From IMG/VR virus record IMGVR_UViG_3300014914_000024, positions 1 to 32,040 of that record: a stretch of DNA of 32,040 nucleotides; one strand, 5' to 3'. The translations under genes were made by a program, and so were the position numbers. The notes under the pieces were generated by a model. It did not search any database. It was not told the origin of the DNA and saw only the letters and a list, made by a program, of their open reading frames with translations. Within the stretch, counting starts at the first letter, position 1; each line of letters begins with the position of its first letter. This document shows, piece after piece, positions 1 through 32,040 of the stretch. The DNA comes from a virus.

Positions 1-390
1 CAACGCCTCTCTTAACGTTCCATTGTCCATCATATTTATCTTTAAAATATTGTTTGATGCATCGTAGTGTATGTCCGCACCGTAATTATCGCTTTCCTCT
101 CTTAACTCTATTTTCAAATCGTAATTTGCCTCAGTTATTAATTTCAAAAGAGTTGTCTCAGTCCTTGTCCAAGTGCCGAGATATATGTTTCCTGCGAAGT
201 GTCCGTTTTGGAACGGGTTTGTTTCGCTTCCAATGTTTATTCCGCTTGTAGACGGTATTATGTCGGAGTCGATGGTTATATCTGTGATTGTAAGGTTGTT
301 TATGGCGTTTATTATTTCGTTTATCTTGTTTTTCTTTGTTTTATCCCCGTAACGGTCCCACCATTCTTCTACAAGTGCTATACTTGTCAT
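1..390 (-). CDS. Tail fibre-like protein, N-terminal part (runs off the left edge)
   Basis: Open frame of 130 codons from an ATG at 390, with no stop before position 1, so the gene is cut by the window. GGAG lies about 9 nt upstream of the start. The protein contains INIGSETNPFQNGHFAGNIY, the 'G.s.nPF.n..f.Gniy.g' pattern common in phage tail-fibre and receptor-binding proteins. It overlaps the stop of the tail hub gene by one base (TAATG), as expected for the last gene of a tail operon. If the window is circular, it continues in frame into 32040-31468, giving about 320 residues. Fibre identity is an inference from motif and position. Confidence 0.75.
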   Translation of the reverse strand, partial: MTSIALVEEWWDRYGDKTKKNKINEIINAINNLTITDITIDSDIIPSTSGINIGSETNPFQNGHFAGNIYLGTWTRTETTLLKLITEANYDLKIELREESDNYGADIHYDASNNILKINMMDNGTLREAL

Positions 391-1577
391 TATTCATTAC
401 TCCATATTAGTTCTTCTTGTCCCGCGGCGTATCCCCATTTTCTTTGTCCCCATTTACTCCATGTGGAATGTCCCCATATCCATCCTTCACCTACATAGGT
501 TCGATAGATTCGGCATATTACTCTTAGCTTTTTTTGTTCTTCGAACCGGTAATATCTTGATATTGTGGCTTCTAGATCTGCGTCACGCATATTTATGTCA
601 ACTACTTTTTTAGTTAGATCGGCTAGTAGATCTGCGTATTCAACTGTGTATTCTGCGGTTTTTATTTCCGCGTGGTAAGGTGGACATGTGAAAGTGACTT
701 CGAGAACAAGGAACTGAGAGTTAACGTTTTTTTCAGGTATATTCACGGTTATTAGATCTCCGGGTTTAAGATCTGTGAAACCGGTTGTAAGAGTAATATA
801 GGTTCCTTGACGTATGGGATTAGCTAGTTTTCTTAGGATTGCGGCGGCTTTTTCATAAGCCGTATTCGAATCGGTTATACTTGGATCTATTATTGGTTCT
901 TTTTCTTTAACCCCGTATTTGGCTATACTTCCGGGATCTTCAACTTGAACACATATCCCTTCTTTTCCAAACAAAGTAATCCGGTTAACAACTTTTTTCC
1001 CTACGTCTGGAATATCATATTTAAGTAAATTAGAGTTATCGAGAGTTTTACCGGAGTCACGGGATTTCCGGGGGAAGAAGTGTAGATCTAAATCGGTGTC
1101 AACATAGAAATCGTAGTTTACTATTGAAGCTAATTCATGTAGGACCACGAGTAAAGGAACTTGAACCCATTTCCGTGTGATGTATTTGTTTGTTGTTTGA
1201 ACATTGTTTGTCGTTATTTCCGGCGTGTATTTGGGGATCAAACCATCCGTGGTATTTGTTATTATATCTGAGATTTCGCGGTTAGTGTATTCAGCGTAAA
1301 CATTTCTATCTAGAAACCGGGCCGTATAGTCACGGCCTTTTATGATAACGCCGTATTCTTCGGTTGTCTTGTCTTCTAAACGCCCTCTTAAAATATAGTT
1401 TCCTTCCAAATAGATTTTAACATCGTCTCCAAATCCAAACTGATTATATAGGCTATGATTAGGATCCAAAAAACGAACTGAATAGTTTCGAGTATAATAT
1501 GTAATATTACTATTTACTTTTACTTGATCTACGTAGCTACTATAATCAACATCGTTAACTAATATTTGAATACTCAT
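390..1577 (-). CDS. Tail hub / baseplate protein
   Basis: 395 residues, starting with ATG overlapping the upstream stop. The N-terminal part (MSIQILVNDVDYSSYVDQV, then short beta-strand segments) and the middle (KPGDLITVNIPEKNVNSQFL, ending in YTVEY) resemble the gp27/GpD-like hub proteins that cap the distal tail tube. The C-terminal tail is Trp-rich (WIWGHSTWSKWGQRKWGY), unusual for a hub and possibly a fibre-docking segment. It lies downstream of the tape measure and upstream of the fibre, which is the usual hub position. The assignment rests on fold-like pattern and order, not on a catalytic motif. Confidence 0.7.
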   Translation of the reverse strand: MSIQILVNDVDYSSYVDQVKVNSNITYYTRNYSVRFLDPNHSLYNQFGFGDDVKIYLEGNYILRGRLEDKTTEEYGVIIKGRDYTARFLDRNVYAEYTNREISDIITNTTDGLIPKYTPEITTNNVQTTNKYITRKWVQVPLLVVLHELASIVNYDFYVDTDLDLHFFPRKSRDSGKTLDNSNLLKYDIPDVGKKVVNRITLFGKEGICVQVEDPGSIAKYGVKEKEPIIDPSITDSNTAYEKAAAILRKLANPIRQGTYITLTTGFTDLKPGDLITVNIPEKNVNSQFLVLEVTFTCPPYHAEIKTAEYTVEYADLLADLTKKVVDINMRDADLEATISRYYRFEEQKKLRVICRIYRTYVGEGWIWGHSTWSKWGQRKWGYAAGQEELIWSNE

Positions 1578-1756
1578 TTGCCATCAATCCGTATGTCTAT
1601 ATTTATTTTTAATTCCGGTTCTATCGGTTTTTCATCTTCAAGTATTGCGTGACAACAAAATATCGGTGTTCCATCAGGTAAATATGTGACACAATGAACT
1701 ACCGCCGTGGTATCTTTAAATGGACATTCCCTTAACATACATCCAATGAATTTCAT
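1574..1756 (-). CDS. Small Cys-rich tail-operon protein
   Basis: 60 residues with a strong ribosome site (GGAAGGAGTATAAT) before ATG. Cys at about residues 6, 11, 22, 34 and 35, followed by His36, could bind a metal. The C-terminal half is acidic. It sits between two distal tail genes and overlaps the hub start by 4 nt (ATGA), implying translational coupling. I do not recognise a family; a small baseplate or assembly factor is possible from position alone. Confidence 0.7.
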   Translation of the reverse strand: MKFIGCMLRECPFKDTTAVVHCVTYLPDGTPIFCCHAILEDEKPIEPELKINIDIRIDGK

Positions 1757-1757
1757 A

Positions 1758-2150
1758 TTATACTCCTTCCCGAACCTGTAGTGTGATTATTACGGTTAGA
1801 TCTTGGGTTTCCCCGCCGGTTTCTTTTTCACGTATTGATTTAGGTTGAACACTAAAGGATCTAGCACCGGGTTCCCCGCTGATTCCCCATTCAAATGTCC
1901 AAGGATCCCCGCCGGGCCGAAACTGTTCAATAAGATAGTCTACTTTTTCTTCCCGTGTTTTACTTTGATCGGTCACCGGGTTCCATATTAATGTGATTGT
2001 AGTTAACGCTCGGCCGTCATTTTTTATCTCGGTTTTACCGTTTCGATATTTACCTACGAAATTATCGAACTCAATACTTCGAACAATGGATGGTGTGGGT
2101 TCAAGGGTTATTGTCACCGCTCCACGTTTAAATCGTATTGTTTTACCCAT
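1758..2150 (-). CDS. Distal tail protein (unassigned)
   Basis: 130 residues rich in beta-strand-forming segments (ALTTITLIWNPVT, SFSVQPKS, QDLTVIITLQVREG). It is placed directly between tape measure and hub, where Dit-like or baseplate proteins lie in siphoviruses. GGGTAAAA precedes the ATG. No diagnostic motif was seen, so 'distal tail' is positional inference. It follows the tape measure by 2 nt and is spaced 1 nt from the next gene. Confidence 0.7.
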   Translation of the reverse strand: MGKTIRFKRGAVTITLEPTPSIVRSIEFDNFVGKYRNGKTEIKNDGRALTTITLIWNPVTDQSKTREEKVDYLIEQFRPGGDPWTFEWGISGEPGARSFSVQPKSIREKETGGETQDLTVIITLQVREGV

Positions 2151-2152
2151 TT

Positions 2153-3526
2153 TTACCCGATCCTTCTAACATATTGATCAAACATTTCGCTAACGATTTT
2201 TCGAAACAAATCTTCAAGTTCAATTCGCGAAACTTCTTCTTTAACCGTTATCGGGATCTGCGGTTCCATGTTTACAACATTGATATTTGTTCCGCCGCCC
2301 GTTTTCACAACCGGGGTAATCACCGGGGTTGGTTCACGGGGCCTAACAATTTCTTTTGTAACCGTTAACGGAAACTTTGGAGATATTTTTCCCATTCCCG
2401 CCGCGATTCCCGCGGTGAAAGCCGTAGCTAATTCTTCACCCATGTGGACAATGTGTTTAAGTGGGCCGCGTTCTGGAAGTGAACCGCCGAAGAAACCGGC
2501 TAACCAATCGGTGAAGTTTTTCACTTGATCTTGGGCCCAATCTTTAGCTTTTTCAAACCCGCTTACAAACCATTTTATCAGGTTTTCACCGGCTTTTATC
2601 ATCCAATCTTTAAGCCCTGTGAGAAAACTTAAGACTCCTTTTAACGCGTCTTTAGCGTATTCGGCGGCGGCTTTCCAATCTCCGCGGAAAATAGCTTTAA
2701 TCATACCAAGCCCGTCTTTAACTAAACGTAATTGCAGTTTTAACGCGTCTCCGATTGGCCCGGGTAACCTACTTGTAACTTTAGACGTGATTTCTTCGAT
2801 TGTTTTCCAATCCCCGGTCCAAATAGCCTTCATAAGAGTTACGCCTTTACTCCAAGCGGCTTTAACGTTTTCAACAAATTTAGGTATGTTTGTTGAAAGC
2901 CATGAAATAGCGGCTTTAGTTTTGTCTCGGATACCAAGCCAATTATTGGTCCAAGCTACGTAAAGTAAAGCACCGGCCGCAATAACAAGCCCTATAACCG
3001 GAAGCAAAGTGGTCATAGACATTCCTAGAACGGTTATTCCGCCACTTGCGGCTACTCCGCCTACGCCTATCATTGAAAGTAGTGGTCCTAGTGTTGTTAT
3101 TACTCCGATCAGGGGGCCGATTGCGGCGGTTAAAGCTATTGCGGCGGCTATGAATTGCTGTACCGGTGCGGGTAAGGCTTCAAACCAATCTACGGCTTTT
3201 CCAATGATGTTGGCTAAAACTTCAAATGCGGGGCCAAGTTGTTCCCCTAGGATATATGCTACGCGTTCAAATTGGTAACTCATTTCATACATCGAAACCG
3301 ATAAGGTGGGTGACGCTTTGATCATTGAACGCATGGCTACAAGGGACATTCCGGCTATTACTAGGAACTGTGCTTTCCATTGTGTGGCGAATTTTTTGGA
3401 TTGTTCGGTTTGTTTTTTGATGTCTTTGCCAAATTGATCTAACATTTTACGGGCTTTTTGAAGGTTTTTCGTGGCTTCTTCTATTTGTGCTTTTACAATT
3501 ATTTTAAGTTCTTCTACGGTACTCAT
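2153..3526 (-). CDS. Tail tape measure protein
   Basis: 457 residues. The N-terminal coiled coil (about 1-50) is followed by hydrophobic, Ala/Gly-rich segments (about 120-195, e.g. QFIAAAIALTAAIGPLIGVI) and amphipathic Trp-containing repeats (NNWLGIRDKTKAAI, 'aiwtGDWKti', 'ifRGDWKAAaeyakdAL'), all typical of tape measure proteins. It is the longest gene of the tail operon and lies downstream of the G/GT chaperone pair. At roughly 1.5 angstrom per residue, a tail of about 70 nm is predicted; this is an estimate from a known rule, not a measurement. Confidence 0.9.
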   Translation of the reverse strand: MSTVEELKIIVKAQIEEATKNLQKARKMLDQFGKDIKKQTEQSKKFATQWKAQFLVIAGMSLVAMRSMIKASPTLSVSMYEMSYQFERVAYILGEQLGPAFEVLANIIGKAVDWFEALPAPVQQFIAAAIALTAAIGPLIGVITTLGPLLSMIGVGGVAASGGITVLGMSMTTLLPVIGLVIAAGALLYVAWTNNWLGIRDKTKAAISWLSTNIPKFVENVKAAWSKGVTLMKAIWTGDWKTIEEITSKVTSRLPGPIGDALKLQLRLVKDGLGMIKAIFRGDWKAAAEYAKDALKGVLSFLTGLKDWMIKAGENLIKWFVSGFEKAKDWAQDQVKNFTDWLAGFFGGSLPERGPLKHIVHMGEELATAFTAGIAAGMGKISPKFPLTVTKEIVRPREPTPVITPVVKTGGGTNINVVNMEPQIPITVKEEVSRIELEDLFRKIVSEMFDQYVRRIG

Positions 3527-3888
3527 AGTGGCCGCCTTATTTTTTCCTGTATGATATTAAATATTTCTCGGGCTTCATGTTTAGGTAAAGCGGATATTTC
3601 GGCTTCTTCCGGTTTCTGGTTTTCAGTTACCCCGGGAATCTTCAAAATAATCTTACTTGTGAAAATTCCGTTGAAAAGTTGAACGCTGAAAATCCGGGAA
3701 AACGGGTAAGACTCGATTTTTTTATGTAGGCCTAGTTTGCTTGGATTTATTATGAGAACCCGTTTATTTGTGACAATAATGGTATTCGGTGTGAGAAATG
3801 ATCCGCCGGGATAAACCCGGGATTGCCGTGATTTGGCTAAAACTTTTTCCCTGCGGTCAAATAGTTTTTTCAATTTCTTCAATTTCAT
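3523..3888 (-). CDS. PH-like domain protein in the tail operon
   Basis: 121 residues. After a basic N terminus, residues about 30-110 show a bacterial PH-like pattern: LTPNTIIVTNKRVLIINPSK, then YPFSRIFSVQLFNGIFTSKI, and a C-terminal helix KHEAREIFNIIQEKI. Such domains often bind lipids or proteins. It overlaps the resolvase-like gene upstream by 32 nt and the tape measure start by 4 nt (ATGA). No role of PH-like proteins in tails is established to my knowledge; the fold call comes from pattern only. Confidence 0.65.
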   Translation of the reverse strand: MKLKKLKKLFDRREKVLAKSRQSRVYPGGSFLTPNTIIVTNKRVLIINPSKLGLHKKIESYPFSRIFSVQLFNGIFTSKIILKIPGVTENQKPEEAEISALPKHEAREIFNIIQEKIRRPL

Positions 3889-4213
3889 TTGAAAAACCTT
3901 CGATTTTGTTTTCTTCTAACAATAAGTTTTTTGCGAAGGGCTTCTTATAGTTTGAGTTCCAATATGCTAAAATTGGGGTTGCACGGAGTTTTTTACTTAG
4001 ATTTAGTAGTTTTTCTTTTTCGGTTTTCGAAATTTTTCCGTGAACCCGGCATTCAACTATTAAAATCACGTGTTTTTTCAGGTTCCAATCGTATCGGATA
4101 GCTATTAGATCTACGGGTTTACTTCCCGCACATCTGAAAACAAGGAACCCGTCATTTTCAAGTTCCCGTTTAACTTTATATTCGAAGTTTCTTCCTTTTC
4201 GATATTTACTTAT
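3857..4213 (-). CDS. Hjc-like Holliday junction resolvase (no canonical start codon)
   Basis: The open frame runs from 4243 to the stop at 3857. From ATA 4213 it encodes 118 residues with the archaeal Hjc pattern: RKGRNFEYKVKRELENDGF (Glu11), VFRCAGSKPVDLIAI (Arg27, Ser31, Asp35), then ILIVECR (Glu54, Arg56, where Hjc has ExK), and KLRATPILAYW. These correspond to the PD-(D/E)XK nuclease core. No ATG or TTG occurs in frame before the core; the first is a GTG at 4069, which would remove the motifs. ATA at 4213 overlaps the preceding stop (ATAA) 8 nt after GGGGG, so initiation at ATA or a second frameshift is possible. It would resolve branched DNA before packaging. Arg for Lys may weaken catalysis. 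Confidence 0.6.
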   Translation of the reverse strand: MSKYRKGRNFEYKVKRELENDGFLVFRCAGSKPVDLIAIRYDWNLKKHVILIVECRVHGKISKTEKEKLLNLSKKLRATPILAYWNSNYKKPFAKNLLLEENKIEGFSNEIEEIEKTI

Positions 4214-4799
4214 CTTCTTAACCCCCTTAATGCTTGGGCTTTTTCAATTTCCATTTGAAGTTTTGCTTTACGGCGTTCTTTGGCTTCCCATTGAAGTATA
4301 GCTAAAATTGTTTCGTAGACTTTGTTAGGCATGTTTTGAACTTCGTACCATGTCATTCCGAATTCCCGCATTATTAGAATGTCGTTTATCCGCTTTGCGG
4401 TTTCGGGGTTTCTGATCGGGTAGCCGTCAAGGCCACGCCAAACCCCTTTTTTTCTTCCGGGGTAAGATCACTTAGTTCTATGATTTTTTTGTCAAGTATT
4501 TCAAGAACCCATCCGGCTAACACTTTGATTTTCCCGTCTTCGGTTTCTATTCCTTCTATTTCTTGTCTTGTAAGTGGTTTCCCGTTTTTACGTACACATT
4601 TAAGGATTCTTAATATTCGGGCTTCGTTTGGATCTGCGTCTAAAAGTTTTATTTCACCGGTTTTCTGGTTGATTTCTTTTTTAATACACTTATAGTCTAT
4701 GCGGTCCTTTTCTATTTTAGTTAGGCCGCGGATTGTGAAAGTTACGTCTCCGATTGTGATTTTTTCGGTTGGAATTTCGATAAAGGCTTTTCTTTCCAA
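4210..4799 (-). CDS. Tail assembly chaperone gpGT (programmed -1 frameshift product)
   Basis: The T frame (-1 relative to G) is open from the slippery site at 4446-4452 to a TAA at 4210, adding 78 residues (starting GVWRGLDGYPIRNPETAKRI, with MREFGMTWYEVQNMPNKVYE and a basic coiled-coil end). The T part has no good start of its own. As in lambda and many siphoviruses, a fraction of ribosomes should slip on A AAA AAG to make G-T, which loads the tape measure for tube assembly. The join reads LTPEEKK|GVWRG. Position between tube and tape measure is canonical, although a resolvase-like and a PH-like gene intervene before the tape measure. Confidence 0.8.
4386..4799 (-). CDS. Tail assembly chaperone gpG
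   Basis: 137 residues. The best start is TTG at 4799, exactly 5 nt after GGTGA, the spacing used by many genes here; longer starts would run into the tail tube gene. The protein starts MERKAFIEIPTEKITIGDV and is followed by a helical region (PNEARILRILKCVRKNGKPL) and ends TRSETPKPQSG. It is the zero-frame product of the G/GT pair and binds tube and tape-measure proteins during tail assembly in known systems. The family call is by position, size and the frameshift. Confidence 0.75.
   Translation of the reverse strand: MERKAFIEIPTEKITIGDVTFTIRGLTKIEKDRIDYKCIKKEINQKTGEIKLLDADPNEARILRILKCVRKNGKPLTRQEIEGIETEDGKIKVLAGWVLEILDKKIIELSDLTPEEKKGFGVALTATRSETPKPQSG
4446..4452 (-). other. Slippery heptamer A AAA AAG for -1 frameshifting
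   Basis: On the minus strand, codons GAA GAA AAA AAG GGG contain A AAA AAG in the correct zero-frame phase, followed by GGGG. The -1 frame is open for 79 codons downstream, and the zero frame stops 61 nt after the heptamer. The same heptamer drives dnaX frameshifting in E. coli. Confidence 0.8.
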
Positions 4800-4810
4800 G
4801 TTTTTCACCT

Positions 4811-5719
4811 TTAATATGTTGCTATGTTGTCTACTACTATGATTTGACATGTCCTTGGTTTTAACACGAGTTTCTGAAGGTATTCACCGGGTTCTTCAGG
4901 TAGTTCAAAGCCGGGTTCTTCGTAAAGAATATCGGACCAAACAAATTTAATTGTGTCACCGGTTCCCCTTGTAAACAATGCGTTTCCATCTATTGGAGAT
5001 GTTGGGGATTGGTTTTTCCAATTGTCCCAAAACGTGGCGTCTTCCGGGTTTATTTCAATTGCTAGATCGTTTGACCGTCTTCCTTCCGTTAGATAGGTTG
5101 GGCTACTTGAACCGCTGTGATATTTTGGTTTAACATTGTTTGCAAGGCCCCATGAAAACGATTTAACTATTGCCACGGTTGCCGCGTTCAAAGTAAATGT
5201 TAGTTGTTCAAATTTGTAGGGTTGCGTGGTGTCTTGGGTGACTGATGTGGCCGAAGTGTATTTTGCGATACTTGCACAATGGGCTTCAACCGATATTTTC
5301 AGATCATCGTCTTCACTTGCGGTTACGGTGATTTTATCTATTTTAGAACCTATGTAACGCCGCACGAAGTTGGCCCCGGGGATAGCGGCTTCAAATGTGA
5401 ATGTTGGTAGCTGATCGGCTACATCTATTGTATGTGTGTATGGGCCGGATCCTGAATCGGTTACGGATCCTAGGGCCATTACTAGGAATTTTCCGTTTTG
5501 CGGATAGTATTCGAAGCTAAACGGGTAGACGTATTTTCCTAGGCTTTGTAGAAGTGGATCTCTTTCCGCTGAATGGTAGTATTGTTTTACGGGGCGTTTT
5601 TCTTTAAGTGAAACGCCGCCGGGACATATTCCGATCCATTGGTCCGGTGTAGTTTCGGTGTAAGGGGTTGTTTCTTTTCCGTAGCTTATTTGCCATCCGC
5701 CTACAATATAGTCAGTCAT
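4811..5719 (-). CDS. Major tail tube protein
   Basis: 302 residues, beta-rich, with the layout of phage major tail tube proteins: an N-terminal segment (DYIVGGWQISYGKETTPY), a turn-rich core (GPYTHTIDVADQLPTFTFEA, IGSKIDKITVTASEDDDLKI) and a C-terminal strand pair (KLVLKPRTCQIIVVDNIATY). GGAGAGAA lies upstream of the ATG. It is placed after the tail terminator and immediately before the G/GT chaperones, the canonical tube position. It is larger than the lambda tube protein (246), perhaps with an added domain around 215-285. Confidence 0.85.
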   Translation of the reverse strand: MTDYIVGGWQISYGKETTPYTETTPDQWIGICPGGVSLKEKRPVKQYYHSAERDPLLQSLGKYVYPFSFEYYPQNGKFLVMALGSVTDSGSGPYTHTIDVADQLPTFTFEAAIPGANFVRRYIGSKIDKITVTASEDDDLKISVEAHCASIAKYTSATSVTQDTTQPYKFEQLTFTLNAATVAIVKSFSWGLANNVKPKYHSGSSSPTYLTEGRRSNDLAIEINPEDATFWDNWKNQSPTSPIDGNALFTRGTGDTIKFVWSDILYEEPGFELPEEPGEYLQKLVLKPRTCQIIVVDNIATY

Positions 5720-5901
5720 GTTTTAGTTCTCTCCTTTTCTTGTTTTTTAGTTTCTTTTACGATCTCGATTTTTCCTTTTTGAATTAGTTGTTTTATATGC
5801 CAATTATCCGGTACTTCTAATATTTCGCCTTCATGTATGTCTAAATAGGCGTCTCCGTAGTGAAGTATTCCTTCTTTCAATTTTATTTTCAGTTTTTTCA
5901 T
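5716..5901 (-). CDS. Small protein between tail terminator and tube
   Basis: 61 residues from an ATG at 5901, chosen because AGGTGA lies upstream. A longer start at 5937 would overlap the tail terminator gene. The protein has a short beta-like core (GILHYGDAYLDIHEGEILEV) and a Lys/Glu-rich C terminus. It overlaps the tube gene start by 4 nt (ATGA). I do not recognise it; small proteins at this place are often unannotated in siphoviruses. Confidence 0.7.
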   Translation of the reverse strand: MKKLKIKLKEGILHYGDAYLDIHEGEILEVPDNWHIKQLIQKGKIEIVKETKKQEKERTKT

Positions 5902-5912
5902 TTCAAGTTCAC

Positions 5913-6359
5913 CTATGGAGTTGGATATACGAAACACTCGATTTCCACAGTTTTACGGTAAGGTTTTTCCGCTAAAGGTAGCGGATTCATGTGGAAACCT
6001 ACTATTTGAAGATTCCAAATCCCGTAATCATTAATTGAAGAAATCTGGTTTCTAAGTTGGTAAATTACTTGATCGGTAAGTTCATCAAGTTCTTTAGCGG
6101 AATTGCTTAAAATATCGATTCGTAGCCGCTGATTATATTTAAAAAAAGTGGCATTTACACCTAAACGGCTACCGTAACCCGCGGCTTGATAAACAATAAC
6201 ATGAGGATAGTAGATTGTTCCTTTTTCAGGGTAACTTGTCATAACAAACGGGGCTTTATCAGACGGCCGGGGATCCTTGGGATCGGTAAGATTGTTTCTA
6301 AGTAGATCTCTTATGAAAATAACAACATCATGGACAATTGTACTATTTCCAACCGACAT
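5913..6359 (-). CDS. Tail terminator (tail completion) protein
   Basis: 148 residues from ATG 6359 (starting MSVGNSTIVHDVVIFIRDLL). The pattern of an N-terminal helix, 'YPEKGTIYYPHVIVYQAAGY', 'LRIDILSNSAKELDELTDQV' and a final 'KTVEIECFVY' strand matches lambda gpU / SPP1 gp17-like tail terminators. The frame is open further upstream to 6473, but a TATA-like CTTAAATATTTA at 6425-6436 sits inside that extension and GGGTG precedes 6359, so the shorter start is preferred. It is the first gene of the tail operon. Confidence 0.75.
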   Translation of the reverse strand: MSVGNSTIVHDVVIFIRDLLRNNLTDPKDPRPSDKAPFVMTSYPEKGTIYYPHVIVYQAAGYGSRLGVNATFFKYNQRLRIDILSNSAKELDELTDQVIYQLRNQISSINDYGIWNLQIVGFHMNPLPLAEKPYRKTVEIECFVYPTP

Positions 6360-6424
6360 AACAAAACACCCAACCGGGCTTAGACAATCGGCCTTACGTA
6401 GCCGATCAACTAAAAATAGCCGCT

Positions 6425-6436
6425 CTAAATATTTAA
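6425..6436 (-). promoter_or_regulatory. TATA box of the tail operon
   Basis: On the minus strand, CCCTTAAATATTTAG lies about 65-75 bp before the preferred ATG at 6359. It fits the archaeal BRE/TATA consensus and lies about 50 bp downstream of the nearest dispersed element (6486-6537). Confidence 0.5.
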
Positions 6437-6485
6437 GGGATGTGGAAAAAGGTTTTTTTCGGTTAGTTACCACTTTAACCCGAAC

Positions 6486-6537
6486 TTCTTACCAACCCTT
6501 TAACCCGCATGATCATCATCAAAGAGTAGGTAAGAAA
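6486..6537. repeat. Dispersed inverted-repeat element, copy 1
   Basis: Left arm TTCTTACCAAC and right arm GTAGGTAAGAA, with one A-A mismatch in an otherwise 11-bp dyad. Total about 52 bp. It lies between the divergent tail operon (minus) and the 6647 operon (plus). In the family's common orientation (TTCTTACCWACTYTTTG...) this copy reads on the minus strand. Confidence 0.9.
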
Positions 6538-6603
6538 ATTAGCTTTAGGAAAGTTATTATTTGTTTCAATAATTGTTTAATATCTTATCTATATACCATA
6601 AGG

Positions 6604-6619
6604 TTTATATATAATATAA
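6604..6619 (+). promoter_or_regulatory. TATA-box promoter of the 6647-7500 operon
   Basis: GGTTTATATATAATATAAGG is a strong archaeal TATA box about 30-40 bp before the ATG at 6647. The leader AAGTAAGGTGATGAAG carries the ribosome site. Confidence 0.7.
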
Positions 6620-6646
6620 GGTATATATGTAAGTAAGGTGATGAAG

Positions 6647-6931
6647 ATGGAAGGGAAAATAAAAATCATAAGTCTACCGGTGTGGTTTGTAAGAAAAAGC
6701 GGCTTTATGTACTATGCCGCTTTAACACCTACCGGAATCGAAGCTAGAAAAGGAAAAGATAGAGTGATATATAAAGGAAAGATTGAAAAAGAGACGGAAA
6801 AAGCTTTTTTGTTTAGGCCGTTTTTAGGAATACCGCCGCGAGATAAACTATGTCCTGAAGCCTTTTGGATACCTAAATCAATAACAAAGTTTCTAGAAAA
6901 AGAACCCGAGGAGTGGGTTGAAATTGACTAA
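6647..6931 (+). CDS. Small protein of module A (unassigned)
   Basis: 94 residues from ATG 6647, 5 nt after GGTGA; the in-frame GTG 6638 and ATG 6641 overlap the ribosome site itself. The protein has a beta-rich N half (KIKIISLPVWFVRKSGFMYY) resembling small SH3 or AbrB-type folds, then PFLGIPPRDKLCPEAFWIP. First gene of a three-gene plus-strand run just after element copy 1. No family recognised. Confidence 0.75.
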   Translation: MEGKIKIISLPVWFVRKSGFMYYAALTPTGIEARKGKDRVIYKGKIEKETEKAFLFRPFLGIPPRDKLCPEAFWIPKSITKFLEKEPEEWVEID

Positions 6932-7175
6932 TAATGAAAAGAAAGCAAAATATATAGTTAGTCTTTGGCTTGGGGAAATGATTTTATCTAAAAAAGATTG
7001 GGAAAAAATTAGAAAGTTAAGAAAAGAAGGAGTCATCGTTGATGTCTATGATGGTGATGAGTGTGTTTTTGAAATATATGTAAAAACAAAGAAAGACGCG
7101 GAATATGTAAAAAAGATGTTCGAAAATTGGCCGGAACCTGTAGAAATACGAAAAGTAGGTGATGAAGTTGTCTAA
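6924..7175 (+). CDS. Small protein of module A (unassigned)
   Basis: 83 residues. TTG 6924 is preferred because GAGGAGTGG lies about 8 nt upstream and it overlaps the previous stop by 8 nt; TTG 6918 is an alternative. The N half is helical (KKDWEKIRKLRKEGVIVDVY), then acidic DGDECVFEIYVKTKKDAEYV, suggesting a small alpha/beta fold. Unknown function; co-transcribed with its neighbours. Confidence 0.7.
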   Translation: MTNNEKKAKYIVSLWLGEMILSKKDWEKIRKLRKEGVIVDVYDGDECVFEIYVKTKKDAEYVKKMFENWPEPVEIRKVGDEVV

Positions 7176-7500
7176 GATCGGCTTGGGGTTCAAAAGGAAA
7201 CTTGAAAAAGCTATTATGAATTTTGCTTTGGAGCGGCCCCGGTTATATAAGGGTAATAAGGAGTTTTTCGATCAAGTGTTGGCTAGGTACCCGGAGATCG
7301 TGGATCAAATGTTAAAATGGTTTCAGGAACATCCTAAGTCTACTAGTTTTATCATTTATACTTACAATAGGTTGTCACGGTGGACCGAGATAATAATCAG
7401 AATAAAACGTAGTGGGAAAATTGAGATTTTTAAGGCTTACAAGGTTCATGAAAACTATGGGCCGGATCAAATATTTTTCATAGCCCAATCTTTACGTTAA
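7168..7500 (+). CDS. Small protein of module A (unassigned)
   Basis: 110 residues from TTG 7168, 5 nt after GGTGA, overlapping the previous gene by 8 nt. Helical N half (FALERPRLYKGNKEFFDQVL, ...QMLKWFQEHP), then strands (WTEIIIRIKRSGKIEIFKAY). Ends tail-to-tail with the minus-strand gene at 7497, sharing the four bases TTAA so that each strand reads TAA. No family recognised. Confidence 0.7.
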   Translation: MSKIGLGFKRKLEKAIMNFALERPRLYKGNKEFFDQVLARYPEIVDQMLKWFQEHPKSTSFIIYTYNRLSRWTEIIIRIKRSGKIEIFKAYKVHENYGPDQIFFIAQSLR

Positions 7501-7742
7501 CTTTTCTTTTTTATCCATTCCAAGACTTTTTCACATAACTTACATTTAGGGAAGGGACAATTATTTTTCATAACTTCTACTTGTTCTTTGAAGCTTAGTT
7601 TTTCAAACGGTTCTTCCATTTCCCCTAAGAAAAAACTCATACAATCAGAAAAAAACTGAAATTCTTTCGGCGTAAGTAAATGAGAGTTTTTAAGTTCATC
7701 ATACGACATATATAAACCCACCGCCCAAAACATATTAGACAT
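7497..7742 (-). CDS. Small Cys-cluster protein of module A
   Basis: 81 residues from ATG 7742 (MSNMFWAVGLYMSYDELKNS). The C-terminal CPFPKCKLCEKVLEWIKKK, with an upstream Cys, could bind metal. No ribosome site is visible; TATA-like CCTTAAAATC (about 7771-7780) lies roughly 30 bp upstream of the ATG, so the mRNA may be nearly leaderless. Element copy 2 lies just upstream of that promoter. Convergent with 7168-7500. Confidence 0.7.
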   Translation of the reverse strand: MSNMFWAVGLYMSYDELKNSHLLTPKEFQFFSDCMSFFLGEMEEPFEKLSFKEQVEVMKNNCPFPKCKLCEKVLEWIKKKS

Positions 7743-7791
7743 TTTCAAAAATTTCTAAATTGTTTTAGATGATTTTAAGGTTTCGATGCGG

Positions 7792-7845
7792 TTTCTTACC
7801 AACCTTTTGGTGATGTTCATGGTTCTCAAAGAGTTGGTAAGAAAA
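7792..7845. repeat. Dispersed inverted-repeat element, copy 2
   Basis: Arms TTTCTTACCAAC and GTTGGTAAGAAA form a perfect 12-bp dyad around a loop of about 30 bp. Reading on the minus strand it starts TTCTTACCAACTCTTTGAG, closely matching copy 1. It lies about 15 bp upstream of the TATA of the 7742 gene and downstream of the 7866-8165 regulator. Confidence 0.9.
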
Positions 7846-7865
7846 TGAAGTTAAAAAGTTGCTGA

Positions 7866-8165
7866 TTAATGTTGTTTTTGGTTAGGGTAAAAGTTAGGTT
7901 TTAATGTGGTTTGTGCGGGGTATAGACGGTAGCCGTTTAGAATGCTTAGTTTTATGAAACCGGTTTCTTCTAAGTGTTTTAGGTATTCGATTGCTTTGTT
8001 TCTTTTTACACCGTATTCTTTCATAATCCATTTTACCGCTTGTTTTACGGTTGGTTTATGTGCGGAAACATAGCTGAAAATCTCTTGTAACCGTTTTTTC
8101 CGTAAACCGGCTACGTTTACTTCGAATACGTGGTGGCATTTTGGACATGTCACGGTGATGGACAC
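7866..8165 (-). CDS. Zinc-ribbon-like winged-helix transcription regulator
   Basis: 99 residues from GTG 8165 (ribosome site GGGGTAA). N-terminal TCPKCHHVFEVNV is a half zinc ribbon with one CxxC and nearby His. Residues about 30-85 form a winged helix (KPTVKQAVKWIMKEYGVKRN, AIEYLKHLEETGFIKLSILN, GYRLYP). Probably binds viral promoters. Has its own promoter with TCTTTAAATAC at 8221-8233. Confidence 0.75.
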   Translation of the reverse strand: MSITVTCPKCHHVFEVNVAGLRKKRLQEIFSYVSAHKPTVKQAVKWIMKEYGVKRNKAIEYLKHLEETGFIKLSILNGYRLYPAQTTLKPNFYPNQKQH

Positions 8166-8189
8166 TTTAAGTTACCCCTACTTGAATTT

Positions 8190-8215
8190 CTTATTTTCTA
8201 TGTAACAAGAACGTA
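8190..8215 (-). promoter_or_regulatory. 26-bp motif shared with 18045-18070
   Basis: On the minus strand TACGTTCTTGTTACATAGAA plus AATAAG; 23 of 26 bases match the plus strand at 18045-18070. It lies between the TATA (8221-8233) and the start of the regulator gene, over the expected transcription start. Confidence 0.55.
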
Positions 8216-8220
8216 AAAAT

Positions 8221-8233
8221 AAGTATTTAAAGA
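8221..8233 (-). promoter_or_regulatory. TATA box of the 8165 regulator
   Basis: On the minus strand TCTTTAAATACTT, a good archaeal TATA box, about 60 bp upstream of the GTG start. Confidence 0.6.
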
Positions 8234-8259
8234 TTTCGACATTTATCAATCAAAAACAA

Positions 8260-8272
8260 GTTGAAATTCAAC
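8260..8272. promoter_or_regulatory. 13-bp palindrome, candidate operator
   Basis: GTTGAAATTCAAC is a perfect 6+1+6 palindrome about 27 bp upstream of the TATA box of the 8165 regulator and about 10 bp before the stop of no gene (the 8299 gene ends just beyond). An activator or autoregulatory site is possible. Confidence 0.35.
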
Positions 8273-8298
8273 AAAAATATACATGTAAAAATATATAA

Positions 8299-8751
8299 CT
8301 ATGTTTTAGATTCTTTAATCAGGTTTCGAATCTCTTTTCTAATCAGTTTTTTAATTTTTCCACGGTTCATCATATACGCGGGTGTCATAAAAGGTTGCGG
8401 TTGGGTTCCGTGTTTTGCGATACTTGCTTGAATAGCGTAGGCGGCTTGTTCCGGTAATCCGTGTCGTTTAGCCCATCTTTTAAGTGGTTCTATTGGCGGC
8501 CAATGTGGAACGGTACCGTATTCCACGGCCCTCGCGTAAACAACATTAGTACCAACCTTAACCATGTTCCAATCTACGGGTTCCGTGTGAATAGAAGCCC
8601 GAAGCCGCCCTGTGTCAACCGGACAAAGATTTTTCGCGTCATATTCTATGAGGTAACCGGCGGCCATCAAAATAGTTGTGATTTTCCGTTTGATTTTCTG
8701 GTTTAGTTTTTCTAAGTCTATTTTTATTTTTGTTTTTATTTCAAGGGCCAT
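8299..8751 (-). CDS. HK97 gp10-like neck/tail-completion protein
   Basis: 150 residues. Contains the family signature NLCPVDTGRLRASI (about 42-55), VVYARAVEYGTVPHWPPIEP (about 69-88) and LKRWAKRHGLP, with a basic C terminus ending in helices. Such proteins join head and tail. It overlaps the upstream stopper gene by one base and ends the head-neck operon before the regulatory insert (6647-8165) that separates it from the tail terminator, normally its neighbour. Confidence 0.9.
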   Translation of the reverse strand: MALEIKTKIKIDLEKLNQKIKRKITTILMAAGYLIEYDAKNLCPVDTGRLRASIHTEPVDWNMVKVGTNVVYARAVEYGTVPHWPPIEPLKRWAKRHGLPEQAAYAIQASIAKHGTQPQPFMTPAYMMNRGKIKKLIRKEIRNLIKESKT

Positions 8752-9104
8752 TATGTTAGCTTCCTTTTCAAGGTTATTTTTGTTACGGTTGTTCCCGCGT
8801 AGGTTATCACAGTTTTAGACTCTATTTTATAGGTGTCTCCATTGTAGATTATTTGTTCACCTTCGTTTACGGTCACGGTGCTTGGAACAAGGGCTTCAAG
8901 ATCCCCGGGAACACTTGTTTTACCTTCCAATCGATGTTCAAATTTATGGGTTTTAGTTGGAATCACAAAGATTTTAATTGATGTATCGGTGTAAGTTGTT
9001 TGACTTGTATCTATTTCATCGTATTCATTGTAAACCACAGAAGCCACTTTTCTATGGGTTACGGTTACACCGTTCTGATTAATAAAATGATCCAATATGG
9101 TCAT
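8751..9104 (-). CDS. Head closure (stopper) protein
   Basis: 117 residues, small beta barrel pattern: VTVTHRKVASVVYNEYDEID, SIKIFVIPTKTHKFEHRLEG, GEQIIYNGDTYKIESKTVIT, ending KITLKRKLT. This fits SPP1 gp16 / lambda FII-like stoppers. Position between connector and gp10-like protein supports it. Overlaps the upstream connector by 4 nt. Confidence 0.8.
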   Translation of the reverse strand: MTILDHFINQNGVTVTHRKVASVVYNEYDEIDTSQTTYTDTSIKIFVIPTKTHKFEHRLEGKTSVPGDLEALVPSTVTVNEGEQIIYNGDTYKIESKTVITYAGTTVTKITLKRKLT

Positions 9105-9697
9105 ATTATCCCCGCTAAGACTTTTTTATATCGGTTTAAACGTTTCATAGCCCATTCCGGTAAAATTTCGATTTCCTTAAAGTTAATTGAAACACCTGAT
9201 AGGCTTATGTTGTCCGCGGATCCTATTTCCGTGAACTTGAAAGCCCACCGTTTCAACCATTCGATTACCACATGGGTGCATATTGTTGTTATTTCCGCGG
9301 GAACCGAAGTATAACCGTAATCATAGGTTACTTCGATGACTTTGGCTTTAGCTTTCCAATAAACGTTTTTAGGATCAATATAGCCGTTACTGCATTTCAC
9401 TATTCGGCCGTCTTCATACCAAACGTATTCTTCGGTTTCCGTTAACAATGTTCCGTCTTCTTTCACCGAAGTGACTTTTAGAACCGGGTAATTTCTTAAA
9501 ATAATCGTGTTATGGCCTTTTCCAAGGCCGTCATGGTATTCTACTTCCCCGGTGTGTTGCGTGAAATCGCGGTTACAATACGCGTCTATCAAAGAACTAC
9601 AATGACTTATCATCAGGGCCAATGTTGGATCGGGGTTTTGGTTAAACGTGATATTCAAGTAGTTTTCTATGTTTGATTGAGTTGTATAGTCTACCAT
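9101..9697 (-). CDS. Head-tail connector (adaptor) protein
   Basis: 198 residues. Starts MVDYTTQSNIENYLNITF, followed by helices carrying LIDAYCNRDFTQHTGEVEYH (residues about 36-55), 'LRNYPVLKVTSVKEDG' and 'EITTICTHVVIEWLKRWAF', the standard HK97 gp6 / SPP1 gp15 adaptor layout. It docks under the portal. GGGGCC lies upstream of the ATG. First of three consecutive connector genes. Confidence 0.9.
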   Translation of the reverse strand: MVDYTTQSNIENYLNITFNQNPDPTLALMISHCSSLIDAYCNRDFTQHTGEVEYHDGLGKGHNTIILRNYPVLKVTSVKEDGTLLTETEEYVWYEDGRIVKCSNGYIDPKNVYWKAKAKVIEVTYDYGYTSVPAEITTICTHVVIEWLKRWAFKFTEIGSADNISLSGVSINFKEIEILPEWAMKRLNRYKKVLAGII

Positions 9698-9711
9698 TTA
9701 GTTTACGGCCC

Positions 9712-9804
9712 CTATCTTTTTTTGTAGATTTTATTTTTACTTGAATAATTTGGCTTTTTTAAGCTAAATAACGGGCTTTTAGTTTTGTAAGTTTTTGTTG
9801 CCAT
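9712..9804 (-). CDS. Possible 30-residue basic peptide
   Basis: A short frame from ATG 9804 with GAAGGAAG upstream encodes MATKTYKTKSPLFSLKKPNY and a basic end. It lies in the 180-bp gap between the C2H2 protein and the connector. Another frame over the same bases (VKQYVKEVFKWQQKLTKLK) also looks coding but lacks a start unless a 7-T run at 9835-9841 is slipped. Only one of the two is likely real. Confidence 0.3.
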   Translation of the reverse strand: MATKTYKTKSPLFSLKKPNYSSKNKIYKKR

Positions 9805-9879
9805 TTAAAAACTTCCTTCACGTATTGTTTTACCAAAAAAAGGTTTCGGATAAAAGTACCGTAGCTACCATTGTTCCCT

Positions 9880-10335
9880 TTATTTTCCGTGTGCGGTTTT
9901 CATGTGAAGATCTAAGGCTTTTTTACTTGTAAACTTCTTTCCACATCCTTCCACGGGACAAACAAAAACTTTAGTTTTTGTTTTAGGCTTTTCTTCCCCT
10001 ATAAGTTCTTCGGTTAATTTTTCTAGTTCCGGTGCGTAAGGTGCTTCGATTTGTTTTATTAAGGTTTTAAGAATTGTTTCAGCGGCCGTTTTACTTGTTT
10101 TAGCAAGTTTCTTTAAGGCTTTCAAAATGCCGGGTTCAATTTTCTTTTCAATTTCCGGGGGAACAACAAGTTCATCTTCTTCCGTAACTTCTTCGTAACC
10201 CATTTGACGTAGAAGCCGGGCGTCTTCTTCACTTGTAACCACAATCTTATGGTCCTTAAAGTAAAAAACTTTGTCCGGTGTTGGCCTAGCTATTTCGTTT
10301 TTTCCTTCACTACGGAAAATCCATTTCTTACCCAT
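9880..10335 (-). CDS. Capsid-operon protein with C-terminal C2H2 zinc finger
   Basis: 151 residues. The N-terminal part (IFRSEGKNEIARPTPDKVFY, then EEDARLLRQMGYEEVTEED) resembles the short phage domain often found next to capsid genes. The middle is helical, and residues 126-149 form a C2H2 finger (C126, C131, H144, H149; spacing 4-12-4) in VFVCPVEGCGKKFTSKKALD. Lies between the decoration candidate and the connector. The finger has the same spacing as the one in TerL. GGTGAT precedes the ATG. Minor capsid or DNA-binding role is an inference. Confidence 0.75.
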   Translation of the reverse strand: MGKKWIFRSEGKNEIARPTPDKVFYFKDHKIVVTSEEDARLLRQMGYEEVTEEDELVVPPEIEKKIEPGILKALKKLAKTSKTAAETILKTLIKQIEAPYAPELEKLTEELIGEEKPKTKTKVFVCPVEGCGKKFTSKKALDLHMKTAHGK

Positions 10336-10353
10336 GTTTTAATCACCTTGGTT

Positions 10354-10599
10354 TTATTTATCTCCTATTACGATTCCCGCTACGGTTCCCGTGTTAGTTG
10401 AAGTTAAAGTTATAACGTTCCCCGAAGTACTGTAGGTTTCTAGGGCGTTAGCACAAACTAGGATGGCTACGTCTATGCTTGATAGTTCACTTACGGTTAA
10501 AGTGTCGTTTTGAGCGGCTTTTGTCCCCTTAACGTAAACACAATATTTTCCCAAATGCGGGGAAATTACTTTAGATTCTTTATTTGTTACTTCCGCCAT
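10354..10599 (-). CDS. Putative capsid decoration protein
   Basis: 81 residues, beta-rich and small (SPHLGKYCVYVKGTKAAQND, NVITLTSTNTGTVAGIVIGD). Directly downstream of the major capsid protein gene, the usual location of cement or decoration proteins. AGGAGTGTGAT gives a strong ribosome site, consistent with high expression. Function inferred from size, composition and position. Confidence 0.6.
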   Translation of the reverse strand: MAEVTNKESKVISPHLGKYCVYVKGTKAAQNDTLTVSELSSIDVAILVCANALETYSTSGNVITLTSTNTGTVAGIVIGDK

Positions 10600-10613
10600 T
10601 TTTTATCACACTC

Positions 10614-11651
10614 CTATGGTAAGTTTATTATTTTAGCACAGAATTGTTCCGCTTTACATATTCCTACTTCGTAGACTTTTACCATGAACTTGTTGGAATC
10701 GTTTGTTACTGCGAGTTCCTGCATTACTACGTCTTGTAGAACTCTGAGTTCAATCACAGACATGTCTAAAACCAAGAAAACACGTTTCTGAGCGGTGTTA
10801 GGCATGTTACGGCAAGGCATAATCGGAATACCATCAAAGTTGATTGCTTGAATACCGTAGTTCAGGGTTCCTGAAACATCCATATAGGTTATACTTGATT
10901 GTAGTAGGCTTTTTATTTTGTTAAAGGTTCTCCAATCGGTTACACATAGGTTTGGATCTCCGCCGTTTTCAATAGCGGATCTAATTGCGTCACGTATAGC
11001 GGCTACACTTATTTCAGTTGTCCCGCTGTTATTTGTAACATTTGTGGTTATTTGTTTCAGTAAACCGTCATAGCCGTTTGCATTGTAATCGTAGATAGCT
11101 GTGTCATCACCTGAATTAGTTGTTCCCCTTAGAAGGGTTTTTTCTTCTTTCAACCGTAAAGCTTCGGTGTGAACTTTGATTTCTTGTTGAAGGGCGTTTA
11201 TGTATTCTTTTGAAGCGGCCATTGCGGGGCCGGTTAAACGGCCAACCGAGTATAGAAATTTGATGTTGGCGGTGGCCTGTGTGTATGTGGTATCTGATTC
11301 GGATAGGGCGGCGTCTTCCGCTAACCATTCTGCGGTTGGCTTCGCGGTTAGTTTGTTGTATACTGCGGCTTTCCCACGGTTGGTTACCCTTCTAACCGTG
11401 GTTAGGAACGGTGTTTTTTGCTTTGTTAAGTCTATGATTTCGGGATCTACGTAGATTGGTATTATTGTGGCTACGGTGCTAAGTGTGTAGGCTTTTTCTA
11501 GATCGGCTTCTAGTTGTTTTGCGATTTCAGGGCGTCTATCTACGCCACGCCACATATCGTAGTATACGGTTCCATCGTGTAGGCCTTTAAAACAAAGTTC
11601 ATAGGCTAGGTCACTTAGGAAATTATCTGATATTGCACCAAAACTTGCCAT
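10614..11651 (-). CDS. Major capsid protein (HK97 fold)
   Basis: 345 residues. N-terminal helical arm (about 1-60), then AKAYTL..VATIIPIYVDPEIIDL-type start of the HK97 core, 'NRGKAAVYNKLTAKPTAEWL', a spine helix 'YINALQQEIKVHTEALRLKE', 'ANGYDGLLKQI', and a C-terminal 'VFLVLDMSVIELRVLQDVVM' P-domain segment. Strong ribosome site GAGGAGTGAAAA. Follows the protease by 6 nt. The preserved N-terminal arm may be removed by the protease during maturation. Confidence 0.92.
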   Translation of the reverse strand: MASFGAISDNFLSDLAYELCFKGLHDGTVYYDMWRGVDRRPEIAKQLEADLEKAYTLSTVATIIPIYVDPEIIDLTKQKTPFLTTVRRVTNRGKAAVYNKLTAKPTAEWLAEDAALSESDTTYTQATANIKFLYSVGRLTGPAMAASKEYINALQQEIKVHTEALRLKEEKTLLRGTTNSGDDTAIYDYNANGYDGLLKQITTNVTNNSGTTEISVAAIRDAIRSAIENGGDPNLCVTDWRTFNKIKSLLQSSITYMDVSGTLNYGIQAINFDGIPIMPCRNMPNTAQKRVFLVLDMSVIELRVLQDVVMQELAVTNDSNKFMVKVYEVGICKAEQFCAKIINLP

Positions 11652-11657
11652 TTCTTT

Positions 11658-12785
11658 TCACTCCTCAACTCCATATCTTTTATATAGAAAGGTTTTTAAC
11701 GGGCCTTCTTCATGGGGTTTTTCTTTCCCTGCGTCTGAAGCTTCTTCTTTAAGGGCTTTTCTAAAAGGTATTTTAAGACGTTTAAGTTCTTCTTCCACGG
11801 TTTTCTTCACTATTTCCGCTAACTCGTTTTCTTTAGGTTCACCGGTTTTCTCAGATTTCTCAGGTTCACTAGTTTCTTCAGGTTCTTTGGTTAGCCCTTC
11901 AATGGCTTTTTCAATTTTAGCTATGCGTTCACTTAGTTGTTCTATTGCGGCCCGAATATCTTCTTGTTTTTCTATTTCAGGTTTTTCTCCTTTTGTTTCC
12001 ATTTTTTCACACTCCAAAATAAAGTTTACAAGAAGGTTTTCTTCTTCGGGGCTTAGAACTTTGAGTTCTACGGGTGCGGTGTCTTTTGCTTTCCCGGGGA
12101 TTTTCCCGGTTTTACGGCCGATCCAAGCACATAGACGTTCCGCGTTTTCCCGTTTTAACCCGCGGCAATTCATCATATACGCTACACATCCATCAAACCC
12201 GTTTTTGAAGGTTCCATCTGGATTAACGTACCTTGCTTTACAACTATCTTCTTTTTGCATGTCTTCTTGCGTTTCAATACCCCCTAGGCTTTTTCTAAGT
12301 ACTTGTATCAGGGTTTCGGGGTTAGCCGGTATGTCTACTAAACTGATTTCTAAGAGTTGCATTTTCGTTATTTTCCGGATATGCCGGTTCAAAGTTTTGT
12401 CGAAAACCGAACGGGCTTCAAGAACCCGTCCACCGATTGAAAAAGCCGTTAACCCGCCTTGTTTAATTAGACTCCAAGCTTCTTCCGCGTCTCTCGGCCC
12501 TTTAAAGATCTTTGCTTTTACGTATAGGCCGCGGTGGTCAAGTTTCATGTCTATGGCCCTTCCAATGGGCCTACGTTCATGCATGTACCTGATTGTTGGG
12601 AAAGCTTTGTATTCTTCTAAGGCTTCTTGAATAGCTTTACGGGTAACTACTTCCCCTTCGCGGTCCACGGTTTCAGTAGTAGCGTAGCCTTCAATAATCC
12701 TTTGTTCTTCATCAAGAACCTTGAAAAAATCAATAGGTAAATGGGCTTTGAAATCCTTATTTAAAACAATGACTTCACTTGACAT
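11658..12785 (-). CDS. Prohead protease with C-terminal scaffold-like coiled coil
   Basis: 375 residues. The N-terminal HK97-type serine protease has RYMHERRPIGRAI (His69), TAFSIGG (Ser116) and LLEISLVDIPANP (Glu146 region). A Cys-containing segment follows (about 180-225, CKARYVNPDGTFKNGFDGCV, AYMMNCRGLK), which I do not recognise in typical proteases. Residues about 240-375 are charged coiled coil, probably the scaffold that is degraded during maturation. No separate scaffold gene was seen, which supports fusion. Confidence 0.9.
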   Translation of the reverse strand: MSSEVIVLNKDFKAHLPIDFFKVLDEEQRIIEGYATTETVDREGEVVTRKAIQEALEEYKAFPTIRYMHERRPIGRAIDMKLDHRGLYVKAKIFKGPRDAEEAWSLIKQGGLTAFSIGGRVLEARSVFDKTLNRHIRKITKMQLLEISLVDIPANPETLIQVLRKSLGGIETQEDMQKEDSCKARYVNPDGTFKNGFDGCVAYMMNCRGLKRENAERLCAWIGRKTGKIPGKAKDTAPVELKVLSPEEENLLVNFILECEKMETKGEKPEIEKQEDIRAAIEQLSERIAKIEKAIEGLTKEPEETSEPEKSEKTGEPKENELAEIVKKTVEEELKRLKIPFRKALKEEASDAGKEKPHEEGPLKTFLYKRYGVEE

Positions 12786-12978
12786 AGCATTAAACCCCTA
12801 AATTAGCTAACTAACAAAATAACCGGCTAAATAAAAATAGTTTACGGAAAAAACGCCGAAAAACCAGATTACCACCCCCCGAAAACCACATTTAAGTTAA
12901 ACAAACAAGCCCAATAAACTTAACTTAAGTTAAAAATAGGGGTTTTGGGTTGATGTTTGTAAAGGGTGGTTGTTGTGG
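12786..12978 (-). promoter_or_regulatory. Intergenic region upstream of the protease with palindromic AT-rich sites
   Basis: Contains TTTAAGTTAAAC at 12891-12902 (identical to 31131-31142 upstream of the terminase operon) and the perfect palindrome TTAACTTAAGTTAA at 12921-12934. On the minus strand these read GTTTAACTTAAATG and similar, resembling BRE/TATA promoters for the capsid genes. No coding frame was seen here. Confidence 0.5.
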
Positions 12979-13028
12979 TTCTTACCTACTTTTGTTGGGT
13001 GTGTTGTTTGGGGGTTTGGTTGGTAAGA
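12979..13028. repeat. Dispersed inverted-repeat element, copy 3
   Basis: Arms TTCTTACCTAC and GTTGGTAAGA, one T-T mismatch, inner sequence T/G-rich. Reads on the plus strand. It overlaps the end of the 12982-13215 gene, whose stop codon TAA falls in the left arm. This is the most diverged copy inside. Confidence 0.75.
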
Positions 13029-13215
13029 TTTGTAGGGGTATGTGTTTTGGGGGGTTTAGTATTGCTTTTATGTGGCTTGTTATTTCTTGTTCTAGTTCTA
13101 GTGGTAGTGGTTTTTCGAAGATTAGTGTTAGTTTTGTTTTTTCGGTTTTCCATGATATTAGTTTGTTTGTGAAAGCGTATTTTAATCGTAAGTATACTAG
13201 TTTTTTGTTGGTCAT
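12982..13215 (-). CDS. Small unassigned protein in the head operon
   Basis: 77 residues from ATG 13215 (AGGATGA 5 nt upstream). Starts MTNKKLVYLRLKYAFTNKLI, then FEKPLPLELEQEITSHIKAI; the C terminus is Pro/Asn-rich and encoded by element copy 3, so the repeat may have replaced the original gene end. No family recognised. Confidence 0.6.
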   Translation of the reverse strand: MTNKKLVYLRLKYAFTNKLISWKTEKTKLTLIFEKPLPLELEQEITSHIKAILNPPKHIPLQILPTKPPNNTPNKSR

Positions 13216-13283
13216 AGTTATCATCCTATATATTTAGGGTGACCGAAAGAAATTTAAGAAGTGTTATTGGGTTTTACTATCTT

Positions 13284-13454
13284 TTATGGTTTGTCGAAGT
13301 ATGTGTATATGTTTTCTATGAGTTTTTCTAGTTGTTTTTGTAGTTGTTTGGTTTCTTTTAATGCTTGTCGTATGTTTCTTGCATTTAGTTGTTTTTTGAT
13401 TTCGTTTAAGGTTCTTTCCATAAGTGTTAAGTGTTGAAGATAGCTGAATGACAT
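13284..13454 (-). CDS. Small coiled-coil protein
   Basis: 56 residues: MSFSYLQHLTLMERTLNEIK and a long heptad-like region (LKETKQLQKQLEKLIENIY). Starts 2 nt after the upstream stop. A longer overlapping frame at 13264-13464 has a biased Thr/Lys/Asn composition and is judged non-coding. Unknown function; probably a small structural or scaffold-like factor. Confidence 0.6.
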   Translation of the reverse strand: MSFSYLQHLTLMERTLNEIKKQLNARNIRQALKETKQLQKQLEKLIENIYTYFDKP

Positions 13455-13456
13455 GG

Positions 13457-13600
13457 TTATTCATCTTTTTGTTTTTTTATGCATTCATTACATAAATATG
13501 ATAGACAAACATAGGGATCATCAGGTATTATATTGAATTCGTCAGAAACAAGGGCGATAAGTTTCCCGCATTTTTCACATTTTATTTCCGTCCATGTCAT
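13457..13600 (-). CDS. Small zinc-ribbon protein
   Basis: 47 residues with two CxxC knuckles: IKCEKCGKLIALVS and YLCNECIKKQKDE. Ribosome site GAGGTAG, 1-nt gap to the upstream gene. Part of a chain of four small genes between portal and protease. Typical rubredoxin-like or zinc-ribbon fold; the partner is unknown. Confidence 0.65.
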   Translation of the reverse strand: MTWTEIKCEKCGKLIALVSDEFNIIPDDPYVCLSYLCNECIKKQKDE

Positions 13601-13601
13601 T

Positions 13602-13721
13602 TTAACTACCTCTTTTGTATATGTGCATTGTTTTGTTGTTGTCTATGTAGATGATGTATCCTTGTTTTTCAATGGTTTTTATGAGTTCTTTCAGGGTTGG
13701 GTTATATATGTGGTTTTTCAT
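13602..13721 (-). CDS. Small protein following the portal gene
   Basis: 39 residues (MKNHIYNPTLKELIKTIEKQ, ending in GYIIYIDNNKTMHIYKRGS). AGGAGAT, which also forms the portal's last codons, is its ribosome site, so its translation is coupled to the portal. No family recognised. Confidence 0.6.
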   Translation of the reverse strand: MKNHIYNPTLKELIKTIEKQGYIIYIDNNKTMHIYKRGS

Positions 13722-13723
13722 TT

Positions 13724-16156
13724 TTATCTCCTATTTTTGTGGTTTTTCCATTCTAGGTTGTTGCGTAAGGGGATTTGACATTTTTTTAGCCATTTTATTA
13801 CGAATGGATGTGTTACGTTTAGTTCTTTTGCTATTGTCCGCGTGGATTTACGTTCATCTATGTATTTTGTTTTCAAAATATTGTAGATGTTGTCACCGAA
13901 TCGTTTTTCTATTTCAAGGATTTTCTCGGTTTTATTTATGTTGATGTATTTGTCTCCTACCTGAATAACTGATTCTTTTAACACGGGGACAATGGTACAT
14001 CGACAGTTTGGGTGTAAGGGTGGTGTGTCGACTTGGCCGAAACTTGGATGAATAAATTTAGCTAGTAGGGGTACGGTTTGGTTGGCCATTTCAAGGCAAT
14101 CGGGACATAGCCGGTCATCCCATGTTACGATCCATTGTTTGGCTTTAACCATGCCGGATTGATTGTATCCTATTAGGCGGCCCATGTTTGTGGCCCGGAT
14201 GGCTTCGGTTCTAGCTATTCTTTCGGCTTCCCATGTTGTTAGCGGTTCGTATTCTTGTTGAATCATGTCTCCAAGTTTATCTATGCTAAGGCCTTGGCGG
14301 ATTCCTTCGGTTAGTACTTCGCGGATTCGTTCTTTTACTTGGCGGTATTTTTGTGAAGCTAGTAGATCTACGTATGTTTGAATATATTGTTCTGCTAGTG
14401 GATCTTGAAGGTCGAAGTCTATTTCTAGTTTAAGTTCTTTGAATGCTTTTTTGCCGCCGATTTCAAGGCCCCGGCGGATCATTTTTACAAGTAGATCTTT
14501 GAACTGTGTTAAATGTGTTGTGAAAAGTTTTTCCAAGATGTCGCGGAAAACTTTAACGTCTTTTTCCATGATGATGGCGGCGGTTTTTTCTTGTTTAAGA
14601 AGATTAATGATTTCTTGGGCTTGTTTATTAAAAAGAATTTTAAGTTCGTTCAGGAAATAGTCTTCGTATTGATCCACGTTTATGGTGCGTGGATCGTTTT
14701 GTTTTGTCGCGGGGTTGGGAAGCTTATAGAAATCATCGTAGCCAACCACGATAGGTTTTACTTGTTGTTTAGGTTTCGGAACAAGGGGGCTACTTGATGT
14801 TAAAGCTTTTGTTTTTGTTTGGGTAGATGGTATTGTGAATTGAAGTTCCGGGGGGCCTTCTTGTTGTTGTTGTTTTTGTTGAAGAAATAAGGCCGGGTGA
14901 AAAGGTTCATTTCCCCATGGTACGGGTTCAAGGCCCATTTCCCTTCTAATTTCATTGATTGTACGTAGCCCGGCTTGAAGTTGTTTAACCCATATGTTTA
15001 CTTGACGTTCTTCTTCAAACCGGTCCTTGCCGGGTGCAAACTGAAACTTAATATCATCGTACCCGAATTCAGGTATAATTTCCGCGTTAATATGATACTC
15101 CAATAATCTTAATAGTGGTCCTAGGCCTTTTCTTCGAAAGACTTCGCTTTGTTCTTCTGACGTGGCCCGGTTAACGGTTTCCGTGAACCCTAACTCGTTT
15201 GGTGTGACTTTGAAAGCGGCCATAACAAGTTTAGTGTACCATTTTTGGCTTTCGAGAAATTGAAGTTCTTTGTTTGACATGCTGAATGGGATCCATTTAA
15301 CGTCTGTTGATACGATTGGAAGTTTGTGGGGTTTTCCTTTTATTTGAGTTTCCCAATAGGTTACGAAGCGGCGGTAGTCTTCTTCACTTATACCGAGTAA
15401 AGCTAAAAGCCCTGATGGAACCGCTGACTCCGAGAAATAGGTTTCATTCCACTCCATACTTGCAATTAAAGTTTTTAGAATTGACATTAAGTATTGAACC
15501 GCGGAAAAACCGTAACAACTATAGCTTCGCGGGTTTTGCATGATGTAAACTATTTCGCGGTCCGTGAAGTAAATTGGCTTAGCGTTAGGGACCTTTAAGC
15601 TATATTGGTAGTAGCCGCGGACAACACCGTATTCATCTACGTCTTTAAGAAAAGTTGCACCATCCGCACTATAGAACTCGGTCATTTTTCCGTTTTCAAA
15701 TGTTTTTACGATTACCCCGGCGTCTATCTCTAAAATGTCTCTTACAACTTGCCTAAGTATTTGTTCAAAGCTTTCATCGTTTAGGTTAGGTTTCTCGAAA
15801 AATTCCCGTACTTCGCGGCAATGTTGAAGGACAACTTCGTTTTCAGCGTCTTCCGGCCGTTTCGGAACAATATCCCAATCTACGGTTGTAACTTCATCGA
15901 TTAAAGTGTTTATGCAAAGTTGACACCACGTAGATTGAGCGTATTCCCGTAGTTCAAGAATGTTTACGTTTCGCGGTTGACCGTAAGGGGCGTTCCAAAA
16001 CCATTGAACATAAATGGCCCTGCGTTTACTTTTCTTTTTGGATCCTTGGAAAACACCGGGAACATTACGGTAAGCCGCTGAAACAACCCCCTTTTGACGT
16101 TCACGGGGACCACTATTACGTTTAATAATTTTCCTTATCTTAGATAAAAAACTCAT
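13724..16156 (-). CDS. Portal-MuF fusion protein with C-terminal helix-turn-helix
   Basis: 810 residues. Residues about 1-420 are portal-like: AIYVQWFWNAPYGQPRNVNI, ELREYAQSTWCQLCINTLID, VDWDIVPKRPEDAE, 'NPRSYSCYGFSAVQYLMSIL', 'LGFTETVNRATSEEQSEVFR'. Residues about 639-728 are a Mu gpF-like domain (WEAERIARTEAIRATNMGRL, WDDRLCPDCLEMA, PPLHPNCRCTIVPV). The last 82 residues add a helix-turn-helix (about 761-798, STRTIAKELNVTHPFVIKWL). Portal-MuF fusions are known, but the HTH is unusual and resembles those of homing endonucleases or recombinases. AAAAGGGGATACT precedes the ATG. It heads the head operon. Confidence 0.92.
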   Translation of the reverse strand: MSFLSKIRKIIKRNSGPRERQKGVVSAAYRNVPGVFQGSKKKSKRRAIYVQWFWNAPYGQPRNVNILELREYAQSTWCQLCINTLIDEVTTVDWDIVPKRPEDAENEVVLQHCREVREFFEKPNLNDESFEQILRQVVRDILEIDAGVIVKTFENGKMTEFYSADGATFLKDVDEYGVVRGYYQYSLKVPNAKPIYFTDREIVYIMQNPRSYSCYGFSAVQYLMSILKTLIASMEWNETYFSESAVPSGLLALLGISEEDYRRFVTYWETQIKGKPHKLPIVSTDVKWIPFSMSNKELQFLESQKWYTKLVMAAFKVTPNELGFTETVNRATSEEQSEVFRRKGLGPLLRLLEYHINAEIIPEFGYDDIKFQFAPGKDRFEEERQVNIWVKQLQAGLRTINEIRREMGLEPVPWGNEPFHPALFLQQKQQQQEGPPELQFTIPSTQTKTKALTSSSPLVPKPKQQVKPIVVGYDDFYKLPNPATKQNDPRTINVDQYEDYFLNELKILFNKQAQEIINLLKQEKTAAIIMEKDVKVFRDILEKLFTTHLTQFKDLLVKMIRRGLEIGGKKAFKELKLEIDFDLQDPLAEQYIQTYVDLLASQKYRQVKERIREVLTEGIRQGLSIDKLGDMIQQEYEPLTTWEAERIARTEAIRATNMGRLIGYNQSGMVKAKQWIVTWDDRLCPDCLEMANQTVPLLAKFIHPSFGQVDTPPLHPNCRCTIVPVLKESVIQVGDKYININKTEKILEIEKRFGDNIYNILKTKYIDERKSTRTIAKELNVTHPFVIKWLKKCQIPLRNNLEWKNHKNRR

Positions 16157-16273
16157 AGTATCCCCTTTTTACAATAAGTTTGTCTAAAATATGACTTAAA
16201 TTATATTTAAATTTACTTAAAATTGAAAACATGTTTTTGACTTGTTTTGTTGGGTTGCGGCGTGGACCTGAAA

Positions 16274-16324
16274 TTCTTACCTACCGTTCCAACCACGTTA
16301 TGGTTCATGTTTGGTAGGTAAGAT
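16274..16324. repeat. Dispersed inverted-repeat element, copy 4
   Basis: Arms TTCTTACCTACC and GGTAGGTAAGA form a near-perfect dyad. It reads on the plus strand and its right end directly touches the TATA box of the 16366 gene, the closest promoter contact in the family. Confidence 0.9.
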
Positions 16325-16336
16325 TTATATATGATT

Positions 16337-16355
16337 ATGACCATAATTATGTCAT
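16337..16355. promoter_or_regulatory. Imperfect palindrome, candidate operator
   Basis: ATGACCATAATTATGTCAT: arms ATGAC and GTCAT match perfectly. It overlaps the predicted start of transcription and the ribosome site of the 16366 gene. It resembles TGACATAATGTCA at 26706-26718. Confidence 0.5.
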
Positions 16356-16365
16356 GGTGATGAAC

Positions 16366-16746
16366 ATGTTAGTGGAAGAAAAAATAGAAGAATTCGAATG
16401 GCTACGGGAAATATACCAAAAAATCATTGAAGCCGCCAAAGATGGGGAGATGGCGGCTTTAAACGTCTACGCGGAACATGAAGCCAAGCTATTGCAGATG
16501 AAAAGGGTTTTAGATGATATATTTGATTTGGTTCAATTGTTGAAGGAAGCCTTGATAGAAAAGGAAAAAAGAAGGGAACGCGGTGAATATGGCGGTTTTA
16601 GCCGTAGAAGCCGCGGGGGATGTTTCGTAGTAAAATATGTGACTTGTGGAAAAAATTGCCGTGGATGTCCCCATGGTCCCTATTTGTACCATGTTGTTGG
16701 CGTGAATGGAAAAAAGAAATGGACCTACCTTGGCCGGGTAGGTTAA
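16366..16746 (+). CDS. Coiled-coil protein with C-terminal DUF6788-like Cys domain
   Basis: 126 residues from ATG 16366, 5 nt after GGTGA. Residues 1-75 are a charged coiled coil (EEKIEEFEWLREIYQKIIEA). The C terminus CGKNCRGCPHGPYLYHVVGV followed by WTYLGRVG matches the small 'C...C.HGPY.Y......K...YlG' domain I recall as DUF6788, found in archaea and thought to bind zinc or DNA. Converges with 16743-17090, sharing TTAA at the stops. A regulator is possible, but function is not established. Confidence 0.75.
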   Translation: MLVEEKIEEFEWLREIYQKIIEAAKDGEMAALNVYAEHEAKLLQMKRVLDDIFDLVQLLKEALIEKEKRRERGEYGGFSRRSRGGCFVVKYVTCGKNCRGCPHGPYLYHVVGVNGKKKWTYLGRVG

Positions 16747-17090
16747 TCTTTTTCTTGTTTTTCTTGTTTTCCGCGGGTTAATCCTTCTTCTTCGATTTCA
16801 TCTAGTTCTTCAGGGGTTTTATCACTAATAATAAGGCCTAAACGTTTCATGTCCCCTAAAGTTGTGTAGCCGCGTTTTTTATAGCCGGGTAAATCTTTAA
16901 CCTTTTTCCAAAAATCGCGTTTTTCTTCTTCCGAAAGTTCCTTTTCTTCTTTTTCGGGATTTTCTTCCTTATGGGTATATTCTTCTTTTTGTTCCTTTTG
17001 GGGTTTTTCTTCCTTTTCTTCTTTTTGGGTATATTGGTACTTTTCTTCCTTTTGTGACTTTTGTAACTTTTCTGGTTTTTGACTAGTCAT
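16743..17090 (-). CDS. Lys/Glu/Gln-rich low-complexity protein
   Basis: 115 residues from ATG 17090, 7 nt after GGTGAC. Residues about 5-60 are imperfect charged repeats (KEEKYQYTQKEEKEEKPQKE). The C half (DFWKKVKDLPGYKKRGYTTL, GDMKRLGLIISDKTPEELDE) may be a small folded domain. Overlaps the upstream gene by 8 nt. Last gene of module B. Function unknown. Confidence 0.65.
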   Translation of the reverse strand: MTSQKPEKLQKSQKEEKYQYTQKEEKEEKPQKEQKEEYTHKEENPEKEEKELSEEEKRDFWKKVKDLPGYKKRGYTTLGDMKRLGLIISDKTPEELDEIEEEGLTRGKQEKQEKD

Positions 17091-17253
17091 TTTTTGTGTC
17101 ACCTTTAGGTGACATTTCAACTTGACTAGTCTCCGGTGGTTTTAGTTGATCGGAAAAGAATTTTCTTAGAATTTCATCTAGTATTTTTTTGTCGTAGATT
17201 TTCAGGACCATATCACCTTTTTTGAATTCCGCGATTTTGGGTTTTTTCGGCAT
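17083..17253 (-). CDS. Small basic protein downstream of the repeat array
   Basis: 56 residues from ATG 17253 (MPKKPKIAEFKKGDMVLKIY, KILDEILRKFFSDQ). The start is chosen because TGTGA lies exactly 5 nt upstream, the usual spacing here. The frame is also open to an ATG at 17367 through a repeat-encoded Ser-Asn-Asn stretch, but that ATG has no ribosome site, so the repeats may be untranslated. Unknown function. Confidence 0.55.
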   Translation of the reverse strand: MPKKPKIAEFKKGDMVLKIYDKKILDEILRKFFSDQLKPPETSQVEMSPKGDTKND

Positions 17254-17263
17254 ATTCATCACA

Positions 17264-17360
17264 TTGTTACTTTTAGGTATATTGTTACTATTGTTACTTA
17301 TAAGGTTTTTCTTCTTTTTGTTACTTTTAGGTATATTGTTACTATTGTTACTATTGTTAC
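17264..17360. repeat. Direct-repeat (iteron-like) array
   Basis: Seven TTGTTAC heptamers begin at 17264, 17282, 17291, 17318, 17336, 17345 and 17354. A 35-bp block occurs twice without change (17264-17298 and 17318-17352), offset by 54 bp. The intervening bases contain TTATAAGGTTTTT. Such spacing suits protein binding along one DNA face; an origin or operator is a hypothesis. Confidence 0.7.
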
Positions 17361-17503
17361 TTTTCATGTACGGGCCGAAGATCCCCGCCGCATTTTCGGC
17401 ATTTAAATCCTAGCCGCTCAGCTATTATTAGTGGATAGCTTATACGGCATTTCGGACATCGATAGTAAAATGCGTAGTCTTCTTTCACCGTGGCCGATTT
17501 CAT
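17357..17503 (-). CDS. Small zinc-ribbon protein
   Basis: 48 residues, MKSATVKEDYAFYYRCPKCR, then FKCRKCGGDLRPVHEK: two CxxC knuckles 18 residues apart, a compact zinc ribbon. ATG overlaps the stop of the ribbon-helix-helix gene (ATGA), so the two are coupled. The coding end touches the repeat array. Confidence 0.7.
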   Translation of the reverse strand: MKSATVKEDYAFYYRCPKCRISYPLIIAERLGFKCRKCGGDLRPVHEK

Positions 17504-17943
17504 TCTAATTCATCTATATATTTTTTTGTTTGTTCTATTAGTTGTTTTAGTTCTTCACTTTTATATTTTTGCATGATTTTGATAGCTTTACTGAGAACTT
17601 CAGGAAGTTTAACTTCTAATATTTCACGTTTTAAATCGTCCCGAGGATCTCTTTTCAAAACCCCTAAAATGTTTTTCAACTTGTTCCTGATAAGTTTAGC
17701 TTCAAGTTTGAAAAGAAGATCTTTTTCCATTTTCCCCGGCATAAAACCGGTGATAGGAATCTGAGGATTACCGGGGTAGTGGCGTTCTATGTATTCTTTT
17801 AATGCGTGGGCTATTAATTGGCTAAAAGAACCGTTGAACTCTCGTTTTGCGAGTTCTTCGGCTTTTTTGTAGATTTCATCGTATTCTTCATACAACAAGA
17901 TTGAAGTTGTTTTTGTCGCCTTCCATTTTCTAGGCCTAACCAT
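17500..17943 (-). CDS. Ribbon-helix-helix DNA-binding protein with coiled-coil tail
   Basis: 147 residues. N-terminal TKTTSILLYEEYDEIYKKAE, LAKREFNGSFSQLIAHALKE form a CopG/MetJ-type ribbon-helix-helix (strand, helix, helix) for dimeric DNA binding. The remaining 90 residues are charged helices. GGTGA precedes tandem ATGs at 17946 and 17943; the second has the usual spacing. First gene of module B's minus-strand operon, and probably its repressor: a TTAATTAA cluster lies just upstream. Confidence 0.8.
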   Translation of the reverse strand: MVRPRKWKATKTTSILLYEEYDEIYKKAEELAKREFNGSFSQLIAHALKEYIERHYPGNPQIPITGFMPGKMEKDLLFKLEAKLIRNKLKNILGVLKRDPRDDLKREILEVKLPEVLSKAIKIMQKYKSEELKQLIEQTKKYIDELE

Positions 17944-17963
17944 CATATTTCACCCAAGTCATC

Positions 17964-17982
17964 TAATTAATTAATTAATTAA
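17964..17982. promoter_or_regulatory. TTAATTAA cluster, candidate operator
   Basis: TAATTAATTAATTAATTAA is a self-complementary tandem array 20-40 bp upstream of the ribbon-helix-helix start, downstream of TATA-like TTATATTATAATTG. A related TTAATTAGTTAATTAA lies at 20207-20222 upstream of another gene. Confidence 0.45.
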
Positions 17983-18044
17983 CTCTTATAAAACAATTAT
18001 AATATAATAACATATCGGTTCCACAGGAAATGAGGTTTACAAAG

Positions 18045-18070
18045 TACATTCTTGTTACATTGAAAACAAG
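18045..18070 (+). promoter_or_regulatory. 26-bp motif shared with 8190-8215
   Basis: TACATTCTTGTTACATTGAA plus AACAAG matches the minus strand at 8190-8215 in 23 of 26 bases. It lies immediately next to element copy 5, about 100 bp upstream of the ribbon-helix-helix gene. Confidence 0.55.
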
Positions 18071-18075
18071 AAAAA

Positions 18076-18126
18076 TTCTTACCAACCCTTCGCGACACAG
18101 GTCCCTTTTCAAAAAGTAGGTAAGAA
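18076..18126. repeat. Dispersed inverted-repeat element, copy 5
   Basis: Arms TTCTTACCAAC and GTAGGTAAGAA, one A-A mismatch. Reads on the minus strand as TTCTTACCTACTTTTTGAAA. It separates module B from the long minus-strand operon ending at 18145. Confidence 0.9.
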
Positions 18127-18144
18127 ATCCAGAAAACAAGTATT

Positions 18145-18369
18145 TCACCTTAGAATTATTGTTAGATCTTTTAGGAACCATCCGGTGTAGATGGCTTTTA
18201 AGTTATGTTTTCTGCAGAATTTAAAGATTTTTTCTTGTTTCTGGTCCGGTAGATTTTTGAAATCTATTATCGTTATGGAAAACGGGAGATCTTCAACATT
18301 TAGTTTACGGCCTACTTGCCAACTTAACCAATAAACTATTTTTGATATCGGCATGTTTTCGGATGCCAT
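18145..18369 (-). CDS. Small alpha/beta protein (unassigned)
   Basis: 74 residues, GGTGA 7 nt before the ATG. Overlaps the end of the ATP-grasp gene by 34 nt. MPISKIVYWLSWQVGRKLNV, then FSITIIDFKNLPDQKQEKIF, ending in a basic segment. Last gene of the operon before element copy 5. No family recognised; co-translation suggests a partner of the ATP-grasp protein. Confidence 0.7.
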   Translation of the reverse strand: MASENMPISKIVYWLSWQVGRKLNVEDLPFSITIIDFKNLPDQKQEKIFKFCRKHNLKAIYTGWFLKDLTIILR

Positions 18370-19088
18370 GAAACTTCACCTAACCCCATGTCGATTAAAA
18401 GCCATTTTCCCGTTTTTGTTTTCGCGAAATCAACACTCCAATATCCATCCAATTTTTTAGCTATTTTCGCGGCGTAAGAAGTCAACAATTTAACTTCCCT
18501 TGGATGTTCAATATTCATCTGGTATAGTCTTTCCCGCCAATCTTCCGGCGGTACGTAGCCTTTTTCCCAAAATTTTATGGCGTCTTCCGGCCAATAAGGA
18601 TGATGACATTGAACTTTCCCATCCCTGATGAAATATCTTCGTTCCGGTGCTATCGGCAACCCATTAAACGCCTTAAACTTCCAATCAAGTTCAACATATT
18701 CCCTGATAACAATAGCATTCACAGGTAAACCGAACAAACTTACGGCTAAACTTTCATCCAATAACCGTAAAAGATTAAGTTTCAGTTTTTCCGGGCTTTC
18801 CACAAAACATGTTTCCTTAAAATGATGTTTACCGCTGAAATAATCGGTTCTCATAAAAACCGGGTACTTAAAATTGTTAATCCAAATTATTTTAACAAGT
18901 TTTTTAACAAATGAATCAAACACACTTGCGTCTTCAAACATGTTGTAGATTGAATATTTTTCTTTTTCAAACGGAACAATGATAGATCTAGGCGTAGGAA
19001 CCAGATGGGCCACTCGGGGAAACCAATAGCAAAAACTATTTTTCTCAGAATACAAAGCCCTAAAATACTCAATACTCATTTTATCCAT
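18336..19088 (-). CDS. ATP-grasp superfamily ligase (R2K-like)
   Basis: 250 residues. Pattern of the R2K clade of ATP-grasp proteins seen in phages: PVFMRTDYFSGKHHF (Arg80, Lys87), IVIREYVEL (Glu130), a hinge with APERRYFIRDGKV (Arg150-151), and YWSVDFAKTKTGKWLLIDMG plus LGEVSWHP (Asp220, Asp233, Glu238), which would bind Mg-ATP. ATP-grasp enzymes join a carboxylate to an amine, thiol or similar group; the substrate is unknown. It lies near the end of the long operon, just before a small gene that overlaps it. Assignment rests on motif order. Confidence 0.75.
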   Translation of the reverse strand: MDKMSIEYFRALYSEKNSFCYWFPRVAHLVPTPRSIIVPFEKEKYSIYNMFEDASVFDSFVKKLVKIIWINNFKYPVFMRTDYFSGKHHFKETCFVESPEKLKLNLLRLLDESLAVSLFGLPVNAIVIREYVELDWKFKAFNGLPIAPERRYFIRDGKVQCHHPYWPEDAIKFWEKGYVPPEDWRERLYQMNIEHPREVKLLTSYAAKIAKKLDGYWSVDFAKTKTGKWLLIDMGLGEVSWHPKTCRYQK

Positions 19089-19109
19089 TTCTACCCAATC
19101 CTTCTTTTT

Positions 19110-19352
19110 TCATCTCCCTTTTCGCAAAAAAAGTTTTTTTGGTGTGATTTCCTTTATTTCTATTACATCACCGAAAACATTGAAAAAGCTAATCAACCAA
19201 GGTAGTTGATTATTTCCACTTATTTTTTTGATGATTGGTACAAAAATTTTGGACAATACTTCACAAACCGCCATTTTCAAAGAAGCCAACCAATTAAACC
19301 GCGAAGAAAAACAAATAACAAAACAATAATCCCTAATATCTACAATTTCCAT
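19110..19352 (-). CDS. Small hydrophobic protein (unassigned)
   Basis: 80 residues (VDIRDYCFVICFSSRFNWLA, CEVLSKIFVPIIKKI, LISFFNVFGDVIEIKEITPK). Contains hydrophobic stretches but no clear membrane helix. ATG is 3 nt after the upstream stop; GGGGTTGGT serves both. No family recognised. Confidence 0.6.
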   Translation of the reverse strand: MEIVDIRDYCFVICFSSRFNWLASLKMAVCEVLSKIFVPIIKKISGNNQLPWLISFFNVFGDVIEIKEITPKKLFLRKGR

Positions 19353-19355
19353 TTT

Positions 19356-19499
19356 TTAACCAACCCCTACATTTTTACTTTCATAATTATTTTCTGGTTT
19401 TGGCTTCATTTTTTCGATACAACTAGCACATATATGAGGTTTAAGATCAATAACTTCCCAATATTTTTTCCCGCAGATTATACATTTAAAAAAAGGCAT
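19356..19499 (-). CDS. Small zinc-ribbon protein
   Basis: 47 residues: MPFFKCIICGKKYWEVIDLK, then PHICASCIEKMKP. Two CxxC knuckles. Excellent ribosome site GGGAGGTAG. Too short for most gene callers but in a tight operon with 2-nt gaps on both sides. Confidence 0.7.
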   Translation of the reverse strand: MPFFKCIICGKKYWEVIDLKPHICASCIEKMKPKPENNYESKNVGVG

Positions 19500-19501
19500 T
19501 T

Positions 19502-19657
19502 TTATCTACCTCCCGTTTCGTTTTTAACGCGTTTAATCTTCAATTCATAAAAATCATACCACAAATTGGTCCCGGAACTACTCATAACATAGATCTTGTA
19601 GTGAAAATAGCTTTCCGGAATTGGTTCGGAAAAACCCGCTGAACTAATTTTTATCAC
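19502..19657 (-). CDS. Small protein (unassigned)
   Basis: 51 residues from GTG 19657, overlapping the upstream gene by 14 nt (IKISSAGFSEPIPESYFHYK, YVMSSSGTNLWYDFYELKIK). The start is uncertain: GGTGAT overlaps the GTG itself, and ATT 19648 has better spacing. Short strands suggest a small beta fold. Ends exactly at the ribosome site of the next gene. Confidence 0.55.
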   Translation of the reverse strand: MIKISSAGFSEPIPESYFHYKIYVMSSSGTNLWYDFYELKIKRVKNETGGR

Positions 19658-19964
19658 CTTCACTTTTTTCATACATTTCTTCTATTATTCTGGCTTTTGA
19701 TCGGATAATTATTTGGAAACAAATAAAACGTAACGGTTTCAACATTTTTTCCACGATTCCGGCCCCTTTTCTATTCCATTTATCGTAAACATAGTTTATG
19801 ATTTTTTCATAGATTCGGTGAACCAAAAAGAACCACGGATTAATATAAGTGATAACTAACTTATTGGATTTGATAATTTGGTCCCAAAGCCCTTCCCGCA
19901 CAGGTTCAAATCTAGGCGGAAAAACGGAAACAAGCTTGTAAATCGGTTTACGGTTTTTTCCCAT
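19644..19964 (-). CDS. Basic helical protein (unassigned)
   Basis: 106 residues from ATG 19964 (GGAGATG upstream). YKLVSVFPPRFEPVREGLWD, then NKLVITYINPWFFLVHRIYE and a basic helical C half (KMLKPLRFICFQIIIRSKAR). Could be peripheral membrane or nucleic-acid associated. Overlaps the upstream zinc-ribbon gene by 17 nt. No family recognised. Confidence 0.65.
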   Translation of the reverse strand: MGKNRKPIYKLVSVFPPRFEPVREGLWDQIIKSNKLVITYINPWFFLVHRIYEKIINYVYDKWNRKGAGIVEKMLKPLRFICFQIIIRSKARIIEEMYEKSEGDKN

Positions 19965-20193
19965 TGTTTCCATCTCCGTTATTTTTTATTTCTACTACGG
20001 GTTTAGGGTTTCGTAGAAGCCGGTGACACCGTGGACACCGAGAATTAAGATAAAATTTCACTTCTTTTTCCCAATTCCAAAGATAAACGTGTCCTAAAAC
20101 ATAGCCGCAACCCCTGCAGACAACCGGTATTTTCGGCATGGAATGAGGGTTCTTTTTTTGCGGAAATTCGACATGAAGATTTAATTTATACAT
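19948..20193 (-). CDS. Zinc-ribbon protein
   Basis: 81 residues with VVCRGCGYVLGHVYLW and NSRCPRCHRLLRNPKP, a two-knuckle zinc ribbon about 27 residues apart. Strong GGAGATGATG ribosome site. The upstream TTAATTAGTTAATTAA (20207-20222) may be an operator, making this the first gene of a sub-operon. Confidence 0.7.
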   Translation of the reverse strand: MYKLNLHVEFPQKKNPHSMPKIPVVCRGCGYVLGHVYLWNWEKEVKFYLNSRCPRCHRLLRNPKPVVEIKNNGDGNNGKKP

Positions 20194-20206
20194 TTCATCA
20201 TCTCCA

Positions 20207-20222
20207 TTAATTAGTTAATTAA
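20207..20222. promoter_or_regulatory. TTAATTAA pair, candidate operator
   Basis: TTAATTAGTTAATTAA, related to the cluster at 17964-17982, lies just upstream of the ribosome site of the 20193 gene. Possibly bound by the same ribbon-helix-helix protein. Confidence 0.4.
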
Positions 20223-20233
20223 ATAAATAAAAA

Positions 20234-20767
20234 TTAATAGTAGTAGCTACTGATTATCCCCGTGGATTGTTCCAATAGATCTTTGTACCGTTCTAAGACT
20301 TCTTCGAAATCACCGCTCAAAATAAGTTTCCTTGTTTCTAAAATAGCTTTATCTACTTCTTTTTGTAGTTCCGTGAGTTCATCAAGTTCATCTTCATACT
20401 CTATTTTATTTCTTTGAAGTGACTTCTCGGTTTTCAGTTTACAAGCTAATTGATAACGTTCTTCTTCATCTTCCACATGTTTCAACTTAGATCTAGCCGC
20501 TTCAATCTCCGCTAAATCTTCTTTAACCCTACGAAGCTTCTCAGCTACCGATGAAATCTTACGCGGTAACTCAAAACTTACTTCCATCAATTTACGGTGA
20601 ACTTCAAGGGCCGTATGTAAACCAAGAACTTTAAAGTACAATTCCCCTAGAATCGCCGCTTCATCATCATGTTCATTAAGTTCCACTTCAAAACCGATTC
20701 TATGGTTTTGATATTTTTCAAAACTGAAAAGCCGCTCATATTTAACCGTTTTAACTCTCATTTCCAT
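20234..20767 (-). CDS. Coiled-coil protein with YxRLFxxxxYxNxxxGxE N-terminal motif
   Basis: 177 residues. The first 50 residues (VKTVKYERLFSFEKYQNHRI, GFEVELNEHDDE) follow a pattern I recall from uncharacterised archaeal and phage proteins, possibly nucleic-acid related. Residues about 70-150 are long coiled coil (EKLRRVKEDLAEIEAARSKL). Ends in TyrTyrTyr. GGAGGTGA precedes the ATG. Function unknown. Confidence 0.75.
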   Translation of the reverse strand: MEMRVKTVKYERLFSFEKYQNHRIGFEVELNEHDDEAAILGELYFKVLGLHTALEVHRKLMEVSFELPRKISSVAEKLRRVKEDLAEIEAARSKLKHVEDEEERYQLACKLKTEKSLQRNKIEYEDELDELTELQKEVDKAILETRKLILSGDFEEVLERYKDLLEQSTGIISSYYY

Positions 20768-20861
20768 TTTTCACCTCCCTTATTTCAATTCCAAACAATA
20801 ATAAAACAAGTTCAAGTTTTTTCATAGCTTCATGGATTTTTTCGGCATCTTTATTTTTCAT
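20751..20861 (-). CDS. Possible 36-residue protein
   Basis: A short frame (MKNKDAEKIHEAMKKLELVL, LLFGIEIREVKNGNES) fills the gap between two operon genes, overlapping the start of the next by 17 nt. Weak ribosome site GGATTGA. Amphipathic helix likely. Moderate support from the tight packing only. Confidence 0.4.
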   Translation of the reverse strand: MKNKDAEKIHEAMKKLELVLLLFGIEIREVKNGNES

Positions 20862-20867
20862 GTCTTT

Positions 20868-21233
20868 TCAATCCACATATTGAATTTTATTTCTTCTACC
20901 GCGATAATAGCGGCCGGGCGGGATAATCTTAACTTTGTAGAGGTATCGGGCGTAAAAACCGCCGTGAAACCGTTTAACTTCATTAACCCATTCATCTACA
21001 CTATTGAAACCTGATTCATTTACATAGGGTTCTAGTTCCTTTGGATCCTTGATTTTCTTTATGAAAGTTATATAGACGAAACATAGGAATTCCCGGTTGG
21101 AATTGTTTCCTTTTATTGCTTTTCCTTTACCCGTACGCCGTGGAAACCTTAAAGTATAAACGTAACCTTTTTCAAGAAGATGTTTACGGGCTTTTTCACT
21201 ATTAAAAAATATAATATTATTACATCTAGCCAA
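20868..21233 (-). CDS. PUA/ASCH-like small protein
   Basis: 121 residues. TTG start overlapping the upstream gene (AGGGGGG ribosome site). EKGYVYTLRFPRRTGKGKAI, YVNESGFNSVDEWVNEVKRF and ARYLYKVKII fit a PUA-like barrel of the ASCH type, which binds RNA or modified bases. The fold call is tentative. C terminus basic (RYYRGRRNK). Confidence 0.6.
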   Translation of the reverse strand: MARCNNIIFFNSEKARKHLLEKGYVYTLRFPRRTGKGKAIKGNNSNREFLCFVYITFIKKIKDPKELEPYVNESGFNSVDEWVNEVKRFHGGFYARYLYKVKIIPPGRYYRGRRNKIQYVD

Positions 21234-21480
21234 CTATTTCCCCCCTTCTATGGATTTTAGGCTTCCATTCCCGGTGACCGGCGTTTATTTCACGTTCTAT
21301 TCGATCCCTGATAGGACACCAAACAATATGATTAAAAACATAGCCGCATTCATCTGATCCACTAAACGTACAAAAATATTTGACATTACCGTATAAATCA
21401 CGGCGGACCACAAGAAAAGGACACATACTACCCGGAACAAATTTTTTCATCTTGATTTCTTCAAACCATTTTTCACTCAC
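21226..21480 (-). CDS. Four-Cys small protein
   Basis: 84 residues. Cys at about 20, 37, 45 and 55 (SMCPFLVVRR, YFCTFSGSDECGYVF, VWCPIRDRI) could bind zinc or an iron-sulfur cluster. GTG start overlapping the upstream stop (GTGAGTGA context). No family recognised. Confidence 0.6.
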   Translation of the reverse strand: MSEKWFEEIKMKKFVPGSMCPFLVVRRDLYGNVKYFCTFSGSDECGYVFNHIVWCPIRDRIEREINAGHREWKPKIHRRGEIVG

Positions 21481-21664
21481 TTTTTACACCTTCTTTCCGC
21501 TTAGTACAAACAAACCTTAACGTTAAGACAAACGAAAAATTACTAGATGTTAAAGAACATTCTTCCATTCTTATTTCCTTGAAAAACCGTTTAGCGGCAT
21601 AGTCATCTAAAATTTCTTTGATTTTATTTAGAAAATCGTTTAAGAAATCTATTTCCTTACTCAT
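21473..21664 (-). CDS. Small helical protein (unassigned)
   Basis: 63 residues from ATG 21664 (GGGGGG upstream). MSKEIDFLNDFLNKIKEILD helix followed by a beta-like RFVCTKRK end. Coupled to both neighbours by 2-8 nt spacing. No family recognised. Confidence 0.65.
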   Translation of the reverse strand: MSKEIDFLNDFLNKIKEILDDYAAKRFFKEIRMEECSLTSSNFSFVLTLRFVCTKRKEGVKSE

Positions 21665-21666
21665 TT

Positions 21667-21945
21667 TCAACCCCCCTTAGATTTTTTAAAGAATTTTTTT
21701 AACCCGGGGTTTTCAAGTTCTTCTTTTAGTTCTTTGAGATATTGTTTTGCTACATCCCATTTACGGGATTCACATGCCAAAAAAAGATAAAGGGCTTTTT
21801 CAGATGCAGGATTCAATTCGTTTATGTCTTTTATTTTTATTTCAAGTTTCAATGGGCTTTTTCTTTTTATTGATTTTAGATATTCTTTTTTCTTTTTTTC
21901 AACTTTTTCGGAACTTATGTGTCTTAATTTTATTTTTTTATTCAT
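21667..21945 (-). CDS. Lys-rich small protein (unassigned)
   Basis: 92 residues from ATG 21945, following GGGGATGA. KVEKKKKEYLKSIKRKSPLK, then ELNPASEKALYLFLACESRK. Strongly basic; nucleic-acid binding is possible. Overlaps the previous gene by 8 nt. Confidence 0.65.
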   Translation of the reverse strand: MNKKIKLRHISSEKVEKKKKEYLKSIKRKSPLKLEIKIKDINELNPASEKALYLFLACESRKWDVAKQYLKELKEELENPGLKKFFKKSKGG

Positions 21946-22192
21946 CTTCATCCCCTGATAACTCTATAAACCAAAAGGCTAGGGTTTCAGGTTGTTTAAG
22001 CCCGTTCCATTGAACTATTACACAATGCGGGTGTCTACGGCTAAACCCGATCACGGTTCCAATTTGCCGTCTTTGCCTTTGTTTTTTGTTGTAGAATATT
22101 TTGTATCCGTGAACTGATAAAACTACCTTATCTCCTTTTTTGAATATGTTTTTTGCGTTTTTTCCTAAGACTTCAAGATCTTCCGGTTTCAT
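21938..22192 (-). CDS. SH3-like small protein
   Basis: 84 residues. FKKGDKVVLSVHGYKIFYNK, RQIGTVIGFSRRHPHCVIVQ and WNGLKQPETLAFWFIEL form the five short strands of an SH3/KOW-like barrel, often nucleic-acid or protein binding. GGTGA 6 nt before ATG. Its upstream gap (22193-22271) has two TTTATGTCG direct repeats. Confidence 0.65.
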   Translation of the reverse strand: MKPEDLEVLGKNAKNIFKKGDKVVLSVHGYKIFYNKKQRQRRQIGTVIGFSRRHPHCVIVQWNGLKQPETLAFWFIELSGDEDE

Positions 22193-22271
22193 GGTGGTTC
22201 ACCAACTTCCGGCTAAATGGTTCTTTTCGCGTTTACAAATTTATGTCGGTTGGTTTTATGTCGTGAAATAA
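22193..22271. promoter_or_regulatory. Intergenic gap with TTTATGTCG direct repeats
   Basis: TTTATGTCG occurs at 22240-22248 and 22255-22263, 15 bp apart, in a 79-bp gap inside the operon. Probably an internal promoter with an operator for the 22192 gene. Confidence 0.35.
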
Positions 22272-22592
22272 TCATTTTACGTCACCATCCTTCAAAATAG
22301 CTAAAAACTCTCTATAATTGTGCTTATTGATCGTGTAAAGGGTTACAAAGTCAAATCCTTCCGGGGGTTTATGTTTTTTAACGAATCGGCGGAAACATTC
22401 CCAATTACAAAAATCAAACTCTTTTTGTTCATTGTTTTCAAGGAAAAAAACAACTTCAATGTAATCGGCTTGTATAACTTCACCTTCATCTATGATCTTC
22501 CCACATTCATCACAAATCATCTGATAATATCCTTTCACCACAGTTTGGCCACAAGTAGGACACTTCTTCATTTTCCTAATTTCCTTCAACAT
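22272..22592 (-). CDS. Zinc-ribbon protein
   Basis: 106 residues from ATG 22592 (AGAGAGTGA 5 nt upstream; an in-frame GTG at 22601 is an alternative). KCPTCGQTVVKGYYQMICDE and CGK make a zinc ribbon, then FDFCNWECFRRFVKKHKPPE may be a second, treble-clef-like metal site. Overlaps the previous gene by 17 nt. Confidence 0.7.
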   Translation of the reverse strand: MLKEIRKMKKCPTCGQTVVKGYYQMICDECGKIIDEGEVIQADYIEVVFFLENNEQKEFDFCNWECFRRFVKKHKPPEGFDFVTLYTINKHNYREFLAILKDGDVK

Positions 22593-22884
22593 TACTTTCA
22601 CTCTCTTTCTTCATTTTTATAATATCTGTTTCGACAGTTATTTTTATTCTATTAGGAGAAGGATCGGCATTCCAATATTTTCCAAACCGTTTATCTAACT
22701 GTCTCTGTAATCTTCCAACAAATTCTTCATCATCTTCCAAAATCCAAAAAGTAATATATGTTCCATGCCATTTATAATGAACCGTAACATCCACTAATGT
22801 AGCATTTTTCTCAATAAATTTCTCTGCATTCTCTAAGATTTTCTCTTTTTCTTTATCTTTTCTCCAAATTTCTTCAAGTCTCAT
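22576..22884 (-). CDS. Small alpha/beta protein (unassigned)
   Basis: 102 residues from ATG 22884 (AGAGAGTGA upstream; GTG 22896 also possible). Charged N-terminal helix (EEIWRKDKEKEKILENAEKF), then LVDVTVHYKWHGTYITFWIL and RIKITVETDI strands, an alpha/beta sandwich-like pattern. No family recognised. Confidence 0.65.
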   Translation of the reverse strand: MRLEEIWRKDKEKEKILENAEKFIEKNATLVDVTVHYKWHGTYITFWILEDDEEFVGRLQRQLDKRFGKYWNADPSPNRIKITVETDIIKMKKESESNVEGN

Positions 22885-22892
22885 ATTTTGTT

Positions 22893-23111
22893 TCACTCTC
22901 TTTGGAACTCGTTTTTAAAGTCTAGAATTGCGTCTAAAACTTTCAGAATATCCCGTTTAGGTAATTTGGTTTTGTCCTGAATATAAAGTATTAAAAGCCG
23001 TTTCGGTATGCCGCGGTTTTGTAATTCTTCTAGGGCTTCCCAAATCTTAGAAAAAAGATCTACTAATTTTTCACCGGTTGTTTTTCCTTCTTCAACCTTC
23101 TTCAATTTCAT
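22893..23111 (-). CDS. Small helical protein (unassigned)
   Basis: 72 residues. EKLVDLFSKIWEALEELQNR, GIPKRLLILYIQDKTKLPKR, DILKVLDAIL: three helices resembling a compact helix-turn-helix fold. Start overlaps the AbrB-like gene; AAGGGGG upstream. May be a regulator partner. Confidence 0.65.
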   Translation of the reverse strand: MKLKKVEEGKTTGEKLVDLFSKIWEALEELQNRGIPKRLLILYIQDKTKLPKRDILKVLDAILDFKNEFQRE

Positions 23112-23355
23112 ATTCCCCCTTATCTAATTTTAGGTGTAGGGTTTTTTCGGTTCCTTGTTCACCGGGTTCTTTTCTTCGAATAGTGAGAATGATGTCTTCA
23201 CCGGGTTCTAATCCAAGTAGGTCCATGATGTAGGGTTCTAATGTGATGTAATAAACAAAATATGTTTTTCCTTTATGTTTCCCGGTTTTTCTTCGGCGTA
23301 TAGTGGCTTGAACGGTTATTTGCGAAAGCTTTGTAAGCACTTTATCATCCTGCAT
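23092..23355 (-). CDS. AbrB-like swapped-hairpin protein
   Basis: 87 residues from ATG 23355 (GGTGAC 4 nt upstream; the frame is open upstream to 23433 without a ribosome site). QATIRRRKTGKHKGKTYFVY, YITLEPYIMDLLGLEPGEDI, ILTIRRKE resembles the AbrB/MazE swapped-hairpin DNA-binding fold. First gene of the long minus operon, divergent from the plus operon, so a regulator of the shared 23356-23476 region is plausible. Confidence 0.65.
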   Translation of the reverse strand: MQDDKVLTKLSQITVQATIRRRKTGKHKGKTYFVYYITLEPYIMDLLGLEPGEDIILTIRRKEPGEQGTEKTLHLKLDKGEYEIEEG

Positions 23356-23476
23356 AAAGTCACCATCCATATTTTTGAACATAATTATAGCCGAATTTTT
23401 ATTTAAATATATGTGTGACAAAGTGAATGACAACCCTTAAATACACAGTCACCCATAAAGTCATACGGTGAAAAAA
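23356..23476. promoter_or_regulatory. Divergent promoter region of the two accessory operons
   Basis: On the plus strand CTTAAATAC (23436-23444) is a TATA box, 33 bp before ATG 23477. On the minus strand ATATATTTAAATAAAAATTC (about 23393-23412) is another. TGTGACAAAGTGAATGACA (23414-23432) and GTCATACGGTGA (23460-23471) are candidate operator and leader. Confidence 0.6.
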
Positions 23477-23728
23477 ATGGGAAAAATCGAAACACAAAAA
23501 CTTGGTGTAGTTCTGGAAAAATTAAGAAAACTAGCCTTCACATGTCCAACTTGCCACACCGAGTTGTTCGGTGCGGACGCAAAGACAACCGATCTAGATG
23601 AAGCCCATGTTTGGGTTTATATCACATGTCCCGGTTGTCAATATGATTGGGCTTTATGGAAGCTACTTAGTATGGGAAACCCCCGAAGAATACCCACATT
23701 AGAAGATGAATTAGCCAAATTCAAATAA
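23477..23728 (+). CDS. Zinc-ribbon protein (first gene of duplicated cassette 1)
   Basis: 83 residues from ATG 23477, 6 nt after GGTG; a GTG at 23468 overlaps that ribosome site. LAFTCPTCHTELFGADAKTT and ITCPGCQYDWALWKLLSMGN give a zinc ribbon of about 50 residues between knuckles. The leader and the last codons plus 3' flank (CAAATTCAAATAA and the hairpin element) are shared with the 26732 gene although the proteins are unrelated. Confidence 0.75.
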   Translation: MGKIETQKLGVVLEKLRKLAFTCPTCHTELFGADAKTTDLDEAHVWVYITCPGCQYDWALWKLLSMGNPRRIPTLEDELAKFK

Positions 23729-23766
23729 TTTTTCCTATAGCCCTAGCCACACAGACTAGGGCGGGA
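23729..23766 (+). repeat. 38-bp hairpin element, copy 1
   Basis: Starts TTTTTCCTATAGCCCTAG and ends CTAGGGCGGGA; identical to 26902-26939. GCCCTAG pairs with CTAGGGC around the loop CCACACAGA. The end GCGGGAGATGA supplies the ribosome site of the next gene, so the hairpin lies just before it and could tune translation, or be a processing or partial termination site after the TTTTT run. Confidence 0.8.
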
Positions 23767-23777
23767 GATGAACAAAA

Positions 23778-24206
23778 ATGTTTGAGTTAAGTCTTGGTTT
23801 CACAATAGGGAAATATTTGGTAGAAAAGATTTATAAAAAATTAGTGGAGAAAAAGCCGCTTCCCGATGAACGGGAAGATGAAGGTATCATTGTTTTAGAA
23901 GTTGCACGGCCAATATATGAAGATGTTAAACACCAACTCGGTGATGTTGTGGCTAGAATTGTCTATGATAGGCTTTTAACGGCGGCGGAATTGCCTCAAG
24001 TTGCCGCGGAAGTTTATAAAGCCGTGGCCCATGCACAAAGATTTTTCAAAAAAATTACTTTAGTTCTTTCAGGGCCGATAGTTCTAGCGGCATTGATCGG
24101 CCAAGCTTTGGGAATGCAACATTTCAATGTAGATTTCGCGTTTTGGCAAAAAGGAAGCTATGTAAGAGTTCCAGATATGTCACAGTATCGAAAACTATTA
24201 TTCTAG
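23778..24206 (+). CDS. SAVED-like C-terminal-fold protein
   Basis: 142 residues. The C terminus LVLSGPIVLAALIGQALGM, FNVDFAFWQKGSYVRVPDM follows the 'l.aGP..lA..lGq.l.....v..y.....Y.p' pattern near the end of SAVED domains, which sense cyclic nucleotides in CBASS. The N half (GKYLVEKIYKKLVEKKPLPD, VLEVARPIYEDVKHQLGDVV) is not recognised. No effector domain. A decoy or sensor for host cyclic-nucleotide defence is a hypothesis. ATG preceded by GGGAGATGA within the hairpin element. Confidence 0.5.
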   Translation: MFELSLGFTIGKYLVEKIYKKLVEKKPLPDEREDEGIIVLEVARPIYEDVKHQLGDVVARIVYDRLLTAAELPQVAAEVYKAVAHAQRFFKKITLVLSGPIVLAALIGQALGMQHFNVDFAFWQKGSYVRVPDMSQYRKLLF

Positions 24207-24218
24207 GAGATGATTAAA

Positions 24219-24455
24219 GTGAGAATAAAACAACACCATACTATTCTTTTTTATGTTATCTTGGGATCCTTGAAATGGGATTTCACTAAAAAACGGTGGA
24301 AAAAAAGAACTCATGTTTTTGTTAGATCTAACCGGTTTCCTTATTTTAGGAAGTTGGTTCCGTTCAAACCAAGTTCCAATCTTCTTGATTGGGCTTGGGA
24401 ACAAGTAGAAATACTTAAACAAATAAAATCTAAAAGGGGGAAAACAATTGAATGA
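24219..24455 (+). CDS. Small basic protein (unassigned)
   Basis: 78 residues from GTG 24219, 5 nt after GGAGATGA (ATG 24210 overlaps that site). HHTILFYVILGSLKWDFTKK, RWKKRTHVFVRSNRFPYFRK, then a C-terminal helix. Basic and aromatic; nucleic-acid binding possible. No family recognised. Confidence 0.65.
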   Translation: MRIKQHHTILFYVILGSLKWDFTKKRWKKRTHVFVRSNRFPYFRKLVPFKPSSNLLDWAWEQVEILKQIKSKRGKTIE

Positions 24456-24906
24456 AATATCTTTTACGATAAAAAATGAGTTGTACACAGTAAAATGGGA
24501 AACGGAATCCGGCCATAGATTAGAGATCCAAATAAGTTACTATAGAGATCCAGATCCGAATCCATGGTTAACAACAACATATCACATTGAATTATATCAC
24601 AGTCTTTACGATGTGCCGCATTTTATCAGGAAAGCTATAAAAATCGTAGATTATGTGGATGTGCAAACTTTGAGTTTAGACGTAGAAACCGTGAAAAAAG
24701 TCATTGTTGATTTACATTCAACAATTAAAAAAATGATTAAATGGGATTTCAAAGTATCAGATCTACAACATTGGATCCATGATGATGAAATGATATTTCA
24801 AATATATCTTATGAAGTTACATAGATTTCTAAGCCATATAAGAAAATGTGGAATCGCAGATAAACCGAAAAGTAATATTGTCACTTTAGGGGGCGTATCA
24901 TTTTGA
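24448..24906 (+). CDS. Unassigned protein, TTG start
   Basis: 152 residues, TTG 24448 with GGGGGA upstream. Beta-rich N half (SFTIKNELYTVKWETESGHR, LEIQISYYRDPDPNPWLTTT), helical C half with HWIHDDEMIFQIYLMKLHRF. Overlaps both neighbours by 4-8 nt. No family recognised. Confidence 0.7.
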   Translation: MNEISFTIKNELYTVKWETESGHRLEIQISYYRDPDPNPWLTTTYHIELYHSLYDVPHFIRKAIKIVDYVDVQTLSLDVETVKKVIVDLHSTIKKMIKWDFKVSDLQHWIHDDEMIFQIYLMKLHRFLSHIRKCGIADKPKSNIVTLGGVSF

Positions 24907-25586
24907 AAGAAACAAGTAGGCCTAGATTGGTTTTTTCGGTGTCACTTGATACGGAAGTCAATGATCCTAATGCTTTTGTTCTTTGGATTTCCGGGGACAC
25001 CTATAAAATCAAGGACCATTTGAAAAGACTTGGCTTTCAATGGGATAACGTAGATAAGATATGGTTTATCAAGGTGTTAGCTTCAAATTACAAGGATCTT
25101 TTAGAAAAACTTTTGGAAATTGCTGATGTACATCGATACGTTTACGGGAAAGCTTACCGTGTTTACAAAGATAAAGATGGAATGATTAAATTGGAAGATT
25201 GTAAGGAAAGTTTTGAAAAATTCATGGAAGAATTAAAAGGAAAGATCAATGAGATCAAAGAAAAGTATATCGGTAAAGAGTATGATGCCTATGATCAAAA
25301 TGAGGTTTATGAAAATTTCGGTTTGCTTTGTAAAAAATTGCATAAGATCGTGGAAGAAACCGCGGTGAAATATGATATTTCTTTTGAAGTTTTGGATGGG
25401 GAAGACTACGAAGAACGAGTAAACGCGGCTTTGAAGCTTTGGAGTTACTATATGGGTTTTTCTACGCCTTACGGTGACTTCGAGATTAAAATTAGTGGTA
25501 AAATGTTTATTCCCCGGGAAGGGGAATATTGGCGTGAAAAAATCGAAGATATAGAAGTTGTAAGGGATGATGAAGATGAAGAATAG
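24903..25586 (+). CDS. Protein with 'GDTYKIKDHLKRLGFQWD' domain
   Basis: 227 residues, TTG start with GGGGGC upstream. Residues about 30-57 carry ISGDTYKIKDHLKRLGFQWD, then KIWFIKV, the motif 'GdTY..K..LK.lG..Wd...k.W' known from uncharacterised plasmid and phage proteins. A long charged helical region follows (EELKGKINEIKEKYIGKEYD). Function unknown; a nucleic-acid role is guessed from the families carrying the motif. Confidence 0.7.
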   Translation: MKETSRPRLVFSVSLDTEVNDPNAFVLWISGDTYKIKDHLKRLGFQWDNVDKIWFIKVLASNYKDLLEKLLEIADVHRYVYGKAYRVYKDKDGMIKLEDCKESFEKFMEELKGKINEIKEKYIGKEYDAYDQNEVYENFGLLCKKLHKIVEETAVKYDISFEVLDGEDYEERVNAALKLWSYYMGFSTPYGDFEIKISGKMFIPREGEYWREKIEDIEVVRDDEDEE

Positions 25587-26055
25587 CCGCCGTATATCGG
25601 TTAGAATAGGAAAACAAAGATATCAACAACTTAAATCTATTTCTTCTTTTTTAAAAATCCCTATAAGTGACTTGGTGCGTCACGGTGTCGATTTTGTTAT
25701 TAGAGTACATGAACCGTTAATTCAAAAAATAGACGGGGACCTGAAAAAACTAGGGGAAAAACTGAAAGCCAAAGAACCGCCGTTCACAATGAAGGAATTC
25801 AAGGTTTCAGATAACCCCGTACCGCAAACTCTAATTGTCCGAGATCTCAAAGCCAAACTTTTACCTATGGTTTCAGGGCGGATAGGCCATTGGGAAGGCC
25901 AACTATATCAGGATGATCAGGGCCGCATAGTGATCTATTGGGTGTGGATTTCACCCGAAGTAGACAAATACTATCACCTAGAAATCATAGATAGTTTAAA
26001 CGATTTTAAAAAACGATTATTAGACTATAAAATTGAATGGGTGGAAGAAAAATGA
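25576..26055 (+). CDS. Ribbon-helix-helix-like protein with C-terminal domain
   Basis: 159 residues from ATG 25576 (GGGATGATGAAG upstream). RRISVRIGKQRYQQLKSISS, FLKIPISDLVRHGVDFVIRV resembles a ribbon-helix-helix. The C half (PQTLIVRDLKAKLLPMVSGR, WEGQLYQDDQGRIVIYWVWI) is a separate beta-rich domain. A regulator with a sensor domain is possible. Confidence 0.65.
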   Translation: MKNSRRISVRIGKQRYQQLKSISSFLKIPISDLVRHGVDFVIRVHEPLIQKIDGDLKKLGEKLKAKEPPFTMKEFKVSDNPVPQTLIVRDLKAKLLPMVSGRIGHWEGQLYQDDQGRIVIYWVWISPEVDKYYHLEIIDSLNDFKKRLLDYKIEWVEEK

Positions 26056-26309
26056 AAGTCAATCCAAGTTTGGATCCAAAATACCATAGTCTTTTCGCGT
26101 ATAGACTTCTTTGTAATTGTGTGGATTTTCTTAGTAAAACTGATGAACATCTATCTTTTCTTTTGACATCATTTACGTCAAAGACGTTAAAAGAAAAAAT
26201 TGACAAGTTAAAAAACCAAATAACAAGCATGTATATTCAATTAAAACAAGTTAAAGAAGAAATGAAGTTAATAGTTAAAAAAATGGATGGTGAAGAAAAT
26301 GAAGGTTAA
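26052..26309 (+). CDS. Small helical protein (unassigned)
   Basis: 85 residues from ATG 26052, overlapping the upstream stop (ATGA). Helical; NCVDFLSKTDEHLSFLLTSF and a coiled coil LKEKIDKLKNQITSMYIQLK. No family recognised. Confidence 0.65.
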   Translation: MKVNPSLDPKYHSLFAYRLLCNCVDFLSKTDEHLSFLLTSFTSKTLKEKIDKLKNQITSMYIQLKQVKEEMKLIVKKMDGEENEG

Positions 26310-26646
26310 GGAGTTTCATAGCTTCTATCAGTTAAAGAATATGCTTGAAAAACGTGGACTCATACCTATGGAAGTAACTAAGATCACTTTGAAACACAAT
26401 GAAAAGGAAAATCATTATGTATATGTTTTTGAGATTACGGTAGGGGAATATTGGTTCACCGATTCACCAACTAATTTTAGCGGTAGCGGCGGGGCCATGT
26501 ACCGTGAATTAGAAAAATTCATTGAATATCTAAAAACATATCCACAAATAGTTTTCAAAGATTTTGAAATGCCTTATGAATTCTATTGGCTACTGAAAAA
26601 CATTTTTTGGGCTTTATGGGAAAACACAGTTAAAAAAGAACATTAA
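26299..26646 (+). CDS. Unassigned protein at operon end
   Basis: 115 residues from ATG 26299, 7 nt after GGTGA. KVKEFHSFYQLKNMLEKRGL, THKITLKHNEKENHYVYVFE-like beta segment, YWFTDSPTNFSGSGGAMYRE with a Gly/Ser loop, then FEMPYEFYWLLKNIFWALWE, a Trp/Tyr-rich helix. No family recognised. A T-rich terminator follows. Confidence 0.65.
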   Translation: MKVKEFHSFYQLKNMLEKRGLIPMEVTKITLKHNEKENHYVYVFEITVGEYWFTDSPTNFSGSGGAMYRELEKFIEYLKTYPQIVFKDFEMPYEFYWLLKNIFWALWENTVKKEH

Positions 26647-26652
26647 AATCAA

Positions 26653-26676
26653 TTTTCTTTTTTCTTCTTGTTTTTT
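26653..26676 (+). terminator. T-rich terminator
   Basis: TTTTCTTTTTTCTTCTTGTTTTTT directly after the stop at 26646, the form of archaeal intrinsic terminators. The next promoter begins about 15 bp further. Confidence 0.6.
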
Positions 26677-26690
26677 GCGGTTCCGATAGG

Positions 26691-26734
26691 TTTATATACT
26701 ATGTCTGACATAATGTCATACGGTGAAAAAAATG
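26691..26734 (+). promoter_or_regulatory. Promoter and operator of duplicated cassette 2
   Basis: TTTATATA (26691-26698), then the perfect 13-bp palindrome TGACATAATGTCA (26706-26718) over the expected transcription start, then GTCATACGGTGAAAAAAATG (26715-26734), identical to 23460-23479 of cassette 1. Confidence 0.7.
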
Positions 26735-26899
26735 ACAACAAGAAAAAGAGTTAAAAAATACGGAGTTGAATGGGTTGAGGTTGATGGCCTTTGGTGGGCC
26801 ACCGATCCCGAAAAAATAGGGATATGGACCGGGCTAACCAAAGAAGAACTTGAAAGCCCGGTCTTCGTAAAATTAATATCTTGTCTCAAATTCAAATAA
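26732..26899 (+). CDS. Small Trp-rich protein (first gene of duplicated cassette 2)
   Basis: 55 residues: MTTRKRVKKYGVEWVEVDGL, WWATDPEKIGIWTGLTKEEL, ending CLKFK. Too short for many gene callers, but it has a full promoter, GGTGA leader and the shared 3' end (CAAATTCAAATAA). The protein is not related to the zinc ribbon of cassette 1 apart from the last residues. Confidence 0.7.
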   Translation: MTTRKRVKKYGVEWVEVDGLWWATDPEKIGIWTGLTKEELESPVFVKLISCLKFK

Positions 26900-26901
26900 C
26901 C

Positions 26902-26939
26902 TTTTTCCTATAGCCCTAGCCACACAGACTAGGGCGGGA
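26902..26939 (+). repeat. 38-bp hairpin element, copy 2
   Basis: All 38 bases identical to 23729-23766, including the 7-bp stem GCCCTAG/CTAGGGC. It follows the stop of the 26732 gene and precedes the GGTGA leader of the Cys-rich gene. Confidence 0.8.
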
Positions 26940-26952
26940 ACGGTGAAAAGCC

Positions 26953-27318
26953 GTGATATTTCCTAAGTGTTTTGGGAAAAAGGAATGTGATGATGAAGAT
27001 TGTGAATTTTGGTTTCAATGCCAATCAAAGTTCCTTGAAAAAGACTACCCTGAAGAAATTCAGCAAATACTAAAGGAAGAAGAAGAACGCCAAGAACTAA
27101 GGGATAGAAATCCGGTTCCTATCGAGAAAATAAGAAAAATGATTCATGGTCCTGAACCCGGCCCCGGACACTATCCTTGGTGTAAAGCACCTTTCCCGGG
27201 TTGGGAAGAATGTCCATGTCGTAAAATGTGTTTAGAAGATCCTAGCCGTGGATGTGATTATCCGGAACGTGAACATGAATATTTCGGTGAAAAAGCAATC
27301 TATGAACGCGAATACTAA
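26953..27318 (+). CDS. Cys-rich protein
   Basis: 121 residues from GTG 26953, 6 nt after GGTGA. N-terminal PKCFGKKECDDEDCEFWFQC holds four Cys; the second cluster is WCKAPFPGWEECPCRKMCLE with a final GCDYPE. The middle is a charged helix. The N-terminal 'CFG....C..C.....C' is a pattern I recall from uncharacterised phage proteins. Likely metal binding. Last gene of the plus operon. Confidence 0.7.
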   Translation: MIFPKCFGKKECDDEDCEFWFQCQSKFLEKDYPEEIQQILKEEEERQELRDRNPVPIEKIRKMIHGPEPGPGHYPWCKAPFPGWEECPCRKMCLEDPSRGCDYPEREHEYFGEKAIYEREY

Positions 27319-27320
27319 CC

Positions 27321-27345
27321 CCTTTATTTTTTATCGGTTTTTCAA
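27321..27345 (+). terminator. T-rich terminator of the plus operon
   Basis: CTTTATTTTTTATCGGTTTTTC follows the stop at 27318, consistent with archaeal termination. Confidence 0.45.
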
Positions 27346-27376
27346 AGTTTTATTAAAATTAATATTTTAACTTCAA

Positions 27377-27429
27377 TTTCTTACCAACCTTTTCATCAAC
27401 ATGACCACTACCAAACGGTAGGTAAGAAA
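27377..27429. repeat. Dispersed inverted-repeat element, copy 6
   Basis: Arms TTTCTTACCAAC and GTAGGTAAGAAA, one A-A mismatch. On the minus strand it reads TTCTTACCTACCGTTTGG, sharing TTCTTACCTACCGTT with copy 4. It lies between two convergent operons, the only copy with no gene start next to it. Confidence 0.9.
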
Positions 27430-27441
27430 TTCAGTTTGATA

Positions 27442-27484
27442 TTGTCTATTTTGTTCCGTAGATCTTCCCTTTAAAATTAGACAA
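27442..27484 (-). terminator. Hairpin in the 3' region of the terminase operon
   Basis: TTGTCTAATTTT pairs with AAAATAGACAA (one bulge) around a 20-nt loop, 7 nt after the TerL stop on the minus strand. May end or stabilise the terminase transcript. Confidence 0.45.
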
Positions 27485-27491
27485 TGTAAAG

Positions 27492-29084
27492 CTATCTTTT
27501 ATCTATGGCCCCAAAAATAAGTTTTTTTCCTTCCCATTGTTTTATAGCTTCATTAGCAATATATAAAGCCATTACTGTGTCATCGTGTTCCCCTATTCCT
27601 TGAACCTTTCCTTCCATGAAGCCGAATGCGTTCAATTCGCGGACCAATATGTTTGTTATTTCTATTGATCTTTGATCTCCCCTTGGGATCTTAAATTTAC
27701 GGTTTTCGAAAAGAACACGTAACCCGGGAACCCCTTCTTCTAAATGTGATTTTTTACGGCCGGTAACAAATTCGCGGACCGGTAGATCCGTGGTTTCCCG
27801 GGCCATCTCAAAAATAACTTTTTGAAATTGGTTGCTTTCAATTAATATGATTTTAGGCCGATATCTTATGTTAAGTTCCCTTAGTTTATCTATTTGTTCC
27901 CGGTAACTCATTCCTTTTTCCCTGAAAATATCGAGAATGTAGCGGTTTCCATCTTCATCTAAACCTAGAGTAATGTAACAAGTGTAATCGGCGGCGGTAC
28001 TCGCACTTATAGCTAAATCACATCCGATAAAAGTTTTAAGCGGCTTACTATAGTTTACACCTTCAACCGGTTCTTCCCTGTGAAATTCCTTTATATGTTT
28101 TCTAACTTCTTCTTCACTATAAAAACTAAGATTACATCCTTTAACTTTACAATCGTAGGTTGGATCGTAAAACGGAATCAAAGTACCGGTTGGATCAAAG
28201 TTATTTGAAACCAAGCTAAACGGGAAAAGACTTGAAGATTCATCTACAGGTTGACATTGAAATTCTTGGTCAAAAGCCAAAGTACCGATTTTTTCCCGCC
28301 GCTCCATTAACCGATCCCAACTATAATATTCAGGCCAAAGAACCTTTTTTTCATCCCAATCTAAAACGGCTTGATAATGTTTTGCCGCGTAATTCGGATT
28401 ATTTAAAGTTTCCATGATAAGGTCATCAAACCTTAACGGTGTCCCAACCAGAATAAGGCGGCCCTGCGGGATTACCATGTTAACTATGGCCCGTTTAAAA
28501 TAGTTTTTCACATATTCCATACTATACGGCATTCTTTCAGATAAAGGATCATCTACGACAACCCAATGGTAGTGTCCGCCCCGTACCGGTGTCCCAAAGC
28601 TTTTAGTTATTATTGTAGATTTATTACTGCATTCAAGGGCGGTTTTATGCCATATACGCGGCCGTTCCGGTTTAAAACCATAGTATTGGAAAAACGGGTG
28701 ATTTTCCAAAAAATATTTTATACGGTCCAAAAGATCGGAAGCTTGGGCTTGGCTATTTGAAATTAAACATCCACGTTCCCCGTAAAGAATCCGCCATAAC
28801 GGGAAAACAACACTAAAAATAGTTGATTTCCAATGATCCCTTGGGGCCGCTATACAAATCCATTTCTCACGTTCAATCATATCAAACCATTCATATTGAT
28901 GCCAATTAAGTTTTTTAACCCGGGGAACTTCACGGTCCCCCATCATGTCCAAATAACGGTTAACGAAACCGCAAATATCAAGTACTTCTTCCGCAAAATA
29001 ACGTATGCTTTGTTTAGCCCTTCGAAACCGTACATCCATCAATGTTTTTTCAAGTAGATTCGTTTGTAAGCTTAAATTCTTCAA
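27492..29084 (-). CDS. Terminase large subunit with an inserted C2H2 zinc finger
   Basis: 530 residues from TTG 29084 (GAGGG upstream). ATPase: IAAPRDHWKST (80-88; Walker A-like with Trp replacing the usual Gly before Lys), HWVVVDDPL (Walker B, 173-181), ILVGTPL (211-217). Between ATPase and nuclease lies CKVKGCNLSFYSEEEVRKHI (C312, C317, H330, H335). RNase H-like nuclease: FIGCDLAIS (Asp356), IILIESNQF (Glu416), GEHDDTVMAL (Asp501-502). It translocates and cuts DNA into proheads. Overlaps TerS by 35 nt. The portal gene is not next to it, but 11 kb away. Confidence 0.95.
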   Translation of the reverse strand: MKNLSLQTNLLEKTLMDVRFRRAKQSIRYFAEEVLDICGFVNRYLDMMGDREVPRVKKLNWHQYEWFDMIEREKWICIAAPRDHWKSTIFSVVFPLWRILYGERGCLISNSQAQASDLLDRIKYFLENHPFFQYYGFKPERPRIWHKTALECSNKSTIITKSFGTPVRGGHYHWVVVDDPLSERMPYSMEYVKNYFKRAIVNMVIPQGRLILVGTPLRFDDLIMETLNNPNYAAKHYQAVLDWDEKKVLWPEYYSWDRLMERREKIGTLAFDQEFQCQPVDESSSLFPFSLVSNNFDPTGTLIPFYDPTYDCKVKGCNLSFYSEEEVRKHIKEFHREEPVEGVNYSKPLKTFIGCDLAISASTAADYTCYITLGLDEDGNRYILDIFREKGMSYREQIDKLRELNIRYRPKIILIESNQFQKVIFEMARETTDLPVREFVTGRKKSHLEEGVPGLRVLFENRKFKIPRGDQRSIEITNILVRELNAFGFMEGKVQGIGEHDDTVMALYIANEAIKQWEGKKLIFGAIDKR

Positions 29085-29607
29085 GTTTTTCCCTCAAATA
29101 GCTTTCAAATTCATCGATCAACTCAGGGTGACGTTCAAAAATAAAGTTTTGAAGAATAATGATTTGCTGATTAATCTTAGTCATCTGAATGTTAATGTTA
29201 ACATCTGGTAAAAGTTCACCTTTAAGCTTCAAAAGAGTTTCACAAGCTTCCCTAATTTCCTTCGTGTTTTTTATTACAAGATTGTACCATGCGGGGGAAA
29301 CATAGTTTTTCGCGTGGTGTTCAAGTTCCTGTTGGCGTTCTAAAAGTTTTTCTATTCCCTTTTTTATAAGTTCAATTTCGTTAAAAGCCGTTTCAATTTT
29401 TTCCTTAACGATTTCCGGGTGTTTTAAAACTTCTTTTTTAACTTCTTTTTTCACCAATGCCATGAGTTTACGTTTATGAATACTTACCGCTTGTTCCGTG
29501 ATACCGAGAATAGCCGCTATCTCTTTTTGTTTCATTTCTCCTTTCAACAATTTTTCTTCTAGTTCCGGTCCACGGGGATGTGTTTCCCAAACGCTTTTCT
29601 TCGGCAT
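29050..29607 (-). CDS. Terminase small subunit
   Basis: 185 residues. N-terminal helix-turn-helix EMKQKEIAAILGITEQAVSI (about residues 24-43), then a long coiled coil (KIETAFNEIELIKKGIEKLL) and a C-terminal charged helix, the TerS layout for DNA recognition and oligomerisation. GGTTGTTG-type ribosome site. Directly upstream of and overlapping TerL. Confidence 0.85.
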   Translation of the reverse strand: MPKKSVWETHPRGPELEEKLLKGEMKQKEIAAILGITEQAVSIHKRKLMALVKKEVKKEVLKHPEIVKEKIETAFNEIELIKKGIEKLLERQQELEHHAKNYVSPAWYNLVIKNTKEIREACETLLKLKGELLPDVNINIQMTKINQQIIILQNFIFERHPELIDEFESYLREKLEEFKLTNEST

Positions 29608-29618
29608 ATTTCAACAAC

Positions 29619-29996
29619 CTATTTACCTTCTTCTTTTGTTTCACCCGGAATAGGAATACCGAGACGCCTAGCTTCTTCAACAATTTCATTGAACTGTTCA
29701 ATTGATTCAATCACGGGGATAGGGGCTTTTTCTTTTTCTTCCGGTAAAACTTCACCGCGTCTAGCCGCTAACTCCGGGTACAATGTTTCCATGAATTTTC
29801 TTACCTGTGCTTTTATGATTTGGCTTTGTTCTAAGGCTTGTCTTTGTATCAAAGCTTTACCATATTCGTATTCCGGTGATCTCATACGATACTTGTAAAG
29901 CACGTAGAAAATTATAAGTTGAATCACTATTGTGCTTATTATTGCAAGGTTCCATTGTAGCCATGTCCACCAAATCGGATCTACTTGAATACCCAT
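29619..29996 (-). CDS. Membrane protein, one transmembrane helix
   Basis: 125 residues. One N-terminal helix (WLQWNLAIISTIVIQLIIFY, about 12-35), then a charged, helical cytoplasmic part (EYEYGKALIQRQALEQSQII, SIEQFNEIVEEARRLGIPIP). AAGGAGTGTGA upstream. Just upstream of TerS; could be lysis or membrane-assembly related. No family recognised. Confidence 0.75.
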   Translation of the reverse strand: MGIQVDPIWWTWLQWNLAIISTIVIQLIIFYVLYKYRMRSPEYEYGKALIQRQALEQSQIIKAQVRKFMETLYPELAARRGEVLPEEKEKAPIPVIESIEQFNEIVEEARRLGIPIPGETKEEGK

Positions 29997-30014
29997 CTAT
30001 TTTCACACTCCTTT

Positions 30015-30257
30015 TCAAATCAATCTTACATACGTAAATAATACAAGTAAATAAAACACCGTACTCATAATAAGCCAATACCGATAATATTGTTCAAAGG
30101 TTTTAATTAACAAATACGTAATCCACAATATAATGAAAATCAAACCCGCGTAGCCAAACAATGGATCGATTGGTTTACCGAAGGCTTTACTTAAAGCCCA
30201 CGTTATCCCGTTAGCCGCCCACATAAACACATTTAATATATTTTCCCCAATACTCAT
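30015..30257 (-). CDS. Membrane protein, two or three transmembrane helices (holin-like)
   Basis: 80 residues from ATG 30257 (GGTGTG upstream). Helices at about residues 8-25 (weak), 36-53 (YAGLIFIILWITYLLI) and 60-80 (YWLIMSTVFYLLVLFTYVRL). Size and topology fit a holin, but no lysis enzyme was recognised nearby, so this is positional inference. Confidence 0.7.
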   Translation of the reverse strand: MSIGENILNVFMWAANGITWALSKAFGKPIDPLFGYAGLIFIILWITYLLIKTFEQYYRYWLIMSTVFYLLVLFTYVRLI

Positions 30258-30266
30258 TCTGCACAC

Positions 30267-31106
30267 CTAAATACCGAATAAAGCATGAACCGCCTGTCTT
30301 GCCGCTACACCAAGGGCCGCGACAACAATATCACGGGGTAACCGGGCCTTCCAGCTATTCAACTCTTTTTCACGTTCATAAAGATCCTTGTAATATTTAA
30401 CAAGTGTAATTGTTTTAGTTAAAGCTTGGCGTAGCTGGTAAACATCTGATTTCTCGATCTCCGCCCTTTCCTTTTTCAATTCATCAAGCTTTTGTTGAAT
30501 AAGCCCGAGATCCGGGATCTCCGGGTACTCCGCCATAATGAGTTCCCGGGTTTCAGGTGTGATAAGTCTTTGACGTTCAAGGCTTTTTAAAAACCTTTCA
30601 AAACGGTTTCTTGCACCGATAGCCGCGAAAGTTTGTTCTTGAATATCTTCATCTTCAATTAAAACATCCGCTATAGCCGCGTTACGTCTATCAAGGTTTT
30701 CCGTGACTTTACGCCAACACCAAAACTTTAAAACACGGTTTAAAGATCCAAGCCAACCCCGTTTATGAAGACTATAAAGCATTTTATTTATTGCTAAAGC
30801 TATAAGCGGCGGGGCCGTTAACCCAACTACAACCGCCAAAGTTATAGCGGTAGGTAGATCTATTCCGCCGGGAAACCGGTAAGCCAACCCGGGAATGATA
30901 GCCGCTAACATACTTACCATGACGTTTATTAAAAAACCTAGTTGAACCGCTTTATTTATTTCATCGTATCGGAAAAAAATGGTTTCCCGTTTACGGTAAA
31001 TAGCATAAATACCGTAGATCACGCCGCCGAGAGTTGCGGCCCCAATTATAAGTTCACTATCAGACGCCGCCCTTATTAAATCTAAAATACTGATCGACAT
31101 AGCCAT
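30267..31106 (-). CDS. Membrane protein with coiled-coil domain
   Basis: 279 residues; ATG 31106 or 31100 (AGGTAGG before the second). Three hydrophobic helices at about 19-36, 55-75 (FLINVMVSMLAAIIPGLAY) and 86-108 (AITLAVVVGLTAPPLIALAI), then a long helical part (about 130-260, QQKLDELKKERAEIEKSDVY) and a final hydrophobic helix (DIVVAALGVAARQAVHALFG). First gene of the terminase operon. Unknown; possibly lysis, entry or a membrane-associated virion part. Confidence 0.75.
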   Translation of the reverse strand: MAMSISILDLIRAASDSELIIGAATLGGVIYGIYAIYRKRETIFFRYDEINKAVQLGFLINVMVSMLAAIIPGLAYRFPGGIDLPTAITLAVVVGLTAPPLIALAINKMLYSLHKRGWLGSLNRVLKFWCWRKVTENLDRRNAAIADVLIEDEDIQEQTFAAIGARNRFERFLKSLERQRLITPETRELIMAEYPEIPDLGLIQQKLDELKKERAEIEKSDVYQLRQALTKTITLVKYYKDLYEREKELNSWKARLPRDIVVAALGVAARQAVHALFGI

Positions 31107-31258
31107 AACCTACCTAATTTTTGTCATTTATTTAAGTTAAACCTTATGGAAATGGGCTTCAATTATCGTTTTTACCATTTTTTTACATTATGTTATTTAT
31201 TGCTCCGTACTTCTAATAACATGTACCACGGTTTTGTGGTTTCTCAACTAGATAATAT
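31107..31258 (-). promoter_or_regulatory. Promoter region of the membrane-terminase operon
   Basis: On the minus strand GTTTAACTTAAATAAATG (about 31125-31142) contains CTTAAATA, a TATA box about 25-30 bp before the ATG. The 12-mer TTTAAGTTAAAC is shared with 12891-12902. ACCACGGTTTTGTGGT (31225-31240) forms a 5-bp-stem hairpin after the stop of the 31259 gene and may be its terminator. No gene in these 150 bp. Confidence 0.6.
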
Positions 31259-31456
31259 TTAGATTTTCTTTATATTGTAGTAAAGAGCATATAGTAAGGC
31301 TAAAATTTCAGCAATCAAAACCCACGGATTCGGTTCTATGTACAACATTTGTTTATAAATAAGAATTTGAATTTCAATATAAAGTAACCCTAGTAGACTT
31401 CCTATTGTGCAACCTAAAGCTATATCTTCTTTTATTCTTTCTTTTCTGCTATCCAT
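31259..31456 (-). CDS. Small membrane protein, two transmembrane helices
   Basis: 65 residues: charged start MDSRKERIKE, helix LGCTIGSLLGLLYIEIQILI, short loop with EPNPW, helix VLIAEILALLYALYYNIK. A hairpin topology as in class II holins. Directly follows the fibre gene (11-nt gap). Ribosome site AAAGGGA. Confidence 0.7.
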   Translation of the reverse strand: MDSRKERIKEDIALGCTIGSLLGLLYIEIQILIYKQMLYIEPNPWVLIAEILALLYALYYNIKKI

Positions 31457-31467
31457 TTAAATCCCTT

Positions 31468-32040
31468 TTAAAACAGTTTTTGATAATGAAGCGTCGCCGA
31501 ATACGATGTATTTGTGTTTTTAATGCGTTGCCGTGAACCATCGAAGAAAAGGCAACCTTCTGGTGCCGTACTACTTGTCCACCAATCAGAACCGTCAAAT
31601 ATTTGTAGCCGTAAGTCTTGAGAATTTAAACAAATAATCATGTATACGCCTCGGCTTGGTGTCCATGTTCCACCTGCCGAAATGATACGTGACTCGGCGT
31701 AAGGAAAAGTAGCAGGTTTAAACTTAGTGTTCCCATTTACTGTTAAATTACTTCCAATTGTAACACTACCACCAATAGTTTGGTCATCCGTTCTATGCTT
31801 CCCATCCCATAGGTCCGCGTCTTTCCCCGTTAACGTGCTTGGAATATTGCCAAGGGGAACTAAACCATTGCTATCCAATACGAGAACATTATTAGCCCCT
31901 GTTCCCGCATCGTGACCATCTACTTTATCCGCGTCAATATCCGGTAAATTTGACTGTGGAACTAAACCGTTACTATCTAAAGGACAATAACCGTTTGCAA
32001 CACCTTTATTAGCTACTTTTTCAAGATCCGCACCTTCATA
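31468..32040 (-). CDS. Tail fibre-like protein, C-terminal part (runs off the right edge)
   Basis: 191 codons open from the right edge to the stop at 31468. It contains two copies of a fibre repeat: CPLDSNGLVPQSNLPDIDAD and LVLDSNGLVPLGNIPSTLTG, with DKVDGHDAGTGANNV and DADLWDGKHRTDDQTIG. These are typical of phage tail-fibre collar and shaft repeats. The C-terminal 100 residues form a beta-rich tip (GVYMIICLNSQDLRLQIFDG, TAPEGCLFFDGSRQRIKNTN). In-frame continuation of 1-390 if the molecule is circular. Host recognition is inferred from the family. Confidence 0.8.
   Translation of the reverse strand, partial: YEGADLEKVANKGVANGYCPLDSNGLVPQSNLPDIDADKVDGHDAGTGANNVLVLDSNGLVPLGNIPSTLTGKDADLWDGKHRTDDQTIGGSVTIGSNLTVNGNTKFKPATFPYAESRIISAGGTWTPSRGVYMIICLNSQDLRLQIFDGSDWWTSSTAPEGCLFFDGSRQRIKNTNTSYSATLHYQKLF

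Follow-up and report, generated by a model that had tools for sequence, protein, structure and literature searches.

How is a viral gene translated when its frame offers no ATG, GTG or TTG codon ahead of its catalytic core? The question is raised by the tail operon of an uncultivated tailed virus represented by the 32,040-base record IMGVR_UViG_3300014914_000024 (positions 1 to 32,040, hereafter the window), in which the minus-strand frame 4243-3857 is open over 128 codons and its first ATG, GTG or TTG is the GTG at 4069, inside the encoded domain. The host is probably an archaeon, an assignment made because the major capsid protein matches those of the haloarchaeal tailed viruses HHTV-2, HCTV-2 and HSTV-1, and because the gene order (portal, protease, capsid, tail tube, small genes, tape measure) is the same in the window and in HHTV-2.

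Several other features of the genome were recorded. A small protein encoded beside the capsid gene (9883-10335, minus strand) carries a C2H2 zinc finger at its C-terminus (PF00096, with a score at its cut-off), and an R2K-clade ATP-grasp protein is encoded at 18339-19088 on the minus strand (PF14243, E=2.3e-10). A long low-complexity array with an imperfect 9-nt period lies at 16938-17364, within predicted minus-strand genes. A palindromic element of the form TTCTTACC(A/T)ACC, about 30 nt, and then GG TWGGTAAGAA, is dispersed in five copies (6483-6537, 7790-7844, 16271-16325, 18073-18127 and 27375-27429), several of them intergenic, and possibly represents operators or other regulatory sites of the virus. 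A perfect 38-nt direct repeat (CTATAGCCCTAGCCACACAGACTAGGGCGGGA plus flank) occurs at 23729-23766 and 26902-26939, directly ahead of the plus-strand genes at 23778 and 26953, and is a candidate for a shared promoter or operator.

The tail operon and its Hjc-like gene

On the minus strand, the operon runs from a tail tube protein gene (4811-5719, PF18906 profile match) through a gpG-like tail assembly chaperone (4386-4799), a gpT-like frame of that chaperone with no start of its own (4210-4467) and the Hjc-like PD-(D/E)XK gene (3857-4213, from ATA 4213 to TGA 3857, 118 aa), to the gene of a bacterial PH-domain protein (3523-3888, PF14470 profile match) and the tape measure gene (2153-3526). The PH-domain gene shares 32 nt with the 3' end of the Hjc-like gene. 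The labels gpG and gpT were assigned from position, size and frameshift signal, and profile searches gave no match to either frame. The gpG start is most likely TTG 4799, with GGTGA 5 nt upstream and with the coding signal beginning at that position, and not ATG 4850 as given by an ORF finder. Entry into the gpT frame by a -1 frameshift from gpG is supported by a classical -1 heptamer, A_AAA_AAG, read at 4446-4452 as the slippery site, and by the coding signal of the T frame.

The earlier note had regarded the frame downstream of gpT as clearly coding, and several measures agree. An opening of 128 codons would occur by chance in an alternative sense frame with a probability of about 1e-5, as computed for the window genome, and the longest such opening among the training genes was 91 codons. 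Codon usage gives a strong signal of 10.7 bits upstream of GTG 4069, and in a scan of the whole window so large a coding excess ahead of the first start was found in just two frames, this one and gpT, the latter explained by its entry through frameshifting. Furthermore, the product scores 31.1 bits (E=2.3e-7) with the PF01870 profile, whose cut-off is 21.1, and matches the sequence of Pyrococcus Hjc (PDB 1GEF) with E=1.4e-6. Its AF2 model (mean pLDDT 67, core about 85, with a poor, low-confidence C-terminal tail) has the same 1GEF as its best structural match by both Foldseek and VIA-align (Z 11.7, rmsd 2.7, 96 residues, 30% identity), which places it in the PD-(D/E)XK nuclease fold of solved Hjc structures.

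Like the Hjc of Pyrococcus and the Thermococcales (PF01870), the window protein has a YRKG N-terminus, the residues E11, D35 and E54, and an AGSK..DL motif; conversely, it has an Arg for the catalytic Lys, no ATG, a longer beta-hairpin between D35 and E54 and a divergent C-terminus, and it reaches 26.4 bits against the cut-off of 70 of the NCBIfam Hjc equivalog NF040854, which represents functional cellular Hjc. The frame is a genuine viral gene, and profile and structure together assign its product to the PD-(D/E)XK proteins of Pfam's Hjc grouping, with a fold like that of Holliday-junction nucleases. Since it fails the NF040854 cut-off and the catalytic Lys is absent, Hjc-like is the fitting name for this protein, which does not count as an established junction resolvase.

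The acidic catalytic residues E11 in the first helix (4183-4181), D35 (4111-4109) and E54 of the E-x-K (4054-4052) are all present and aligned with those of all relatives, and the further invariant Hjc positions R5, G7, G22, R27, S31 and A38 are also kept. The E-x-K itself reads ECR, with R56 (4048-4046) where all 11 other aligned sequences and all cellular relatives seen have Lys. One MAFFT alignment (A2) puts ECR two residues off, and another built with more diverse sequences (A3) places it on the E-x-K; in the AF2 model ECR lies at the end of strand 47-56. The Hjc-like identity, the three acidic residues and the ECR reading of the catalytic ExK had all been proposed in the earlier note, and each is borne out by these comparisons.

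Known virus-encoded relatives of Hjc include the rudiviral and haloviral Hjr/Hjc proteins of ARV1, ARV2, SMR1, Hardycor1 and HHTV-1. A Tyr follows E11 in the window protein, so that the first motif has E-Y in place of E-R; this is no sign of decay because it is common to rudiviral resolvases. Unlike the window gene, all the aligned rudiviral and haloviral genes keep EVK and carry ordinary annotated starts. In some rudiviruses the resolvase gene lies beside structural genes, whereas in HHTV-1 and Hardycor1 it is found outside the tail operon. A resolvase amid tail genes, which had been called unusual, is therefore so in comparison with HHTV-1 and Hardycor1 but not with the rudiviruses, and since rudiviral resolvases can adjoin structural genes, the position is uncommon rather than extraordinary.

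The ATA codon at 4213

All 32 cellular Hjc relatives collected in a first pass begin 2-4 codons before the [RK][RK]G motif, and with three added later, 35 of 35 begin 1-4 codons before the RKG motif. Two N-termini from the phylum Diapherotrites, MSKYRKG and MSRYRKG, align without gaps on (ATA)SKYRKG of the window, the former residue for residue. The ATA (4211-4213, minus strand) thus occupies the start-codon position of the family, and it overlaps the gpT stop TAA (4212-4210) as ATAA, an arrangement correctly likened to ATGA in the earlier note. The same 4-nt register is found in the window at the NTGA junctions at 1577, 3526, 5719, 9104, 21670, 22896 and 24903. Among the coupled junctions of archaea and bacteria the -4 overlap is the most frequent, and the register of upstream stop and downstream start is that of the ATGA termination-reinitiation junctions described in both domains (PMC10666635), the difference being that the window reads ATAA instead of NTGA.

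The ATA is preceded by a Shine-Dalgarno sequence, AAGGGGGTTA (4219-4228, minus strand), whose duplex with the 16S tail AUCACCUCCU at -10.3 kcal/mol is tied fifth among the 43 listed start sites, a value obtained with the common prokaryotic anti-Shine-Dalgarno, which may not be that of the host. Only 0.6% of random 24-mers reach -10 kcal/mol. The duplex ends where those of genuine starts end and its spacing is normal, the GGGGG at 4226-4222 being followed by 8 nt before the ATA, as previously counted. The form AAGGGGG is also found upstream of ATG 23111, TTG 24448 and TTG 24903, among others. Both strands of the window hold 1470 ATA triplets, and a comparable Shine-Dalgarno at proper spacing precedes four of them; the three other than ATA 4213 each have an ATG or GTG start only 2-4 nt away. 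What is found at 4213 is hence the configuration expected of an AUA-initiated gene, with ATA at the homologous start position and a Shine-Dalgarno at normal spacing. The coding score, in addition, is negative over the ten codons before the ATA (-4.7) and positive soon after it.

On the grounds of family start position, Shine-Dalgarno strength and spacing, 4-nt overlap and onset of the coding signal, the translation start site of the Hjc-like gene is placed at ATA 4213, whether used now or formerly an ATG. An ATT in the same frame, four codons upstream of GTT, was also considered and rejected as a start; the Shine-Dalgarno lies downstream of it.

Initiation at AUA or loss of the start

The reading that we place first, with a probability that stops just short of even, is that the gene is expressed at low yield by initiation at AUA 4213, through the strong Shine-Dalgarno and reinitiation. 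Met-tRNAi would initiate at this codon under the direction of AAGGGGGTTA, and termination-reinitiation may assist, since ribosomes that finish gpT would halt at the TAA overlapping the ATA. The DNA-junction-binding, nuclease-like protein would then be made in small, throttled amounts; from the features of the locus we infer all three parts of this reading, namely actual use of the AUA, a low yield, and binding or cutting of branched DNA by the protein. The AUA starts of infC, ccpN and citZ in Staphylococcus aureus give about 10-30% of the AUG yield, and the same study reports Shine-Dalgarno motifs that are extended and very strong at non-canonical starts which it identified (PMC13009471). Those genes are bacterial, cellular, conserved and experimentally proven, whereas the AUA of the window is known from sequence. 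Against the use of AUA counts the finding that, in archaea, initiation complexes formed on non-AUG mRNA are made less stable by aIF1 (PMC6237735).

A serious rival, to which we give an appreciable though clearly smaller weight, is that the start was an ATG, recently lost by a single G-to-A change, and that the gene is by now expressed barely or not at all, the change being either fixed in the virus or a strain variant in the assembled population. One mutation is enough to make ATAA from ATGA, it turns the gpT stop from TGA into TAA and is thus neutral for gpT, and every other feature of the start site of an ATG gene persists. Because an ATG-to-ATA change leaves those features intact, the anatomy of the site is no proof that AUA is used. 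The loss gains weight because the catalytic Lys of the E-x-K is also replaced: two positions that normally do not vary in the family, the start codon and this Lys, are both altered here, as they would be in a decaying gene. On the other hand, the frame remains open over its 128 codons with virus-like codon usage, the nine invariant Hjc positions are intact, Arg for Lys is a conservative replacement, and the fold is well predicted.

Relatives covering the junction would bear on these two readings, and searches of viral contigs with the Hjc-like protein, tail tube, portal, tape measure, baseplate, gpG and an Hjc alignment returned none that does. The nearest virus, contig L002, found in the portal search with about 92% DNA identity, stops at a point corresponding to window position 7200, before the junction; it holds about 3 kb of extra DNA (5942-9012 of the contig) between blocks matching window positions 9881 and 9781. 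The Hjc-like protein had no match among phage records, and the portal had none among genome contigs, in which the Hjc alignment found only three loci, in archaeal MAGs and taken as cellular Hjc. In genomes from the phyla of the Thermococci MAG (115 genomes), the Diapherotrites MAG (87) and the Parvarchaeota MAG (279), matches were confined to Hjc that seem to be cellular and to distant Mu-F-like domains.

An error of base calling or assembly at the ATA, with ATG in the real virus, is improbable. The record is a single assembled contig, and an ATG would give a wholly ordinary ATGA junction; yet the other genes of the window contain no obvious single-base error, and the start codons common to the window and the 92%-identical contig are all canonical and matching. 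The latter result likewise gives no sign of a general use of AUA as a start in this virus.

The earlier note had offered three options, an ATA start, a lost start, or a second ribosomal shift from the T frame yielding a three-part G-T-resolvase protein. The ATA site stands, as a start in use or a former ATG, but the second shift, near AGG GGG, is poorly supported and very unlikely. The Hjc-like frame is indeed -1 relative to gpT, as had been stated, the two frames overlap over 4243-4213, the run of five G would permit slippage of a Gly-tRNA, and the first shift, from G to T, is itself supported. However, the gpT/Hjc-like overlap contains no X XXY YYZ heptamer, the codons before the ATA carry the negative coding score given above, and two -1 shifts in series would have a yield equal to the product of both; the G5 run is accounted for by the Shine-Dalgarno, in a form that other genes use, and the homologues are independent proteins whose starts coincide exactly with the position of the ATA.

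Equally slight is the prospect of translation from GTG 4069, which is the first canonical start in frame but corresponds to residue 49, leaves the 10.7 bits of coding signal upstream and would yield a protein of 70 residues that lacks the fold's first strand and helix and half of the active site, given that E11 and D35 are lost, as the earlier note had anticipated, while E54, which it had also counted as removed, is kept together with ECR.

No AUA start in archaea or their viruses was found in the literature searched, which counts against its use here, and to our knowledge none has been described. The broader proposal, that an archaeal tailed virus has AUA as a genuine start which, behind an unusually strong Shine-Dalgarno and in overlap with the gpT stop, throttles a nuclease-like protein with Arg for Lys in its tail operon, is held tentatively, at a probability somewhat below that of AUA initiation at this gene as such. 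If the AUA is used, gene callers limited to ATG, GTG and TTG would miss or truncate genes of this kind, as here, where they would list just one ORF beginning at GTG 4069, and archaeal initiation would be more permissive than the work on aIF1 suggests. If the start has been lost instead, the locus would be a clear-cut instance of early decay in a viral accessory gene.
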